Assembly: GCA_001799565.1 (NCBI GenBank)
Contig: MGTS01000002.1
Coordinates: forward strand, 1-64,000
DNA: 64,000 nt
Source: Elusimicrobia bacterium GWA2_51_34
GTDB taxonomy: Bacteria; Elusimicrobiota; Elusimicrobia; Elusimicrobiales; UBA9959
Direction: 5' to 3'
The notes beneath the pieces are model-generated. The model ran no database searches and was not told the origin of the DNA. It saw nothing but the letters and a program-made list of their open reading frames with translations. Positions 1 to 64,000 of this stretch are shown here, one piece after another (positions within the stretch are counted from its first letter, which is position 1; every line of letters starts with the position of its first letter). The translations under genes and the position numbers were made by a program.

Positions 1-110
1 ATAAACCTCCCGGCTGGATGCCTTAAAGAGAGGTTTTAGCACATAACCAGGACATTTCTAAAAAACGCAACCAGGACATTTTAAAAAAATTTCGACACCG
101 GATATCTGTG
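1..110 (-). mobile_element. Insertion-sequence end; transposase start just outside the window
   Basis: Read on the - strand this segment has two 13-nt copies of AAATGTCCTGGTT (69-81 and 45-57, 24 nt apart), then a ribosome-binding-like CCAGCCGGGAGG (17-6) running off the window edge. The same layout, with the same 24-nt spacing and the same poly-T/AAAATGTC entry, recurs at 58692-58780, where it leads into a short ATG reading frame. I infer the upstream end of an IS whose transposase is encoded leftwards, beyond base 1. The repeated motif is probably a transposase-binding site. The IS family is not certain. Confidence 0.55.
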
Positions 111-112
111 TG

Positions 113-142
113 TTGACAGACCGCTTATTTTAGAGTTAAACT
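113..142 (+). promoter_or_regulatory. Candidate sigma-70 promoter for the HTH-receiver gene
   Basis: TTGACA at 113-118 and TAAACT at 137-142 are separated by 18 nt. The predicted transcript would have a leader of about 60 nt with GGGGGAG ahead of the ATG at 209. The -35 box is perfect and the -10 is a 4/6 match. It lies directly against the insertion-sequence end, so the element could influence expression. Confidence 0.4.
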
Positions 143-208
143 CGTAATAGTATGGTAACCTGGTAAAATTGGTTTTCTTAGCGGCCAAGGCGGCGGGGGA
201 GCTTTAAT

Positions 209-802
209 ATGCGTGAAAAATCATATACTACGTTTCAGGCAGCCAAGTTCTGCGACGTCTACCCTTCAACTGTAATCAGCTGGGTCAATCAAAATAAGAT
301 GCGGGCTTACACGACGCCGGGCGGTCACCGGCGCATCATTAAGTCCGATTTGGTGGATTTTATGAAGGAGTACAAGCTGCCCATAGCCGCGGAGCTTCTG
401 CGCAGGCGAAGCCGGGTGCTTATAGTAGAGGACGACCTGATAGTCGGCAGGCTTCTCTTAAAGGCTCTGCGCAGGGCCTCGCGGTCCTTCGACGTGGACT
501 GGATGCAGGACGGAGTGGGGGCGCTGCTGGCCATCAGCAAGAATCCCCCCGACGTTCTAGTGCTTGACGTAGTTCTGCCGGTAGTGGACGGGGCTTGCGT
601 GCTGGCCTCCCTGCGCGGCGATCCGCAGACGCGCGCTATCAAGGTAGTAGGCATAACCGGCAGGCATCTGCCGCCAGACAAGCTGTTCTATATGCGGCGG
701 CACACAGAGGCATTCTTTTTAAAGCCATTTGATCTGGAGAAATTCGTGGGTAAGATACTTGACCTTCTCGACATTCCAGCCGCGAAGAAGAGGGTACGTT
801 GA
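209..802 (+). CDS. MerR/BldC-type HTH fused to a response-regulator receiver
   Basis: This 197-residue protein has the DNA-binding domain first and the receiver second, the reverse of the usual order. Residues 5-55 match the excisionase/MerR helix-turn-helix, including a TPGGHRR wing. Residues 69-190 form a receiver with the acidic VEDD pair, the phospho-acceptor Asp in VLDVVLP and the conserved Lys in FLKPFD. The start is supported by GGGGGAG upstream. The gene ends 34 nt before the sensor-kinase start at 837, so the two probably form an operon and may be cognate. The likely role is a phosphorylation-controlled transcription factor; the targets cannot be inferred. Confidence 0.85.
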   Translation: MREKSYTTFQAAKFCDVYPSTVISWVNQNKMRAYTTPGGHRRIIKSDLVDFMKEYKLPIAAELLRRRSRVLIVEDDLIVGRLLLKALRRASRSFDVDWMQDGVGALLAISKNPPDVLVLDVVLPVVDGACVLASLRGDPQTRAIKVVGITGRHLPPDKLFYMRRHTEAFFLKPFDLEKFVGKILDLLDIPAAKKRVR

Positions 803-836
803 CGCAGCCGGAGCGCGCCATGACGGCGCGGCGGGC

Positions 837-3800
837 ATGAGCTCGCCAGGCCGGAACGGCCTTCCTTATAATGATGCCGCCGGTGACATTTCGCTGTCCA
901 GCCGCATACTTCGCCGCATCATTCCTCTTACACTGTCCTCTATCCTCCTGTTGGGGCTGGCAAGCTACTTCGTAGCCAAACAACAAATCCTCGGAAGCAT
1001 CAACCGTGAGATCTCGGCCACTGCCCGGCAGGCGGCCGACAACATGGCCGCTTTTTTTAACCTGCGCCAGGAGGACGCCTTAAGCCTCTCCGGAGCGGTT
1101 CCCCTTCACGATTATCTTAAATACAGGGACTATGGTCTAAAGGAGGAGGCCGCGGCCCTGCGCAGGGAGATCAGCCAATCTTATGCCCTGTTTGCGCGGC
1201 ATAAAGGCGTCTATTCCCGCATCTCCTACTGCGACGCGCAAGGCCACGAGGTGGCCGCGGCGACCGCGGCGGGTCCCGCTGCCCCGCGTCCGGAGCGCTT
1301 CCCGCTGCCCATCCCGCCGCGCGGAGAGACACGGCACACCGATATCAGCCCGCAGGGGCAGGGCCCAGGCGAGATTCTTTATTGGATAGGCGTTTACGAC
1401 GATCAGCGGCTGGCGCGGGGCAGCATCGTACTTGTCTGCGACCTGCGCTACGCGCGCCGCATTCTGGCACGCTTTCGCATTGGCAAGCAGGGCCGCGCGC
1501 TGTTAGTCGGCGCCGAAGGCCGTGAGCTGCTTTTTTCCGGCGCGGCCTTCGCTTCCGCCCTTTCCGGCAAGGCCGCAATTTCCGGCACCCCCTGGAGCGT
1601 CACGCTGGAGGTTAAGCCGGATGAGTTCCTGGCGCCGCTGCGCAAGGTGGGGAACTGGACCATCGTATTCTCTATTTTCATCATGGTCCTGATGTTCCTT
1701 TGGGTGGCCTATCTTGTGCGCCTGGCTACGCGGCCTATCTCCGACATGGCGGAGGGAACTAAGAAGATCACGGCCGGCAACCTTGACTTCCGTTTCATCC
1801 CGCCGCCGGTGCGCGAGCTGCGCGTATTGGGAGACGCCTTCAATGATATGGCTAAAAGCCTCAAGGAGCGTAAGCTCCTGTTGGAGGCCCGCATCCGGGA
1901 ACTCTCGGCTCTGCGGGACATGGAGGGCGCGGTGCTCCAGCGCCAGGGGGAGGATAATATTCTGCGGATCTGCCTAAAGGCTGTGGCCGAGGGCCTGGAT
2001 TTTGACCGGACGGGTCTCTATTGGGTGGATCCGGCCGGACAGGAAATCGTCGGGCGATACCTTTACGCCGCGGGCGATAATATTCTCTCGGAACTGGAAT
2101 TCAGCAAGCGGCGCATTCCGCTTGGGGCCGAAGAGATCCTCAACGAAGTTATCCGCACCCGGACCTCGCTGCACGTGTGTGACCCGAAAAGCGACCTGCG
2201 GCTCAACCAGGCCTACATCCAGGAGGCAGACACCCGTGAGTTCCTGATGGCGCCGATTTGCGGAAAAGATCTGGTTTTTGGGGTTCTTGTCGCCGACAAC
2301 CGCCGCAGCGGCCGGGCGCTTAAGGCGACCGATAAGGACGGTCTGACCGTATTTGCCAATGCGGCGGGGCTGGCCCTTGAAAATACCACTCTCTTCCAGC
2401 GCCTGTCGGAGTCCGAGGCCCGCTACCGCACCGTTCTTGACAACTCGCCTGAGGCGGTGCTGGGCCTTTCACGCGAACACTGGATCGCAACCTGGAATAG
2501 GGGCGCCGAGGCTATCTTCGGCTACTCCGAGGCTGAGATCATGGGTAAACCCCTGAACGCGCTGTTTCCTCCCGAGGCGGAAAAGGCTTTTCTGCAGCTG
2601 GCGGCCGAGGTTATGAAGAAAGGTTCGGTGCGCGACTTTCTCCTCCCGGGCAGGGCCCGCGGCGGCCGGCTGCTTGACCTCAGCCTCTCCTGGGGAGGCG
2701 CCCAACCCGACTTCCTGATGAACAAGGAATGGACCGTGGTTATCCGCGATGTGACCGAGGCCAGAAAGCTGGAGCGCCAGATCATACAGTCGGAAAAACT
2801 ATCCGCGGTCGGGCGGCTTATTGCCGGTATCGCGCACGAGCTTAATAATCCGCTTCAGGGCGTTATCGGTTACGCGCAATTTCTTGCGGCCGACGCCCGC
2901 CTTAAGAACAGCGAGGATGTCAGGTTTGTCTACCAGAGCGCGATGCGCTGCCGCAAGATAATAGAGAATCTTCTGCTCTTCGTACGCCAGGGCGGCATAG
3001 AGAAGCGGCCCGTGTGTGTGAGAAAAATGGTGAGCGCCGCGCTTGAGCTTCTTGACTATAAACTGCACAAGGCCGGCGCTGTCCGGGTTGTCAGCGAAGT
3101 GCCGCAAAGCCTGCCGTCCGTCAACGGAGATTTTCAGCAGCTTCAGCAGGTGCTTGTCAACCTGGTCAACAACGCCTGCGACGCAATGGCGGGCCGGAGC
3201 GGGCCTAAAGAAATACATATCCGGGCACTGGCGGCCGAAGATAGGGTACGCCTTGAGGTGGCCGACAACGGACCCGGCATCGCGCCCGAGCACCAGGCCC
3301 GGCTCTTTGAGCCGTTCTTTTCCACGAAAGACGAAGGCTGCGGCACGGGGCTGGGTTTGGCCATCTGCCGGCAGATTGTGGCCGACCATGGGGGAACCAT
3401 CGGGCTTTCAACCGGCCCCGGAGAGGGGGCAAGGTTTGTTATAGATCTGCCGGCTGCCGCGGCGCCGGCTAAGCGCGCCGCGAAGCTTCCATTTTTCAGC
3501 CGCGCGCCGAAGGGCAAGGCCGTACTGCTGGTGGACGACGAGCCGGCCATCCTGTCTTTGCTGTCTAAGGTTCTCTGCGCGGAGGGCTGCCGCGTAGAAA
3601 CCGCTTCTTCCCTGGCGGAAGCGGTTGCCAAGGCGGGTCAAAAACCTTTTGATCTGGTTGTAGCCGACGCCCGCCTGGGAGACGGTCTGGGTATTTCCCT
3701 TCACGAAGGGTGGGCGAACCATTCACCCTTTCCTGTGCCGATTTTTCTTTTTATTACGGGCGATGCCCTTAATATCGCTTTGGAAAAAGCCTTTGCCGCC

Positions 3801-3899
3801 AGGAGCCTGCCCCTGCTCTATAAGCCCGTGGATATCGGGGTCTTCAGACAAGCCGTGCGGGCCCTGCTCAAGGGCGCGCCTACGCGCCGGGGTTCTTGA
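837..3899 (+). CDS. Membrane hybrid histidine kinase (HAMP-GAF-PAS-HisKA-HATPase-REC)
   Basis: A sensor kinase of about 1020 residues. It has a transmembrane segment near residues 28-53, an extracytoplasmic region, a second segment at about 274-300, HAMP (300-350), GAF (365-525), PAS (530-645), the phospho-acceptor His667 in AHELNNPL, an ATPase domain with an ADNGPGI N box and GTGLGLAI G box, and a C-terminal receiver (about 890-1020) with Asp in VADARLGDG and Lys in YKPVD. I place the start at ATG 837; an in-frame start at 729 would overlap the HTH-receiver gene by 74 nt. It probably signals to that upstream regulator, but the terminal receiver could also pass phosphate to another protein. 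Confidence 0.9.
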   Translation: MSSPGRNGLPYNDAAGDISLSSRILRRIIPLTLSSILLLGLASYFVAKQQILGSINREISATARQAADNMAAFFNLRQEDALSLSGAVPLHDYLKYRDYGLKEEAAALRREISQSYALFARHKGVYSRISYCDAQGHEVAAATAAGPAAPRPERFPLPIPPRGETRHTDISPQGQGPGEILYWIGVYDDQRLARGSIVLVCDLRYARRILARFRIGKQGRALLVGAEGRELLFSGAAFASALSGKAAISGTPWSVTLEVKPDEFLAPLRKVGNWTIVFSIFIMVLMFLWVAYLVRLATRPISDMAEGTKKITAGNLDFRFIPPPVRELRVLGDAFNDMAKSLKERKLLLEARIRELSALRDMEGAVLQRQGEDNILRICLKAVAEGLDFDRTGLYWVDPAGQEIVGRYLYAAGDNILSELEFSKRRIPLGAEEILNEVIRTRTSLHVCDPKSDLRLNQAYIQEADTREFLMAPICGKDLVFGVLVADNRRSGRALKATDKDGLTVFANAAGLALENTTLFQRLSESEARYRTVLDNSPEAVLGLSREHWIATWNRGAEAIFGYSEAEIMGKPLNALFPPEAEKAFLQLAAEVMKKGSVRDFLLPGRARGGRLLDLSLSWGGAQPDFLMNKEWTVVIRDVTEARKLERQIIQSEKLSAVGRLIAGIAHELNNPLQGVIGYAQFLAADARLKNSEDVRFVYQSAMRCRKIIENLLLFVRQGGIEKRPVCVRKMVSAALELLDYKLHKAGAVRVVSEVPQSLPSVNGDFQQLQQVLVNLVNNACDAMAGRSGPKEIHIRALAAEDRVRLEVADNGPGIAPEHQARLFEPFFSTKDEGCGTGLGLAICRQIVADHGGTIGLSTGPGEGARFVIDLPAAAAPAKRAAKLPFFSRAPKGKAVLLVDDEPAILSLLSKVLCAEGCRVETASSLAEAVAKAGQKPFDLVVADARLGDGLGISLHEGWANHSPFPVPIFLFITGDALNIALEKAFAARSLPLLYKPVDIGVFRQAVRALLKGAPTRRGS

Positions 3900-4059
3900 A
3901 ACGGTTCCTGTCCGCAAATTTGATCTATCGGTAAAATATTTTTCAACCGCAGGAGGTATTAATATGGTATAGTAGTATAATGTTTAATATTACATTAATT
4001 AGTGTCTGCTCAAAAAATCTTATGCAGACGCTGCTTAGTGGAACCTGCGAGGTCCGCTT

Positions 4060-5868
4060 ATGAGCGTGCAAGACAAAAAATCCCCCACCGTAGTTGAAAC
4101 CTTTCTGCGCTATATTGAAAATGAGGGCGTCACCCATATCTTCGGCATTCCCGGCGGTCCGCTTATGCCGCTCTACGAGGCCATGTACGCCTCCAGCCGC
4201 GTGCGCCCGGTTCTTGCCAAACACGAAGAAGGCGCGGCTTTCATGGCCGACGGTTATGCCCGCGTGCGCGGTGGCCTGGGCGTGTGCTGCGCTACTACCG
4301 GCCCCGGAGCCACGAACGCGTTGACGGGGCTCGCCTGTTCCGCCATGGATTCCATCCCCGTTCTGCTAGTTACGGCGCAGGTGGCCACCTGGTCCTTCAG
4401 CAAGGGCGCGGCGCAGGAATCCAGCGGGTATGGAGTGGACGTTGTGGATCTTTACAAGTCCGTAGCCAAAAAATCCGTCATGCTGGTCAACCCCGTATCC
4501 AGCGGCGATATAATCCGCGGTCTCCTGCGGTCGGCGCTGAGCGGCCGCACCGGCCCCGCGCATTTGAATCTGCCGGCGGATCTAGCTAAAAAACCGGCCG
4601 GTTCCGGTCCTGTCGTGCCTTCGCATCTTTACCGCGCGCCGACCTTAAGCTTTGACCGCGAGGCTGTGCGAAAAGCCGCGCGGGCGATCCTGCGGGCCAG
4701 GCGGCCGGCGATACTTGCCGGCCACGGAGTCACGCTCTCCGGCGCTTTTGAAGAACTGCGGCGTCTGGCCGAAAGGCTGGCTATTCCGGTGGCCACCTCG
4801 CCCAAGGCCAAGGGATGTTTCCCCGAGGACCATATTTTATCGCTCGGCGTGCTGGGTTTTGCCGGTTCGCCGCAGGCCGAGGCTTACTTTACTTCGGGCG
4901 ACGTGGACGTGCTGGTGGTAGTAGGAAGCGGCCTGGGCGAGCAGGTAACGAACGCATGGGATCCGCGCCTGCATCCCTCCGAGGCGCTGATACAGATAGA
5001 TATAGACTGCGATCAGATAGGACGGAACTATCCGGCCGCGACCGGAATTGTGGGCGATGCCAGATCAGTACTGACCGAAATTTACCATCAGATAGGGCGG
5101 GAGGACGCCGTACGCGAAACGGATGTGCCGATAGACGCCCGCCGGGAGCAGCTCAAAATTTTCAAGGCCGCGCATCCGCGTATGGCGCAGGTTGAGGCGA
5201 TGGACGACCTTTCCCTGCCGCTTAAACCTCCGCGGGTCATGAAGGAGCTCCAGGAGGCCCTGCCGGGTGACGCGCTCCTTTTCGTTGATATAGGCAACTC
5301 AATGGCCTGGGCGATACATTACCTGACCCTAACACAGCCGCGCTCCTTTTTCGTGAATCTAGGGTTTGCCTCTATGGGCCATGCGGTCGCGGCCGCTATC
5401 GGCGGCAAGCTTGCCGCTCCGGACCGGCCTGTTATCGCGCTGGTGGGCGACGCGGCCTTCGCGATGAACGGAATGGAAGTTCATACGGCGGTTGAAAATG
5501 AAGTGCCGGTGGTCTGGATCGTGCTCAACAACGGCGGGCACGGTATGGTCTATCACGGCGAACGGGTCCAGTTCCAGGGAAAGTTTGTGTCTTCCAAATT
5601 CTCGCGGCCGATCAATGTGGCGCAACTGGCGGAATCTTTTGGGGCGCTGGCCTATACTGTTGAGGAGCCGGACCGGTTAGCCGGGGCTCTGCGCGCGGCG
5701 CTCCGGTCGGGTCGTCCCGCCGTTATAGACGTGCGGGTGGACCTGGAAGCCTGTCCTCCTACGGCCAACCGTTTTGAGACGCTGAACCGGTTTCTGGGTG
5801 AGACCACAGGCCAACCAAAAACATTCTCGCTCAAGCCGCAGGATTCTCTTGAAAAGACCTGTGTCTGA
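4060..5868 (+). CDS. Thiamine-diphosphate-dependent enzyme, acetolactate-synthase-like
   Basis: This 602-residue protein has the three-domain layout of the acetohydroxyacid synthase/benzoylformate decarboxylase family. The N-terminal PYR domain carries the catalytic Glu in AKHEEGAAFMADGYAR and the GPGATN motif. A central nucleotide-type domain covers about 195-330. The C-terminal PP domain carries the diphosphate/Mg motif GDAAFAMNG followed about 25 residues later by LNNGGHGM. No small regulatory subunit or other ilv gene lies nearby, so the biosynthetic enzyme cannot be assumed. Sulfoacetaldehyde acetyltransferase, a decarboxylase or a carboligase remain possible. The family call is firm and the substrate is unknown. 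Confidence 0.85.
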   Translation: MSVQDKKSPTVVETFLRYIENEGVTHIFGIPGGPLMPLYEAMYASSRVRPVLAKHEEGAAFMADGYARVRGGLGVCCATTGPGATNALTGLACSAMDSIPVLLVTAQVATWSFSKGAAQESSGYGVDVVDLYKSVAKKSVMLVNPVSSGDIIRGLLRSALSGRTGPAHLNLPADLAKKPAGSGPVVPSHLYRAPTLSFDREAVRKAARAILRARRPAILAGHGVTLSGAFEELRRLAERLAIPVATSPKAKGCFPEDHILSLGVLGFAGSPQAEAYFTSGDVDVLVVVGSGLGEQVTNAWDPRLHPSEALIQIDIDCDQIGRNYPAATGIVGDARSVLTEIYHQIGREDAVRETDVPIDARREQLKIFKAAHPRMAQVEAMDDLSLPLKPPRVMKELQEALPGDALLFVDIGNSMAWAIHYLTLTQPRSFFVNLGFASMGHAVAAAIGGKLAAPDRPVIALVGDAAFAMNGMEVHTAVENEVPVVWIVLNNGGHGMVYHGERVQFQGKFVSSKFSRPINVAQLAESFGALAYTVEEPDRLAGALRAALRSGRPAVIDVRVDLEACPPTANRFETLNRFLGETTGQPKTFSLKPQDSLEKTCV

Positions 5869-5959
5869 CAAAGCGGAGAACAGCTGTTTTTTTGTTGCGA
5901 TGTAGGAATGCAGATATGCAGCCGAGCGAGATGGCTTGGCCCGGTATGCACGGAACATC

Positions 5960-7498
5960 ATGAACTACACATCTGCGCACAAGAGGAAAATGCGGCTGGG
6001 GTTGGCCTTGGGATTGTTGTTAAACATCTGCTGCGGATTGCGGGCCCAACAGCCTTTGGTAGTCTGTGATGACGTGACGGATCCTCCAACGCTGAATCCC
6101 CTGCAGGTATTTTCTGACAAGGGACACAGCATCATACAACAGATTTTTGACGGTCTTGTTCAGTTCGATCCGGATGGCCGCATAGAACCCGCTTTGGCTA
6201 TCTCTTGGAAACAAATAAATCCATTGACAATGCGGTTCTATCTGCGCACTGACGTACGTTTCCATAATGGAGAACCCTTTAACGCTGAAGCCGTACGATT
6301 CACTTTGGGGCGGCTGCTTGACCCTGCTGTGCAGTATCCGGGGTATGGGCTAATTAACACCATAGATTATGCCGTTGTGATTGACACCTGGACGGTGGAC
6401 ATCGTAACCCACATGCCGGACAGCCTTCTTTTGCGGCGGCTCGCCGGGTATGTTTTCATTATACCTCCCAAGGCCAGCCTGCAATCGGATTTTGGATCGC
6501 ATCCCATTGGGACCGGACCGTATCGTTTTGAAAGCTGGACTAAGGGCGAATACATTAGTCTCAGCCGGAATCTGGATCATTGGCTTAAACGCGCGGATGC
6601 TCCGGTTGGTCTGGAGTTCCGTTTCATTCCTACCGAGAGGCAGTTGGATCTATTGCTCAACGGCAAGTTGGATATTTTAACGGACCTGCCCGGTACCGCG
6701 ACTTTGAAGGTAACAGTTAATCCCAAGACACAGGTAGTCAAGAAGGCCACCTTCTATACGATGCTGGCCACATTTAACATTTCCCGCGGTCCCCTGAAGA
6801 TCCTGCAGGTTCGTCAGGCGATGAATTACGCCATTAATAAGGATGAATTGATACGTTACGATCTTTTGGGGAACGGCCTGATAATCGCCAGTTTGTCCAT
6901 GCCTGGAGAAGTCGGCCATGACCCCATGCTAAGGCCTTATGCGTATGATCCCCAAAAGGCCCGGAGTCTGCTAAAAGAGACTGGGCTTCCGCTGCCGATC
7001 AGATTGAAGGTCCTGACCAAGGCGCAGGGCGAACGCACTGCCCGCATTATCGCCAAACAGCTTCAGGCTGTGGGTATTGAATGGGAGATTTATGGAGTTA
7101 CCACAGACGCGAACGTTATTCGGGACCTGGCTTCCAGGGATATCGATTTAAGTCTCGCAAGTGTGCCGGATGTTATGGGGCATATTGCCTTCCTGCAAAG
7201 CATCGGGCTTTACTCACGGTCCCCATTTTCTCTTCAGAAAAACTCTGACTATGACAGGCGGTTGGAGGGGGTGATCATGGAATTGGACCCCGGCAAACAT
7301 GAGAAAGCGGCGCAAGAGCTGGACAGGTATGTGTACGACCAAGCTCTGAGTCTTTTCACTTACCAACGGATCCGCACTTATGGGGTTTCCCGCCGGATAA
7401 AATTCATCCCCAATGTGACGGGACGGCTGTACTTGTATCAAAACCAGTCTGTAATGGAAGGTTCCCCGCCAAAAGCGGGGGAAAGAGGTGGTCTATGA
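5960..7498 (+). CDS. ABC-type solute-binding protein, oligopeptide/nickel family 5
   Basis: A periplasmic binding protein of about 512 residues from the SBP_bac_5 (DppA/OppA) family. It starts with a signal peptide (basic KRKMRLG, hydrophobic core, cleavage near LRAQQ), followed by the family signatures TDPPTLNP, IFDGLVQFD, FHNGEPFNAEAV and an IGTGPYRF-like turn. ATG 5960 is preferred over the upstream frame start at 5936 because the basic signal region follows it. There is no permease or ATPase partner in the window. The next gene overlaps its end by 4 nt, so this is an orphan binding protein co-transcribed with a small membrane protein. It may serve a transporter elsewhere or a sensing role. 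Confidence 0.85.
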   Translation: MNYTSAHKRKMRLGLALGLLLNICCGLRAQQPLVVCDDVTDPPTLNPLQVFSDKGHSIIQQIFDGLVQFDPDGRIEPALAISWKQINPLTMRFYLRTDVRFHNGEPFNAEAVRFTLGRLLDPAVQYPGYGLINTIDYAVVIDTWTVDIVTHMPDSLLLRRLAGYVFIIPPKASLQSDFGSHPIGTGPYRFESWTKGEYISLSRNLDHWLKRADAPVGLEFRFIPTERQLDLLLNGKLDILTDLPGTATLKVTVNPKTQVVKKATFYTMLATFNISRGPLKILQVRQAMNYAINKDELIRYDLLGNGLIIASLSMPGEVGHDPMLRPYAYDPQKARSLLKETGLPLPIRLKVLTKAQGERTARIIAKQLQAVGIEWEIYGVTTDANVIRDLASRDIDLSLASVPDVMGHIAFLQSIGLYSRSPFSLQKNSDYDRRLEGVIMELDPGKHEKAAQELDRYVYDQALSLFTYQRIRTYGVSRRIKFIPNVTGRLYLYQNQSVMEGSPPKAGERGGL

Positions 7499-7959
7499 CC
7501 ATGTTTATGACCTGTTTCTTCAAAGAAGCGGTAAAATTGGAAAATCTTGTTTTTCTGGCCGGTTTCCTGCATCTTTTTCAACTGCCTGCCGCGCTTGTTT
7601 TCGCGCCCAAAATGCTTAACTGGAAAGAAGACTTTGCCAAACTAACCGCAATGAACCGCACCATTTTTAACATGTTGGGAGGCGGGATTCTTCTGGCATC
7701 CGTGGGGGCTGGCGTGGTGGTTCTGGTGGCGCCGGCGGAAGTGGCGGGGGGGAGCAGGTTGGGAACCGCTTTCTGCGGTTATCTCGCCCTTATGTGGCTT
7801 CACCGGGCATGGATACAGATTTTTGTATATTCATCCCTTTGGCCCGGCGGCCGGATCGGCCGATTAAGTTACTACGGCTTATTAACCAGCCTTACTGTTA
7901 AGACAGGGATTTATTCGATGGCTTTTGTTCTAGGATTAATGAAACTTTGGATATCGTAA
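7495..7959 (+). CDS. Small four-helix membrane protein, unknown function
   Basis: This 154-residue protein has hydrophobic segments at about 16-38, 58-82, 90-112 and 125-150 and no recognisable motif. Its start overlaps the stop of the solute-binding protein (ATGA) and it is followed closely by the radical SAM gene, so the three are likely one transcript. Loops are short, and a few charged residues lie between helices 1 and 2. I do not recognise a family. Confidence 0.7.
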   Translation: MTMFMTCFFKEAVKLENLVFLAGFLHLFQLPAALVFAPKMLNWKEDFAKLTAMNRTIFNMLGGGILLASVGAGVVVLVAPAEVAGGSRLGTAFCGYLALMWLHRAWIQIFVYSSLWPGGRIGRLSYYGLLTSLTVKTGIYSMAFVLGLMKLWIS

Positions 7960-7985
7960 CTTCTTTGACCGGCCGGAGGTCCCCA

Positions 7986-9386
7986 ATGAAAGTGACTTTA
8001 ATCAACGCCAACACCATTAAGCCCCCTTTAAGTCCCATCGGGCTTCTTTATCTGTCCGCCTATTTGAAATCAAAAGGTATGTTGGTGAACGTTGTGGATC
8101 TGTGCTGCGCGAATGATATCCCCGCCGCGTTAAGTTCCATGGGAAAAAACCAGCCGGATATAATAGGCGTTTCTATCCGTAACATTGACGCAGCCCAGAT
8201 GAAAATGAGTAAATATTTTTTGCCCGATGTCCTCACAATTATAAAGTTGGTGAAGGAACAGTGTCCGCGGACCCCGCTAGTTCTGGGCGGGGCGGGCTTT
8301 TCCATCGCACCGGTTGAGATCATGGAAATGACGAAGGCGGATTACGGGGTTGTTGGAGAGGGGGAAGCCGCCCTCTATGCGCTGGTCCAGGGGCTGCAGA
8401 CAGGAAGCGATGTCCGCGCGGTTGCGGGTTTGATCTTCAGGGACGGCGACGGGAAAATCAGGATCAATCCCCCGCAAAACTCCAGTACCGCGTTTCTTCG
8501 GGCTCTCCCCTTTCAGGATTTGGATGCCGTCAATTATTCCTTATATTACAATCAGGGCGGCATGGCCAGTCTTCAAACGAAGAGGGGGTGTGCCCTGGAT
8601 TGTGTTTACTGCACATATCCGTTGATCGAAGGGAAAAATTACCGTCTCATCCCGCCCGCTCATGTGGTGGACGAAATGGAATATGTTTTATCCAGAGGTT
8701 ATGACTATTTTCATTTCAGTGACAGCGTTTTTAATGTGCCGCGGGAGCACGCTCTTCAGGTCTGCCGTGAAATAATCCGCAGAGGCCTTAAAGTCAAATG
8801 GCACGCTTATATGTCGCCCCAAGGCTTTGACGCGGAACTCGCCGGGGTTCTGGCCGCCGCGGGCAACGACGGGGTGCTTTTCGGAGTTGACAGCTGCTCG
8901 GAGAGCATGCTGGGGCACCTCGGCAAAGGCTTTCATAAACGAGACATCGCGCACGCCTGCGAAGCCTGCCGCGTCCATGGCCTTGAATTTAGTTTCCACA
9001 TTCTCTTTGGCGCCCCGGGCGAAACTATGGAGACCGTGGAGGAAACACTGCAGGCTATTGATGACTTGCGTCCAACGGCGGCTTTTCTTACGCAGGGGAT
9101 CCGTGTCTACCGCGACACTCCGATCTACAAGAGACTGGTGTCGGAAGGCAAACTTGATCCGGGCCGTTCCCTGCTGGAGCCTTATTTTTACCTTTCCGAA
9201 GAGCTCGGTCCCCGGTTTCCCGGACGCGTCCACGAATACGCCGTGGCGCGGGATTTTGTTTTCAGCGACACCACGGCCAAATCTCCCAGCACGGATGAGG
9301 CGGTTGTCGCGCTTTATAAAAGAAATTTCAGGGGGCCCTGCTGGAAAATACTTAAAGAACTGAAGCGCGTTTCCGCCGGCAGGTGA
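7986..9386 (+). CDS. B12-binding-domain radical SAM protein
   Basis: About 466 residues. The N-terminal half (1-150) is a cobalamin-binding-type Rossmann domain with the pattern PPLSPIGLLYLSAYLK and a GEGEAAL motif. The radical SAM domain carries Cys202, Cys206 and Cys209 (CALDCVYC) for the 4Fe-4S cluster, and the C-terminal part resembles the elongator/MiaB-like core. The start at 7986 is chosen because GGAGG lies 8 nt upstream; an earlier in-frame ATG lies inside the preceding gene. Relatives act as methyltransferases or in cofactor and lipid chemistry. The substrate here is unknown. A hairpin terminator follows at 9398-9428. Confidence 0.85.
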   Translation: MKVTLINANTIKPPLSPIGLLYLSAYLKSKGMLVNVVDLCCANDIPAALSSMGKNQPDIIGVSIRNIDAAQMKMSKYFLPDVLTIIKLVKEQCPRTPLVLGGAGFSIAPVEIMEMTKADYGVVGEGEAALYALVQGLQTGSDVRAVAGLIFRDGDGKIRINPPQNSSTAFLRALPFQDLDAVNYSLYYNQGGMASLQTKRGCALDCVYCTYPLIEGKNYRLIPPAHVVDEMEYVLSRGYDYFHFSDSVFNVPREHALQVCREIIRRGLKVKWHAYMSPQGFDAELAGVLAAAGNDGVLFGVDSCSESMLGHLGKGFHKRDIAHACEACRVHGLEFSFHILFGAPGETMETVEETLQAIDDLRPTAAFLTQGIRVYRDTPIYKRLVSEGKLDPGRSLLEPYFYLSEELGPRFPGRVHEYAVARDFVFSDTTAKSPSTDEAVVALYKRNFRGPCWKILKELKRVSAGR

Positions 9387-9397
9387 GCCGGCGGTGG

Positions 9398-9428
9398 CCG
9401 GCCGCTCAGGCATGCGCGCCGGTTTTTT
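9398..9428 (+). terminator. Rho-independent terminator after the radical SAM gene
   Basis: CCGGC-CGC (9398-9405) pairs with GCG-C-GCCGG (9414-9422) with one bulged base and an 8-nt loop. Six T residues follow at once (9423-9428). It begins 12 nt after the stop codon. Confidence 0.65.
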
Positions 9429-9704
9429 AAAAACTATTTAATTATTTCTCTCTCTCAAAAAGTTCCGGAGCCGGCGCTAATTTGTGGCGGTTGTTTTTAA
9501 CTACGGGGATTCTAATTAAAACCACGGGGTTTAAAAAATACAATCCTTGTGTCTTAGCCCCAAAAACCAGTATAATTTTATTAATTAGCACCCCTCCGAA
9601 ACTTGCCGGGAACCTTAAGGCGGTCGCCTGATTGGCGGGAAGCGCGGACAACAATCGTTAGTCAGCATGCTTACTGAGAGTAAATCAACAAGAGCGCGTC
9701 CGGT
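9429..9704 (+). promoter_or_regulatory. Intergenic region with a candidate promoter (9547-9576)
   Basis: This non-coding stretch lies between the terminator of the radical SAM gene and the large PAS kinase. The best promoter match is TTGTGT (9547-9552), an 18-nt spacer and a perfect TATAAT (9571-9576), giving a leader of about 120 nt. The leader has a short GC hairpin-like segment near 9615-9640. I see no RNA gene or other coding signal here. Confidence 0.4.
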
Positions 9705-12700
9705 ATGACAACAAGAAAAAATAACAAAACGAAAGCGGTGCAACCTTCATGTGAAGGCGAGGCCATGTACCGGACGTTCTTTGACCAGGCCCGCGATTCC
9801 ATCCTGCTGCTTGAAATAGCGCCGAACGGGATCCCCGTGATCCGTGACGCCAATGCCGCGGCTCTGCGGGTTCACGGCTACTCGCTTGATGAAATTGTGG
9901 GTAAGCCTGTATCAATATTAAACGCGAACGTTGACGACGCATGTTTGATAAGGGATAAGAACCGAGGGATAGCGCATGGAAATAGCTTTGAAGTGCGGCA
10001 TAGGCGTAAAGATGGTTCTACTTTTATCGCGGAAGCGTCCAGCCGGGAGATGGTGATCGGCGGGAAGCTTATGGCGTTTTCAATAGAACGCGATATCACC
10101 GAACGCAAGCTGATGCAGGCGGCCCTGGCGAAAGAAAAGCAATATAACAAGAACCTTATTGACACAGCGCAGGCCATCATCCTGGTATTGGACCCGAAAG
10201 GGCGCATAGTAACTTTTAACCCCTATATGGAGCAGGTTTCCGGCTATCGGCTTGAAGAGGTAAAAGGTAAAGACTGGTTCCGCACTTTTCTCAGGAAAGA
10301 GAGCCGTGATAAGACGCGCAAACTATTCCTGAACGCGATAGGCGGCATACAGACAGGCGGTAATATAGACTGCATTGTTACAAAGAATGGGCGCGAGCTC
10401 TCTATAGAATGGTATGACAAAACCCTAAAGAATGAAAAAGATGAAGTAGAGGGGCTTCTGGCGGTCGGCAGGGACGTCTCCGAGCGCGAGCGGGCATCGG
10501 TGGCGCGCAAAGAAAGCGAGTTGTGGTACCAGGCACTCTTCACCCAGGCCCGTGATTCCATCCTGTTGCTTGAAATAGCGCCGGACGGGATTCCCGTGAT
10601 CCTGGAAGCCAACACCGTGGCCCTGCGGATGCATGGCTACTCGCGTGAAGAAATGCTCGGCAAACCTATTTCATTTCTTGACGCTGATCCCATACCGGCT
10701 TTAATCAGGGAACGTGCCAACCGTATAGAATCCGAAATGGGCGCGATTTTCGAGGCACGGCACAGGCGCAAGGACGGTACGGTCTTTTATCTTGAGGTTT
10801 CTGTTGTTAAAATTGAAATCGGCGGCAAGCACCTGCTGCTGGATATATCGCGCGACATCACCGCGCGTAAGGAGGCCGTGGAGGCGCTTCTGTTAAAGAC
10901 TATGCTTTTAGAAACACAGGCGGAAGCTTCCATTGACGGGGTCCTGGCTGTTGACAATGATGGGAAGTCCATCTTTTTCAATAAGCGTTTCAGTGATATA
11001 TGGCAAATACCCCGGAAGATTCTGGATACGAAAGACGATAAGAAGATGCTGGAATGTATTTCCAAACGGTTAAAGGATCCGGCGGAATTCAACCGTAAAG
11101 TCGCGTATCTTTATGAACACAAAAACGAAGAAAGCAGGGACGAGATAGAATTCGCGGATGGGGGATGGCTGGACAGATACTCCTCGCCGTTAATAAGCGC
11201 CGCTGGAAAATATCAGGGCAGAATCTGGTATTTTCGTGATATTACCGGGCGCAGAAAGGCCGAGACCGGCATGCGCGAAACTTATGAGATGCAGGGAATG
11301 ATCAACACCATGCTTCATCTGTCCCTCGCGAATATCCCGTTGCGGGACAAACTGAACAGCCATCTTGCGGCGCTGCTGTCCGCCCCGTGGCTTTCAGTTG
11401 ATTCAAAAGGCGCGGTTTTTCTTGCGGCACCGGGGGGGAAGGAGCTGGTTTTAACCGCCCACCAGGGGTTGTCGTCCCACTTGCTTTTGGCCTGCGCCAA
11501 GGTGCCTTTCGGATGCTGCCTTTGCGGCCGGGCGGCAGCGGCCGGGCGGGCTGTGGTTTCCCGCAATATTGGCCCGGACCATCAGATAACCCACAAAGGG
11601 ATGAAGCCGCACGGCCATTATTGCGCGCCCATAATGGCCGAAGGCAAAGTTTTAGGAGTGCTCAACCTCTACCTTAAAGAGGAGAGGGCGCTTACGGAAA
11701 ATCAGGAGCAGTTTGTAAAAGCAGCCGCGGATGTGATGGCGGGAAACATCATCCATTCGCAGATAGAGGATAAGTTTTTTCAGGCGCAGAAAATGGAAGC
11801 GGTGGGGATGCTGGCCGGCGGGGTTGCGCATGACTTTAATAATATTCTGACCGCCATAAAATGCTACGCGGAATTTGTACGCAATGACCTTCCTTCCGGG
11901 GATCCTAAGCTCGAAGATACGCAGGAGATATTGACCGCGGTGGAGAGAGCTATAGCCCTTACGCGGCAGCTGCTCGCTTTCAGCCGCCGCCAGATACTGG
12001 CCCCGCAGGTGGTGGATATAAACAAAATATTGGGCGATATTACCAACATGCTCCGGCGCATTATAGGTGAACATATAGCGTTGAAGACCAGGCTGTTTTC
12101 CGCGCCGTGTCTGGTGAAAGTGGACCTGGGGCAGCTTGAACAGGTGATAGTAAACCTGACTGTGAACGCGCGTGACGCCATGCCCGGCGGGGGAACTATA
12201 ATTTTTGAAACGGAAATAGTGCGTCTGCCTGAAGAATTCTTTTTTGCCCGGCCGGATCTGCCCATAGGGCCGTTGGTTCGCTTAAAGGTGCGTGACACCG
12301 GCTGTGGCATGAACGAGGAAGTTAAAAGCCGCCTTTTTGAGCCGTTTTTTACCACAAAGGAGCAGGGGAAGGGTACGGGGCTGGGGCTTCCTATGGTTTT
12401 CGGTATAGTAAAGCAGAGCCGCGGAGAAATAGAGATTGAAAGCGAGCCGGGCAAAGGCTCGGTTTTTTCAGTTTACCTGCCGCTTGTAGAAACTCTGACG
12501 CGACACAAGGACAAGGACAAGGACAAGGACAAGGACAAGGACAAGGACAAGGACAAGGACAAGGACAAGGACAAGGACAAGGATAAGGATAAGGATAAGG
12601 ATAAGGATAAGGAACCCCCGGTAAAAGGTCATGAGACAGTCCTGCTGGTGGAAGATGAAGAAAGCCTGCGACGGCTTGGCGAGCGGGTTTTGCGCATTGG

Positions 12701-13016
12701 GGGATATACAGTCCTTGTTGCCGCTGACGGCCAGGCGGCGCTTAAGCTGATGGAAGAGCGGGGCAAACCCGTGGACCTGCTTATGACGGATGTGGTGATG
12801 CCCGGCATGAGCGGGCACGACCTGGCGCTGGAGCTGGCCAGCAGGAAGCTGGTGCGCCGGGTGCTTTACATGTCCGGCTATACCGATGAGACTATTATTA
12901 AACACGGCGTGCTTGAACCGGGTATCGCGTTTATATACAAACCGTTTACGATAGAGGCGGTCACGCGGAAACTGCGTGAAGTGCTGGATGGCCCATTTGG
13001 GCAGGCGAAAGCGTGA
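9705..13016 (+). CDS. Cytosolic hybrid histidine kinase, four PAS, GAF, HisKA, HATPase, (KD)17 linker, REC
   Basis: 1103 residues with no membrane segment. Domains in order are PAS1 (22-135), PAS2 (150-265), PAS3 (277-390), PAS4 (395-520), GAF (535-690), HisKA with His709 in AHDFNNIL, HATPase (about 800-925, RDTGCGM and GTGLGLPM), a (KD)17 linker (about 935-969), and a receiver (980-1100) with Asp in LMTDVVMPG and Lys in IYKPFT. PAS1 and PAS3 are near-identical in stretches, pointing to a recent internal duplication. The AHDFNNIL H box is of the type common in kinases with a terminal receiver. No DNA-binding regulator is adjacent, so the output is unknown. Confidence 0.9.
12507..12611 (+). 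repeat. Hexanucleotide microsatellite AAGGAC/AAGGAT coding for (KD)17
   Basis: Uninterrupted 6-bp units: 12 AAGGAC followed by 5 AAGGAT, all in frame inside the hybrid kinase. It encodes alternating Lys-Asp between the ATPase domain and the receiver. The clean split between GAC and GAT blocks suggests two rounds of expansion. Changes in copy number keep the reading frame. Confidence 0.97.
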
Positions 13017-13461
13017 GTTTTACTTGGTTTCGAACGGCAAAAGCGCATTGGTTTTTGAGTAGGCCGGCCAATTATGTGGGTTGATTCCAGCTTCCGTAAT
13101 ACTCCGTATCCGTTCAAGTACAATTGCGCATATGCCCGAATCGGCAAAAGGGCTATGCTTATCTTGCTGTGGTTTAGGGGCGTGAAATAATATTATTTTC
13201 TGCATAAGCCGCGTGTTAGTGGTAAGCACTTTGTCCGCCGCCCAGGGTCAACGGAATAAAAGTATGCAAGATAATACGCAGTGGCCCGGTTTTGCGCAAT
13301 ATTAAAATCCTTGCCATAATCCGGCTATGACATTGAGGAGTCAAGGCCCAAGATATTGGAAGCCGGTGCGGATTGTTTTCTTGGTAAACCGTTCACTCTT
13401 GAGGCATTAAACGAAAAAATAGCGCATTTACTCTAAAATAGGGCTTGCTTAAGGATTCCAT
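13017..13461 (+). pseudogene. Intergenic region with the decayed 3' end of a receiver-domain gene
   Basis: Within this 445-nt gap, 13284-13436 reads as the last half of a receiver if one frameshift near 13317-13320 is allowed. Frame one gives PVLRNIKILAI. The shifted frame gives SGYDIEESRPKILEAGADC, then FLGKPFTLEALNEKIAHLL and a TAA at 13434. The conserved Lys-Pro switch pair and the final helix are intact, while the phospho-acceptor half is gone. It ends 25 nt before the next kinase gene. The rest of the gap (13020-13280) shows no convincing coding signal. Confidence 0.6.
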
Positions 13462-15438
13462 ATGACTGACGCTGAAAGCGATAAAGACCGGATTTCGACG
13501 GAAAACGCGCCGAAGCCGGCCGTCGCCAGACCGAAGATCATGGTGGTGGATGACGAGCTTGGTTTCAGAGAGCTTGCAAGCCGGGTATTCCAGGACGACT
13601 ATGATGTGGTGACGGCCGCCAACGGTGAGGAAGCGGTCCAAAAAGCCGGCGCGAAAGACATAGACGTAGTTGTTTCCGACATGACCATGCCGAAGATGGG
13701 CGGTTTGGATATGCTCAGCGCGCTGAAGGAGATTGATCCGAAGGTAGAAGTAATCCTGGTGACAGGCTTCGCCACGCTTGAAACCGCCGTTGAAAGCATG
13801 AAACGGGGCGCCTATGATTATATTACCAAGCCGTTTGATATTGAAGAGCTTTTCCGGCTGGTCGCGCGGGCGCTGGACAAGCGCCGTTTAAACCAGCAGG
13901 TGGACGAACTTAAGGAAATCAACCGCTTCAAGTCGGAATTTCTCGCCAATATGAGCCACGAGCTCAGAACCCCCATGAACGCGATACTGGGCTATACCTC
14001 TCTCCACCTGGACCGGCTTTACGGAGAGATAACGCAAAAGCAGGAAGATGCCTTAAAAAGAGTGGAAGCGGCGGGGAAGAATCTTCTGCATCTCATTAAC
14101 AGCATCCTTGACCTTTCCAAATTATCCGCCGGACGGATGCCGCTTTATCTGGAAGAGTTCCGTCTCAGGGATTTGATTGAAGAGGTGATAAGCATGATGG
14201 AATGCCTAGCCAAGGCCAAACAGCTTAAGCTGGAGGTTAGTGTCCCAAAAGATATGCGCGTGCGGAGCGATAAAACAAAACTTAAGCAAATTCTTATAAA
14301 CCTTGTGAACAACGGAATTAAATTCACCTCTTCGGGCGGCGTATTTATAGAGGTGGACCAAAGCCAGAAGCAGCCGCGCTTCAATATCCGGGTTCGGGAT
14401 ACCGGGATAGGGATAAAAACCAAAGATCTTACTTCTTTATTCCAGGAGTTTAAACAGCTGGACTCTTCCCCTACGAGGGAATACGGCGGAACCGGCCTGG
14501 GCCTGGTCATCAGCCGGAAATTCGCCCAGCTTATGGGGGGAGACATCGGCGTTACAAGCGCTGCGGGTTCCGGTTCCACGTTTACCGTCACGCTGCCGCT
14601 GGAAAGCGATCGCCAGGCGCAATCCGTGGAAAACGTTTTTCAGCCGTCGGTTGCGGGCAGCCGGGGAAAGGTCTTCCTGGCTATAGACGATGACCCCGAA
14701 GTTTTGATGCTTCTCAGGGACAGCCTCCAGGGCACCGGCTATAAGTTTGCCGGCGCGCTGAACGCCGAGGAAGGAATTGCCATGGCCCGAGAACTTAAGC
14801 CTTTCGCCATCACCCTTGACATCATGATGCCGCATAAAGACGGCTGGTCCGCCCTGCAGATAATGAAAAACGACCCTGAATTGCGCACAATTCCCGTGAT
14901 CATACTCTCTATTATGGACAACAAGACCCTGGGTTACGCGCTGGGTGTTACCGACTATATACTTAAGCCGTTTGAGCGCGGCGAGCTTTTGAAAAAGCTC
15001 CGGGCGCTGGATCGCTGCGCACAGGAGGGGGATGTTCTTAAAAGAACGCCGTGCACGGCGCTTGTAGTGGATGATGAAAAAATCATAGCTGATCATCTTA
15101 AGGAGGCTCTCTCGTCCGAGGGTTATGTGGTGGACTCCGTCAATAACGGCTCCGACGCGCTGACAAGAATAAACGCCTCTCCTCCGGATATTCTATTTCT
15201 GGGCCTGATGCTGCCGGGAATCAACGGTTTTGAAATAATAGAAGCGATGGAAAAAGATCCGAAATTTAAAGATACCGCTATTTTTATCTTAACAGCCCGG
15301 CACCTGACTCCCCAGGAAACGGATTATCTCCAAAAGAGGACCGCGGCGGTTATCCAGAAAGGTTCCAGGAGCCTGCCCGAGATATTGGGGCAGGTTAAAA
15401 AACGGCTGAAAGCGCTGGAGGCCTCCGATGAGCGTTAA
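13462..15438 (+). CDS. Hybrid kinase REC-HisKA-HATPase-REC-REC
   Basis: 658 residues, cytosolic. REC1 covers 13-130 (VVDDE, VVSDMTMPK, ITKPFD). HisKA has His166 in SHELRTPMNAIL, and HATPase covers about 265-390 (RDTGIGI, GTGLGLVI). REC2 covers about 405-525 (AIDDDPE, LDIMMPH, ILKPFE). REC3 covers about 530-650 (VVDDEK) but its phospho-site region reads ILFLGLMLPG, with Gly where the acceptor Asp is expected, and its Lys position reads IQKGSR. REC3 is therefore probably a non-phosphorylated pseudo-receiver. The gene overlaps the next receiver gene by 11 nt, so the proteins are translationally coupled. Confidence 0.9.
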   Translation: MTDAESDKDRISTENAPKPAVARPKIMVVDDELGFRELASRVFQDDYDVVTAANGEEAVQKAGAKDIDVVVSDMTMPKMGGLDMLSALKEIDPKVEVILVTGFATLETAVESMKRGAYDYITKPFDIEELFRLVARALDKRRLNQQVDELKEINRFKSEFLANMSHELRTPMNAILGYTSLHLDRLYGEITQKQEDALKRVEAAGKNLLHLINSILDLSKLSAGRMPLYLEEFRLRDLIEEVISMMECLAKAKQLKLEVSVPKDMRVRSDKTKLKQILINLVNNGIKFTSSGGVFIEVDQSQKQPRFNIRVRDTGIGIKTKDLTSLFQEFKQLDSSPTREYGGTGLGLVISRKFAQLMGGDIGVTSAAGSGSTFTVTLPLESDRQAQSVENVFQPSVAGSRGKVFLAIDDDPEVLMLLRDSLQGTGYKFAGALNAEEGIAMARELKPFAITLDIMMPHKDGWSALQIMKNDPELRTIPVIILSIMDNKTLGYALGVTDYILKPFERGELLKKLRALDRCAQEGDVLKRTPCTALVVDDEKIIADHLKEALSSEGYVVDSVNNGSDALTRINASPPDILFLGLMLPGINGFEIIEAMEKDPKFKDTAIFILTARHLTPQETDYLQKRTAAVIQKGSRSLPEILGQVKKRLKALEASDER

Positions 15439-15826
15439 GATCTTAGTTGCCGACGACGACTACGATAACCGGACTATAATTAGGCAGGTTCTGGAGGCCG
15501 CCGGCTACCAGGTCCTTGAGGCCGTCAACGGCCTTGAGGCCGTTGAAACCGCCCTGGCCCAAAAGCCCGCCCTTATTTTAATGGACCTTTCCATGCCCAA
15601 ACTTAACGGGTGGGAAGCCGCCAAACGGATAAAGCAGACGCCGGAAATTGCCGGCATTCCAATATTTGCCTTCACAGCTCATGCGCTAGCTGGGGATAAT
15701 GTCAAAGCCAAAGCTGCCGGCTGCGACGATTATATCTCCAAACCCTGCGTTCCCCGCGAAGTTCTGCAAAAAGTGCGGGACTGCCTTAAGGCCGCGGACG
15801 AGAAAGCGCGGCAGGGGATGGGATAA
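15428..15826 (+). CDS. Stand-alone receiver (CheY-like) protein
   Basis: 132 residues forming one receiver domain: acidic cluster ADDDY, acceptor Asp in LILMDLSMPK, Thr in FAFTAHA and Lys in ISKPCV. It starts inside the end of the hybrid kinase gene and ends immediately before the next receiver ORF, so the three form a tight relay set. There is no output domain, so it probably acts by protein contact or as a phosphate shuttle. Confidence 0.88.
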   Translation: MSVKILVADDDYDNRTIIRQVLEAAGYQVLEAVNGLEAVETALAQKPALILMDLSMPKLNGWEAAKRIKQTPEIAGIPIFAFTAHALAGDNVKAKAAGCDDYISKPCVPREVLQKVRDCLKAADEKARQGMG

Positions 15827-16210
15827 ATGGCGAAGATACTGATCGTAGACGACGACGCTTTAAACCGCGATATGCTCAAAACACGGCTGGAGGCGGCTGG
15901 CTATGGCGTGGCCGAAGCCGGCAACGGGGAAGAGGGCGTTAAAGCGGCGCAGGCCCTGGCGCCGGATCTTATAATTATGGATGTGATGATGCCAAAGGTA
16001 GACGGCAGGCTGGCGTGCCGTATCCTGAAGACAAATCCAAAGACAAAAGACATCCCCGTGGTGATGTTGACGGCCCGCAGCCAGCACATGGAGGAACTCA
16101 GGGGTTGGGAATCCGGAGCGGACGAGTATCTGGTCAAACCCTGCGATCATCAGCAGCTGTTGGCGCTTATAGCAAAATTCCTTGACAAAGCGCCTAAGGA
16201 CGCCTCGTAG
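15827..16210 (+). CDS. Stand-alone receiver protein
   Basis: 127 residues, a single receiver domain with IVDDDAL, the acceptor Asp in LIIMDVMMPK, Thr in VMLTARS and Lys in LVKPCD. Its ATG follows the previous stop codon directly (zero spacing). It lies 9 nt ahead of the GspE-like ATPase gene, so it is a good candidate partner or regulator of that motor protein. Confidence 0.88.
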   Translation: MAKILIVDDDALNRDMLKTRLEAAGYGVAEAGNGEEGVKAAQALAPDLIIMDVMMPKVDGRLACRILKTNPKTKDIPVVMLTARSQHMEELRGWESGADEYLVKPCDHQQLLALIAKFLDKAPKDAS

Positions 16211-16219
16211 TAAAATATT

Positions 16220-17731
16220 ATGGACAAAAGTACGGAAATCCCTCTTGCGCGCAAGATCCCCGCTGAAATACTGCGTCTGGTATCTTATGAAATTGTCCGG
16301 CGCCACGGCCTGATTCCGCTTGCACTGAGCGGGGAGAAACTCCGCATCGCCGCGGTAAACCCTAATAGCTTAATAGCGCTAGACGACATCCGCCTGCGGT
16401 CCGGCTATGAACTGGAAATAGTAAAAGTCTCGCAGGCGGAGATGGATGCTCTTTTATATGAAAATTTTAACGATCCGTCGGAGCATCCCGTCTGCCAGGC
16501 ATTGACGGTGGAGCCGGCAAAAGACGGGAACGAAGTTCCCCGGCCGGAAGATTCTTTTGCCGTCCGGTCAGTGGAAAAACTTTTAAATTTCGCGCTTACC
16601 ATGCGCGCAAGCGACATCCACCTGGAACCGCAGCGCAACGCTCTTTTTGTGCGTTTCCGCGTGGACGGCGTGCTGAAAACTATTCATGAGTTCCCCAAGC
16701 CGGCCCAAGCCGCCATTACTTCCCGCATAAAGGTCATGGCGAATATGGATATTTCAGAAAAGAGGCTGCCCCACGACGGCCAGATAAACATAGAACGCGA
16801 GGGGAGGAACATAGATCTGAGAGTATCCACGCTGCCCGCCAAATACGGTGAAAAAGTGGTGATTCGCATACTGGATAAATCGGGAATGGCTATAGGCCTT
16901 GACACTTTGGGGCTGGAACCGGATATGCAGAGCACGTTTGAGTCCCTCATTGAAAGTCCCCATGGGATAATTCTGGTAACCGGCCCCACCGGGAGCGGAA
17001 AAACCACCACGCTTTACTCCGTTTTAAGCAAGATCAGATCGCCGTTCAAAAACATCATAACCCTTGAAGATCCCATAGAATATGAACTTCTTTGCGGCAG
17101 CGCCAATGAAATGGGAATCACCCAAGTGCAGGTGCACCCCAAAATAGGGCTCACTTTCGCCGCGGGTTTGAGATCAGCGCTTAGACAGGATCCGGATGTT
17201 ATAATGGTCGGGGAAATAAGGGACAAGGAAACCGCTGAAACGGCCATGACCGCCGCGATGACAGGCCATCTTGTGTTATCCACGCTTCACACAAACGACG
17301 CCCCCAGCGCTCTGGGAAGGCTTCTGGATATGGGCATTGAGTCTTACCTGATGGCTTCCACCGTGATAGGCATTCTGGCTCAGCGCCTTCTGCGTGTTCT
17401 GTGCTCTGACTGTAAACAAAAATATCAGCCGCCGCTTAGGGCCCTTAAAAACATGTTTCCCGCCCGCCAGAACCTGGAAAAATCCGTTTTCTACAGGGCC
17501 AAAGGCTGTCCGCACTGCCAGGGGACCGGCTATCTGGGCAGGCACGGCGTTTTTGAGCTTTTGGTTATGTCCGATGAATTGAAACAGCTTATTCACGACG
17601 GTCAGAATCTTGAAGGGATACGTAAAATTCTGGCGGCCCAGGGATTAAAATCGTTGAGGGAGAGCGGAATGGAGTTGGTTTTTAAGGGGCTGACTACCGT
17701 GGAAGAAGTGTCTAGGGTAGTGGTGGATTAG
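16220..17731 (+). CDS. GspE/PilB-type secretion ATPase (orphan)
   Basis: 503 residues. It has a short N-terminal GspE/PilB domain (about 1-90), then the hexameric ATPase core with Walker A GPTGSGKTTT (255-264), Asp box ITLEDPIEY, Walker B DPDVIMVGEIRD and His box STLHTND. A four-Cys zinc motif follows (CSDC and CPHC, about 40 residues apart) as in PilB, GspE and PulE. Such enzymes drive type IV pilus or type II secretion assembly. None of the usual partners (PilC/GspF, pilins, secretin) is in the window. The gene sits between two receiver genes and a receiver-GAF kinase, so activity or expression may be tied to signalling. Confidence 0.9.
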   Translation: MDKSTEIPLARKIPAEILRLVSYEIVRRHGLIPLALSGEKLRIAAVNPNSLIALDDIRLRSGYELEIVKVSQAEMDALLYENFNDPSEHPVCQALTVEPAKDGNEVPRPEDSFAVRSVEKLLNFALTMRASDIHLEPQRNALFVRFRVDGVLKTIHEFPKPAQAAITSRIKVMANMDISEKRLPHDGQINIEREGRNIDLRVSTLPAKYGEKVVIRILDKSGMAIGLDTLGLEPDMQSTFESLIESPHGIILVTGPTGSGKTTTLYSVLSKIRSPFKNIITLEDPIEYELLCGSANEMGITQVQVHPKIGLTFAAGLRSALRQDPDVIMVGEIRDKETAETAMTAAMTGHLVLSTLHTNDAPSALGRLLDMGIESYLMASTVIGILAQRLLRVLCSDCKQKYQPPLRALKNMFPARQNLEKSVFYRAKGCPHCQGTGYLGRHGVFELLVMSDELKQLIHDGQNLEGIRKILAAQGLKSLRESGMELVFKGLTTVEEVSRVVVD

Positions 17732-17826
17732 GGAAGGTAGCGGCGATGGGCAGAGTGGGCGTAAATAATGAACCCCTTGCCAAAACCCCGCGCCCGATAC
17801 TTTTCTCCTATATACGAACGGAATTC

Positions 17827-19434
17827 ATGAAAGAACAGATAACAATATTGGTGGTGGACGATGATCCTGAAATACAAGACCTGTTGACAAACGAACTTTG
17901 TTCCCGCGGCTATAAAGTGGTTACGGCTTATAATGGAGAGGAGGCCCTTGAAAAATTCAAGAAGGGAAAATTTAGCCTGGTTATCAGCGACATTAAAATG
18001 CCACGGCTGGGGGGCCTTGGATTGCTGGCCGCCATTAAAAAAATAAATCCCGAAGTAGAGGTTATCATGTCCACCGGGTACGCCACAATTGAAACGGCGG
18101 TAAGCGCCATGAAAAAAGGCGCATACGATTTTGTGCAGAAACCGTTCAATCTTGAGGAAATTTTCGCCATAATAGAGAAGGCCCTGGAAAAAAGCGAGCT
18201 AAAGACCCTGCTTGGAATTTACGAGGCGGGAACAAACATCTTTTCGTCGATCAAGCTGGATGAACTCCTGTCCGGTATGGCCGGACTTGCTACCCGGATT
18301 CTTAAGGCCGATGACGCGTCCATTATGCTGCTGGACCAGGAGGGGAGGCTTGCTGTCGCAGCAACCTCCGGTTTTGACAATGACGAACAGAAAAAAACAC
18401 GCCTGGCGCTGGGCGAAAGGGTAGCGGGCAAGGTGGCCCGGGACAAGGGGCCGGTTATCATTGACGGGCCGCTGGATAAGGACCTGCGATTTTTAAACAT
18501 AGACAGTCTTCGCGACATCCGTTCCGCAATTGTGTTTCCGCTGGTGATGGAAGGGCGTCTGCTAGGGGTTTTAAACGCCAATCGCACCGTCCTGGAAACT
18601 CCGTTTACCGCCTCCGACCTCCGGTATGCCTCTGTTTTCTGCGCCCAGATAACCCAGGCCATACATAACGCCACGCTTTACCGTGAACTGGACGACAAGA
18701 TGCGGGAGACCAGGCAAATGCAGTCCCAGCTTATTCAGTCGGAAAAACTGGCGGCCATCGGTAAACTGGCGGCCGGAGTGGCGCATGAGATAAATAATCC
18801 GCTTGTAAGTATCATGGGGTTCACGGAACTGCTGCTTAAAGACAAAGATCTCTCTTCGGGCCAGCGCGAAGACTTGCAATCCATTCTGGAGCAGAGCCGG
18901 CGCTGCAGCAGGATCGTGCAGAATCTCCTTCAGTTCAGCCGCGGGAAAAAAGGGACTGACGAAACCGTCAGCCTGAGCCTTCTGCTGGAAGCAAGCCTGC
19001 AATTGATGAAGTATGATCTGATCCGGTCAAATATTACGGTTGAAAAAAACTTCCCCGAAGATCTTCCCGCCGTGCAGGGGGATACAGTGCAGTTGGAGCA
19101 GGTATGCCTCAATCTCATAGGTAACGCGCGGCAGGCGATGGAAGGCAAGAAGGACGGGATCATAAAAATAGACGTTTCCCAAGATGCGGGGCGGATCATT
19201 GTGCGGTTTGAAGATAACGGCTGCGGCATCCCGCCGGAAAATCTGGGCAAAGTATTTGACCCGTTTTTTACCACAAAGCCGGTGGGCCAGGGAACGGGGC
19301 TTGGACTGGCCATCTCTTACGGGATCATTCAGCAGCACAAGGGTACGATTCGGGTGGAAAGCCAGGCGGAGGTTGGGACGACCTTCATCGTTTCCCTTCC
19401 TGTTGCCGCGAAGGCACCGGATAAAAGAAGCTGA
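17827..19434 (+). CDS. Histidine kinase with N-terminal receiver and GAF domain
   Basis: About 535 residues: receiver at 5-120 (VVDDDPE, VISDIKMPR, VQKPFN), GAF at about 150-290, HisKA with His320 in AHEINNPLVSI, and HATPase with DNGCGI and GTGLGLAI. The start at 17827 places the receiver at the N-terminus. An earlier in-frame ATG at 17746 has a fair GGGAAGG upstream and would add 27 residues, so the start is open. The stop is 2 nt before the TonB receptor start, linking this kinase to the following receptor cassette. Confidence 0.88.
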   Translation: MKEQITILVVDDDPEIQDLLTNELCSRGYKVVTAYNGEEALEKFKKGKFSLVISDIKMPRLGGLGLLAAIKKINPEVEVIMSTGYATIETAVSAMKKGAYDFVQKPFNLEEIFAIIEKALEKSELKTLLGIYEAGTNIFSSIKLDELLSGMAGLATRILKADDASIMLLDQEGRLAVAATSGFDNDEQKKTRLALGERVAGKVARDKGPVIIDGPLDKDLRFLNIDSLRDIRSAIVFPLVMEGRLLGVLNANRTVLETPFTASDLRYASVFCAQITQAIHNATLYRELDDKMRETRQMQSQLIQSEKLAAIGKLAAGVAHEINNPLVSIMGFTELLLKDKDLSSGQREDLQSILEQSRRCSRIVQNLLQFSRGKKGTDETVSLSLLLEASLQLMKYDLIRSNITVEKNFPEDLPAVQGDTVQLEQVCLNLIGNARQAMEGKKDGIIKIDVSQDAGRIIVRFEDNGCGIPPENLGKVFDPFFTTKPVGQGTGLGLAISYGIIQQHKGTIRVESQAEVGTTFIVSLPVAAKAPDKRS

Positions 19435-19436
19435 TT

Positions 19437-21416
19437 ATGAAAACAATATTGAAGATGATCCCCGCGCTGGCACTCTTAAGCTTCCCGGAAACCGCCGTCA
19501 GGGCGGCAGACGGCGGCACCTTCCAGTTATTTGAGGAGGAGGCTGTCATTATAACGGCCGCCAAGCGGGCTCAGACGGTCACGAAAGCGGCTGCCAGCGC
19601 CTCCGTAATCACCGCCGAGAACATTAAACTCTACGGTTACCGCACTCTCGGCGAAGCCCTTCAAAGCGTGCCGGGGTTTTACGTTACGGACGACCGTAAT
19701 TACACTTACCTGTGGGTACGCGGCTTCGGCCGGCCAGGCGATTACAATTCCAGGGTCCTCCTGTTGATAAACGGCCACAGGATGAATGACAATATTTACG
19801 GCGAGCCCTTTGTCGGGCATGAGTTTTCGTTGGATATGGAATCGATTTCCCGAATAGAAGTGATAAAAGGACCGGGAGCCTCGCTTTATGGCGATAACGC
19901 CTTATTTGCCGTCATCAATGTAATAACCAGAACGGCGGCGCAGGAAACCGGAATAGGTGTGAACGCGGAAGCCGGGAGTTACGGCACACATAAAGAATTC
20001 GCCGACGTCTCGCACAAATTCAGTAACGGGCTTAATATTTACGCTTCCGGGTCCACACGGAAAATGCAGGGGCAGAGCCTGCATTTTTCTGAATTCTCCT
20101 CCGTCAACGGCGGAGACACCGGCAGAACTGCCGACGCTGAAAAGAACCACACTTTCTACATTGATATGTCAATGAACGGCTGGAGATTGCATGGAAATAC
20201 GAACGTGCGGACCAAGGCCCTTCCCACCGCCTCATACGGCACCACCTTCAATGATTCCCGTACTGAAACCACGGATTCCCGCAGCTTCATTGAACTGCGC
20301 AAAGACATAAGCCTTCGGGAAAACCTCAATCTTATCGCGCGGGTTCATTATGACTGGTATTATTACAGAGGTCGTTACGTGTCGGACAACGCAACGCCGC
20401 CTCCGGCACAGACAGATAGTCACGATAGCTCAAAAAGCTCCTGGTATGGCGAAGAGGGCCGGCTTCAGTACGATTTTGGAGGGGACAGCATACTTACTTT
20501 AGGCCAGGAATATGAAAAAAACACCGTGGGATTGCAGCAAGCCTACACTGTTGACCCTTACTCGGAAGATCTTGACGCGAGTTACACGCCTTACCGCTGG
20601 GCTGTCTTCGCCCAGCAGGAGTTAAAACCGCTGGATTCCCTGCGTCTGACTCTTGGCGGCCGCTACGACCGGTATCAGGCGTTTGATTACACTATCAACC
20701 CGCGTTTTGCCGTTGTCTATGATCTTTTTGAAAAAACCACCCTGAAATTTATGGCGGGGTCGGCTTTTAAAGCCCCCACCGCGTTTGAAATGCTGTACGC
20801 ATTTTCCGGTCAAAACAAAGCCAATGCCTACCTGCGGCCGGAAAAGATAACCACCTATGAAGCCTATTGCGAGCGGCAATTGCCGGGGCAATGGGGACAT
20901 GTGGGCGTTGGATATTTCCAGAACCACATCAAAGACCTTATAAGCCAGATCGTGGATCCGGACGATGGCCTGGTGCAATTCGTCAATAAAGAACGTGTTA
21001 AAACGGAAGGTTTGGAATTGAACGCCAAACTGCGCGCCGGCTCCCGTATCTCCGGGCATGCGGGCTACACTATGCAAAACACCCGGGAGGTGGGAGGAGG
21101 TCGCTTATCCAACTCGCCTAAGCACACCGGTACCGTAGGTATAACCGGAAAGCTCCCGGATATGGAAACCTCAGCCGGTCTGGAGCTTTTTGTGGTAGGG
21201 CCGCGTACGACATTCCAGGAAACCCGTCTTCGCTCAGCCGCGCTGCTGTCGCTTAATCTTTCAGCCAAACCCTGGAAGGCGGGCCCGCGCTGTTATCTTG
21301 GCGTATATAACCTCACGAACGCGGACTACCAGGCATCAGGGTCTGCGGATCATGTACAGGCGGCTTTAGCGCAGAACGGCAGGAACTACACTATCGGGCT
21401 GCAACACCGGTTTTAA
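19437..21416 (+). CDS. TonB-dependent outer-membrane receptor (copy 1)
   Basis: 659 residues with a signal peptide, a TonB-box-like EEAVIITA, a plug domain (about 40-150, with RVLLLINGHRMND and IEVIKGPGASLYGDNA) and a 22-strand-type barrel ending in an aromatic residue (LQHRF). It belongs to the group of TonB receptors with vitamin B12/colicin-like plugs, but the ligand is unknown. It begins 2 nt after a kinase and ends 5 nt before a binding-protein gene. The same receptor/binding-protein pair is repeated directly downstream. Confidence 0.92.
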   Translation: MKTILKMIPALALLSFPETAVRAADGGTFQLFEEEAVIITAAKRAQTVTKAAASASVITAENIKLYGYRTLGEALQSVPGFYVTDDRNYTYLWVRGFGRPGDYNSRVLLLINGHRMNDNIYGEPFVGHEFSLDMESISRIEVIKGPGASLYGDNALFAVINVITRTAAQETGIGVNAEAGSYGTHKEFADVSHKFSNGLNIYASGSTRKMQGQSLHFSEFSSVNGGDTGRTADAEKNHTFYIDMSMNGWRLHGNTNVRTKALPTASYGTTFNDSRTETTDSRSFIELRKDISLRENLNLIARVHYDWYYYRGRYVSDNATPPPAQTDSHDSSKSSWYGEEGRLQYDFGGDSILTLGQEYEKNTVGLQQAYTVDPYSEDLDASYTPYRWAVFAQQELKPLDSLRLTLGGRYDRYQAFDYTINPRFAVVYDLFEKTTLKFMAGSAFKAPTAFEMLYAFSGQNKANAYLRPEKITTYEAYCERQLPGQWGHVGVGYFQNHIKDLISQIVDPDDGLVQFVNKERVKTEGLELNAKLRAGSRISGHAGYTMQNTREVGGGRLSNSPKHTGTVGITGKLPDMETSAGLELFVVGPRTTFQETRLRSAALLSLNLSAKPWKAGPRCYLGVYNLTNADYQASGSADHVQAALAQNGRNYTIGLQHRF

Positions 21417-21421
21417 GCGCC

Positions 21422-22354
21422 ATGAAAAAGAATACTGATAATTTTGCCGCAGGGGAGACGATACCGTGGAAGCGGAGGCGTTTAGCATCCGCTCTTGTCT
21501 TTGCGGCAACGCTTCTTGTATATGCCGTCATAGGCCGCGGGTCCGCCCAGGAGATCACGGCGGTGCTAAGTTCCGGTTCCAACGCATACGCGGAGTCTCT
21601 TGCGGGGTTTGAAAAGGAATGGGGGCAGCCGGTGCCTGCGGCAAATATGGCAAGTGAAAACGTGACACTCTCCCACAATAGCAGCTTAGTCATAGCTTTC
21701 GGCGCTAAAGCGGCTATGCGGTCGTATCCGGAAAGCCTGACTCTGGTCTACTGGTCGCCGGGCCTGGGCATTAATCAGATAGGCCGGGCCGGGCCGGCCA
21801 TTAAGATCTGCCTTGGAGCGCGGCCCGATATTCTGATTTCGCGATTAAAGGAGATACAGCCGAAACTTAAAAACCTCAGGATATTTTTTATGGCTAATTA
21901 CTATACGCGCTATATTGAAGATATGCGCCAGACATCCCGCTCTTTGGGAATTATAATCCAGGCGGACAAGTTGAACCGGACAAGCGAGCTTCCCGCCCGG
22001 CTCCGGGCTATGGAGACAAAACCGGACGCAGTGCTTATACTTAATGACCCTCTGCTCATCAATGCCCAGACCTTTGCGATACTTAAGAATTATTCATGGG
22101 CCAACGGCGTTCCCCTTTACGCGCCTACCGCCGGGCTTGTGGAGCAGGGCGCCACGGCGTCCGTAGGGCCCGCTTTCGCGGAGTTAGGACGCGCGGCTGC
22201 CCAGACAGTGCGGAAGATCTTAGCGGGGAACTCCACCGGAGAAGAAATATATCCCGAAATAAACGAAATAGCGGTAAATCTTACGGCGGCGGAAAAAACA
22301 GGCGTCATTCTAAGTGAAGGATTTATTAAGAAGGTGCAGAAGGTGTTCCCATGA
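21422..22354 (+). CDS. Periplasmic ABC_sub_bind-family binding protein (copy 1)
   Basis: 310 residues. A long N-terminal segment with a hydrophobic stretch (about 21-38) ends near GSAQEITA, consistent with export. The body matches the ABC_sub_bind (DUF534-like) fold, with ISRLKEIQPKLKNLRI, DAVLILNDPLLINAQTF and a C-terminal VNLTAAEKTGV segment. No permease or ATPase is encoded nearby. Its paralogue at 24271 shares NDPLLINAQTF-like and SEGFIKKVQKVFP-like ends. Its position between two TonB receptors suggests it captures what the receptor imports, for sensing or transport. Confidence 0.85.
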   Translation: MKKNTDNFAAGETIPWKRRRLASALVFAATLLVYAVIGRGSAQEITAVLSSGSNAYAESLAGFEKEWGQPVPAANMASENVTLSHNSSLVIAFGAKAAMRSYPESLTLVYWSPGLGINQIGRAGPAIKICLGARPDILISRLKEIQPKLKNLRIFFMANYYTRYIEDMRQTSRSLGIIIQADKLNRTSELPARLRAMETKPDAVLILNDPLLINAQTFAILKNYSWANGVPLYAPTAGLVEQGATASVGPAFAELGRAAAQTVRKILAGNSTGEEIYPEINEIAVNLTAAEKTGVILSEGFIKKVQKVFP

Positions 22355-22385
22355 CGATCCGGACCAAAACTGATAGGAGAAACGT

Positions 22386-24260
22386 ATGAAAAATATATCG
22401 CGATCGGCTCTGCTGATTTTCCTGCTTATAGCCCAGGCGCCCGCGGCGCGCGCTGACGAAGGCGACGCCTTCAGTTTTTTTGACGAGGAGGCGCAAGTTG
22501 TAACCGCCTCGCGCCGCTCCCAGAAAATAACCGAATCGCCTTCGGCCATTTCAGTAATAACGGCTGAGGATATAAGGCTTATGGGCGCGCGCAGTGTGGC
22601 GGAAGCGCTTAATCTGCTCCCCGGAGTAGATCTGCGCTTTACCAACCAGAACGCTTTCGGCGGCGGCATCAGAGGGGCTGAACAGATATACGCCAACAAA
22701 ATAGTCCTCATGATAGACGGCCGGTCCTGGACAGTAGACTTCTACACGGCGCCGGCGCTGGACATGCTGCCGGTTACGCTGGAAGATATCAGCAGAATAG
22801 AAGTGCTGCGCGGCGCCGGTTCCTCTTTATACGGTTCCGGGGCCATATATGGTGTTATAAATATAATAACAAAGCAGGCTAAAGATGCTCAGGGCGCATA
22901 TGTAAACACCGTCGCCGGAACACAAAACTATTACCAGGGCTCGGCCCGTTACGGCGGAGCGGCCGGCGCCAATACTCAATACCGGATCAGTGCGGACGCT
23001 TTGACGATTGGTCGTTATGCGGGCGGCGCCACCGCTTTAAGGACCGCTCCGGGCGTAAACGCCAGAGTGGACCACAAGCTGAAAAACGGGGCGCTGTTGG
23101 GTTTTGACGGAAGTTACCGGCGTTCCCAGACAGAGGCTTTCTTTTCATCAACTGATCTCGCGGTTGCGGGCGTGAAGTATACCGCTGGGGGATTTATGGT
23201 AAACGGCGACTTTCAGTATAAAACCGGTCAGACCAGCGAGATGTTCCACAATGTGCTCTTCACCACAAACCGCGCCGCGCTGGACGTTCAGCAGTCATTT
23301 GAACCGGCTGAAAACAATAAACTGCTGATTGGAGCTGATGTAATCCAGTTAAACGTATCCGCGTCCCAATTGGGCGGAAACCGCAAAAATACAACTCTGG
23401 CCGGTTTCGTAGAGGATAGCCATCGTTTTGAAAATATCATTATAAATGGAGGAATGCGCATTGACAGATATCCGCAAATGCCGGACGTGATATCGCACCG
23501 GACCGGCGCTACATACTCGTTTAATGACGACCACTCGCTCAGATTCACCTGGGGCAGGGCATTCCGCAATCCGGACTTGACTGAAACCTACGTAAACAGC
23601 GAAATAGACATTGGGATAGGTGTTCAGATACCAATAAACGGCAATACCGGCCTTAAGGCCGAAAGTGCGCAAACTTACGAACTGGGATATCAGGGAAGGC
23701 TGAACTCCGATATTAATATGTCGGCCAATATGTTTTACACCAAGTTTAAGAATCCCATAATACTGCACGCCGTCTCCTATCTGCCGGCGCCATTCGACAG
23801 TGTGCCCACGGCAGTACGCGCCGATAATTTAGGCCGAGGCGCGCAATATGGCGCCGAAGTTGAGTTCAGGGCCAAATTAAGCGAGTATCTGACAGGTCTT
23901 GCGAACTACACGTATATGGGAAGTGAAATCTTAGACGGTGTGACGAAAAGAAACCTTGGAGACACCACGCCCAGGCATATAGCCAACGCCCAGCTTCGCG
24001 GCCGGTTCCGGAATGGATTTGGCGCCAATGCCTGGGTGCGTTACCGCGGGGTTTCAAACTGGGATAACTCCACGGCGGAACCCAGGTCAAATCCGTCAGC
24101 CACCCTCAATGTGAGAATCGGCTATGAGTTTGACTTCTACGGCGGCAAAGCGGAAGCCGGACTCGCGGCTTATAATGTTACGAATCATCCGGTCAATGAG
24201 ATGCCGGGTTATGATCATAGCATGCGCAGGGTGACAGCAGACCTGACTTATAGGTTTTAA
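22386..24260 (+). CDS. TonB-dependent outer-membrane receptor (copy 2)
   Basis: 624 residues: signal peptide, EEAQVVTASRR near the N-terminus, a plug with KIVLMIDGRSW and IEVLRGAGSSLYGSGA, and a barrel ending in VTADLTYRF. The N-terminal third is clearly related to the receptor at 19437, but the barrel differs, which suggests a different ligand. GATAGGAGA precedes the ATG by about 7 nt. The partner binding protein follows 10 nt after the stop. Confidence 0.92.
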   Translation: MKNISRSALLIFLLIAQAPAARADEGDAFSFFDEEAQVVTASRRSQKITESPSAISVITAEDIRLMGARSVAEALNLLPGVDLRFTNQNAFGGGIRGAEQIYANKIVLMIDGRSWTVDFYTAPALDMLPVTLEDISRIEVLRGAGSSLYGSGAIYGVINIITKQAKDAQGAYVNTVAGTQNYYQGSARYGGAAGANTQYRISADALTIGRYAGGATALRTAPGVNARVDHKLKNGALLGFDGSYRRSQTEAFFSSTDLAVAGVKYTAGGFMVNGDFQYKTGQTSEMFHNVLFTTNRAALDVQQSFEPAENNKLLIGADVIQLNVSASQLGGNRKNTTLAGFVEDSHRFENIIINGGMRIDRYPQMPDVISHRTGATYSFNDDHSLRFTWGRAFRNPDLTETYVNSEIDIGIGVQIPINGNTGLKAESAQTYELGYQGRLNSDINMSANMFYTKFKNPIILHAVSYLPAPFDSVPTAVRADNLGRGAQYGAEVEFRAKLSEYLTGLANYTYMGSEILDGVTKRNLGDTTPRHIANAQLRGRFRNGFGANAWVRYRGVSNWDNSTAEPRSNPSATLNVRIGYEFDFYGGKAEAGLAAYNVTNHPVNEMPGYDHSMRRVTADLTYRF

Positions 24261-24270
24261 TAAGACCATT

Positions 24271-25137
24271 ATGAAAAAGCACCTATTTATAGTTTTAGCG
24301 GAGCTCTTATGCCTGTCAGCCATCTGTCCGGCGAATGCGCACGAGATAGCCGCGGTTCTAAGCTCGGATTCACAATACTATGTTGAGGCTTTCAACGGTT
24401 TCCAGAACGCCATAGGTTATCCAGTTAAATCTTTTACCATGCAGAAAGCCCCGGTCCAAATAAGCGCCGCGACAAAAGTAGTTGTAGCTTTCGGAGGAAG
24501 AGCCTCGCTACTGGATTATGAAACCGCAGCATGCATTGTTTCCTGCATGGCTCCAAGCGTGGAAATTAATGACAATCGCTACTATTATATTTCAATGTCG
24601 CCGCGGCCCGGCCTGCTTTTGTCAAAACTTAAGCTTATCCAGCCTGCGCTTAAACGCCTTGCCGTATTCTGGACATCTGAATCCATGAAGGATTATCTAA
24701 GGCAAATACAGCAGGAGGCGGCTTTGGCGGACATAACGCTGACCGCGGTGCGGCTGAAAAACTTAAACGAGCTTCCGGATCATCTCCGCGCCATGCAGGG
24801 GAAAACCGACGCTATATTTTTCCCGCCGGATCCTCTTCTTGTAAACGCGCAGACTTTTGAAACAGTCAGGGATTTTTCCGCGCAAAATCATATCCCGTTT
24901 TACGCCCCGACTGAAGCTCTTGTGGAAAAAGGCGCTGTGGCTTCGGTTTCAAGCAGTTTTGAAAACATGGGCCGCAGCGCGGCTTTCATAGTTGACCGGC
25001 TGTTCAACGGGAAAACGGTGAAGCAGATCACTTATTCGGATGAGGTCCGCCTGGCCATAAATCTGAAGGCCGCCGGCCTCGCGGGGCTTAAAATCACTCC
25101 TGAAATGCTGACAAACGTGGATAAGGTTTTTCCATGA
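24271..25137 (+). CDS. Periplasmic ABC_sub_bind-family binding protein (copy 2)
   Basis: 288 residues with an N-terminal signal peptide (LFIVLAELLCLSAICPANA) and the same fold as the product of 21422: EIAAVLSSDSQYYVEAFNGF, LLSKLKLIQPALKRLAV, DPLLVNAQTFE and ENMGRSAAFIVDRLF. Its stop overlaps the start of the membrane histidine kinase (ATGA), so the protein and kinase are translationally coupled. I infer that it is a ligand-sensing partner for that kinase. A conventional transporter role is less likely because no permease is present. Confidence 0.85.
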   Translation: MKKHLFIVLAELLCLSAICPANAHEIAAVLSSDSQYYVEAFNGFQNAIGYPVKSFTMQKAPVQISAATKVVVAFGGRASLLDYETAACIVSCMAPSVEINDNRYYYISMSPRPGLLLSKLKLIQPALKRLAVFWTSESMKDYLRQIQQEAALADITLTAVRLKNLNELPDHLRAMQGKTDAIFFPPDPLLVNAQTFETVRDFSAQNHIPFYAPTEALVEKGAVASVSSSFENMGRSAAFIVDRLFNGKTVKQITYSDEVRLAINLKAAGLAGLKITPEMLTNVDKVFP

Positions 25138-27032
25138 AACTTTTAACAAAGCTTTTGCTTTTTTTTGTTCCTTTAACGCTGTTTTTGGTCGGCGCGGCGG
25201 TGATCATCTCTGGAAAGGGCATACACAGTATTTTGGTGGATGAGGTTAACAATCGCGGTTTGGCTCAGATATCCGGAAACACAAAGGCTTTTTCCATGGC
25301 TTTTGAATCCGGAACCGAAGCCGCGCTTCTTCCGCTTTTACAGTCTCTGAAAGAACAGCTCCATGGCGTGCAGGCGGCGGCGCTGGATCAGACGGGCAGA
25401 GTTCTGGCGCATACAAACGTGATGGAGAAAGGCAAAACCTACTCCGACGCACTCACAACCGGGATGTTGCGTTCAGAGTCCCCTGTTTTCCGTGAAACCG
25501 CAATACAAGGGGAAGTGGTACTTGAAATATCAGCTCCTGTATGGAGTGAGGAGAAAGAGGATTTTTTAATCACGGCCGGAGATAAATCCCAAAAACAGCG
25601 CTTCGGCACCATAATGCTTGGTATGCCGTTGACTCGCACGATTCAGCTTGAAAGCAGGCTCTTTGTACGTCAGTCCGTGTTCCTTATTCTGGCGGCCGGC
25701 GGACTTTCACTGGGGCTTATTTTTTTTATGATGTGGATGATATTACTACCGGCGCGGCGCCTTGCGGCTGGTATATCAAAAGTCAGCGAAGGACAATACG
25801 GGCTGACCGTTCCGGTGGGTTCAAATGATGAGCTTGGGCAACTGACCGCCGCTTTCAATTTAATGGCCGGGAATCTTGGGAAAACAACCGTTTCCCGCGA
25901 CAAACTTGCCGAAGAAATTATTGAGCGCAAGCGCATAGAAGAGGCCCTGCGTGAAACGGAGGAAAAATATAGGCTGCAATTTGAAGGAGCATTGGACGCA
26001 ATCGTAGTGGCGGACGCTGAAACCGGCCTGATGGTAAATGTAAATAACGCAACGGCAAAATTGGTCGGCAGGGAAAAATCAGAACTCATCGGCCAGCACC
26101 AGCGGATTCTGTATCCTCCTCAGGGAATCGGAAGGGGAGAATCCGCTGATACTTTTGAATATCATCTTACGGAGAAAAAAGACCAGGCTTTGGAAGCGCA
26201 GGTTATTACCAAAACAGGGGAACTAAAAGAAGTTTCCATAACGGTAAGCCAGCTTGAGATCAGAGGGGGGAAATTTTTACAGGGCATCTTTCGCGACGTA
26301 ACCATGCAAAGGAAGCTGGAAGCCAGCCTGATGCAGTCTGATAAGCTTTCGGCGATAGGCCAGCTTGCGGCCGGCGTGGCCCATGAAATCAATAATCCTC
26401 TGGGGATTATTCTTGGATTTGCCCAAAGCGTGATAAAAAGACTCAAAGAAGGCGATTCTCTGGCGCTTCCGCTTAAAACAATAGAGCGGGAAGCTATTCG
26501 CTGCAAAGATCTGGTGCAGAATTTGCTTGTTTTTTCAAGAACTCCCAAGGGCGCTCAGTTGGAGGAGCTGGATACAAATGCCGTCATAGAAGGAGCCTTG
26601 TCTTTGATTTCTGCTCAAACCAAAACGCATAATGTTGAACTTGTCAAAGAGCTGTATGCCGCCTTCCTCCGGATCTGCGCCAATAAAACCCAGCTCCAGC
26701 AGGTTATTATCAATCTGGCCAATAACGCCCTTGACGCGATGCCCAAAGGCGGGACGCTTACCATCAGCACAGTTGTTTCCGCTAAACAGCCGGGACATGT
26801 GGAAATACGTGTCAGGGATACGGGCACCGGCATTGCGAAAGATTTGCAAAAGAAGATCTTTGAACCTTTCTTTACAACCAAAGAAGTGGGGAAAGGCACG
26901 GGCCTTGGACTATCGCTGGTGTACGAGATAGTGCAAAAGCACGGCGGGACCATTGAGTTGGTAAGTGAAGAGGGGAAGGGGGCCGTGTTTACCGTTCTTT
27001 TACCTCTTAAACCCGCGGCGGGGAAGTGCTGA
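25134..27032 (+). CDS. Membrane histidine kinase (periplasmic sensor-HAMP-PAS-HisKA-HATPase)
   Basis: 632 residues. It has a transmembrane segment at about 5-28, a periplasmic sensor domain of about 150 residues, a second transmembrane segment at about 180-206, HAMP (206-258), PAS (about 275-395), His417 in AHEINNPLGIIL, and HATPase with RDTGTGI and GTGLGLSL. It is coupled by overlapping codons to the binding protein before it and the receiver after it, so the likely order of signal is binding protein, kinase, stand-alone receivers, OmpR-type regulator at 27825. Confidence 0.92.
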   Translation: MKLLTKLLLFFVPLTLFLVGAAVIISGKGIHSILVDEVNNRGLAQISGNTKAFSMAFESGTEAALLPLLQSLKEQLHGVQAAALDQTGRVLAHTNVMEKGKTYSDALTTGMLRSESPVFRETAIQGEVVLEISAPVWSEEKEDFLITAGDKSQKQRFGTIMLGMPLTRTIQLESRLFVRQSVFLILAAGGLSLGLIFFMMWMILLPARRLAAGISKVSEGQYGLTVPVGSNDELGQLTAAFNLMAGNLGKTTVSRDKLAEEIIERKRIEEALRETEEKYRLQFEGALDAIVVADAETGLMVNVNNATAKLVGREKSELIGQHQRILYPPQGIGRGESADTFEYHLTEKKDQALEAQVITKTGELKEVSITVSQLEIRGGKFLQGIFRDVTMQRKLEASLMQSDKLSAIGQLAAGVAHEINNPLGIILGFAQSVIKRLKEGDSLALPLKTIEREAIRCKDLVQNLLVFSRTPKGAQLEELDTNAVIEGALSLISAQTKTHNVELVKELYAAFLRICANKTQLQQVIINLANNALDAMPKGGTLTISTVVSAKQPGHVEIRVRDTGTGIAKDLQKKIFEPFFTTKEVGKGTGLGLSLVYEIVQKHGGTIELVSEEGKGAVFTVLLPLKPAAGKC

Positions 27033-27415
27033 TGACAGGCAAGGAAAAACATATTCTTATTGTGGATGATGAACCGGGATTTCACGAACTGTTCAGGTTT
27101 ATCCTGGAGCCTTTGGGGTTCACGGTCAGTTCCGCCTACAACGGCCTGGAAGGACTGGAGCGGCTAAAGGAACATGAATATGACATAATATTCCTCGATG
27201 TCCATATGCCGAAGATGACAGGACCGGAGCTTTTGAAGTTAATCAAGGGAATAAAACCTTTACAACTGGTGGTGATAATGAGCAGCGGTTCCGATCCCCG
27301 CCAGGCCTTTGAAACAACTGTTAAAGGATTAGGGGCGGCCGCCTGCATGTTTAAGCCTTTTGAATTGCATCAGATCATGAAGAATCTTGAACGCATCCCG
27401 TGCGCATCAACTTAA
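27032..27415 (+). CDS. Stand-alone receiver protein
   Basis: 127 residues, a single receiver with IVDDEPG, the acceptor Asp in IIFLDVHMPK, Ser in IMSSGSD and Lys in MFKPFE. The ATG shares its A with the TGA of the kinase (TGATG), so translation is coupled. The GTG at 27026 would add two residues and is less likely. Confidence 0.88.
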   Translation: MTGKEKHILIVDDEPGFHELFRFILEPLGFTVSSAYNGLEGLERLKEHEYDIIFLDVHMPKMTGPELLKLIKGIKPLQLVVIMSSGSDPRQAFETTVKGLGAAACMFKPFELHQIMKNLERIPCAST

Positions 27416-27461
27416 AATTTCGGCTGTGATCAGAACGAAAAAAGCGCGGGGCAAAAAACTT

Positions 27462-27815
27462 ATGGACAAAGCGATCCTGGTAGTTGACGACGAGCAGGGG
27501 TACCTGGATTTACTCCACCTGGAACTTTCTGATCAGGGCTACACCGTTATGACGGCCGTCGGCGGCTCCGAGGCTTTGGAAATCTTAAAAAAAGAGGAGG
27601 TGGACCTTATAATTACGGATATGAAAATGCCGAAAATGGACGGGCTTGACCTTGTAATCGCCAGCAGGCAGTTGCGCCCTGGTATTCCCATTATTCTGAT
27701 GACGGGATACGCGGTGGAGGAGCGTGTCCAGGAAGCGCTCGCCAGAAAAGCCGGCGTCTGCCTGCGCAAGCCTTTCAATATCAGCGAACTAATCAGCCTT
27801 GTTGAAAAATATTAG
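27462..27815 (+). CDS. Stand-alone receiver protein
   Basis: 117 residues, a single receiver: VVDDEQG, acceptor Asp in LIITDMKMPK, Thr in ILMTGYA and Lys in LRKPFN. It starts 46 nt after the previous receiver's stop; an in-frame upstream TTG at 27387 would overlap that gene and is rejected. It lies in the same + strand cluster as the sensor kinase. Confidence 0.87.
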   Translation: MDKAILVVDDEQGYLDLLHLELSDQGYTVMTAVGGSEALEILKKEEVDLIITDMKMPKMDGLDLVIASRQLRPGIPIILMTGYAVEERVQEALARKAGVCLRKPFNISELISLVEKY

Positions 27816-27824
27816 CTTAAAAAT

Positions 27825-28517
27825 ATGCCTAAAAAAATACTTTTGGTCGAAGATGATCGTAAAATGCTGGATGTTATGCGGCGCTACCTTGAGAACCGCG
27901 GATTTTCCGTTATTTTTACCGATAATGGTTCCGAGGCTCTCATGCTTGCGCGCGATTCCAAGCCGGACCTGATCGTGGCGGATGTCGGACTGCCGGGGCT
28001 TGACGGCTTCGGCTTATGCAAAGCCATAAAATGCTCGGCCGAAACCGCGGCTGTGCCGGTGATAATAATTTCGGGAGGAAAAACGGAAGAGGCCGATATT
28101 ATATCCGGCTACGACAAGGGCGCGGATGACTACCTTACCAAACCTTTCCCGTTTTCCGTGCTGGCGGCCAAGATAACCGCCGTGCTGCGGCGCTATGGCG
28201 CCGGTTCCGGCCCCGCCGCCCGCAAGATACGGGAGCAGGGGCTTGAGCTTGATCCCGCCGCCCGCACTATGAAATTAGACGGCAAATTGGTGGCCCTGAC
28301 CCGCAAAGAGTTCGATCTTCTTACCCTCATGCTGGAAAAAAAGGGGCGGATACTGGGTATCCCTTATATGCTTGAAACGGTCTGGGGTTATGACATGTCT
28401 ACGTATGATAACCCCCATACGGTTGAAGCTCATATTTGTTCCCTGAGAAAAAAACTTGGAGGGAAGCTTGCCTCGCGGTTGGTAAATGTTACCGGCCACG
28501 GCTATAAATTTGAATAA
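27825..28517 (+). CDS. OmpR-family response regulator (receiver plus winged helix)
   Basis: 230 residues. The receiver (1-120) has VEDDRK, acceptor Asp in LIVADVGLPG and Lys in LTKPFP. A winged-helix DNA-binding domain (about 135-228) carries LTRKEFDLLTLMLEKKGRIL and the terminal VTGHGYKFE typical of OmpR/PhoB. It is the only classical DNA-binding output in this signalling block, so it is the likely transcriptional end point of the kinase at 25134 and the receivers between them. Confidence 0.92.
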   Translation: MPKKILLVEDDRKMLDVMRRYLENRGFSVIFTDNGSEALMLARDSKPDLIVADVGLPGLDGFGLCKAIKCSAETAAVPVIIISGGKTEEADIISGYDKGADDYLTKPFPFSVLAAKITAVLRRYGAGSGPAARKIREQGLELDPAARTMKLDGKLVALTRKEFDLLTLMLEKKGRILGIPYMLETVWGYDMSTYDNPHTVEAHICSLRKKLGGKLASRLVNVTGHGYKFE

Positions 28518-28520
28518 AAT

Positions 28521-29282
28521 ATGAAACCACAAACACAGAAAGAAATCAGCTGTCTGCCGGAAAGGAAAAAAATGGCGGCCCTTGGACGGCTATCCTGTAA
28601 TCTGGCCCACGACTTTAACAATATCCTGGGCGCTATAGAAGGTTATGCTACGCTGGCTATGAACGGCGTCAGGGAAGATGATCCCCTAAGGCTTGATTTG
28701 CGGGAAATACGCTCGTCTGTGGCCAAGGCCGCCGTTCTTACAAAACAGCTTTTTGTTTTCGGTGGTATGCAAATGCTGCATAAGACGCCTTGTGGAGTTA
28801 ACGAGATAATAGCGAATACGCTTAAACGGACGGAACTGGTCCCACTCGGCGATTTTAAAATTGAAGCGCGGCTTGAGCCCGGATTGCCCGCCGTAATGGC
28901 CGATGCCGCGCAGTTGGAGCAGGCGCTTGTAAATCTGCTGGTTAACGCGCGTGAGGCCATGTCGGGCGGCGGAACGGCTGTTATAAGCGTATCCGCCCTG
29001 CGGCTTGAGGGGGACGCGGTAAACTCGCCCGATCCGAAAGCGGCAGGGGCTATGTTTATGAAAATTGTCGTACAGGACAGCGGTGGGGGAATAAGCGAGG
29101 AAATTCTTGAGCGTCTCTTTGAGCCCCTGTTCTCAACCAGGAAAAAAGGCAACGGCTCCGGCCTGGGGCTTTCCATGGTATACGGCGTAGTCAAAAAGCA
29201 TAACGGCTGGGTTGAGGTAAAAAGTGAGCCGGGCCGGGGCAGCGAATTTTCGCTGTTCCTGCCGGTGTCAACTGCCGGGTAG
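28521..29282 (+). CDS. Minimal soluble histidine kinase (HisKA-HATPase)
   Basis: 253 residues made only of a HisKA domain (His30 in [13 protein letters not shown]) and an ATPase domain (about 105-250, QDSGGGI and GSGLGLSM). There is no sensor or membrane segment. It follows the OmpR-type gene by 3 nt. The AHDFNNI H box is the subtype usually found in hybrid kinases, here without a receiver, so it may work with one of the stand-alone receivers nearby. Confidence 0.88.
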   Translation: MKPQTQKEISCLPERKKMAALGRLSCNLAHDFNNILGAIEGYATLAMNGVREDDPLRLDLREIRSSVAKAAVLTKQLFVFGGMQMLHKTPCGVNEIIANTLKRTELVPLGDFKIEARLEPGLPAVMADAAQLEQALVNLLVNAREAMSGGGTAVISVSALRLEGDAVNSPDPKAAGAMFMKIVVQDSGGGISEEILERLFEPLFSTRKKGNGSGLGLSMVYGVVKKHNGWVEVKSEPGRGSEFSLFLPVSTAG

Positions 29283-29305
29283 TTGGCCATCGGGGCAGCT
29301 TTCCG

Positions 29306-29337
29306 CAACTCCCAGTTCCTAATTCCCAACTCCCATT
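29306..29337 (+). repeat. Heptad tandem array (CAACTCC-type), single arm
   Basis: Four consecutive 7-bp units: CAACTCC, CAGTTCC, TAATTCC, CAACTCC, in the 251-nt gap after the minimal kinase. No inverted partner was found nearby. The rest of the gap (29338-29533) shows no coding signal. GCGCAGCGGAG lies before the next ATG. Confidence 0.75.
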
Positions 29338-29533
29338 TATTTTGTTCAAATCGGCGCCATAGGCTGCATTTGCGGTTATAAGCCCTTTTTTGAACAAAAT
29401 TTGAATTTTCCATGAATTTCCTTTTAACAATACCCCATACACTATAGATACAGGGAATTTCAGCGGTTATCAGGTTGTGTCCAGCCGGGCAGTTACCGCC
29501 TTTAAAGCTCAATCCGCGCAGCGGAGATAAAAG

Positions 29534-30697
29534 ATGAAGGACAGAGCATTGAATCCCAAGAAAGTCCTGATCGTGGACGATGATGAAAGCATTCTCCGCG
29601 TCTGCGGCAGAACCCTGGCCTCGGAAGGTTTTGAGGTCGTCACTTCACAAAACGGCGAAGATGCCGTAAAAAAGCTGAAGGAGAGCGAATTCGGCGTTGT
29701 TTTCACGGACCTTACTATGCCGGAAATGGGAGGGAAAGAGCTTTTAAAGCATGTCAGGCAAAACCACAGTTTTACCTGTGTGAATATCTTTACCGGGGCA
29801 AGTACGGTAGAAGGGGCCGTGGAATGCATGCGCCTTGGGGCCTGCGACTATATAAGCAAGCCCTTCGGCATGAATGAATTAACCGCCATGGCCTTTAGGT
29901 GCGCGGGACATTACTCCCACCATCTGGAAACGGCGAGACTGAATCATGACATTACAGCCTACGCGGAGCTGGATAAATTGAAATCCGAGTTCGTTTCCAA
30001 TGTTTCACATGAACTACGCACCCCTCTTTTTTCAATCGGCGGGGCGCTGGACCTCCTGCTCCAGACTATGCCGGAGCTAACGGATGCGGCTTCAAAAAAA
30101 TTGGTGGAGGTTATGCACAATAATCTTGCCCGCTTAAATTCTACTGTCGCTAACGTTCTTAATTTTTCGCGGATAGAAAAAGGCGCTTTCATTCCTGTCT
30201 TTAAAAACATGGATCTGGCCGCTTTAGCGCGGAAAGCCATGAAAGACCTTCACCCTCTATTTGTGCAGCGCGGCATATCCGCGGAGCCAGTGTCCAGTTC
30301 CGCGGCGGGCGCCATGATAGAAGCTGATCCGGAACATATGGAGCAGGTTCTGATAAATCTGCTAGGCAACGCGATAAAATTTACTCCCCGTGGAGGCAGG
30401 GTGGGAGTGGAGCTGTCCGGCGGCGCGGACGCGATCCTTATGTGCGTCTGGGACACAGGGTGCGGCATCGCCCCCCAATATCACAAGAAAGTTTTTGACA
30501 GATTTTACCAGGTGGACGGTTCTATTATCAGGGAGACGGGCGGCTCTGGTATCGGGCTCTCCATTGTGAAGTCCATCATGGAGATGCACGGCGGGAGCGT
30601 ATGGGTGGAAAGTTCTCCGGAAACAGGGAGCAGGATCAATATCTCACTGCCCCGGAGCAGGCAAAAAAAAGAGGGGGGGAACCATTATGGAATCTGA
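29534..30697 (+). CDS. Histidine kinase with N-terminal receiver
   Basis: 387 residues: receiver at 10-125 (IVDDDES, VVFTDLTMPE, ISKPFG), HisKA with His159 in SHELRTPLFSIGG, and HATPase with WDTGCGI and GSGIGLSI. No membrane segment. It overlaps the next receiver gene by 11 nt. The receiver-first layout resembles the kinases at 13462 and 17827 and suggests it is a middle member of a phosphorelay. Confidence 0.9.
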   Translation: MKDRALNPKKVLIVDDDESILRVCGRTLASEGFEVVTSQNGEDAVKKLKESEFGVVFTDLTMPEMGGKELLKHVRQNHSFTCVNIFTGASTVEGAVECMRLGACDYISKPFGMNELTAMAFRCAGHYSHHLETARLNHDITAYAELDKLKSEFVSNVSHELRTPLFSIGGALDLLLQTMPELTDAASKKLVEVMHNNLARLNSTVANVLNFSRIEKGAFIPVFKNMDLAALARKAMKDLHPLFVQRGISAEPVSSSAAGAMIEADPEHMEQVLINLLGNAIKFTPRGGRVGVELSGGADAILMCVWDTGCGIAPQYHKKVFDRFYQVDGSIIRETGGSGIGLSIVKSIMEMHGGSVWVESSPETGSRINISLPRSRQKKEGGNHYGI

Positions 30698-31088
30698 TAA
30701 CAGCAATAAAACCATTCTTGTAGTGGACGATGAGCCCGACATAGTGTTTGTGCTTACTATGGCCCTGAAAAAACGCGGGTACCATACCGAGGAGGCCTTT
30801 AACGGGCTGGAAGCGCTGGCGAAGATCCGGGAACATATACCGGACGCGGTGATTATGGATATCATGATGCCTAAAATGGACGGCCGCTCGGTAAACCTGA
30901 AATTGAAGCAGGATCCCAAAACCGCCGGCATCCCTGTAATCATCATAACCGGAAAAGGAGATTTCAAGGAACTGCTGGACCTTCATGAGGGCGTTAATGT
31001 GGCGGCGTATCTTGAGAAACCGTTCCCGATCTCGGTTCTCATGGAGAAGCTTAACAATATACTCAATGAGGTGGATAGTAGGAAGTAG
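30687..31088 (+). CDS. Stand-alone receiver; C-terminus encoded by a repeat array
   Basis: 133 residues, a single receiver: VVDDEPD, acceptor Asp in VIMDIMMPK, Thr in IIITGKG and Lys in LEKPFP. It starts within the preceding kinase gene. The last five codons (VDSRK and the TAG stop) are formed by the first units of the heptad array at 31071, so the original C-terminus may have been altered by the repeat. Confidence 0.88.
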   Translation: MESDNSNKTILVVDDEPDIVFVLTMALKKRGYHTEEAFNGLEALAKIREHIPDAVIMDIMMPKMDGRSVNLKLKQDPKTAGIPVIIITGKGDFKELLDLHEGVNVAAYLEKPFPISVLMEKLNNILNEVDSRK

Positions 31089-31111
31089 GAAGTGGGTGGT
31101 AGGTAGTGATG
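31071..31111 (+). repeat. Heptad tandem array, left arm (GTAGGAA-type)
   Basis: Units of 7 bp: GTGGATA, GTAGGAA, GTAGGAA, GTGGGTG, GTAGGTA, GTGATG. The inverted partner (CATACTA, CATACTA, CCTACTA, CCTGC) lies at 31231-31256, 119 nt away. The array overlaps the end of the receiver gene and provides its stop codon. Confidence 0.85.
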
Positions 31112-31143
31112 CGGAGAGAAAAAAAGTTTTTAGCGGGAGATAT

Positions 31144-34100
31144 ATGAGCTTGACAGGTTTTAAACTCGATATAAAACCGGAAATCTCTCCCGGCCCTCTC
31201 TCTTTGACCCGGTTTTTCCGCCTTTCCCCACATACTACATACTACCTACTACCTGCTTTTATGTGTTGCCTTGCAGTATTTAGCGCTTCCCTTTATGCCG
31301 GAGGCAGCCGCAATCTATTGCCCGCCGATTTTGCCCTTGGGACCTCGGAAAACCTGGAAACCACGGACAGTAACATGACCCTTGTGAAAAGATGGACTTT
31401 CGGAGGGCAGGGCCCGATGGCCGCCCGCCGGCAGCCGGGCTTCGCCTTTGATGAAATCCGTAACCTGGCTTTGGTTTTTGGAGGAATGGACGCCAACGGC
31501 GCGGCCCTGGGGGATACCTGGCTGTTGGGCTCCGGCTGGACGCAGCAAACCCCCGCCGGGCCGCCGGCCCCCCGTTATGGACATGGGCTGGTATGGATGG
31601 GAGATAAATTCCTGATGTTCGGCGGCTCTTCCGGAAATGATACCTGGACATACGACATAGTTTCGGATACCTGGACAAGTATTTCCGCGTCTCCCGCGCC
31701 CCCCTGGCGGCTTATGCCCGCTATGGCGTATGACCCGGATCTCGGCAAGGTTGTGATGTTAGGAGGAGTTGATGACAGCCGCACGTGGATATACAATATC
31801 GCCGGCTCCAGCTGGACGGCGCTGAATTTATCCCCGGCGCCCTCCCCCCGCGCGGGGGCTTCCATGGCCTATGACAGGGTCAGTAAAAAAATGGTCCTTT
31901 TCGGAGGGAAGAGGGTTTCGGACGGCGCGCTTCTTGACGATACCTGGACCTTTGACCCTGCCTCCCTTAGCTGGACGGACAAAGCTCCTTCTTCAAGACC
32001 TGAAGCCCGCTGGCAGGGGGCAATGGTTTATGATCCCGTAAACGGAAGCGTACTTCACTATGGAGGTTTTACTTCCGGCTACACAAGTGATATCTGGTTT
32101 TACAATTTCGCAGCGAACAAATGGTCAAACCACTATGAATATAACCCCGATAAACCGGGCGGACACTATGGCCACGGACTTGTTTACGACGTTCCGAACA
32201 GACGGGCGGTCATTTTCGGAGGGATGCAGGACGTGGCTGTCAAAAGCGTCTGGATCTACAGTTTTCTTTCCACGGGCTCGTGGACATCCGCCCCGCTGGA
32301 TATATGGGCAGGGTACTCTTCCACCACTACCAGCACCTGGGACAGTATTTCCGCCGAGTTCAGCGATAAGCCGGCGGATACCGGCGTATTTTTTCAGCTG
32401 GCGTCTTCTCCGGATGGGACCGCCTATGATCTTTTCAGGGGTCCAGACGGATCTATCGGCACATTTTACAGCGCCGGCGCGCCCGTGACCGTATGGTCCG
32501 GCCATAATAACAGGCGTTTCATGAAAGTGAAAGCGGACTTCTTCTCCAATGACCCGCCCGGCAGGCCCAAGGTTTCACTGTTTAATATCGCCTATAACCG
32601 GGCTCCCTACGCCCCCGCGCTTGTTTCCCCGGAAAACGGCGGCAGGACGAACGACTCTACCCCGCTGTTTAAATGGAGCCTGGTTTCCGACGCCGACTCG
32701 GATGCGGTACTTTTGTATCAGATCCAGGTGGACAGCGCCCCGGAATTTTCGTCTCCGGATATTTCCGGGGAGAATATCGCCGCCGGCGCCGCGGACGTTT
32801 CTTTTGCCACCGGAACAATACTCCCGGAGGGAGTCTGGTACTGGCGGGCTAGAGCCAGGGATCCGGCCGGGCTCTATGGAGACTGGTCCGGCAGCTTCAG
32901 CGTAACCGTGGACACTACCACGCCTCCCGGCGCCGTTACGGCTATTAGCGCGGCCAGAGGCGCGGCCATAAATTCCGTGCGCCTTACCTGGAACTTTCCG
33001 GGAGACGACAAAGGCAGGGTGGATAACGGGATCTACCGGGTGCGTTTCTCTCCCCTGGGAGAAATACTGACGGATGGAGCCTGGTTGGACGCGGCAGCGA
33101 CGGAAAGCTCCGGCCTGTTTAGCGCCGCGCCCGGTGAAACCGTGCAAACCACGGTCACGGGGTTTGCGGACGCGACAACTTACTATTTCGCCGTTAAAAC
33201 CCAGGATGAACTGGGAAATCTTTCGCCTGTTTCCGCCGTCAGCCCGTTCACAATGACGGATTCTTCGCCCACCATCTCTCTTATCTCGCCCAACGCGGGG
33301 GGGCTTATAATCGGGACCACTGTTATCGCCTGGACGCAGTCCGACGCCAATTCCGGCGATTCTATAACCAAAAGGATACTTATCTCTACTGATAGCGGCG
33401 CCAGTTACTCCATTCAGATCGCAAGCGGGATAACACCTGGCGCCACTTTTTATTTATGGCATTCCCCATGCGTGCTTAATGGTTCCGCCTATAGGATCAA
33501 AGTTGAGGCTGTGGATCAAAGAGGGCTCTATGCCTCCGACTCCTCCGACTTGGATTTTGAAACTGACAATACCAACGAGCCGCCCTCGGTCTATTTCATT
33601 TCCGCTCCAGCGGCCGGAGAGGAAGTGTACTCAGGCAGCCTGGCTATTTCCTGGGGGGTGAGCGATACTAATTCCATGGATACGCATACTTATAATATCC
33701 TGCTTTCCGTAAACTCCGGCGGCACTTTTACCACGTTTGTCAGCGGCTATGCAGGGACCAGCTATACTTTTGACACAAAAATTTTCGCCAATCTGTCCAC
33801 CTACCAGCTTAAGATCCTGGCAGCGGATTCAGGAACCCCTCAATTAACCGCGGCGGTATTGTCGCCTGTTTTCACTATCCTCAACTCCCTTCCGCCAAAG
33901 GCGTTCAACCTTATAAAGCCGCTCGATGAAAGTTTTCCCGCGGTATTCGATCTTAAATTCTCCTGGACACCGGCCATAGACCCGGAAGGGAGCGCCGTAA
34001 CATACACGCTGCAGTATTCCACTACCGCCGGTCCGGAGGGGGGGATATCTGTGCCCGGCCTTATCGCGGCGGAGTATACTCCCCCGCTGGATTCACTTAT

Positions 34101-34962
34101 CAGCGACGCGCAATATTTCTGGAAGGTGACGGCCAGGGACCAGTACGGGAAAACAACGGACAGCCCTTCCGGCAGTTTTATGCTTTCAAGAACTAAGGCC
34201 AGAAGTCCGGACGGAATGCTGCTGGTGGAGATACTTTCCGGAATGCCCGCGCAGGGCTGCCTGAGCTTTCAGGACGCCGGCGCTTCACTTGCGGGTGTTA
34301 TTGAACAGGCAGACCGTAATTCAAAAGGGAACCGGCTTGTTAATCTGCTTTCCTATCCGATATGGGACGTGCAGGCCCGGGACGTAAGCGGCAGCGTCCT
34401 GTCTGGCGCGGCCATCACGGCCAGGGTCACGTTCACAGTCCCTGAAGCTGCGCGGCCCGGCGGTCTGGATGCGGCACTCGCGGACCTCCGGCATCTGAAA
34501 ATAAGCAGGCTGGATGAAACGCTTGCCAGCTGGAATGTCCCGTCCCCTCAACTCCTGGTTCCGGTTAAAAAACAGGTCAGCGTGTTGGTAAGCGGATTGT
34601 CCGTTTTCAGCGTTATCGCCGCGCTAACGCCTACGCAGATACTCTCGGGCTTGACCAATTTTCCCAACCCTTTTGCCGCCGGCAGGGAAACAACCAGAAT
34701 ACGCTATGTGCTGACCGGAGATTCCGCCGTCAGAATACGCATCTACACGCAGCTTGGGGACCTTGTGCGCGTCCTGGACTGTCCCGCCGGTACTTCAGGC
34801 TGCGGGAAGGGCGACCCCGTAGGACTGACCAATGAGATAATTTGGGACGGCAAAAACGGCGAAGGGCGTACGGTGGCCAACGGCGTGTATCCGGCGGAGA
34901 TACGCGCTAAATCGGCCGCGGGCGAACAGAAGGAAATACGCCATATCGGGGTGCTAAAATGA
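31144..34962 (+). CDS. Large secreted protein: Kelch repeats, fibronectin-type domains, FlgD-like C-terminal domain
   Basis: About 1272 residues. An N-terminal hydrophobic stretch (about 34-52, LLPAFMCCLAVFSASLYA) looks like a signal sequence. Kelch-type repeats follow (about 85-390, repeated MVLFGG and DTWTYD motifs), then a discoidin-like or linker stretch, three to five Fn3/Ig-like domains (about 490-1030), and a C-terminal FlgD-type Ig domain (NPFAAGRETTRIRYVL, IIWDGKNGEG) as found at the ends of many secreted surface proteins. GGGAG upstream supports ATG 31144; ATG 31261 is an alternative. It overlaps the PorV-like gene by 4 nt, which suggests a matched export pair. Confidence 0.85.
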   Translation: MSLTGFKLDIKPEISPGPLSLTRFFRLSPHTTYYLLPAFMCCLAVFSASLYAGGSRNLLPADFALGTSENLETTDSNMTLVKRWTFGGQGPMAARRQPGFAFDEIRNLALVFGGMDANGAALGDTWLLGSGWTQQTPAGPPAPRYGHGLVWMGDKFLMFGGSSGNDTWTYDIVSDTWTSISASPAPPWRLMPAMAYDPDLGKVVMLGGVDDSRTWIYNIAGSSWTALNLSPAPSPRAGASMAYDRVSKKMVLFGGKRVSDGALLDDTWTFDPASLSWTDKAPSSRPEARWQGAMVYDPVNGSVLHYGGFTSGYTSDIWFYNFAANKWSNHYEYNPDKPGGHYGHGLVYDVPNRRAVIFGGMQDVAVKSVWIYSFLSTGSWTSAPLDIWAGYSSTTTSTWDSISAEFSDKPADTGVFFQLASSPDGTAYDLFRGPDGSIGTFYSAGAPVTVWSGHNNRRFMKVKADFFSNDPPGRPKVSLFNIAYNRAPYAPALVSPENGGRTNDSTPLFKWSLVSDADSDAVLLYQIQVDSAPEFSSPDISGENIAAGAADVSFATGTILPEGVWYWRARARDPAGLYGDWSGSFSVTVDTTTPPGAVTAISAARGAAINSVRLTWNFPGDDKGRVDNGIYRVRFSPLGEILTDGAWLDAAATESSGLFSAAPGETVQTTVTGFADATTYYFAVKTQDELGNLSPVSAVSPFTMTDSSPTISLISPNAGGLIIGTTVIAWTQSDANSGDSITKRILISTDSGASYSIQIASGITPGATFYLWHSPCVLNGSAYRIKVEAVDQRGLYASDSSDLDFETDNTNEPPSVYFISAPAAGEEVYSGSLAISWGVSDTNSMDTHTYNILLSVNSGGTFTTFVSGYAGTSYTFDTKIFANLSTYQLKILAADSGTPQLTAAVLSPVFTILNSLPPKAFNLIKPLDESFPAVFDLKFSWTPAIDPEGSAVTYTLQYSTTAGPEGGISVPGLIAAEYTPPLDSLISDAQYFWKVTARDQYGKTTDSPSGSFMLSRTKARSPDGMLLVEILSGMPAQGCLSFQDAGASLAGVIEQADRNSKGNRLVNLLSYPIWDVQARDVSGSVLSGAAITARVTFTVPEAARPGGLDAALADLRHLKISRLDETLASWNVPSPQLLVPVKKQVSVLVSGLSVFSVIAALTPTQILSGLTNFPNPFAAGRETTRIRYVLTGDSAVRIRIYTQLGDLVRVLDCPAGTSGCGKGDPVGLTNEIIWDGKNGEGRTVANGVYPAEIRAKSAAGEQKEIRHIGVLK
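31231..31256 (+). repeat. Heptad tandem array, right arm, inside a signal-peptide region
   Basis: Units CATACTA, CATACTA, CCTACTA, CCTGC, the inverse complement of the array at 31071. It lies in frame inside the following gene and encodes the HTTYYLLPA residues at the start of its hydrophobic leader. Confidence 0.85.
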
Positions 34963-36404
34963 GAATGGCGCGGATGCTCATCTTTTTGCTGGCCTGCCCG
35001 GTTTCGGCGCTTGATGTACCGTTCCGCCAGAGGCCCGCCGACGGAGGCTTGCCCGGCGAATGGCTTACGTCGTTTTCCGCCGGAGCCAGGGACGCCGGAC
35101 TTGCCGATGCCTCCACCGCCCTTACGGGCGCCGCGGCCGCGTACTCCAATCCCGCGGGAATAGCCGTTAATACCTCGGAGGAGGTGGTTTTAATGGTTGC
35201 GCCCCTGATCGCTTCAGGGCAGTACCAGGCGGTTTCGGTGTCTTACCCTGTTTCGGTTTATGACAGCATGAGCTTTAGTTTTCTGCACCTTGGTTCGGGC
35301 GCCGCGGAAAGGACCGACGATCTTGGCCAGTCACTTGGAAGTTTCAATGAACAGGACTACGCTTTCCTGCTTTCCTACGCCCGGCATACCTCCAAAGATC
35401 TGGCCGCCGGCCTCACCCTGAAAGCGGTAAAACAGTCGGTAGCGGACTTTTCGGCCGTGGGTTTTGGAATAGACCTCGGATTACAGGCAAAGCCGCTGTC
35501 GGATCTGACCGTGGGGTTCTCCGTTCTGAACGTGCTTCCGCCGAAAATTAAATTAAAGGAGGAAAAAGACGTTTTTCCCGTTTCTTACAGAGCGGGAGCC
35601 GCTTACAGTTTTTCAGCCCAGCGCACCTTTCTGCTGTGCGTGGACGCGGTAATGACCGGGTCGGCTTTCGGACGCCGCATGGTCCGGCCGGGGGCCGCCC
35701 TGGAGATGCAGCCGATCTCGGCAGATATACCTTTTCTTGTGCGTCTTGGAGTTAACCACAGGGAATATACCCTGGGTTTCAGCGTCAAAACGGGGCCGGT
35801 CTCTTTTGACTACGCGGCGGCTTTTTATGAGTTGGAGATCCTGCACCGGTTCGGGATCACCCTGCGTTATGACGTCATACCCGCTTTTACGGGGAAAAAG
35901 AAAAAAGCCGCGCTCCTGGCCCTGAAACAGGAAGCCGGGGAATGGCTGGACGCCGGCAACTACGCGCAATGCGAGAAAACGGTCCAGCGTATCCTTGAAA
36001 TAAATAAATCGGACCCCGACGCGCCCATTATCGCAGAGAAAATTCAAAGCCGCAGAGCGGCCGCTCAAATTTCGCAGCGGTCCGCTCAAAGCGCGGCGCA
36101 GGCGCTGGCGCGGCAGGCCGCAGCAAAAGCGCAGGCATTGGCGGGGTTTGATAAGGCAAAGGGTTTATACCTTGCCGGGCAATACCGCAAAGCGCTGGAA
36201 ACGATAAAAGACCACCTCCATCTGCTGCAGGACAATCTGCCGGCGCGGGGGATCGCGTTGATGTCCCAGGCGCATGTTTTCCTGGAAGAAGAGAACTATC
36301 CCGAAGCGATGAAACAGCTTCGGAAGGCCGTTGAGATAGAACCGGACAATCGCGAGGCGGCGCTTCTTTATAAAAGGGTCCAGGATATAACGGAAGCAGA
36401 CTGA
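34959..36404 (+). CDS. PorV-like outer-membrane barrel protein with C-terminal TPRs
   Basis: 481 residues: signal peptide (ending near PVSALD), then a PorV/UPF0164-type barrel (about 35-310) with the family opening AGARDAGLADASTAL and YSNPAG. An Ala/Gln-rich helical linker follows, then TPR-like repeats (about 395-475, YPEAMKQLRKAVEIEPDN). It starts within the last codons of the large Kelch/Fn3 protein and is followed 13 nt later by a TPR-HEAT membrane protein. PorV-type barrels assist surface display in type IX secretion. Whether that system exists here is not visible in the window. Confidence 0.85.
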   Translation: MRMARMLIFLLACPVSALDVPFRQRPADGGLPGEWLTSFSAGARDAGLADASTALTGAAAAYSNPAGIAVNTSEEVVLMVAPLIASGQYQAVSVSYPVSVYDSMSFSFLHLGSGAAERTDDLGQSLGSFNEQDYAFLLSYARHTSKDLAAGLTLKAVKQSVADFSAVGFGIDLGLQAKPLSDLTVGFSVLNVLPPKIKLKEEKDVFPVSYRAGAAYSFSAQRTFLLCVDAVMTGSAFGRRMVRPGAALEMQPISADIPFLVRLGVNHREYTLGFSVKTGPVSFDYAAAFYELEILHRFGITLRYDVIPAFTGKKKKAALLALKQEAGEWLDAGNYAQCEKTVQRILEINKSDPDAPIIAEKIQSRRAAAQISQRSAQSAAQALARQAAAKAQALAGFDKAKGLYLAGQYRKALETIKDHLHLLQDNLPARGIALMSQAHVFLEEENYPEAMKQLRKAVEIEPDNREAALLYKRVQDITEAD

Positions 36405-36417
36405 GGCGTTGACATTT

Positions 36418-37944
36418 ATGAACTATGTGAAAAAAAATCGCGTACCACTAACTTCCGCGCTGCTTGCGGTTTACCTGCTTTTCAGCGCGCCGATGACGTC
36501 CGCCGCCCAGCCGCCGGAGCCGGGCGCGTGGGCGGTGGCTGGTTCCTCTATGCAGGGGATGGAAGATATGCCGGGGATGGCAGACGAGCAGCCTGGCGCT
36601 CCGGAAAAACTTACACCATATCAGACCGGCGTCCAGCTGTATCTTAAGGGAAGCGACGGCGAAGCTATTTCACAGCTCGAGGAGGCTCTGCGGCTGGATG
36701 CGTCCGATGAAAAGGCAAAACGGCTGCTTCTTAAAGTTATGTTGAGGGCCATAAATGGCAATTATGAACGGAACAATTACGCAAAGGCGCATCTTTTCAT
36801 CCAGGCGGCCCGTAAATATTTCCCGGACAATCCCGAGGTTAAGCTTTTATACAGTGCAATGTCGGAGTCCAACTCCGCTGTTAAACAAAAAATACCGGCG
36901 GCACGGCCTGAAAACCCGCCCATCCGCCTTAAGCGGACGATAGAAGTCCGGCGTTCAACTTTGGCTCCGGCCCCGGCTCCGGCGCCGCAAAAGACGGTTC
37001 AAGCTCCCGCGGTTTCCATGCAGAATCCAGCCGCCCGCGCCCCATCAGGGAGTTGGCCGGGTAACGCGGCATATTTAGCGGTAACAGCGGCGGCGCTTTT
37101 TATTTTCATCTATTCTCGGCGGAAACAGGAAAAGGACCTTTTGCGGCGGATAGAATCTCTGCAGAAAGCGCTGGTAGACGGAGAGGTCAGGAACGCGGAA
37201 ATTTACAAGGAACTGGAAAGATGGAAGAATCTGGAAGAGCAAAATAAAGAACTGTCCGAACTCAGAAAATCCAGGGAAGAACGCATGTATCTGGAACTTG
37301 AAAAGTTAAAAGCGGAGGAAGAAGCGAAAATAATGGCGGAACTCGCCCTAAAACGCCGCGAAGCGGAGCGCGCCGCTAGCCCCGCGCCGGAGGCCGGTAA
37401 AAATCCTTTTTCTGCCCCCTGCAGCCAGGGAACCGGGGAAGTGTCCGCGCTTCCCGCCGAATCTTTACCCGCAGGCGGGCCAAAATGTGTTATCCCGCCG
37501 CCTGCTTGCCCGGAAACCGGCCTTCGTCCCAAAGCAGGTGGCGGGGTGGCCGCCGGGCCGCAAGAGAACAATATCCTTAAAATGCTTGCCGGCATTACCC
37601 CGCCGGAAAGAGAGGCGGCGTGGAAAAGGATCGCCGCCCGGGCGGCGGATCTTTATGAGACTTCGCCTGAGGAGACCATAAAATTCCTTTATAATCTCGC
37701 CAAAGACGAAAACCCCCTGAACAGGGCGAGTATCGCGGGCGCCCTGGCCGTGATAGGCGCCCCGGCGACCCTGGATATCCTTTTCGAGCTGTATAACGAC
37801 GCCAGCATGGAAGTCCGGCGGGAAGCGATAAAACATCTGACCGGGCTGCAGCGGAATCTGACGGTTCCCATTGACGAAGCGTACCGGGAAAAAATAGCCG
37901 GCTGCCTGCGGGAGGAGAAGGAAAAAGGGGACTGGGTATTTTAA
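36418..37944 (+). CDS. Membrane-anchored TPR, coiled-coil and HEAT-repeat protein
   Basis: About 508 residues. A signal sequence (to about SAA 26-28) and a Met-rich stretch are followed by TPR-like repeats (65-160). A Pro/Ala-rich linker follows, then a transmembrane segment (about 222-240, AAYLAVTAAALFIFIYS), a long charged coiled coil (245-330), and a C-terminal HEAT-like region (about 400-490, NPLNRASIAGALAVIGAPAT). The start is ATG 36418; an upstream TTG at 36409 is less likely. It probably links the periplasm and cytoplasm as a scaffold. No enzyme motif is seen. Confidence 0.75.
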   Translation: MNYVKKNRVPLTSALLAVYLLFSAPMTSAAQPPEPGAWAVAGSSMQGMEDMPGMADEQPGAPEKLTPYQTGVQLYLKGSDGEAISQLEEALRLDASDEKAKRLLLKVMLRAINGNYERNNYAKAHLFIQAARKYFPDNPEVKLLYSAMSESNSAVKQKIPAARPENPPIRLKRTIEVRRSTLAPAPAPAPQKTVQAPAVSMQNPAARAPSGSWPGNAAYLAVTAAALFIFIYSRRKQEKDLLRRIESLQKALVDGEVRNAEIYKELERWKNLEEQNKELSELRKSREERMYLELEKLKAEEEAKIMAELALKRREAERAASPAPEAGKNPFSAPCSQGTGEVSALPAESLPAGGPKCVIPPPACPETGLRPKAGGGVAAGPQENNILKMLAGITPPEREAAWKRIAARAADLYETSPEETIKFLYNLAKDENPLNRASIAGALAVIGAPATLDILFELYNDASMEVRREAIKHLTGLQRNLTVPIDEAYREKIAGCLREEKEKGDWVF

Positions 37945-38111
37945 CATGCAACTCACCGTCCCTTTGTGAAATTTGATAAAAATTTGAACCGGGTTTAAGT
38001 TTTCCATTAACTAGCGGCGGTACGATATAAGTGCCGGATAATTTTTACGGAAACCTGAAGGAAGGATCAAGAGAACACCGTATAGTTTATGATAAAAAAG
38101 CGGATAACTAT

Positions 38112-39050
38112 ATGAACAAGACCCTTATGGTGGCCGACGATGACAAGACTTTTCGCCGCATAATAAGCCGTGTGTTTGAGGGCTCCGGCTGGCAGGTGGA
38201 AACAGCGGAAGACGGCGTGACCGCGCTTGAGCGCATAGGCGCGCGGCCGCCGGATGTGATATTGATAGACCTTAATATGCCGCGTCTTGGAGGGTGGAAG
38301 CTGCTGGCGCGCATACGCGCCAACCCGCGCCTGGCCATGATACCGGTTATTATACTCAGCGGCGCCGTCGCGCCCCTGGAACAGGCGCTGGAATTCGGCC
38401 TGAGCGCGGATGATTTTATATACAAACCTTTCAATAATCAGGAACTGGTTGCAAGGGTGGAAGGCGCAGCCCGGCGGAGCCGGCGTGTGCCCGGTGCAAG
38501 CCCTCTTACTCTCCTGCCGGGGGGATCGGCCATAGAGGAAGAGGCCGTGCGGCGCATAAAAGCAGGCGGGCCGCTGGCATTTTTTTATATTGATATAGAC
38601 AATTTCAAGGCATATAACGACAGTTACGGCTATCTGAACGGGGATAACGTCATAAAATGCGCCGCAGGCCTGCTGACGGATACAGCAAATGTTTTTGTCG
38701 CGGAAGACGTTTTTCTGGGGCATATAGGCGGTGATGATTTTGTGGTAATGGCTAAGCCGTCCCGGGCTGAAGATATGGCGCTGGCGGTAGCCGCGGGGTT
38801 TGATACGATGGCCTCCGGGTTTTACAGCGCCGTTGACCGGGCGCGCGGATTTATAGTTTCAAAAGACCGTTCGGGCGTTGCCCGGGAATTTCCGCTTATG
38901 ACGCTTAGTATCGCCATAGTCTCAAACGAAAAACGCGTGCTGGGCCATTACGCCAAAATAGTGGATATAGCCGGCGAGATAAAAAAGCATCTGAAAAACC
39001 TTAAAAACCGTTCCGGCAGCATTTACCTCAAAGATCGCCGGGCGGATTAA
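38112..39050 (+). CDS. Receiver-GGDEF protein with GGDDF active-site variant
   Basis: About 312 residues: receiver at 1-120 (VADDDKT, acceptor Asp in VILIDLNMPR, Lys in IYKPFN) and a GGDEF domain at about 145-305 with FFYIDIDNFKAYND and HIGGDDFVV. The signature is GGDDF, so the fourth residue is Asp where Glu is usual. Canonical active sites are GGDEF or GGEEF, so activity is uncertain. A GTG at 38031 would add 27 residues, and neither start has a clear Shine-Dalgarno. If active, it would make cyclic di-GMP in response to phosphorylation. Confidence 0.85.
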   Translation: MNKTLMVADDDKTFRRIISRVFEGSGWQVETAEDGVTALERIGARPPDVILIDLNMPRLGGWKLLARIRANPRLAMIPVIILSGAVAPLEQALEFGLSADDFIYKPFNNQELVARVEGAARRSRRVPGASPLTLLPGGSAIEEEAVRRIKAGGPLAFFYIDIDNFKAYNDSYGYLNGDNVIKCAAGLLTDTANVFVAEDVFLGHIGGDDFVVMAKPSRAEDMALAVAAGFDTMASGFYSAVDRARGFIVSKDRSGVAREFPLMTLSIAIVSNEKRVLGHYAKIVDIAGEIKKHLKNLKNRSGSIYLKDRRAD

Positions 39051-39060
39051 CGCCTCAGAT

Positions 39061-39113
39061 ATCCGGTGACATAATACCTATATATGCCGGAATTAAGTAT
39101 TATGTCACCGGAT
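39061..39113. repeat. Perfect 17-bp inverted repeat upstream of a receiver gene
   Basis: ATCCGGTGACATAATAC (39061-39077) pairs perfectly with 39097-39113 across a 19-nt loop. It lies 11 nt after the GGDEF gene and 15 nt before ATG 39129. There is no T-run after it, so it is not a typical terminator. It could be an operator, an RNA hairpin in the leader, or the footprint of a mobile element. Confidence 0.8.
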
Positions 39114-39128
39114 TACCGGAGTGAAAAT

Positions 39129-39689
39129 ATGGCCAAAATACTTGTTGCAGACGACAACGGTATGGCGCGCGACCCGCTTTCCGTTTTGCTTGCGAACGCC
39201 AAGCACGAGGTGTTTGCCGCGATAGAGCGTATGTTCGGGTTGCGACGCGGGGGAAAGCTTCCCGGGTCTGAGGCGGGTAAGCCGGCGGAGAACCCCGCTG
39301 CCAAAATTTTGTCCGGTCCGGCCGCGGGGCTCGTGCTTATAGCCGACGATGACCCGGAAACGCGCGCGGTACTGCGCCGCTTTCTGGCGACGCTTGATTG
39401 CGAAACCATTGAGGCGGAAGACGGGCCTGCGGCGCTTGAGCTTGCGCGCGCGCGCAGGCCGGATATTGTGCTGCTTGATGTTTTTATGCCGAAAAAAAAC
39501 GGCGTGGATGTGCTTAAAGAGCTGGCGCCTGAAATGCCGCGTACCGGTTTCATTATGGTTACCGGCAATGAAGACGAGGAGGTTGCGCGCGAATGCCTGG
39601 AATCCGGCGCTTTTGATTACGTCTCAAAGCCGGTGAATATTGACGTCCTGGGTAACACCATAAAAGCCCGCCTGCCGCCGCATCAATAA
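39129..39689 (+). CDS. Receiver protein with an extra truncated receiver at the N-terminus
   Basis: About 186 residues. Residues 1-32 (MAKILVADDNGMARDPLSVL to EVFAAIE) are the first strand and helix of a receiver that then stops. A 35-residue linker follows, and then a complete receiver (about 70-180) with IADDDPE, acceptor Asp in IVLLDVFMPK, Thr in MVTGNE and Lys in VSKPVN. GGAG lies before ATG 39129. It looks like a tandem receiver protein that lost most of its first domain by in-frame deletion. Confidence 0.82.
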   Translation: MAKILVADDNGMARDPLSVLLANAKHEVFAAIERMFGLRRGGKLPGSEAGKPAENPAAKILSGPAAGLVLIADDDPETRAVLRRFLATLDCETIEAEDGPAALELARARRPDIVLLDVFMPKKNGVDVLKELAPEMPRTGFIMVTGNEDEEVARECLESGAFDYVSKPVNIDVLGNTIKARLPPHQ

Positions 39690-39693
39690 CCGG

Positions 39694-39709
39694 AGGACAC
39701 CAGTGTCCT
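39694..39709 (+). terminator. Weak hairpin after the receiver gene
   Basis: AGGACAC-CA-GTGTCCT forms a short hairpin followed by TATATTT, 5 nt after the stop codon. The T-run is interrupted and the loop is tight, so terminator function is only possible. Confidence 0.3.
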
Positions 39710-39737
39710 TATATTTAATATCCGATTATAACTCTGC

Positions 39738-39838
39738 GTCTGTATTATGACGCCGCTTTAAAGCAAGCTGAGACTACTGAATTTTCGTTTCACTCGCTTC
39801 GGCACACGTTCGCGAGCCATTTTATAAAGCTTACCCAT
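39738..39838 (+). pseudogene. Remnant of a tyrosine recombinase (integrase) C-terminal domain
   Basis: One frame of this short stretch reads LYYDAALKQAETTEFSFHSLR followed by HTFASHFIKLTHD. This is the H-x-x-R region of the phage-integrase/XerCD catalytic domain (His-Ser-Leu-Arg-His-Thr-Phe-Ala-Ser). The upstream catalytic Arg, the downstream GH box and the Tyr are missing. The frame then runs into the promoter region of the adjacent ATPase gene. I read it as the decayed end of an integrated element, next to an ATPase gene and 1.4 kb from a tRNA gene. Confidence 0.6.
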
Positions 39839-39868
39839 GACCTATACAGAAGCAGGCAGTTGCACATT

Positions 39869-39897
39869 GAAATTCGAAAGTATCACTTTCGAATTTC
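39869..39897. promoter_or_regulatory. Perfect 13-bp palindrome (operator candidate) before the AAA/DUF4143 ATPase
   Basis: GAAATTCGAAAGT (39869-39881), 3-nt centre, ACTTTCGAATTTC (39885-39897): a perfect inverted repeat. A TATAAT -10-like box follows at 39902-39907 and the ATG at 39913 only 5 nt later, so the transcript may be leaderless or start further upstream. The site sits where a repressor would block transcription. Confidence 0.6.
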
Positions 39898-39912
39898 ATG
39901 GTATAATAAAAC

Positions 39913-41070
39913 ATGCAAATAAAACGTCCCGCATTATTACGGCATTTGAAAGCTTCTGTAAAACGCAACCGTGTAACCGCTCTTATCGGTCCGCGACAGT
40001 GCGGCAAAACCACGCTGGCGCGGCAACTGGTCAACGTAGAGTCTATTAATTACTTTGACCTTGAGGACCCGGCAAGTTTGGCCAGGCTTGCCGAGCCCGC
40101 CACCGCATTGCGTGAACTGAAAGGGTTAATTGTAATTGATGAAATTCAGCGAAAGCCGGAATTATTCCCCGTAATAAGAGTGCTGGCGGACCGTACCCCG
40201 CTGCCGGCGAAGTTTTTGGTTTTAGGCAGCGCTTCACCGGCGCTTCTGCGGCAATCTTCGGAATCTCTGGCTGGCCGCGTTGAAACCATCGCCATAAGCG
40301 GCTTTAGTCTTTGTGAAACAGGTATTAAGTCGCACTTGCGTCAGTGGCTTAGGGGCGGGTTCCCGCCATCCTTCCTGGCCAAAACGGAAGCCGACAGCCT
40401 GGCCTGGCGGAAAAATTTTATACAAACATTTATTGAGCGCGACCTCCATCAATGGGGAATAGGCGTTCCCCCGGCTGCATTAATGCGTTTTTGGGCGATG
40501 CTGGCGCATTACCACGGTGATACCTGGAGCGCCGCCGAACCGGCCCGGGCTTTAGGGATAAGCGAGCCTACCGTCAGACATTATCTGGACATTTTGTCCG
40601 GCATTTTCATGGTTAGGCAGCTCCAGCCATGGCACGCCAGCCTGAAAAAAAGGCAGGTTAAGGCGCCAAAAATATATTTTCGCGACACCGGCCTGCTTCA
40701 TCAGATGCTCGGAATTCTCTCAGAAAAAGACCTGTATATGCACCCGAAATACGGCAAATCCTGGGAAGGGTATATTATTGAAGAAACAATAAAAGCGACA
40801 GAGCCGGATGCCGCGTATTATTGGGCTACGCATGGCGGAGCGGAACTGGATCTTCTGCTGGTTAAAAACGGAAGGATGCTGGGCGTTGAATGTAAGCGCG
40901 TGGATGCGCCGCGCCTGACGCCTTCAATGGTTATGGCGCAGAAAGACCTTAAGCTTGAGCAGATTGCCGTTATATATCCCGGCAATAAGCGTTATTCGCT
41001 GCAAGACAAGGTGCACGCGGTGCCTTTTGAGGCGATGGCGGATGGAATGAAGGGTTTGTTCGGCAAGTAG
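39913..41070 (+). CDS. AAA ATPase with DUF4143 domain
   Basis: 385 residues: an AAA_14 P-loop domain with Walker A GPRQCGKTTLA (about 26-36) and Walker B GLIVIDEIQ, a SASPAL sensor-like motif, then a winged-helix/DUF4143 domain (about 200-360) ending in a nuclease-like fold with ELDLLLVKNG and VECKR. Such proteins are common, move between genomes and have no settled function; some resemble toxin or defence ATPases. The upstream palindrome and TATAAT suggest self-regulated expression. It lies next to an integrase remnant and tRNA-Phe, consistent with horizontal acquisition. Confidence 0.88.
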   Translation: MQIKRPALLRHLKASVKRNRVTALIGPRQCGKTTLARQLVNVESINYFDLEDPASLARLAEPATALRELKGLIVIDEIQRKPELFPVIRVLADRTPLPAKFLVLGSASPALLRQSSESLAGRVETIAISGFSLCETGIKSHLRQWLRGGFPPSFLAKTEADSLAWRKNFIQTFIERDLHQWGIGVPPAALMRFWAMLAHYHGDTWSAAEPARALGISEPTVRHYLDILSGIFMVRQLQPWHASLKKRQVKAPKIYFRDTGLLHQMLGILSEKDLYMHPKYGKSWEGYIIEETIKATEPDAAYYWATHGGAELDLLLVKNGRMLGVECKRVDAPRLTPSMVMAQKDLKLEQIAVIYPGNKRYSLQDKVHAVPFEAMADGMKGLFGK

Positions 41071-41267
41071 TTATAACATATGAAAAAATACGTAAGGCCT
41101 CTGTTGCGGCTTGGCAGTCGGCTATTCGCTTGTCAAAGCAGCATTTACGGTCAAAATATGCCAAATTTGGCTTCTGAGTGGGCACCAATATGGACACCAA
41201 GCCCTTCCGAAACCTTACCTGCTTTTCCAAAAAATGCTAATATTGTCAATGTAGAAATACCACGAAT

Positions 41268-41339
41268 GCCGCGGTAGCTCAGTGGTAGAGCACTGGTCTG
41301 AAAAACCAGGTGTCGTTGGTTCGATCCCAACCCGCGGCA
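41268..41339 (+). tRNA. tRNA-Phe (GAA)
   Basis: Cloverleaf visible: acceptor GCCGCGG (41268-41274) pairs with CCGCGGC (41332-41338), D arm GCTC/GAGC, anticodon arm CTGGT/ACCAG with loop CTGAAAA (anticodon GAA), T arm GTTGG/CCAAC with TTCGATC loop, discriminator A. CCA is not encoded. A 5' flank of about 200 nt (41071-41267) has no gene. Confidence 0.95.
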
Positions 41340-41412
41340 GGTTTAGCAGTACAGGTGGATAGGCTGCCCGCCAAACAGCCGGCGGGTCCGCTTGAGGCGG
41401 ATAGGCAATTAG

Positions 41413-41499
41413 ACTATTAGGTAAGGCCGTCTGATGGCCATAGGCCTTGATACGGCACTGGCATAGCCTTGAACCAGATTTTACTAACAGCCTAATAGC
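41413..41499. repeat. 33-nt dispersed hairpin (copy 1) inside a larger inverted repeat
   Basis: The 33-nt unit (41426-41458) begins GCCGTCTGAT and ends TACGGCAC. Outer stem GCCGT/ACGGC, inner stem GGCC-ATA-GGCC. It is enclosed by CTATTAGG (41413-41420) and CTATTAGG's complement (41492-41499). Two other copies lie at 54725-54757 and 59118-59150. It occupies the gap between tRNA-Phe and the next receiver gene, which also holds a CCCGCC/GGCGGG hairpin near 41369-41390. Confidence 0.75.
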
Positions 41500-41533
41500 G
41501 CCTATAGCCTTCACCTAAACAATCTGGATAGAT

Positions 41534-41905
41534 ATGCCCATGATACAGAAGATACTTGTAGCCGACGACGATTTGGACATGCTTGAGTTGTTGAAGACGC
41601 TGCTTTCAAAGGCGGGGTACGCGGTGATAACCGCTGAAAACGGACTGGAAGCGGTTGAAAAAGCCCAAAAAGAGCTGCCCGCTCTGGTTATGCTTGATAT
41701 ACATATGCCGCAGATGGACGGCCTGCAGGCCTGCAAAGCGATAAAATCCGGACAGCTCACTAAATCGGTGCCGGTGGTGATGCTGACTGTTGAAGGCAGC
41801 ATGTCGGAAATACAGCAGGCTATGGGCTACGGCGCTAAAACCTACCTTACAAAACCCTCCAGCAGCGAAGAAATACTGAAAGTGGTGAAAAGTATACTTT
41901 CATAA
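41534..41905 (+). CDS. Stand-alone receiver protein
   Basis: 123 residues, a single receiver: VADDDLD, acceptor Asp in LVMLDIHMPQ, Thr in VMLTVEG and Lys in LTKPSS. It is alone on the + strand, between tRNA-Phe and the - strand gene block, and ends at a bidirectional terminator. The first two Met residues (41534 and 41540) are equally possible starts. Confidence 0.87.
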   Translation: MPMIQKILVADDDLDMLELLKTLLSKAGYAVITAENGLEAVEKAQKELPALVMLDIHMPQMDGLQACKAIKSGQLTKSVPVVMLTVEGSMSEIQQAMGYGAKTYLTKPSSSEEILKVVKSILS

Positions 41906-41910
41906 AACAA

Positions 41911-41933
41911 GTGATTAAGTGATTAAGTGATTT
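41911..41933. repeat. 8-bp tandem array, left arm (GTGATTAA)
   Basis: GTGATTAA, GTGATTAA, GTGATT directly after the receiver gene. The inverted partner lies at 41996-42025, and the bidirectional terminator sits in the loop between them. Confidence 0.85.
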
Positions 41934-41944
41934 TGTTTGGGAAA

Positions 41945-41982
41945 AGAAAAGAACGGCCTGATATTTCAAGCCGTTCTTTTTA
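41945..41982. terminator. Bidirectional rho-independent terminator between convergent genes
   Basis: AAGAACGGC (41949-41957) pairs with GCCGTTCTT (41970-41978), with a T-run on the + strand and an A-run (41942-41950) that gives U residues on the - strand. It separates the + strand receiver from the - strand rlmI gene. Confidence 0.85.
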
Positions 41983-41995
41983 CTTACTCTTACTC

Positions 41996-42025
41996 AATCA
42001 CTTAATCACTCATTACTAAATCACT
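41996..42025. repeat. 8-bp tandem array, right arm, overlapping the rlmI stop
   Basis: AATCACTT, AATCACTC, ATTACTAA, ATCACT: inverse complement of the array at 41911. The last codons of rlmI (Val-Ile-stop, stop at 42016-42018) lie inside it. Confidence 0.85.
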
Positions 42026-43203
42026 CGCAACAATGCGAAATGCAGATATTCGGTTTCGGGCATGTTGAGGAGTATCGGATGGTCTTTAGCCTGTGAGCGC
42101 AGCTCTAAGAGTATTGTTTTTCTGCCAGCCTTTGCCGCCGCCTCGGCGAGGATACCGGTAAAAATTTCACGCGAAATGTGGTGAGAGCAGGATGAAACGG
42201 CAAGCAGTCCGCCTTCCGGCAGGGCGGATAGCGCCTGGGTGTTCAGCCTTATAAAAAGTTTTGCGGCCTGGTTAAGATTCTTTTTACTCCGCACGAAATT
42301 CGGCGGATCAAGCAGTATGAAATCCGGCTGCTCCGGCAGTTCTTTGCGCGAAGCCGCCGACAAGATCCTTTCCGCGTCTTCTTTCTTAAATACTATTTTT
42401 TCTTCAAGGCCGTTCAGCGCCGCGTTTTCTTCCGCCAGTTCCACGGCAGACTGCGAGGAATCCACCGCCCATATTTTTTGCGCGCCGGAGGCGGACGCGG
42501 TCACGGCGAAGCCGCCCAGGTAAGTATAAAGGTCAAGCACTTTTCTTCCCTTGAAATAAGGGGCCATGGCGGCCCTGTTTTCACGCTGGTCAAAATACCA
42601 GCCGGTTTTTTGCCCTTCCGAAAGGCGCACTTTATATTTCAGTCCGTTTTCCTCTATAACGGCGGTTTCCGGCATTTCCCCGAAAACGCTTTCTTCGTAA
42701 AGCTCAAGGCCTTCCAGCGTTCTGAAAGGGTGTGTATTTTTTAGAAGAACGGCTTTCGGGCGCAGCAATTGTTTCGCGGCGTCAAGTATTTCAGTTTTAA
42801 GCTTTTCAGTTCCGGCCGACAGCATTTCCATTACCAGATAATCACCGTAGCGGTCTATTATAAGCCCCGGCAGGCCGTCGGACTCGCCGTAGCACAGGCG
42901 GCAGAATCGCTCCACCCCGAGGGCTTTGCGGTACTCCATGGCGGCTTTCAGGCGGTCCGATACTAAATCGCCGTTGAGTTCCAGCGTGCCGTTCTTCAGC
43001 AGGCGCATGGCGATAAGGCTGCGCGGGTTGAAAAAACCGATCCCCGCTGGTTTGCCGTCCGGGTAGAGCAACCCGCAAATAGAGCCCGGCTCTATTGTTT
43101 TATCAACGGTAACAAGCTCGTTTGAGAACACCCAAAGGTGCCCCCCGGCTATTCTCTTGCCGCCATCGGGTTTTAATTGCAGAGTTTTTATTTGGGTTTT
43201 CAT
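42016..43203 (-). CDS. rlmI: 23S rRNA cytosine-C5 methyltransferase, RlmI family
   Basis: 395 residues: N-terminal PUA-like domain (1-75, GHLWVFSNEL), a central EEHYGI-type region with LPGLIIDRYGDYLV, and a class I SAM methyltransferase domain (about 215-395) with VLDLYTYLGGFAV for SAM binding, ILLDPPNFVRSKK as the DPP motif and SSCSHH with the catalytic Cys. Length matches the RlmI/YccW family, which methylates 23S rRNA. No clear Shine-Dalgarno precedes the ATG. The C-terminal RVI-stop comes from the repeat array. Confidence 0.88.
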   Translation of the reverse strand: MKTQIKTLQLKPDGGKRIAGGHLWVFSNELVTVDKTIEPGSICGLLYPDGKPAGIGFFNPRSLIAMRLLKNGTLELNGDLVSDRLKAAMEYRKALGVERFCRLCYGESDGLPGLIIDRYGDYLVMEMLSAGTEKLKTEILDAAKQLLRPKAVLLKNTHPFRTLEGLELYEESVFGEMPETAVIEENGLKYKVRLSEGQKTGWYFDQRENRAAMAPYFKGRKVLDLYTYLGGFAVTASASGAQKIWAVDSSQSAVELAEENAALNGLEEKIVFKKEDAERILSAASRKELPEQPDFILLDPPNFVRSKKNLNQAAKLFIRLNTQALSALPEGGLLAVSSCSHHISREIFTGILAEAAAKAGRKTILLELRSQAKDHPILLNMPETEYLHFALLRVI

Positions 43204-43241
43204 AAAAAATATTATTAATCCGGCAAATTCATCCCCCCGGA

Positions 43242-43264
43242 CCCGTCCGCCTTAGGCGGACGGG
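43242..43264 (-). repeat. 10-bp hairpin directly after the SAM hydrolase stop
   Basis: CCCGTCCGCC, TTA, GGCGGACGGG forms a perfect 10-bp stem with a 3-nt loop, starting at the base after the stop codon on the - strand. No U-run follows, so it may stabilise an mRNA 3' end. Similar CCGCC-TNN-GGCGG cores occur near 41380 and at 58567-58583, as in REP-type elements. Confidence 0.65.
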
Positions 43265-44050
43265 TTATTCATCAATTGAGGTTATGGCCTCCACCTGGGT
43301 GCCGATGGAAACTCCGAAGGTCCTGGCAAAATTTCCGTTCCGCACAGAAAGTTCCAGGAAGCCGGAGGAGCCTATAAGCGCCAGTTCTGAGCCTTCATTT
43401 ACCGAAGCGTATGTCAGTTTAAGGCCTTTAATAAGATGATCTGAAACAGTAAAAATGGTTTTGGCGTTTATGTGATGCTGAGTTATATTGGCTATGGCGT
43501 TGCCGAAATGGTCTATGGCGATTATCTGGCCTATAACGCGGTTGCCGGTTTTTTTAGGGTGGGGGAAGGGAAATTTACGGTGACCGGTGAACAGCGGGCC
43601 TATTTTTCCTTCCGCCAGGCCCTTGGCCACGGCTGCCGCCACCGGGGCTATTATGTCGCGGCCGTGAAAAGTGGAGCTGATGCGGTTTAAAAACAGCGAG
43701 GTGTTGTTTATGAAACGGGCCTCTTCTATTTTTTCTATTTCCTCCACCCAGCTTATAAGGCCGTTGTCCGGGGCTATGAACTGGTAATTTTTAGTTCTGG
43801 CCCAGATTATGCCGCGCCCTGTGCCCACCGTGGGGTCCACCACCGCCATAAATAAAGTGCCTTTAGGCATATAGGGCATGGAGGACATAAGGAAAAAAGC
43901 GGCTGTCCGTATATCCTGGGGCGGTATGTGGTGGGTGATGTCAATAATACTGAGCCCGGGGTTTTTTGACAGCAAAACGCCTTTCATCGTGCCCACAAAG
44001 GGGTCGTTGGTGCCGAAGTCTGAAAGCAGGGCGATGGTATTGGTTTTCAT
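43265..44050 (-). CDS. S-adenosylmethionine hydrolase (SAM hydroxide adenosyltransferase, DUF62)
   Basis: 261 residues, the length of the family. Motifs include the N-terminal LLSDFGTNDPFVGTMKG, VVDPTVGTGRG, APDNGLISW and FHGRDIIAPVAA, which form the substrate site and the Asp-His-Arg set used to cleave SAM to adenosine and methionine. The C-terminal half has AIDHFGNAIANI as in SAM hydrolases and fluorinases; the hydrolase is much commoner. The gene starts just after the heptad array at 44064 and lacks a clear Shine-Dalgarno. Confidence 0.88.
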   Translation of the reverse strand: MKTNTIALLSDFGTNDPFVGTMKGVLLSKNPGLSIIDITHHIPPQDIRTAAFFLMSSMPYMPKGTLFMAVVDPTVGTGRGIIWARTKNYQFIAPDNGLISWVEEIEKIEEARFINNTSLFLNRISSTFHGRDIIAPVAAAVAKGLAEGKIGPLFTGHRKFPFPHPKKTGNRVIGQIIAIDHFGNAIANITQHHINAKTIFTVSDHLIKGLKLTYASVNEGSELALIGSSGFLELSVRNGNFARTFGVSIGTQVEAITSIDE

Positions 44051-44063
44051 GAGTTAAGAGGCG

Positions 44064-44132
44064 GCAGGTAGCAGGTATCAGGTAGCAGGCAGAATTTTTT
44101 CGCCTGTGACCTGCAACCTGTCACCTGTAACC
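44064..44132. repeat. Paired heptad arrays (GCAGGTA / CCTGTGA types)
   Basis: Left arm 44064-44092: GCAGGTA, GCAGGTA, TCAGGTA, GCAGGCA. Right arm 44103-44132: CCTGTGA, CCTGCAA, CCTGTCA, CCTGTAA, CC. The arms pair around a loop containing ATTTTTT. They fill the whole gap between pyrE and the SAM hydrolase. Confidence 0.85.
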
Positions 44133-44138
44133 TTCATG

Positions 44139-44735
44139 CTATTCCTGTCCGTGAGCTCGGTGGTGTGTTGAGCCGGGCACGGTCAGCGGCATCTTCTGGC
44201 CGCAAAGGGGACAATTGTCCGGCGGGAAAAGCTGAAGGGGATAGGAAATAAGGCCCCTAACCGGCACATTAAGAGCGAGGTCACCGGTGGAACGGTCAAC
44301 TATGGCGGCCACGCCTATTACCTTGGCGCGATATCCGCGCGCGAGATTTACGGCCTCCGCGCAGAGGCGGCCCGTGTTAAGCACGTCGTCAACCACCAGC
44401 ACGCGTTCGCCTTCCGAAATCTTGAAATCCCTTTTAAGCACCATCACGCCGTTTATTTTTTCGGTAAATATGGCGCGCGCCTTTTTCACGCGGGCCACTT
44501 CCTGGCCTATAACCACCGAGCCGAGAGAGGGGGAAATAACCACATTTATTTCCTGCGGAAATTTCAGGGCCATTTCACGCGCCACCTTCTGCGCCAGGTG
44601 AGGGTATTGCAGCAAAAGGGAGGTCTGTATATAGGTTTGTGAGTGAAATCCCGACGGCAGTTGAAAATGGCCGTTTAAAACAGCGCCGTGTTCCTGTAAA
44701 AGGCCCACCACATCCAGTTTCCCAAGTTTTGACAT
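44139..44735 (-). CDS. pyrE: Orotate phosphoribosyltransferase
   Basis: 198 residues. Makes orotidine monophosphate from orotate and PRPP. The PRPP-binding loop reads VLVVDDVLNTG, and the N-terminal GHFQLPSGFHS and VISPSLGSVVIGQEVA match bacterial PyrE. The C-terminus carries a CPLCGQK pair and a His-rich tail not needed for the fold. GGAGG precedes the ATG, whose A is the last base of the AsmA-like gene's TAA, so translation is coupled. The only other pyrimidine gene in the window would be expected elsewhere. Confidence 0.9.
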   Translation of the reverse strand: MSKLGKLDVVGLLQEHGAVLNGHFQLPSGFHSQTYIQTSLLLQYPHLAQKVAREMALKFPQEINVVISPSLGSVVIGQEVARVKKARAIFTEKINGVMVLKRDFKISEGERVLVVDDVLNTGRLCAEAVNLARGYRAKVIGVAAIVDRSTGDLALNVPVRGLISYPLQLFPPDNCPLCGQKMPLTVPGSTHHRAHGQE

Positions 44736-46933
44736 TATTGTTTGCCTCCTATAAAGCTCCTCAGACGCTTAAAATCGATCCCTACGTTTTTTTTGGCCGC
44801 CGCTTTTATGATATCTCCGCTGTTTTTGGGGCTTATCATATTTATGTCGGGCTTGTTCATTTTGCCTTCAATGGTAAAAGCAAGCGCCGGTTTGCCGCTT
44901 GAGTCCGTCATGGCTTCCGGCAGGCTTCCCATATCGTAGTACTTACTGGATATTGTATAAATTTTAAGCTTCATGGTTTCGTCTGAAAAATTAAGCTCGC
45001 CTTCGGCGTAGGTGGAAAAATCCCTTCCTTCCATGAAAAAATTTTTCACCTGCACGCGGCCCGAATTAAGCATATAGTCCCCGCCCATGGAATTAAAAGC
45101 CGCTTCTTTCAGTTTGTAGCCGAACTTAAGCGCACCCATGCGGTTCATGCGGTAAACTAAAAGAATGGGCATAGAAACTATGTAGAAAACGCGGTCCCGC
45201 TCCGAGGTTTTCTGCACATCGTAGAAAGTGCCGCTGCCGGTTTTTATTGACACCGGCCCTTTGACTTTCTCAATAGAGCCAGTAATATTTTTGAGGTTCG
45301 CCGATAAGTTAAAGTTCCTCGCGTCAAAATATTCATGCTTGAAAAAATCCGCCTTGTAAAGCAATTTAAAGGACGAGAATCCGCTGGGAACCGAATTCTT
45401 CATCTTTCGTATCCAGGCTATTTCCGATTTGTATGCTGTTTTTTTTCCGCTTCTTTGCACGAGTTTTTTAAAATCAAGTATGAAATTCCAGGCTTCTTTA
45501 TAGGTGAGCGCCGAAGAGTAGCCTATAAAATCAACAGCTTTTTTGTCGGTTAGGGGGGCGTGTATGGCTATTCGGCCGCGCAACGGTTCGCCGTTCAGCC
45601 TGCCTGAATAATTTATGTCAAAAAGTTCTTTTGAAAGGCTTGTCTTTGCGTCCAGCCCGGTCAGTTTTGCCTTGCCCAGGGCAAATTTGCCTTTTGTTAT
45701 ATTGAGAAGGTTGCGTTTGAGATTCTCTCCGAGAAGCACTGAAAAATCCGCTTCCTGACAGCGCAGGTCCTTATACGTGAAAGAGGTTTTGTAGGAGTTC
45801 AGCGTGAGATTTAAAAGACTGGAGCCGTTCGGTCCGCCGGAAAAACTCACGCTCCCTTTCGCTATTCCCCAGGCGCCCGTTACCGGCAGGCCAACACCCG
45901 ATTTTTCCAGGCGAGCCAGGTTAAAGGCCGGGACCGACGCGTTGACAGCGTAGGAAAAGGCGGGAGAGCTGAAATCAAAAGTTCCGCGCGCGTTTATTTT
46001 AAGCGGGGCGATGTAAGCGGAAACCGCTGCGACTTTAGTGGAGATAAACACCGAGTTTATCTCCCAGGTGGTGCGCGGCGCGTAAAAGTTGTGCGGCGAG
46101 CGCCAGAAGGCTGAAATTTCGGAGGAGTTGAAATCCTGAAGTTCCACTTTCAGTTTTATTTCCGGGTGCCTGAAATTTTTTAATTTTCCGGTTATCCGCG
46201 CGGACTTGTTAAGCAGGGAGATCTCTGTTTTAAGCTCGTCCACAGAAGCCTTCTCCCAGTCAAAACCGGCCAGGTTAATGGAACCCTCCGAGTAGAGGCG
46301 CCCCTCGTAATATTTGCCCGGCGTAGTGTTTTTTAAAAAAAACGCGACGGAGAATGTGGCGCTTTGGCCGGGCGTAAAATCGTTAAGTTTGATGTTCACG
46401 TTTTCAAGCGCGTATTGCCTGGCGCTGGTCTGGTCTTTTATCACAAGCGTGCCGTCTTTTATTTCGGCCTCGTTTATCTTATCCAGCCGGTTCGTTTTAG
46501 GCGTGCTTCTGTAAGCCGTTACAATATCGGATAAATTCCAGGTTTTGTCTTTTTTTTTCAGCAGGGTTATTTTCGGCGCGACGAAAACCAGGCTGTTTAT
46601 TTCAATTTTTTTGTTTATGAGCGGCAGAAAGCGGTATGCGGCGTAAATATAATCGGCTTCAATAAAGTTTTGCGCGGCGGCATCCGGTTCTATAACTTTT
46701 AAACCTTTTATTTTTATCTCTCCGGTTAAAGAGAGCCTGGCGTATTCTATATGCACCGTCCGTTTAAAAAGTTCCTGCAGCTGGTTGGTGACAACGGCTT
46801 CAAGGTCTGAAGGCTTGAACATCACCTTTACCGTTATCAGGGCCGTAACCGCCAGAAGCGCCGCGAAAAGCAGTGGCAGGACTATAAGCCTGGGCAGTAT
46901 TTTCTTTGTCAGCTTTATGACCCTGTGTTTCAT
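44735..46933 (-). CDS. AsmA-like envelope protein
   Basis: 732 residues: one N-terminal transmembrane helix (about 14-36) followed by a long beta-rich periplasmic region. The start shows the AsmA pattern VTNQLQELFKRTVHIEYARLS and IKIKGLKVIEP. The C-terminal part (FSDETMKLKIYTISSKYYD, AFTIEGKMNKPDINMISP) matches the AsmA_2 end domain. Members are bridge-like proteins linked to lipid transport between membranes. It overlaps the M50-like gene by 4 nt and pyrE by 1 nt. A shorter relative lies at 57350. Confidence 0.78.
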   Translation of the reverse strand: MKHRVIKLTKKILPRLIVLPLLFAALLAVTALITVKVMFKPSDLEAVVTNQLQELFKRTVHIEYARLSLTGEIKIKGLKVIEPDAAAQNFIEADYIYAAYRFLPLINKKIEINSLVFVAPKITLLKKKDKTWNLSDIVTAYRSTPKTNRLDKINEAEIKDGTLVIKDQTSARQYALENVNIKLNDFTPGQSATFSVAFFLKNTTPGKYYEGRLYSEGSINLAGFDWEKASVDELKTEISLLNKSARITGKLKNFRHPEIKLKVELQDFNSSEISAFWRSPHNFYAPRTTWEINSVFISTKVAAVSAYIAPLKINARGTFDFSSPAFSYAVNASVPAFNLARLEKSGVGLPVTGAWGIAKGSVSFSGGPNGSSLLNLTLNSYKTSFTYKDLRCQEADFSVLLGENLKRNLLNITKGKFALGKAKLTGLDAKTSLSKELFDINYSGRLNGEPLRGRIAIHAPLTDKKAVDFIGYSSALTYKEAWNFILDFKKLVQRSGKKTAYKSEIAWIRKMKNSVPSGFSSFKLLYKADFFKHEYFDARNFNLSANLKNITGSIEKVKGPVSIKTGSGTFYDVQKTSERDRVFYIVSMPILLVYRMNRMGALKFGYKLKEAAFNSMGGDYMLNSGRVQVKNFFMEGRDFSTYAEGELNFSDETMKLKIYTISSKYYDMGSLPEAMTDSSGKPALAFTIEGKMNKPDINMISPKNSGDIIKAAAKKNVGIDFKRLRSFIGGKQ

Positions 46934-47631
46934 GAGCGTATATATATTCTAGCAGTATTAATAATATAAATCGCCGCTTTGTGCAAAAAGGCGGCTATTC
47001 CCTTTGTGCACGAGGCTACCTCGGCCAGATAACTTTTAAAGCTTAAAAGCTCAGGGAACATCAGTTTGATTATTGCCGCCGCAAACAGCGAGTTAAGCAG
47101 CAGCAGCGCCGTATATGAAAAAAATCTGCCTCCGGCTTTTTTTATGTCGCTCTGCAGCGGGCCCGTCAGTATTTCGATCGTGCTTAAAGCGTGAAAAGAA
47201 AGAAAAAAACCGCTAAGGGCGAGAAAATACGGCCTTGCTGGCCTAATGTCAACAAAAAAACCGGCCAGAAAATACAGCAGTCCCGCAGCTACCGCGTAAA
47301 AAGGCACGAAATACGGCGCCAGAGTTATAAATGTGTTGGTAGAATCCGTCAAGACATATCCGCTATGTTTCTTTACCGAAATTTTTTTAATTTTAGCTCC
47401 GCTCAAGAGGGCCGCCAGCGCGTGGCTGCATTCGTGGGCCATTACGTAAGCGCAGCCGTTTTTTGAGAGAGGCTTGTGGATGACAAGGTGTACTGCCGCG
47501 CCCAGAAGCAGCGGAAGGGTTACGTTTACGCGCGAAAAGGCGTCAAATAAAAACACCGCCGTAGAAGCGGCGGCGGCGAGTGCCGGGACCAGGAGCAGAA
47601 GCGCCAGGAAAGTCTTACTAATGGTTTTCAT
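46930..47631 (-). CDS. M50-like membrane metalloprotease
   Basis: About 233 residues with five or six transmembrane segments. The zinc motif HECSHALAALLSGAKI (HExxH) is followed by VKKHSG, as in the M50/site-2-protease-like and DUF3267 group. A second conserved Asp motif (typically NxxPxxxxDG) is not obvious, so activity is uncertain. I place the start at 47631 (MKTISKTFL, signal-like). The in-frame upstream ATG at 47709 would add residues encoded by a heptad array. Its end overlaps the AsmA-like gene. Confidence 0.7.
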   Translation of the reverse strand: MKTISKTFLALLLLVPALAAAASTAVFLFDAFSRVNVTLPLLLGAAVHLVIHKPLSKNGCAYVMAHECSHALAALLSGAKIKKISVKKHSGYVLTDSTNTFITLAPYFVPFYAVAAGLLYFLAGFFVDIRPARPYFLALSGFFLSFHALSTIEILTGPLQSDIKKAGGRFFSYTALLLLNSLFAAAIIKLMFPELLSFKSYLAEVASCTKGIAAFLHKAAIYIINTARIYIRS

Positions 47632-47653
47632 TGGAATGATTGGTAAAGTTAGA

Positions 47654-47732
47654 GTAGGTAGTAGATAGTAGGTGGTAGGTAGGGAAGCGGTAATCTTTAC
47701 ATCCTGCATGCTACATACTACCTGCTACCTAC
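47654..47732. repeat. Paired heptad arrays (GTAGGTA type)
   Basis: Left arm 47654-47682: GTAGGTA, GTAGATA, GTAGGTG, GTAGGTA, G. Right arm 47711-47732: CTACATA, CTACCTG, CTACCTA, C. They are imperfect inverted copies around a 28-nt loop, between the M50-like gene and the 152-residue gene. The unit is nearly the same as that at 31071/31231. Confidence 0.88.
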
Positions 47733-47737
47733 TTTTC

Positions 47738-48196
47738 TTAGTCAACCATCCAGTCCTCAAATTTTATGTTTTTAGAGCGCAGTTCCGTTTTCCAGGAGTT
47801 TTTTGCGGCGCCAAGTTTCTCACGGGCCAGGGCGCACCACTTATTTTCCGGCCGGCAAAAAGCGGAGGAGGCGGTTTTATACCAGATGTAAGCGTATTTG
47901 GCTGAACTCTCATGTATGAGAAAGTCTTTTTCGGTTTCAAGACCGGAGAGTTCTTTTTCAAGTTTTTCCGGGGCCATGCCGCTTTTTTTAAGGGCAATCG
48001 TTTTTTTTGCGTAGATATCGTGGAAATACAGCTTTTTTATTTCCGGCCTGCGCTGCCATTCGGAGTAGCGCTCGGCCGTGAGCCAGGCGCTTTTTGCCCT
48101 GGCCCGCAGATCCAAAACAGCCGCGCCTGAGAAAAAAATCGCGGCCGCCGACAACACAAACAATGTTTTCAGGGTTTTATTTCCCGCCTCCATCAT
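47738..48196 (-). CDS. Small exported or membrane-anchored protein, unknown function
   Basis: 152 residues with one N-terminal hydrophobic helix (about 10-30), then a charged, helical region with conserved-looking aromatic residues and two Cys (AFCRPENKWC). No known domain recognised. The ATG overlaps the stop of the receiver gene upstream (AAATGATG), so the two are coupled. Confidence 0.7.
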   Translation of the reverse strand: MMEAGNKTLKTLFVLSAAAIFFSGAAVLDLRARAKSAWLTAERYSEWQRRPEIKKLYFHDIYAKKTIALKKSGMAPEKLEKELSGLETEKDFLIHESSAKYAYIWYKTASSAFCRPENKWCALAREKLGAAKNSWKTELRSKNIKFEDWMVD

Positions 48197-48624
48197 TTGC
48201 CGGCGTCCGGATTTTTAACGGCGGGGCGGGTTTTAAGGAGCGTGTGCAGAAGGGCGCAAAGAACCTGCGGCTTTATGGGCTTCTCAATGAAATCTTTCAC
48301 ATTCGGTTCCTGTTTTATCATTTCCGAGGTGGAGCGGTCGGTGTAGCGGCCGGTTACTATCACTATCGGAATGTCCACGGTATCATCACATTGCAGTTCG
48401 CGCAGTATTTCAAAACCGCCGTATTTTGGCAGCATCAGGTCAAGAAGTATCAGGTCCGGGTGAAGAGATTTGGCTTTGTTAAGGGCTTCTTCCCCGTCGG
48501 CCGCTTTTTCAATCTTGAAACCTTCCTTGCGTACTATAAAATCCATCAGTTCCCTGACAGAGTCGTCATCATCAACTACCAGCACCAGCTTTTCCCCGGG
48601 ATTTCCAAAATCTGTGTTTTCCAT
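48193..48624 (-). CDS. Stand-alone receiver protein
   Basis: 143 residues, a single receiver: VVDDDDS, acceptor Asp in LILLDLMLPK, Thr in VIVTGRY and Lys in IEKPIK. GGAGGAG precedes the ATG. It is the only canonical receiver in the - strand metabolic block, and it is coupled to the small membrane protein that follows. Confidence 0.88.
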   Translation of the reverse strand: MENTDFGNPGEKLVLVVDDDDSVRELMDFIVRKEGFKIEKAADGEEALNKAKSLHPDLILLDLMLPKYGGFEILRELQCDDTVDIPIVIVTGRYTDRSTSEMIKQEPNVKDFIEKPIKPQVLCALLHTLLKTRPAVKNPDAGK

Positions 48625-48650
48625 TTTTGCTTCTCCTCCCCCGCCTTAAA

Positions 48651-48677
48651 GCAAAAAGGAGTCAGACTCCTTTTTGC
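48651..48677. repeat. 27-nt perfect palindrome
   Basis: GCAAAAAGGAGTC, A, GACTCCTTTTTGC: 13-bp perfect arms around one base, just upstream of the receiver gene. The arms end in A-run/T-run, so in RNA it could act as a terminator for transcripts from either side. Nearby (48680-48710) is a single-arm heptad array of TCACAAG-type units. Confidence 0.8.
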
Positions 48678-48679
48678 TG

Positions 48680-48710
48680 TCACAAGAGCACAAGTCACAG
48701 GTCACAAGTA
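48680..48710. repeat. Heptad array (TCACAAG type), single arm
   Basis: TCACAAG, (A)GCACAAG, TCACAGG, TCACAAG, with one extra base between units one and two. No inverted partner seen. The remaining bases up to the AsnC-like gene have no coding signal. Confidence 0.75.
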
Positions 48711-48817
48711 AAAGGTTGCAGATGACAAAGTCTGATAGCAGTAGAACCTGATTTCCGACTTCTTGTTCACGCCCTCCCACTTTCTAATCCTTTCTTTGTG
48801 CCTTTCCCACTCAGTCT

Positions 48818-49048
48818 TCAAAGATTCGTCGTTACCAGTGTCTCCGTAGTCTGCACGCCGTGGATGCCGCGCACTTCGCGCACAATCAGTCCGCTTAGTT
48901 TATCTATGGTGTCTGATTCCGTCACCATAATAGCGTCCCAGCCGCCGAAGGTCATATAAACATCCTTCACGCCGTGTATGCTTTTTATCTGTTGAACAGC
49001 CTTCTGCTCAAGGCCTGCCACCAGTTTACATAAAACGAATGCTATCAT
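48818..49048 (-). CDS. Stand-alone Lrp/AsnC ligand-binding (RAM) domain protein
   Basis: 76 residues covering only the AsnC_trans_reg ligand-binding domain: AFVLCKLVAGLEQKAVQQI, a GGWDAIMVTES core and a terminal TTETLVTTNL. The HTH found in Lrp/AsnC is absent. Such stand-alone domains bind small molecules, often amino acids, and oligomerise. GGGAGG precedes the ATG. It is the last gene after the glycine cleavage and lipoate genes, so glycine sensing is an attractive guess, but untested. Confidence 0.85.
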   Translation of the reverse strand: MIAFVLCKLVAGLEQKAVQQIKSIHGVKDVYMTFGGWDAIMVTESDTIDKLSGLIVREVRGIHGVQTTETLVTTNL

Positions 49049-49074
49049 AAAGCCTCCCTCATGGTACGTCTATT

Positions 49075-49152
49075 GCCATATGCTATAGGCCATAAGCCAT
49101 AATTTATAAGGAGTTCCTTGAAGCCTATGGCCTATGGCTTCAGGCTTATGGC
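49075..49152. repeat. Paired heptad arrays (GCCATAA / GCCTATG types)
   Basis: Left 49075-49102: GCCATAT, GCTATAG, GCCATAA, GCCATAA. Right 49123-49152: GCCTATG, GCCTATG, GCTTCAG, GCTTATG, GC. The arms are inverse complements in part. They lie between the AsnC-like gene and the lipoate ligase gene. Confidence 0.85.
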
Positions 49153-49160
49153 GCTGTTCC

Positions 49161-49892
49161 CTATATTCTTTCGTTCCAGGCGGCTCCGGCGTATTTTGAG
49201 CGCGCCAGTATCCTGATCTTTTCAAGTGTTTCACTGTCCGCGCCGTTAGTATGCCAGGTAAGGCCGAATTCACCGCCAAGGGCTTTTAAAATAATGTTTC
49301 TGTGAAAGCCGGCGTTGCCGCGCGCATCCCCGGCTTGAAAAGAGGCCTGGTAAAGCATGCGGTCTCCGAACTTGCGCAGAGCGCCCCCAAGCACTTTTTT
49401 CCCATTATACAAAATATCCATATTAACGGGCTTCAAAAAACAATCCAGCACAGGGTCGTTGACGGCATAGTTTTTTGTCTTTTCGTCCAACAGAGAAAAA
49501 TTGACGCCGGCGGATTCGTAGGCTGAGTTTATTGACTTGTGCAGACGGTTATAGGTTTTGCCCGGCTCAAAATATACGCCCGGTCCGGGAAAAATAAAAG
49601 AAAAGGTAAGGTCTGTTTCGTGTATGACTATGCCGCCGCCGGTTGGCCGTCTGACCATGGCCGGGGGGGCTTTCCCGCCACTGCCGCTTTGGCGGGTGGC
49701 GGAGGCTCCGGCTGATACGGCGGCCAGCACGGCCGCGTGGCGCTGGGAGTAGCCGAAAGTGACGCCGGAGCCTTTCCAGTTGTAGAAACGGAGGATATGC
49801 TGCGCCGGCAGGGTTTCGCAAAGCGTTTCGTCAGCCGCCATCTGTTCATAAGCGTCAAGTGGCGGAGTTTCAATTATTAGACCTTTAATCAT
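49161..49892 (-). CDS. Lipoate-protein ligase / octanoyltransferase family (LplA/LipM-like)
   Basis: 243 residues: a single BPL/LplA/LipB catalytic domain with VRRPTGGGIVIHETDLTFSF (substrate loop) and the conserved Lys region NGKKVLGGALRK. There is no C-terminal accessory domain, so it could be a lipoate ligase needing a partner or an octanoyltransferase of the LipM type. About 17 extra residues (SATRQSGSGGKAPPAM) lie just before the RRPTGGG motif, encoded by a palindromic DNA segment. Its position after gcvPB implies it lipoylates GcvH. Confidence 0.85.
   Translation of the reverse strand: MIKGLIIETPPLDAYEQMAADETLCETLPAQHILRFYNWKGSGVTFGYSQRHAAVLAAVSAGASATRQSGSGGKAPPAMVRRPTGGGIVIHETDLTFSFIFPGPGVYFEPGKTYNRLHKSINSAYESAGVNFSLLDEKTKNYAVNDPVLDCFLKPVNMDILYNGKKVLGGALRKFGDRMLYQASFQAGDARGNAGFHRNIILKALGGEFGLTWHTNGADSETLEKIRILARSKYAGAAWNERI
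49646..49721. repeat. Palindromic segment within the lipoate-ligase gene
   Basis: Outer ends GCCGTCTGA (49646-49654) and TGATACGGC (to 49721) match the ends of the 33-nt dispersed hairpin. Inside, CCGCCA pairs with TGGCGG and CCGCCAC with GTGGCGG (about 49676-49702). It is in frame and encodes the extra residues before RRPTGGG. The kinship to the 33-nt family is suggestive only. Confidence 0.45.
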
Positions 49893-49922
49893 GGTACATC
49901 TATTTCTGCTGCCGTTTCTGCT

Positions 49923-49996
49923 GCCATACGCCGTAGGCCGTACGCTATAAGCTTTTAAGGAATTCCTTAACTGGCCTATGGCTTAAAGCTTATGGC
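49923..49996. repeat. Paired heptad arrays (GCCGTAC / GGCTTAT types)
   Basis: Left 49923-49952: GCCATAC, GCCGTAG, GCCGTAC, GCTATAA, GC. Right 49973-49996: GGCCTAT, GGCTTAA, AGCTTAT, GGC. They sit between the lipoate ligase gene and gcvPB. Confidence 0.8.
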
Positions 49997-50027
49997 AATA
50001 GCCGTATCTAAAACTTAGGGCTTATGG

Positions 50028-50050
50028 CGCTGGTAACTCTGTTACCAGCG
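50028..50050 (-). repeat. 10-bp hairpin spanning the gcvPB stop codon
   Basis: CGCTGGTAAC, TCT, GTTACCAGCG: perfect stem, 3-nt loop. It contains the last codons of gcvPB (Arg-Trp-stop). No U-run follows. It may protect the mRNA end. Confidence 0.7.
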
Positions 50051-51496
50051 GAGGTTCGGCTGTCTTGCGGCCTGCACTTCATCCAGCCGTTTTACCGGCA
50101 TCGTTTGCGGGGCATCCTTTAATTTCTGCGGGTTGTTTAAAGCTTCCGCGCTTATTTTTTTCATGGCCGAGGCAAACTCTTCCACGGTTTCCCTGGTTTC
50201 CGTCTCGGTCGGTTCTATCATTATGGCTTCATGCGCGATGTGGGGAAAATAAATAGTGGGCGCGTGAAAACCGTAATCCAGCAGGCGCTTGGCTACGTCA
50301 AGGGTCGTTATTTCCTTAGCCATCATTTCAGGCGAGGGCGCAAGCACGCATTCGTGCATGCAATGGTCTTTGGAATGCGAGGGGTAATAATCTTTAAGCA
50401 GCGCTTTGGCGTAGTTGGCGTTTATAATCGCGTTTTCGGATATTTCGCCCAGCTCACGCGGGGAATGCATGAGTAGATAAGCGTACGCTTTTAAAAGCAC
50501 GCCGGTGTTGCCGAAGAAAGCCTTTACTTTGCCTATTGACAGCGGCCGGTTGAAGTCCGCGCAGTAGCGGTTTCCTTCCTTTTTTATTACCGGCACCGGC
50601 AGATAGGCGTCTAAATATTTTTTTACCGCTATGGCGCCGGCGCCGGGGCCTCCGCCGCCATGCGGCGTTGAAAAGGTTTTATGCATATTTAAGTGCATTA
50701 TATCCACGCCAAGTTCACCGGGCTTTATCATGCCAATCATCGCGTTGAAATTAGCGCCGTCCATGTAAACAAGAGCTCCGGCCTCGTGGACCATTTTTGA
50801 TATGGTCTCAATGCCGGACTCAAAAATGCCGAGAGTGTTGGGGATAGTGAGCATTACCACCGCTGTTTTCGGGCCAAGATGCCGCTTTAAAACTTCCAGG
50901 TCCACCCTGCCGTCGGGGCCTGAGTCTATATTAATGGAGGAAAAGCCCAGCATGGCGGCGCTGGCGGGGTTGGTGCCGTGGGCGGAATCCGGCACTATTA
51001 CCTCCACCCGGTCTTTTTGGTTTTTATGTGCGAAATAAGCTTTAGCCGCCATAAGGCCGGCAAATTCGCCATGGGCGCCGGCCGCGGGCTGCAGTGTTAT
51101 GGCTTCCATGCCGCAAAGTTCGCATAACAAAGTTTGCAGATTGTAGAGGCATTCAAGGGTGCCCTGCGCGGCCTCGTCCGGCGCCATCGGGTGAAGGCCG
51201 GTAAAACCGTCCAGGGCCGCTATGTCCTCGTTAACCCGCGGATTGTATTTCATGGTGCAGGAGCCTAGCGGATAAAAATGACTGTCAAGCGAGAAATTAA
51301 TTTTTGAAAGCCGGGTGAAATGGCGCACCACGTCAAATTCCGAAAGCTCGGCGAGCCTGGGCGCGGTTTTACGCCGCAAATTTTCCGGGATGGGGGGGGC
51401 GCTGTGTTTAAGCCGGCCTTTGAATTTGAGCGCCCGCCTGCCGGGAGAGGATTTTTCAATGCTGAGCCGGTTGTCAAGTGTTGTTATATCTTCCAT
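50042..51496 (-). CDS. gcvPB: Glycine dehydrogenase (decarboxylating) subunit 2
   Basis: About 484 residues, the C-terminal half of the split P-protein. With GcvPA it decarboxylates glycine and loads the aminomethyl group on lipoyl-GcvH. The PLP Lys lies in HLNMHKTFSTPHGGGGPG, with FYPLGSCTMKYNP near the N-terminus and GANFNAMIG in the middle. I choose ATG 51496 because GGAAAG lies 4 nt upstream; 51508 is an alternative. It follows gcvPA after the 10-bp array region. Confidence 0.93.
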   Translation of the reverse strand: MEDITTLDNRLSIEKSSPGRRALKFKGRLKHSAPPIPENLRRKTAPRLAELSEFDVVRHFTRLSKINFSLDSHFYPLGSCTMKYNPRVNEDIAALDGFTGLHPMAPDEAAQGTLECLYNLQTLLCELCGMEAITLQPAAGAHGEFAGLMAAKAYFAHKNQKDRVEVIVPDSAHGTNPASAAMLGFSSINIDSGPDGRVDLEVLKRHLGPKTAVVMLTIPNTLGIFESGIETISKMVHEAGALVYMDGANFNAMIGMIKPGELGVDIMHLNMHKTFSTPHGGGGPGAGAIAVKKYLDAYLPVPVIKKEGNRYCADFNRPLSIGKVKAFFGNTGVLLKAYAYLLMHSPRELGEISENAIINANYAKALLKDYYPSHSKDHCMHECVLAPSPEMMAKEITTLDVAKRLLDYGFHAPTIYFPHIAHEAIMIEPTETETRETVEEFASAMKKISAEALNNPQKLKDAPQTMPVKRLDEVQAARQPNLRW

Positions 51497-51537
51497 GATG
51501 CTTTCCATTGGTAACTGTTTAGGCTGTGTCATCGATG

Positions 51538-51655
51538 GCAACTGAAGGCTACGGAACGCTACGGAAAGCAACTGAAAGTAAGAAAGAAAACTGTTTTATT
51601 CTCTTACCTTCCGTGGCATTCAATTGCTTTCTTTTGCTTTCCGTCGCTCTCAATT
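51538..51655. repeat. Paired 10-bp arrays
   Basis: Left 51538-51577: GCAACTGAAG, GCTACGGAAC, GCTACGGAAA, GCAACTGAAA. Right 51616-51655: GCATTCAATT, GCTTTCTTTT, GCTTTCCGTC, GCTCTCAATT. Arms are partly complementary (CTGAAAG with CTTTC). They fill the gcvPA-gcvPB gap, and the unit length differs from the 7-bp loci. Confidence 0.8.
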
Positions 51656-51660
51656 ATCAT

Positions 51661-52998
51661 TTAAGCAGTTGCTTCCCTTACGGCTTTTTCAAGGCGCGCA
51701 ATATCTTTTTCGGTTTTGGTTTCTGTGGCACAGACCAGAAGCGTTTCACCCAGTTCCGGATAAAAATCCTTAAGCGGCAGTCCGGGGTCAATATTTTCTT
51801 TCTCTATAAGGCGCGAGCGCAGTTCTTTTGCGGCGCATGGCAGCGCCAAAGTGAATTCGTTGAAGAATGGGCCCTTGAACTTAAGGCTTACGCCTTTTAT
51901 GGAGCAAAGCCGCTCGGCGGCGGCATGGGCGGCGTCGAAATTAGCCTGCGCCAGTTCTTTAAGGCCCCCGGGGCCCAGCAATGCCAGGTAAATAGTGGCG
52001 CCAAGCGCGCACAAGGCTTCGTTTGAACAGATGTTGGAAGAGGCCTTGTCGCGGCGGATGTGCTGCTCACGGGCCTGCAGGGTCAGCACAAATCCCCTTT
52101 TCCCGTTTTTGTCTTTTGTCATGCCGGCAAGTCTGCCGGGCATTTGCCTGAGGTATTCTTTTTTACAGGTAAAAATGCCCAGATAAGGCCCGCCGTAGTT
52201 TAAAGGAAGCCCGAGGCCCTGGCCTTCGCCCACGGCAAAATCCGCACCTTGCGCGCCGGGGGCGGTAAATAAAGCGAGGCTTACTGGGTCGGCCGCCGCC
52301 ACAAACAGGGCGCCTTTGGCTTTTGTGAGCGCCGAAACTTTGCTGAAGTCTTCAGCCAGACCGAAAAAATTGGGGCTTTGGAGCGCCGCGCAGGCTGTTT
52401 CCCGGTCAAGCAGCCCTTCAAGTTTTTCCAGGTCAAGGCAGCCGTCTTTATGCGGAATCTGTACGAACTTGTAATCTTCTCCGGGCGGGAAATAGGTTTT
52501 AAGAGTCTGTAGATACTGCGGGTGAACGCTTTGCGCTATCAGCACCTTCTTTCTGCCGGTAATCCTTACCGCTGAGCGCACGGCCTCGGCAAATGAGCTG
52601 GCTCCGTCGTACATTGAGGCGTTGCCGTAATCCATTTCATAAAGCGCGGCCATGGAGCTCTGATATTCGTAAATAGTCTGCAATATGCCCTGGCTCGCTT
52701 CGGGCTGGTACGGGGTGTAGGCGGTAAGAAATTCCCCGCGCGAGAGCAGGGCTTTAAGCGCCGCCGGGATGTAGCGCTCATAAGCGCCCGCTCCCACGAA
52801 GCTTTTAAGCTGTTTGTTTCTGGCGGCCAGCTCCCGCATGGCGGAAGCTGTCTGCATTTCATCCAGCCCTTCCTGGGGTAATTTAAATTCGGGATAAAGG
52901 AACTTTTCAGGCACCTGTTTTACCAGGTCCTTGAAGGAGTTGACGCCTATGGTTTTAAGCATCTCCTCCCTGTCTTTTTTAGTGTTGCCGATAAACAT
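51661..52998 (-). CDS. gcvPA: Glycine dehydrogenase (decarboxylating) subunit 1
   Basis: About 445 residues, the N-terminal half of the split P-protein. It opens with MFIGNTKKDREEMLKTIG and contains LPQEGLDEMQTASAMRELA, YTPYQPEASQGILQTIYEYQ and MYDGASS, all typical of GcvPA. AGGAG precedes ATG 52998; the frame extends upstream only through a heptad array. Together with gcvPB it completes the P-protein. Confidence 0.93.
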   Translation of the reverse strand: MFIGNTKKDREEMLKTIGVNSFKDLVKQVPEKFLYPEFKLPQEGLDEMQTASAMRELAARNKQLKSFVGAGAYERYIPAALKALLSRGEFLTAYTPYQPEASQGILQTIYEYQSSMAALYEMDYGNASMYDGASSFAEAVRSAVRITGRKKVLIAQSVHPQYLQTLKTYFPPGEDYKFVQIPHKDGCLDLEKLEGLLDRETACAALQSPNFFGLAEDFSKVSALTKAKGALFVAAADPVSLALFTAPGAQGADFAVGEGQGLGLPLNYGGPYLGIFTCKKEYLRQMPGRLAGMTKDKNGKRGFVLTLQAREQHIRRDKASSNICSNEALCALGATIYLALLGPGGLKELAQANFDAAHAAAERLCSIKGVSLKFKGPFFNEFTLALPCAAKELRSRLIEKENIDPGLPLKDFYPELGETLLVCATETKTEKDIARLEKAVREATA

Positions 52999-53015
52999 CA
53001 GGAAACTCCTTGGCA

Positions 53016-53107
53016 GGTCACAGGTCGGCTTAGTCTCAAGTTTCAGGTTACAAGTCTCAAGCAAACTCTCATTCTTCACTTGTGACTTGTGACATGCAAC
53101 TTGTGAC
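53016..53107. repeat. Paired heptad arrays (AGTCTCA / CTTGTGA types)
   Basis: Left 53016-53062: GGTCACA, a 9-nt variant, AGTCTCA, AGTTTCA, GGTTACA, AGTCTCA. Right 53079-53107: CTTGTGA, CTTGTGA, CATGCAA, CTTGTGA, C. Arms are inverse complements in part. They fill the gcvH-gcvPA gap. Confidence 0.85.
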
Positions 53108-53110
53108 TTT

Positions 53111-53500
53111 TTAATGTACTCCCTGCTTTATGAATTCCTGGTAGGCGTTCCAGTCCATGAGAGTTTTAAGGTCCTCCGGATTGGCGGCTTTCATCTTAAA
53201 CAACCAGCCTTTCTCAAGCGGGGACTGGTTTATTATGGCAGGGTCGCCTGTTACCGCGGCGTTAACGGCCGATACTTCTCCGGCCACCGGGGCGTAAATG
53301 TCAAAAGCGGATTTCACGGATTCCACCACCGTGCAGGGTTTGTCTTTTTCAAGCTTCTGGTTCATTTTCGGCAGTTCCACAAACACCACATCTCCCATTT
53401 CATGCTGGGCGTGGTCTGAAACGCCCACAAGAGACTGGTCGCCTTCAAGCGCTATCCATTCGTGAGTTTTGGTGTATCTTGCTTCTTCCGGTTTAGGCAT
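53111..53500 (-). CDS. gcvH: Glycine cleavage system H protein
   Basis: 129 residues, the usual length. The lipoyl-attachment Lys63 lies in VVESVKSAFDIYAP. The start YTKTHEWI and GVSDHAQHEMGDVVFVELP are family signatures. AAGGAGAT lies before the ATG. GcvH shuttles the aminomethyl group between the P, T and L proteins and needs the lipoate attachment that the product of 49161 is likely to provide. Confidence 0.95.
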   Translation of the reverse strand: MPKPEEARYTKTHEWIALEGDQSLVGVSDHAQHEMGDVVFVELPKMNQKLEKDKPCTVVESVKSAFDIYAPVAGEVSAVNAAVTGDPAIINQSPLEKGWLFKMKAANPEDLKTLMDWNAYQEFIKQGVH

Positions 53501-53563
53501 AATTGATCTCCTTTAAATCAAACAAAAGTTGAGAGATGGGGAAAAATCCTTCTCTTCGTCTTT

Positions 53564-53594
53564 ACTATCCACTAACCACTCGCCACTAACCACT
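53564..53594. repeat. Heptad array (ACTAACC type), single arm
   Basis: ACTATCC, ACTAACC, ACTCGCC, ACTAACC, ACT, ending at the gcvT stop codon (53594-53596). No inverted partner was found in the 94-nt gap. Confidence 0.8.
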
Positions 53595-54706
53595 TATTTG
53601 AACGCTGTTCCTTTATAAAAAGGGGTTTTTTGAACCTGGGCCTTAACGCGCCTGCCGTGAATTTCCACCTCAAGCAGTTCTCCATTTTTAAGATTCGGCA
53701 TGCTAAGGTAGCCGAGGCCGATACCCTTTCTCAAAGTGGGAGAATAGGTGGCGCTGGTGAATTCTCCTATCTCTTTGCCGTCCTTAAAAATTTTGCAGCC
53801 GCTTCTTGGCACGCCGCCTTCGGTCAGCGTCACCCCTGTCAGTTTGAGGCTGACGCCTTCTTTTTTCTGCCGTTCAAGGATACTGCGGCCCATAAACTCA
53901 CCCTTGTCCAGACATACGACCCAGCCGTAATTAGTCTCGTAGGTAGTGTGATTGTCGTCCGCGTCCTGGCCGTAAAGCAGATAGCCGGCTTCAAGGCGCA
54001 GGGTGTCGCGCGCGCCAAGGCCGCAGGGAACCATATTATAGGGTTTTCCAAGCTCCATCAACTGTTCCCAAATCTGTGCAATAACCGGGTGGGGGGCGGT
54101 GATTTCAAAACCGTCTTCCCCGGTGTATCCGGTGCGGCTCACAAAACAGTCCTGGCCGAAAAGCTTTTTTTCCACAATGCCGAAGCGCGGCAGCTTAAGG
54201 GCTTCAGGGGCGAAGGTTTTGAAAATATCAGGCGCTTTCGGGCCCTGTACGGCCAGCATGGAATAAGCGTCGCTTTTGTTTTCAATGGTTACCTCCATTT
54301 TTCCGGCCTGGGTTTTCAGCCAGTTGTAATCTTTTGTGGAGGTGGTGGCGTTCACTATTACCAGATAGCGGTTAAGCGACAGGCAGAAAGCTATTATGTC
54401 GTCCACAAGGCCGGCGGATTCGTTGGTAAGATGGGAATATACTCCCTTGCCTGTAACAGCCTTGCGCAGGTCATTGGCGTTAGTGCGCTGTAAAAGTCTG
54501 AAGCTCTCGGGGCCGCTTACAAAAATCTGCCCCATATGTGAAACATCAAAAATGCCGGCTGAAGTTCTTATGGCGTTATGTTCCTTTAATATTCCTTCAA
54601 ACTGCATGGGGAGTTCCCACCCGTGGAAATCCACCATCTTGCCGCCGTACTTGCGGCATATTTCGTTTAAAGCTGTTCGTTTTAACTTGTCCGCGGTAAT
54701 ATTCAT
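53594..54706 (-). CDS. gcvT: Aminomethyltransferase (glycine cleavage T protein)
   Basis: 370 residues. Releases ammonia and passes the one-carbon unit to tetrahydrofolate. Signatures include MVDFHGWELPMQFEGI, GIFDVSHMGQI, GYTGEDGFEI and GLGARDTLRLEAG with the folate-binding Asp, and a C-terminal barrel domain. GGAGG lies before the ATG. Its upstream region (54707-54873) holds a copy of the 33-nt hairpin. I saw no glycine riboswitch there. Confidence 0.95.
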   Translation of the reverse strand: MNITADKLKRTALNEICRKYGGKMVDFHGWELPMQFEGILKEHNAIRTSAGIFDVSHMGQIFVSGPESFRLLQRTNANDLRKAVTGKGVYSHLTNESAGLVDDIIAFCLSLNRYLVIVNATTSTKDYNWLKTQAGKMEVTIENKSDAYSMLAVQGPKAPDIFKTFAPEALKLPRFGIVEKKLFGQDCFVSRTGYTGEDGFEITAPHPVIAQIWEQLMELGKPYNMVPCGLGARDTLRLEAGYLLYGQDADDNHTTYETNYGWVVCLDKGEFMGRSILERQKKEGVSLKLTGVTLTEGGVPRSGCKIFKDGKEIGEFTSATYSPTLRKGIGLGYLSMPNLKNGELLEVEIHGRRVKAQVQKTPFYKGTAFK

Positions 54707-54724
54707 ACTGTCTAGCCTCCGGCT

Positions 54725-54757
54725 GTGCCGTAACAGACGCTACGCGTATCAGACGGC
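54725..54757 (-). repeat. 33-nt dispersed hairpin (copy 3, inverted)
   Basis: Read on the - strand it starts GCCGTCTGAT and ends TACGGCAC. Inner stem ACGC-GTA-GCGT, outer stem GCCGT/ACGGC. It lies in the gcvT leader, 19 nt upstream of the ATG and next to the GGAGG, so its folding could affect gcvT translation. Confidence 0.8.
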
Positions 54758-54873
54758 CTTCTGGCGGGTTTTGGGGGCCCGTGTATATTCTTTTATAACA
54801 AAATTGAGCGTGCCGGGGCAAGGGAACCGGGGGAATCAACAATTCTTATGTTTCCCGCGAGCAGGTTTGGAAA

Positions 54874-55644
54874 CTAAAAATCCAGTTTCAACCCTACGGG
54901 GCAGTGATCGGAACCCTGTACCTGCGGCAGTATGAAGGCCTCTTTAACCAGGTTCTTTTTTTCCCCGTTTATGAAAAAGTAGTCCAGGCGCCAGCCCACA
55001 TTGCGCTCACGGGCGCGTGTTTTGTAATCCCACCAGGTATAATTACCCGGCTCAGGATGCAAAGACCGGAAAGTATCCGTCCAGCCCATGGCGGTTATCT
55101 TATCAAGCCAGGCGCGCTCAATCGGCATGAAGCCGGAATTGTTTTCGTTCTCTTTAGGGCGGGCAAGGTCTATGGGGTTGTGAGCGGTGTTGATATCGCC
55201 GCAGAAGACTACGGCCTTGCCGGTTCCGCGCAGGGCCTCAATGTGGTTAAGAAATGCCGCGTAAAAATCCAGTTTATAGGCCAGCCTTTCCGGACCCTGC
55301 CCGCCGTTTGGGAAATAGACATTCAGCAGGTAAAAGGCGGGGTATTCAAGCGTTATCACCCTGCCCTCCGGATCAAACCGGGCATCGCCGAAACCTTTTG
55401 AAACGGCCAGCGGCCCGCCGCTGAAGAAAGCGGCCACGCCGCTGTAACCTTTGCGTCCGGCGCTGTTCCATTGCGACTTGTAGCCTGGCGCCGCCGCATC
55501 GCCGGGGCCCAGTTGTTCAGGGGAAACTTTTGTTTCCTGCAGGCCCAGTATGTCGGGTTTCTCGGCTAAAAGAAAATCTTTGAAGCCCTTTTTTAATATG
55601 GCCCGGTAGCCGTTAACATTCCAGGATAAAAGTTTAATGGACAT
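54874..55644 (-). CDS. xth: Exodeoxyribonuclease III (AP endonuclease)
   Basis: 256 residues. Signatures include LLSWNVNGYRA, LQETKV with the metal-binding Glu, GDINTAHNPIDL and GSDHCPVGL with the catalytic Asp-His pair, all characteristic of the ExoIII/XthA family in base-excision repair. There is no clear Shine-Dalgarno. It sits between lpd and gcvT and interrupts the glycine genes functionally but not transcriptionally. Confidence 0.93.
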   Translation of the reverse strand: MSIKLLSWNVNGYRAILKKGFKDFLLAEKPDILGLQETKVSPEQLGPGDAAAPGYKSQWNSAGRKGYSGVAAFFSGGPLAVSKGFGDARFDPEGRVITLEYPAFYLLNVYFPNGGQGPERLAYKLDFYAAFLNHIEALRGTGKAVVFCGDINTAHNPIDLARPKENENNSGFMPIERAWLDKITAMGWTDTFRSLHPEPGNYTWWDYKTRARERNVGWRLDYFFINGEKKNLVKEAFILPQVQGSDHCPVGLKLDF

Positions 55645-55656
55645 AGGTTAGATGTG

Positions 55657-55764
55657 TAGCAATTTGGACGCATAGCAATTTAGAGGCATAGCAGTTTAGA
55701 GGGTTCAGGTATCCCAAGTTGCCTTGCCTCCATATTGCTATGCATCTAAGTCGCTATGCCTCTA
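55657..55764. repeat. Paired 16-bp arrays, right arm forming the lpd stop
   Basis: Left: TAGCAATTTGGACGCA, TAGCAATTTAGAGGCA, TAGCAGTTTAGAGGG (55657-55703). Right: TGCCTCCATATTGCTA, TGCATCTAAGTCGCTA, TGCCTCTA (55725 onward). The right arm is the inverse complement of the left and includes the lpd stop codon (55762-55764). Confidence 0.88.
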
Positions 55765-57276
55765 CTTATTGAGCGCCTCGTGCACCGCTTCCGACATGGT
55801 GGGGTGGGCGTAAATTATTTCTTGCAGGTCCGCGCGCTTCAGTTTCATTTTAACCGCCAGCGCTATAAGATGTATCAGTTCCGTGGCCGGGCCGCCTACT
55901 ATCTGCGCGCCCAGCACGGTTTCGTCCCCGGCGTCAAACACCAGCTGCACAAAACCTTCCGTATCACCGGTGGCGATCGCCTTGCCGATGCCCGCAAAAA
56001 ATGCCCTTGAGGTTTTCACCGCTATGCCACTTGCTTGTGCCTGCGCAATGTTCAAGCCCACCGTGCCTACTTCCGGCCAGGCGTAAACGCATTTAGGCGC
56101 TATGCCGGCGTCAAAAGTTTTTTTGGCGCCGAAAATATTTTCGGCCGCTATTTCTCCCTGGCGGGTAGCGGAATGCGCCAGCGTGGAAATTCCGTTGATA
56201 TCGCCCACGGCGTAAATATCATCCGAGGCGGTTTGCATAAACTCGTTTACTTTAACGCCTTTTCCGTTCCATTCAAGCCCCAGCGTTTCAAGCCCCATTC
56301 CAGACAGGTCCGCAACTCGTCCCGCGCCTACCAGTATTTCTTCCGCTTTAAGCTGCGTTCCATCTTCCAGCGTTACGGTTTTAAGGCCACGCGAAATTTC
56401 AAGTTTAACCGCCTTTTTTCCGAAGTGGAACTTGACGCCGCGTTTTTCAAATGAGGAGCGCACCGCGCGCGTCACCTGCGGATCTTCTCCCGCAAGAATG
56501 TCCGGCAGAAGTTCTAAAACACTTGCTTCAACACCCATTGCGTTAAAGAAACACGCGAATTCAAGCCCTATCACGCCGCCGCCCACTATAAGGATGGAGC
56601 CCGGCAGGCGCGGCAGATCAAATATCCGGTCGGAATCAGTAAGCTGCGCTTTGAATTCCGCGAAAGGTGCTGGAAAACCGGGCCTGGTTCCGGCGGCAAG
56701 CACCGCGGCGTCAAACCGTTTTTTTATGGGGCCTGCCCCGCCCTTTTGGCACAGGGAGTGTGGCTTAATCCCTCCAGCTATATTTCCCGCACCAGCAGAT
56801 TGCCCCAAAAGAGCGGGGCCCTGAGGTGTAGCCCCACCACCCGCTTGCCCGACTTTGTCGGGTCCTCCCGGCCCCGAAGCGGGTGGTGGGGTAGTTATTG
56901 TAGCTTCGCCTTTTCCGGTGAAGGCGGCCCTGCCGCGTATCACCTCGATTTTTTTAGTCTGAAAAAGTTTTTCAAGCGAAGCGCGCAGTTTAAGCACCAC
57001 AGTGGAGCGGCGGGCTTTCACTTTTTCCCAGTCCAGCATGGAGGGGGAAAAACCGGCGTCAGAGCCGTCTTTCAGCAGTTCGCGCAGGCCTTCAAAGGCG
57101 TGCACGCGGCGGCCTGTGTCTAAAAAAGTTTTTGAGGGAATACAACCGCGGTTGAGGCAGGTGCCGCCGAAATCACGGGCTTCAACTATTGAGACTTCCG
57201 CGCCCAGTTCTTTAAGGCGCAGCGCCGCCGGGTAGCCGCCGGGGCCGGAACCTATCACTATTACTCTTTTAGACAT
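55762..57276 (-). CDS. lpd: Dihydrolipoyl dehydrogenase with an in-frame palindromic insertion
   Basis: About 504 residues against a usual 460-475. FAD site GSGPGGYPAALRL, redox Cys pair GGTCLNRGCIPSK, NAD site ILIVGGGVIGLEFA, and the C-terminal catalytic His-Glu in YAHPTMSEAVHEA are all present, so the enzyme core is intact. Extra residues (from about TPPPASGP to KGGAGP) lie between GKGEATIT and KKRFDAAVLAAGTRP, encoded by two palindromes at 56735-56819 and 56832-56891. It supplies the L-protein for glycine cleavage. GGTGG precedes ATG 57276. Confidence 0.92.
   Translation of the reverse strand: MSKRVIVIGSGPGGYPAALRLKELGAEVSIVEARDFGGTCLNRGCIPSKTFLDTGRRVHAFEGLRELLKDGSDAGFSPSMLDWEKVKARRSTVVLKLRASLEKLFQTKKIEVIRGRAAFTGKGEATITTPPPASGPGGPDKVGQAGGGATPQGPALLGQSAGAGNIAGGIKPHSLCQKGGAGPIKKRFDAAVLAAGTRPGFPAPFAEFKAQLTDSDRIFDLPRLPGSILIVGGGVIGLEFACFFNAMGVEASVLELLPDILAGEDPQVTRAVRSSFEKRGVKFHFGKKAVKLEISRGLKTVTLEDGTQLKAEEILVGAGRVADLSGMGLETLGLEWNGKGVKVNEFMQTASDDIYAVGDINGISTLAHSATRQGEIAAENIFGAKKTFDAGIAPKCVYAWPEVGTVGLNIAQAQASGIAVKTSRAFFAGIGKAIATGDTEGFVQLVFDAGDETVLGAQIVGGPATELIHLIALAVKMKLKRADLQEIIYAHPTMSEAVHEALNK
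56735..56819. repeat. Palindromic insert B within lpd
   Basis: GCCCCGCCCTTTTGG (56735-56749) pairs with CCAAAAGAGCGGGGC (56805-56819), one mismatch, around a 55-nt loop. It is in frame inside lpd and encodes part of the extra segment, including GPALLGQSAGAGN. Confidence 0.75.
56832..56891 (-). repeat. Palindromic PPP...GGG element within lpd (copy A)
   Basis: CCCCACCACCCGCTT (56832-56846) pairs perfectly with 56877-56891. An inner CCCGAC-TTT-GTCGGG hairpin lies at 56848-56862. Read on the - strand it encodes PPPASGPGGPDKVGQAGGG. It shares the CCCACCACC/GGTGGTGGG ends and peptide frame with copies at 58553-58625 and 60274-60343. Confidence 0.85.
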
Positions 57277-57307
57277 TTTTTCCACCTACCTTGATACTAG
57301 TGATTTT

Positions 57308-57337
57308 GCCTATGGCCTATGGCTTAAAGCTTATGGC
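57308..57337. repeat. Heptad array (GCCTATG type), single arm
   Basis: GCCTATG, GCCTATG, GCTTAAA, GCTTATG, GC, between lpd and the AsmA-like gene. The unit is the same as at 49123-49152. Confidence 0.8.
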
Positions 57338-57349
57338 AAACGATTAGCT

Positions 57350-58630
57350 CTATTCATGGATGTAATTAAAAAACAGTTCATTAAGCGATTTGAGCGCGGC
57401 GGTAAGTTTTCCATTAAGCGTTGTTGAAAGCGCAGGTGTAATTTCCGGTCTTGCCAGCGGCCCGATGGCAGCTAGCTTTAGACCATTCGGCCCGATCTTC
57501 GCTTCAAGGCGCGAATTGACGGAGCGCGCGGCGCTGTCAAAGGCCAGGTCCGCGCTCAGATTAATAAAATTTGAGTCTAGCTTTATATCCTTGAAGGAGA
57601 TTGCCGAGTTTCTAAAACTGAAAGCGGCTTTTAGTCTTTGGACTTCTATGTCGTATATACGCGGCACCGGCTTGCCCATCACGGCGGAAAAAAGTTCAAG
57701 GCCTTTGGTCAGCGTTTGTCTGGCGGAGTTTTCGCTTCCCGGGATATAAAGGTTTTCCGCCTCCAGCCGCGCGGAGTAATTTTTTTCCCTGGTTTTAGAA
57801 CGCATATTAAAAAGTTCACAGTCAGCCCGGAGTGCGGCCAGCGTGATGGCGCCGTAAGAGGCGTTGTCCGCCTCAAATGAACCCTTGAGCGAGGTCAGCC
57901 CGCCGTAGTCAAAGTTGGCGCTGGTTTTAAAGCTGACTCCGGAACTTAACAGTTTTCCCGCCACGGCGCTTTTCAGCAGACCTTCAAATTCGGCGGTATA
58001 ATTCCCGCCGGACGAAGAATAGTGCAGCAACCTGAGATTGGAGTTTTCGAACGTGAAATCCCGCCCTGAAGTGCCCATGCTCACCTCAAGCCGGGCGTTT
58101 TCAAGCGCCAGCTCTCCGGTGTTCCATGTAACATAAAGGCCCTGTGTGGTTTTAGGCAGCAGGGCCAGCAGGTCTTCAAAATCCCAGCGGCCGGCGTTTT
58201 CCCGCAGTTTGAATACGGGGTCTATAAAACTGACTTTCGCGAAATAAACCCGCTTTTTTAACAGCGCGCGCAACTCGGGGCGGATTACGGTCCGGCGGGC
58301 GCAGAAAAATTCTCCGGCCTTAAAAGAAGGCCGCCTTGAAACACAGACGTTTTCAATGATCACGCCTTTTAAGGGAGAGAATGATATTCGCTTGAACCGT
58401 ATTTCCCTGCCCAGTTTTTGGCCGGCAGTGGAATTTATCCGTTCTGTGAGGTAAGTCGAAAATTGTTTATATTTGACATGAACGAACAACGCCCCGCCCA
58501 AACAAATCAGCAAGAACACAGCCGCGATAATTTTTGAAAGCCGTGTTTTAACCCCACCACCCGGACGCCCGCCTGCGGCGGGCGTTGCAGATGAGGCGTC
58601 TTTGTCCGCCTGTCCGGGTGGTGGGATCAT
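57350..58630 (-). CDS. Short AsmA-like envelope protein with an element-derived N-terminus
   Basis: About 426 residues. A transmembrane helix (about 35-55, IIAAVFLLICLGGALFVHV) precedes a beta-rich periplasmic part with the AsmA opening LTERINSTAGQKLGREIRFK and ISFSPLKGVIIENV. The first 27 residues (MIPPPGQADKDASS to RPGGGV) come from a palindromic repeat element (58553-58625). ATG 58630 lies 6 nt after a TATAAT box, so the mRNA would begin at or near the start codon. An upstream start at 58666 is less likely. Confidence 0.75.
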   Translation of the reverse strand: MIPPPGQADKDASSATPAAGGRPGGGVKTRLSKIIAAVFLLICLGGALFVHVKYKQFSTYLTERINSTAGQKLGREIRFKRISFSPLKGVIIENVCVSRRPSFKAGEFFCARRTVIRPELRALLKKRVYFAKVSFIDPVFKLRENAGRWDFEDLLALLPKTTQGLYVTWNTGELALENARLEVSMGTSGRDFTFENSNLRLLHYSSSGGNYTAEFEGLLKSAVAGKLLSSGVSFKTSANFDYGGLTSLKGSFEADNASYGAITLAALRADCELFNMRSKTREKNYSARLEAENLYIPGSENSARQTLTKGLELFSAVMGKPVPRIYDIEVQRLKAAFSFRNSAISFKDIKLDSNFINLSADLAFDSAARSVNSRLEAKIGPNGLKLAAIGPLARPEITPALSTTLNGKLTAALKSLNELFFNYIHE

Positions 58631-58642
58631 GGTTCTATTATA
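58553..58642 (-). promoter_or_regulatory. Palindromic PPP...GGG element carrying a -10 box and start codon (copy 2)
   Basis: CCCACCACCCGGAC (58553-58566) pairs perfectly with 58612-58625; inner GCCCGCC-TGC-GGCGGGC at 58567-58583. On the - strand TATAAT (58642-58637) is followed by 6 nt and ATG (58630). The same TTGTCTATAAT-N6-ATG arrangement, with CGCGGGCGG further upstream, is found at 60344-60380. There is no -35 consensus. Confidence 0.7.
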
Positions 58643-58691
58643 GACAACCCCGCCGCCCGCGCGCAAATCGGAGACACCGGACGTAGCGATT

Positions 58692-58825
58692 TTTTTAAAA
58701 TGTCATGGTAGCGGCAAGTAGAAATGTCATGGTTTGAGGTAAACTAACCCTTCAGGCACCTAGCCGGGAGGGATTTAATGGAGCAACTAACCATGTATTC
58801 GAAAGCAGAAATGACACAAACATAA
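58692..58825 (+). mobile_element. Insertion-sequence 5' end with a 15-codon transposase stub
   Basis: Two AAATGTCATGGT copies (58698-58709 and 58722-58734, 24 nt apart), then AGCCGGGAGG and ATG 58778 opening MEQLTMYSKAEMTQT and a TAA at 58823. The layout matches the inverted end at 1-110. The short peptide resembles the first residues of DDE transposases, and later fragments in shifted frames (KKEKQSRLI) would fit the next segment. I read it as a decayed IS. Confidence 0.55.
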
Positions 58826-58848
58826 AAGGTCGAAAAACATGATAAAAA

Positions 58849-59052
58849 GTGAAGAAAGAAAAACAGTCAAGGCTAATCATCGGAAGCTTTATCTTAAAAC
58901 CTGGGCTAAATCACCTTGGCTTGCCTGCGGAACTCCCGGTATTTAAGTCGGCGCCCAAAGTTCAGCAAATTTGCGGTCCACCGGACGATGACTGCCAACT
59001 TGATCTGTGGGCTGACTTATACGAAGAAATAAACCCCGCCTCCGACAACTAA
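58849..59052 (+). other. Short open frame of doubtful coding status
   Basis: 67 codons in another frame from the transposase stub upstream. It contains KKEKQSRLI, which could be a shifted transposase fragment, and an acidic C-terminus (DDDCQLDLWADLYEEI) that I do not recognise. There is no Shine-Dalgarno. It is probably part of the same decayed element, or chance. The rest of 59053-59288 has no gene apart from the 33-nt hairpin. Confidence 0.25.
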
Positions 59053-59117
59053 CTCCCGTACTCCGCCAAGCGGCCGGAAAGCTACGTAAAAATTTAATAA
59101 AAACACCCCGCTTTTGG

Positions 59118-59150
59118 GCCGTCTGATGCGCATCGCGCTCGATACGGCAC
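59118..59150 (+). repeat. 33-nt dispersed hairpin (copy 2)
   Basis: Starts GCCGTCTGAT and ends TACGGCAC. Inner stem GCGC-ATC-GCGC, outer stem GCCGT/ACGGC. It lies between the decayed IS and the FkbM gene. Confidence 0.8.
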
Positions 59151-59288
59151 GGCCATAGGCCAGTATTATAGCGAGAGGGGAAGACTTTTTACAAATTTTT
59201 CAGGAGGCCGGAAGCTTCAGGCAGGGGGGAAACTGACGATAACGGACCTTACGTACTACAGATAAAACAGGTCTTTTCCTTTTATCAA

Positions 59289-59978
59289 TTATTTCTCAAT
59301 GGTATCTATCCATCCATTGCAACTGCCATCAAGCATGTTTTCAACAGAATCAAATCCGCCTAAGACCCCCGACTTTTCCAGTTTTGAAAGCAGTTCGTTT
59401 TCTCTTCCCTGAAATTGCTTAAGCTTGGAGGAATGGAATTCAATGTAGAATCTATCAACATATTTTATCGTTCCATCGGCAAACATTTTATCTAAAACTT
59501 CATACTCCGCACCTTCGATATCCAAACTTATAATTATGAAATCATTTACGGAAAACTTGCGACATAGCCATTGGCCGAAATCAAATGATTCCACAGTTAT
59601 CGTTTTTGGCTGCTTAATCGTGCGGTTGTTATACAAGCTGCTTGTTGAGTCATATTTTGATAAAATAAATTCCACGGTTCCATTTTTATTCCATATCGCC
59701 TTGTTTATGACAGTGATGCCGGGCATTCTTTTCAGATTTTTAATTTTATAAGGGTTCGCTTCGATTGCAAATATTTTCCAGGGATATTTTTTATATAAAC
59801 CGGTTTTTTGAAATGCCAATAAGCTTTCTCCATTATGCGCTCCCCCGTCAATAAAAATATATTTTTTTGTTCTGGGCCCTGCATAATACCAGATGGAAAT
59901 AAATAATATTACTAATGTGAATAATATTGTCATTGCATGCTTTTTAATGTTTTTAAAAGTGTCTTTGTGCCGGAACAT
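59289..59978 (-). CDS. FkbM-family methyltransferase, membrane-anchored
   Basis: 229 residues: N-terminal transmembrane helix (about 15-33), then a Methyltransf_21 (FkbM) domain with FIDGGAHNGESLLAF (SAM site), FAIEANP and VNDFIIISLDIEGAEYEVLD. Such enzymes usually O-methylate sugars or lipids at the cell surface. GAGGAAC lies before the ATG. Its codons are visibly richer in A and T than those of its neighbours, and decayed or mobile repeats lie on both sides, so it was probably acquired by transfer. Confidence 0.85.
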   Translation of the reverse strand: MFRHKDTFKNIKKHAMTILFTLVILFISIWYYAGPRTKKYIFIDGGAHNGESLLAFQKTGLYKKYPWKIFAIEANPYKIKNLKRMPGITVINKAIWNKNGTVEFILSKYDSTSSLYNNRTIKQPKTITVESFDFGQWLCRKFSVNDFIIISLDIEGAEYEVLDKMFADGTIKYVDRFYIEFHSSKLKQFQGRENELLSKLEKSGVLGGFDSVENMLDGSCNGWIDTIEK

Positions 59979-60107
59979 AGTTCCTCTTGTGGTTTTCTAT
60001 TAGGGCTATGCACTTGATGCGACTATGCCCTGTGCGTTACGATTTGACAACTAAACTATGGGAACTGAGGCGACTTGCACGGCCTGTTGTGCAAGGGCCG
60101 CATTGGG

Positions 60108-60239
60108 GGGGACGCTGCTTACTTTCTTACTTATTTTAAAATGCCGCTTTGTAATCCTTGGTTAATTTTATGGCAACTTAAATCTTTTTGTCCTTCCGCT
60201 CACTGATCCACAACAAGTAAGAAAGTAAGCAGCGTCCCC
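60108..60239. mobile_element. MITE-like element with 25-bp perfect inverted ends
   Basis: GGGGACGCTGCTTACTTTC (continuing to 60132) is the exact inverse complement of 60215-60239. The 82 nt between hold no ORF. Total length 132 bp. It lies in the 602-nt gap between the FkbM and zinc-ribbon genes. Ends of this kind resemble repeats linked to REP-associated (Y1) transposases, but no such gene is in the window, and I could not confirm a target duplication. Confidence 0.75.
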
Positions 60240-60241
60240 TG

Positions 60242-60349
60242 TCACCCACCTATCTGCGGCTGATGGCCACTGACAGGTGGTGGGGGCACCCCACCACCTG
60301 TTTGCCCGTTTTGCTCCGGTTTAAGTGGATAATCAGGTGGTGGCATCAT
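60242..60349 (-). CDS. Free-standing PPP...GGG palindromic element with 35-codon ORF
   Basis: The element has CCACCACCTG (60291-60300) and its inverse (60334-60343), plus CAGGTGGTGGGG-GCA-CCCCACCACCTG at 60274-60300. On the - strand TATAAT (60361-60356) is followed by 6 nt and ATG (60349). The ORF reads MMPPPDYPLKPEQNG, QTGGGVPPPPVSGH, QPQIGG-stop. The promoter-to-ATG geometry and the peptide ends match the element at 58553. Whether it is translated is unknown. 60350-60580 otherwise has no gene. Confidence 0.4.
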   Translation of the reverse strand: MMPPPDYPLKPEQNGQTGGGVPPPPVSGHQPQIGG

Positions 60350-60580
60350 AATCTTATTATAGACAAGAACCGCCCGCGGTGGAAATAGCCCCCGCCCAGC
60401 TCTTTTGTCTTAGAGCTTCAACAGACAGGTTTGAACATGGCGTATAGAACTTTACCTCAATTTTATAAAAAATATTCCCGCCTTTGTGTTACAGCGATAT
60501 GGGCAAGTTTTTCAGGCGGTTGGGAACGTTAGGACTTGGGATAACTTACGGTAAGCGGCCTTATGCCTGCAACTTTCAGG

Positions 60581-61087
60581 CTAAACCACCAGTTCGGCGA
60601 GTGTTTTGTTTGTACCGTATTCCAATATTTTTATTTCCGTGGAATTTTTTCCAAGGGCTTTTTCCCATTCGCCGGCCATGATAGCCAACAGCTGTTCCTG
60701 CTGCGGCCGGGAGAGGTTGTTGTACCGCTGGTCCACATAAACGCATAAGGTGTCGCCCTTATAGTTGATATCAGCCACCCCGACAGCGCTAAGCTCTTTC
60801 GCCCCTTTTTCTTTTATCTTCTGTATCGTGTCGTACTTAATGCTGTCGGAGATATTACTGATCTGGACCAGAGCGTCCGCGGAATTATCGGAATTTGAAT
60901 GCATGGCGGTCTTGCCGGCTATGGTAAGCGCAAGAACCGCAAAGAATATTTTCAGCAGTGGCGAACCCGGTTTCCCGGCGACACCGGATTCTGTCCTGGC
61001 GCCAAGCTGCGCATTGCACCTGGGGCATACTTTCTCGTTCTTATCCACTTCCTTCAAGCACTTATAGCACTTTTTATCCGTACTCAT
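60581..61087 (-). CDS. Zinc-ribbon protein with one transmembrane helix
   Basis: 168 residues: N-terminal zinc ribbon (CYKCLKEVDKNEKVCPRC), a transmembrane helix at about 45-63 (LLKIFFAVLALTIAGKTAM), and a C-terminal domain of about 100 residues with alternating strands and helices (INYKGDTLCVYVDQRYNNLS). The last part resembles small DUF-type periplasmic domains seen after zinc ribbons. Function unknown. A TATAAT-like box lies about 50 nt upstream of the ATG. Confidence 0.72.
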   Translation of the reverse strand: MSTDKKCYKCLKEVDKNEKVCPRCNAQLGARTESGVAGKPGSPLLKIFFAVLALTIAGKTAMHSNSDNSADALVQISNISDSIKYDTIQKIKEKGAKELSAVGVADINYKGDTLCVYVDQRYNNLSRPQQEQLLAIMAGEWEKALGKNSTEIKILEYGTNKTLAELVV

Positions 61088-61278
61088 AGCGGTTGCCTTT
61101 TAATCATGATGTAATCGTAGAACTGCAGGAACATTATATAACACAATTGGGCCGGTGAAAGCGGCGGCCGCCGCCCCGCCGGTCATGCCGTGCCCGCCAG
61201 GGGGGCCACAAGTTTAAACATTGTATGGCTGGAAGCTTGAGGTATGGGGGGGACTAACCCGAATCCTGCAATGATAAC

Positions 61279-61590
61279 TTACCCTGTATTTTCCGCGGAC
61301 TTCAGTATTTCGTCCGAAATAGCTTTGATCTGGTCTGAGTCTTTAAAGGCAAGCTTATAAGTAAAATATCCGCTGCGATCTTTCTCCGCTTCGGTTACCA
61401 GCGCGCGTATATCCTCGTAATCATTGCCGCCAAGCTCAAAGCACAGCGCCGCCATCCTGCCTTTATTAATTTCAAATCTGCTCATTAATTCCGCGCCTTC
61501 GGGCCAGAGCCGGACCAGCCTGCCCCAGAGCGGCGGCGTATCCTGCGAGGTTATTATAACGGTTGGAATGTAACTTTTACTTCGGTTCAT
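61279..61590 (-). CDS. Small protein, possible PilZ-like fold
   Basis: 103 residues. The pattern of a short basic start, FEINKGRMAALCFEL, IRALVTEAEKDRSGYFTYKLAF and a terminal helix DQIKAISDEIL recalls the strand layout of PilZ domains, but the RxxxR and DxSxxG c-di-GMP motifs are absent. It overlaps the upstream gene by 14 nt. If PilZ-like, it would probably not bind c-di-GMP in the usual way. The assignment is tentative. Confidence 0.5.
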   Translation of the reverse strand: MNRSKSYIPTVIITSQDTPPLWGRLVRLWPEGAELMSRFEINKGRMAALCFELGGNDYEDIRALVTEAEKDRSGYFTYKLAFKDSDQIKAISDEILKSAENTG

Positions 61591-62713
61591 TTTCAGAAAA
61601 TACCAGCCCGGTTCCGTTGTCCTCCGCGGTAAACCATATCTTGCCGTTTTTTGAGGCCAGCCCTGTTATCTTAAGCGATTTTCGGGAGTATTGTTTTATT
61701 TCCGAACTTGAAAGCAGTGTGTCCGGCCGGCCAAGGGGCATTTTCACCAAAGCTTTAAGGCCCGGGTCGGCGGCCCATAAAAAACGGGTATCGCAGGCGA
61801 AAGCCGCGATCTTTTTCCCCGGGTAAGGATAGCGGTCAAGTTCGGTAAGGCTGTCGTTCGGCAGACATTTTGAAAGGGTATTATTGTTGTAGGCGATCCA
61901 GAAGTATAACCCGTCGTGGCAGATGCCGGCGATGTCGGCGCGGTCGGTTTTAATTTTAGCCAGCAGTTTTAAACCGGCGGTTTTCAGTCTTTTTTCTATC
62001 ACCCCTGAAGCGGTTTGCAGCCAGAGGGCGTCCGGTGAAGCGGTAAGTCCCGCCGGTGTTTCCTCCGGCAGGCTGGCTACGCTTTTTATGCTGAAATCAG
62101 AAGCGTTGTGCGTGTACAGGGCCTGGGTGTACCAGTCGCTTATAACCAGGCTGTCGCCTTCGGGGGCTATCCCGGTGGGATGGGAGTAGGGCAGGCGTAT
62201 TTCCGCGGGCGGCGGCTGAGGGCGGTTATATTCTCTTGAAGCAAAAAACCAGCCTGCGGCCATGCCGACAGCCAGCGCCGCCAGTATGCCTGAAATAACC
62301 AGCGCGTTTTTTTTCTTCTCAAGAGCTTCTCCGTCAATTACAAGCGGCGTACCATCCAGATTCAGGGTTTTTTTATAAACGGGGCGCAGTTCCTCCTCGG
62401 TCCAGGGACTTTGAACGCAGTCAAAAGCGCCCAGTTTCATAAGCGCCACGGCCCTGGAGGCGTCGCGGTTTTTGAGCAGAACCACAAGCGGCAAAAAGGG
62501 GGCTATTCGTTTGAGTTCCCGCAGTTTTATTTCAGAGGGCGGGTCCTCCGAGTCAACCAGGAATACGGCCTTAGGCCGGACCTTCTCAAAAATTGAAAGG
62601 GTGTCGTTCAAATCCAATGAAAATACGGCGTCGGCGCCCAGGTTTTTGAATATATTTGCCAGCACCAGGCGGTTCTTTTCGCTGGAGGTTATTATCTGTA
62701 CAGTGTTGAACAT
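61577..62713 (-). CDS. Receiver-like domain, transmembrane helix and beta-propeller fusion
   Basis: About 378 residues. Residues 1-120 resemble a receiver with an intact Asp (AVFLVDSEDP) but lack the N-terminal acidic pair and the switch Lys (QSPWTEEE), so it is probably a pseudo-receiver. A transmembrane helix (about 139-160) leads to a C-terminal part (175-375) with repeated short blades (VSDWYTQALYT-like, TDRADIAGICHDG, LWAADPGLKAL), suggesting a periplasmic propeller. It could sense an envelope state and act through the cytoplasmic domain. Confidence 0.65.
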   Translation of the reverse strand: MFNTVQIITSSEKNRLVLANIFKNLGADAVFSLDLNDTLSIFEKVRPKAVFLVDSEDPPSEIKLRELKRIAPFLPLVVLLKNRDASRAVALMKLGAFDCVQSPWTEEELRPVYKKTLNLDGTPLVIDGEALEKKKNALVISGILAALAVGMAAGWFFASREYNRPQPPPAEIRLPYSHPTGIAPEGDSLVISDWYTQALYTHNASDFSIKSVASLPEETPAGLTASPDALWLQTASGVIEKRLKTAGLKLLAKIKTDRADIAGICHDGLYFWIAYNNNTLSKCLPNDSLTELDRYPYPGKKIAAFACDTRFLWAADPGLKALVKMPLGRPDTLLSSSEIKQYSRKSLKITGLASKNGKIWFTAEDNGTGLVFSENEPK

Positions 62714-62716
62714 AAG

Positions 62717-62814
62717 CAAGTCACAAGACACAGGTCACAAGTCACAAGTAACGGCTCCGCATCCACCGACTGTCCACTAGCCACTGATCACTAGCCACTG
62801 TCCACTGACCACTA
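62717..62814. repeat. Two heptad arrays of different unit (CAAGTCA and CCACTG types)
   Basis: First 62717-62751: CAAGTCA, CAAGACA, CAGGTCA, CAAGTCA, CAAGTAA. Second 62766-62814: CCGACTG, TCCACTA, GCCACTG, ATCACTA, GCCACTG, TCCACTG, ACCACTA. The two units differ and do not pair, unlike other loci. The second supplies the stop codon of the next gene (62812-62814). Confidence 0.85.
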
Positions 62815-64000
62815 TTTATCCGATGGCGGAGGAGCCGGGATGGTGAAAATGGCTCCCTCCAGCGGCAGGCCTTTTGAAATGTATTTTTCATTGGACTGGT
62901 AGACCCTTTCCCAGAGGTTCGGGTTGCCGTAGTATTTTGAGGCTATGGACCTTAAGGTCTCGCCGGCTTCTACTTTGTGGAGCCGGGGCCATTTCTCCGG
63001 CGGCGGGGGGACATATTTTTTCACGGGTTTCGGTTTTTCCTTCCGGCCTTGCGCTTCCAGAATTTCCAGTTCCAGGTTCCTCAATTGTCCTTCCGCGCCG
63101 CGCAGGCGGGTCTGCATCATGGTCAGATCCGTTCCAAGCACGCCTTTATTGACGCGGTAGGTTTCAACCGAGGTCCGAAGTCTGTCTTCCTGAGCGCGCA
63201 GGTCGTTTATCTGGGTTTTAAGTTCTTCCGCTTTTCTGCCGGCCTCTCCCACCAGTTTTTCGCTGAAGGAGGGCGAGCCGAAACGGTAAGACGCGCCCAT
63301 CCCGTAAAAACCCGCCTGCTGGTTAAAGCCTTTCCAGGGCAGGGACCAGGTAAAGTCTATGGTCAGAGGCAGAGCGTTCACGCCAAGACCCAGCGCCAGG
63401 TAGTCGGCCCCGTTAAGGGTAAAACCCTTACCAGCCCTTGCCTGAAGCAGGCCGTTAAAAAGATCTCTTTCAGCGCCCATAAAAAACTCGGAATAGGCCC
63501 CGCGCGCGCGCAGGTCCATGGCAAAAATGGTGCCGCCGTACCGGTAGGAATTGCCCAGTGTTATGGTTGCAAGCGCGCGCCCAAGCCCCATAACAACGTC
63601 GGTTAAAACCAGGGAGGTTTTAAGACCGGAATTGGATTCCAACAGAAGGCCGCCGTCAAAGCCAAGGCCTAAATGGCTTTTTTGCGCGTAGCGCAGGCTT
63701 ACCAGCTTTATGCCGCCGCCGTAAAGCAGGGGTTTCTGGAAATATTTAATCGTGGTTCTCGCGCCCATTCCAAAAGAAAAAGCGTCGCGGCTGCCAAGCG
63801 CCCCCTGCCTTACGGCGTAATAGCCGAAGCCCGCCGTCTGGCTGGCATTATCCGGCGACGGCCGCGCGTAAACAAAGGCCGTTTCACCCTCGCCCGCAAG
63901 GGGGGACAGGCGTCTTCCAAGTGAAAAATCGGTTTCTATATTCGTAAGGTTAGAGAGCCCGGCCGGGTTGTAAAAAACCGTGTAAGGGTCGTCGGCCACA
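62812..64000 (-). CDS. PorV-like barrel protein with coiled coil and LysM (5' end outside window)
   Basis: The visible 396 codons begin inside the family pattern ADDPYTVFYNPAGLSNL, so the signal peptide and first strands lie beyond base 64000. A beta-barrel domain runs to about residue 240. A coiled coil (about 245-315, EELKTQINDLRAQEDRL) follows, then a Pro-rich stretch and a C-terminal LysM domain (HKVEAGETLRSIASKYYGNP) that would bind peptidoglycan. It resembles the PorV-TPR protein at 34959 in architecture. The stop codon comes from a heptad array. Confidence 0.85.
   Translation of the reverse strand, partial: VADDPYTVFYNPAGLSNLTNIETDFSLGRRLSPLAGEGETAFVYARPSPDNASQTAGFGYYAVRQGALGSRDAFSFGMGARTTIKYFQKPLLYGGGIKLVSLRYAQKSHLGLGFDGGLLLESNSGLKTSLVLTDVVMGLGRALATITLGNSYRYGGTIFAMDLRARGAYSEFFMGAERDLFNGLLQARAGKGFTLNGADYLALGLGVNALPLTIDFTWSLPWKGFNQQAGFYGMGASYRFGSPSFSEKLVGEAGRKAEELKTQINDLRAQEDRLRTSVETYRVNKGVLGTDLTMMQTRLRGAEGQLRNLELEILEAQGRKEKPKPVKKYVPPPPEKWPRLHKVEAGETLRSIASKYYGNPNLWERVYQSNEKYISKGLPLEGAIFTIPAPPPSDK

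Follow-up and report, generated by a model that had tools for sequence, protein, structure and literature searches.

Palindromic elements of 100–150 bp that lie in frame within protein-coding genes and are inherited by orthologues have been described in Rickettsia, and the in-frame coding palindromes of these reports are those of the Rickettsiales (PMC3767692, PMC10969869). Among insertion sequences, the IS1031 group of IS5 is characterized by a TNA target and an exclusive 3-bp repeat (PMC12016507). An earlier note on the DNA analysed here (a stretch of 64,000 nucleotides, hereafter the window) proposed a dispersed palindrome that inserts in frame like the Rickettsia palindromic elements and carries an attached promoter-start unit. 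Our results support the dispersed in-frame palindrome and separate it from the promoter-start unit.

The window belongs to an Elusimicrobiota-like metagenome-assembled genome (MAG) of 2.63 Mb in 43 contigs (hereafter G000). Within the window we count six occurrences of the motif CCCACCACC where 0.27 would be expected, and six were never reached in 100 shuffles; they form three opposed pairs, at 56833/56882, 58553/58617 and 60276/60290. PPP...GGG frames and inner hairpins are seen at all three loci, which confirms the palindromic loci reported earlier. Copy 1 is read in frame as T-PPP-ASGPGGPDKVGQA-GGG and has a 3-bp target duplication (TAG/CTA) at 56829–56831 and 56892–56894. The second insert beside it has different arms (GGGGCCCCGCYCTTTTGG.../...CCAAAAGGGCGGGGC) and further copies at C37 of G000 (L214) and C22 of G002 (L215); the lpd reading frame is intact except for a 51-aa insert. 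Copy 2 gives the peptide M-I-PPP-GQADKDASSATPAAGGRP-GGG-V, its flanking triplets on the coding strand are TGA/TTA (two of three bases match), and its host shows a weak match, under the cut-off, to the profile PF05359. The third locus consists of two tandem elements: copy 3 reads MM-PPP-DYPLKPEQNGQT-GGG, and the frame passes through the damaged copy to a stop.

Table 1. Palindromic elements, host genes and start sites in the window (positions are those of the whole stretch)
Feature	Positions	Strand	Observation or basis
Element copy 1, 60 nt	56832–56891	-	Inside the dihydrolipoyl dehydrogenase (E3) gene; perfect arms and target-site duplication (TSD)
Second palindromic insert, unrelated, abutting copy 1, in frame	56732–56828	-	∼90 nt missing from orthologues
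Dihydrolipoyl dehydrogenase (E3, lpd), host of copy 1	55762–57285	-	Alignments to PDB and to the relatives' orthologues continue on either side of the insert
Element copy 2, 75 nt	58552–58626	-	Directly after the start codon of the DUF748 (AsmA-like) gene; arms 14/14
DUF748/AsmA-like gene, host of copy 2	57350–58630	-	Orthologues in most family members
Predicted native leaderless promoter of the DUF748 gene: TTGTCTATAAT, 6 nt, ATG	58628–58647	-	Conserved in the element-free orthologue of G002
Element copy 3, 57 nt, one end mutated	60289–60345	-	Sequence
Damaged fourth copy, in tandem with copy 3	60244–60285	-	One arm intact, the other minus one ACC/GGT repeat
TTGTCTATAAT, 6 nt, ATG before copy 3	60347–60366	-	Layout as in the predicted native promoter at 58628–58647

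Pattern searches of G000 recovered 15 intact CCACCACC...GGTGGTGG palindromes and 63 half-sites; reading of the half-site loci brings the total to ∼33 elements, a count that includes degenerate copies only in part. Overall, 89 copies were examined. The elements end in NCCCACCACCYG...CRGGTGGTGGGN', and 10–12 of 12 arm positions are complementary in nearly all copies, i.e. they possess the terminal inverted repeats of a MITE. Their lengths range from 27 to 195 nt (27–96 nt save for a few copies) and are mostly 27–81 nt. The outer arms begin with a fixed CCCACCACCYG and continue with variable but still complementary sequence, and one to three short hairpins are present inside the arms in nearly all copies. 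No Rfam match was found within the elements.

A lack of copies in related genomes had been named in the earlier note as counter-evidence. Among 120 relatives, the strict pattern is found in a further eight genomes, all from the family to which the window's genome belongs (which brings the genera to five, that of the window included); the sister family has none. A stricter pattern, applied to ∼85,000 species genomes, matches 42 stretches, all but four of them in Elusimicrobiota and Omnitrophota. Three of the exceptions belong to the Deltaproteobacteria MAG RIFCSPHIGHO2_01_FULL_43_49, the fourth to a Planctomycetales MAG. The Planctomycetales copy lies in a ThiI-like gene and may be due to mis-binning, because the kind of gene and apparently also the site are the same as those of an Omnitrophota copy. 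Five matches to a looser pattern in viral contigs lack duplications and read as a CAHHLLPF-type protein, which we take to be GTP cyclohydrolase (folE-like coding sequence); they are chance background.

These palindromes are a real mobile family, as the earlier note had suspected, and empty sites, 3-bp duplications and a nested insertion bear this out. We counted duplications in 57 distinct copies from ten genomes, looking at repeats that lie beyond a complementary base pair at the element's ends. Identical 3-bp flanks, as expected for target-site duplication by a MITE, are present in 43 of the 57 copies, against a chance rate of 2.3% measured on the window (P ∼ 1e-58). The duplicated triplets are TAA (12 copies), TCA (10), TGA (8), TTA (7) and others (6); this preponderance identifies TNA (37/43) as the target. 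The 14 copies without a perfect 3-bp repeat include some decayed ones and a few with 4 bp. Outgroup copies also carry the 3-bp duplication, and a few copies elsewhere have 4-bp repeats. A 5-bp duplication was rejected since the outer bases match in only 17–20 of the 43 copies, which leaves 3 bp as the rule.

Orthologues or homologues without the insert are available for several host genes. At E3 (lpd), five orthologues have a clean empty site at the DNA level, and the protein segment is absent from orthologues in the other genomes searched; in the DUF748 gene of the sister species G002, the empty site reads ATG|AAAACGCGGC. Aligned with D-hydantoinase, the dihydropyrimidinase has exactly 14 additional residues at the site of its 39-nt element plus 3-bp duplication, and PheT and E3 homologues without the element peptide were found. 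The PPP/GGG segments are thus missing from orthologues, where the earlier note had considered that they might turn out to be ancestral protein sequence. In the nested case, a 45-nt element (TSD CGG) lies within a 75-nt element (TSD TAA).

We then compared gene-internal copies with the others. On element-free reconstructions, a copy was counted as gene-internal if its frame had 200 codons or more and the copy lay 25 or more codons deep within it. Of the 39 gene-internal copies, 37 have a length divisible by three (P = 7e-16); among the other copies this holds for 32 of 50. Coding copies are mostly read in the frame x-T-PPP...GGG, and a minority (i.e. comB, HI0933-like, queA and a metallo-hydrolase) in the frame PTT...GWW. 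Hosts with family support include E3, PheT, DnaX, NadC, Mrp, QueA, CCA/poly(A) polymerase, dihydropyrimidinase, SpoIID, polysaccharide deacetylase, TilS, Mur ligase, iPGM, type III pantothenate kinase (coaX), an HI0933-like protein and others. Insertion at the start codon, as in the DUF748 gene, also occurs at NadC and CoaX, and probably in an Omp85-like gene. Further copies lie between genes or are read in other frames.

The element folds are very stable. In six copies of 78 nt, both sides have changed in 13 of the 29 pairs, and 94% of cells still pair; the covariation score is 0.36, compared with 0.165 for shuffled and at most 0.138 for slid alignments. Two insertions are common to sister species, i.e. 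one in comB (G007 and G024) and one in hemW (G007 and G017). The two comB inserts differ in one hairpin, which has changed on both strands and in length by 3 nt, yet the protein frame is kept. Shared insertions and two-strand changes show that copies outlast speciation and that the fold is maintained, either by selection or by hairpin-templated repair. As the hairpins drift yet stay paired, structure seems to be the conserved thing.

The start sites beside copies 2 and 3 need a separate explanation. Both copies have CGCGGGCGG and TTGTCTATAAT-6 nt-ATG in common, as noted earlier, and this unit lies directly outside the palindrome, an arrangement that would suit a composite mobile element with its own promoter and start codon, switching on genes where it landed. 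We regard such an element as very improbable. The promoter-start unit is located beyond the target duplication, and all other copies examined are without it; TTGTCTATAAT has four occurrences in G000, only two of them beside an element. In element-free G002, TTATCTATAATAAAGCCATG runs straight into the DUF748 gene, so that the same promoter precedes an orthologue with an empty site; this refutes the composite element for copy 2, and the self-expressing or gene-activating role that had been suggested finds no support. Counterparts of the DUF748 promoter are TTATCTATAATAAAGCC-ATG in G002 and TTATCTATAATGGAGCC-ATG in the sister G001, and similar TATAAT-like boxes stand 6–10 nt ahead of the ATG of this gene in more distant relatives. 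Furthermore, TATAAT-N5-8-ATG occurs 163 times in G000, twofold more than in the reversed control (79), and leaderless starts therefore look like the normal grammar of this genome. Judged from sequence, the promoter beside copy 2 belongs to the host gene and lies outside the element, and copy 2 was inserted into the TGA of 'ATGA'. The promoter layout recurs at copy 3, where the frame that follows is now short and runs into a stop; with native-promoter evidence from an empty site covering copy 2 only, the TTGTCTATAAT-ATG before copy 3 is probably the host leaderless start of a now truncated gene.

Other readings concern the palindrome itself. Given how common Pro/Gly linkers are, and how simple CCA/GGT repeats, PPP/GGG segments might be convergent or ancestral low-complexity linkers whose codons are palindromic by chance; against this stand the dispersed identical ends, the target duplications, the nested copy and the occurrence between genes and in other frames, as well as the viral looser-pattern matches, which are without duplications. 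The empty sites refute this reading, and we give it practically no credence. REP/REPIN-type palindromes, copied by a RAYT (Y1, HUH) transposase via single-stranded hairpins, would agree with the hairpin form and conserved structure of the elements, and each of the seven element-bearing genomes searched has Y1/RAYT-like genes (2–9 per genome; six in G000). However, to our knowledge Y1 enzymes make no target duplication, which is present here, and REPs are extragenic while the present elements are not. None of the RAYT genes examined is flanked by CCCACCACC, and those viewed in detail have their own unrelated inverted repeats (e.g. GGGGACG...GCTT). Copying by a RAYT is thus improbable. It is somewhat less unlikely, although we still doubt it, that the elements, after an old insertion, are kept by selection mainly as functional RNA or protein modules (e.g. 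attenuators, mRNA stabilizers or disordered linkers) rather than as selfish DNA. Vertical retention with compensatory change and the stability of the folds speak for such modules; by contrast, sites differ among species, most orthologues are without the insert, the host genes are unrelated and two frames are in use.

We consider it highly probable that the palindromes are non-autonomous, MITE-like elements that are moved in trans by an IS1031-like 3-bp/TNA transposase and reside in frame. A putative transposase acting in trans would cut at the NCCCACCACCYG ends, insert the element at a TNA triplet and duplicate 3 bp. Genic copies would survive only if element plus duplication amount to a multiple of three with an open frame, and a surviving copy would usually add x-PPP-(flexible)-GGG to the protein. 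TGA is a good target, and 'ATGA' starts would therefore be hit repeatedly, which leads to N-terminal tags and to the false look of a built-in start. The hairpin structure probably serves DNA transposition/replication or RNA stability.

The mover may be of the IS1031-like 3-bp/TNA type: agreement with the IS1031 rule (PMC12016507) suggests a DDE transposase in trans as the likeliest candidate. The elements themselves are far too short to encode a transposase. An IS5-type cognate with the PF01609 domain is absent from G000, and PF13586 transposases are absent from 61 genomes including G000. In ten genomes and the fetched loci, no CCCACCACC pairs were found at IS distance around a transposase. 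Parent candidates of 1–3.5 kb contain host genes only, in those whose genes were read. Because no transposase was found in G000, its copies may be relics or may be moved by an unrecognized enzyme. A more far-reaching possibility, which we offer as speculation and think rather doubtful, is that the palindrome extends across Elusimicrobiota, Omnitrophota and perhaps further phyla, and that its enzyme reads a short terminal repeat together with a folded body of free sequence (cruciform or single-stranded), so that hairpins would be kept by structure alone and disordered peptides would be added to essential proteins during its spread.

Clean duplications, empty sites, and nested and inherited copies make the entry of selfish DNA into essential proteins without killing them a directly testable question. 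The family also accounts for odd Pro/Gly insertions in Elusimicrobiota and Omnitrophota proteins, and it warns that adjoining host promoters should not be called parts of an element.

A search of the openly accessible full-text literature for palindromic elements in connection with Elusimicrobiota or Omnitrophota gave no recognizable description, and the family is, as far as could be found, previously undescribed. With MITEs of the IS1031 subgroup of the IS5 family it shares terminal inverted repeats, the TNA target (37/43) and the 3-bp duplication. It differs from this group in its ends, which are CCCACCACC instead of GAACCTGTCTAGTATCT (PMC12016507), and from usual MITEs in being much shorter and in having no parent IS in the genomes searched. 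REP/REPIN sequences with RAYTs are likewise short hairpin repeats with many copies per genome, whereas the present elements duplicate their target, lie within genes and are unlinked to the RAYT genes examined. The closest likeness is in habit, to the Rickettsia/Wolbachia palindromic elements, which are also in-frame mobile palindromes in unrelated genes, add a tolerated peptide and are inherited by orthologues. In contrast to these, the elements described here have other ends, are mostly 27–81 nt rather than 100–150 nt long, show a clear 3-bp TNA duplication and modular inner hairpins, and reside in Elusimicrobiota/Omnitrophota MAGs, with no Rickettsia or Wolbachia occurrence in the scan of ∼85,000 genomes. 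They are a separate family, set apart from the Rickettsia palindromic elements by size, duplication and hosts and not by sequence comparison.

Besides the main family, the PPP...GGG elements, there is a separate palindromic family (about 91-96 nt) with further copies in the same genome (G000:C37, locus L214) and a sister species (G002:C22, L215). A tandem repeat, GTGACACTGGCCTGTCGCGGGCCTATGGCGCTGTCCGCGACT, adjoins or sits within main-family elements at three loci (L003, L041 and L047), whose host genes are TPR, CCA-polymerase and queA; it is a different palindrome family that nests with the main one. At another locus (L020), a main-family element is flanked by CTAGCCTATGGCTGTGCCGTAACAGG, a string similar to the 47-nt repeat below.

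Other repeats in the window
Position	Feature	Sequence
56732-56828	Separate palindromic family; in-frame insert adjoining the main-family element in the E3 gene	arms GGCCCCGCYCTTTTGG / CCAAAAGGGCGGGGC
54712-54758, 59117-59163	Inverted pair of 47-nt repeats, 77%	CTAGCCTCCGGCTGTGCCGTAACAG...
55649-55764	Nested repeats, tandem and inverted, between exonuclease III-like and E3 genes	GCATAGCA/TGCTATGC
60108-60239	Inverted repeat	GGGGACGCTGCTTACTTTCTTACTT

Across the whole genome, TATAAT located 5-8 nt upstream of ATG is twofold enriched (163 versus 79), which suggests that leaderless transcription is frequent in this lineage.

The inverted repeat GGGGACGCTGCTTACTTTCTTACTT is similar to the repeats GGGGACGTTGCTTAAACG that flank a RAYT/Y1 transposase gene on G000:C37, and is probably a REPIN-like element.
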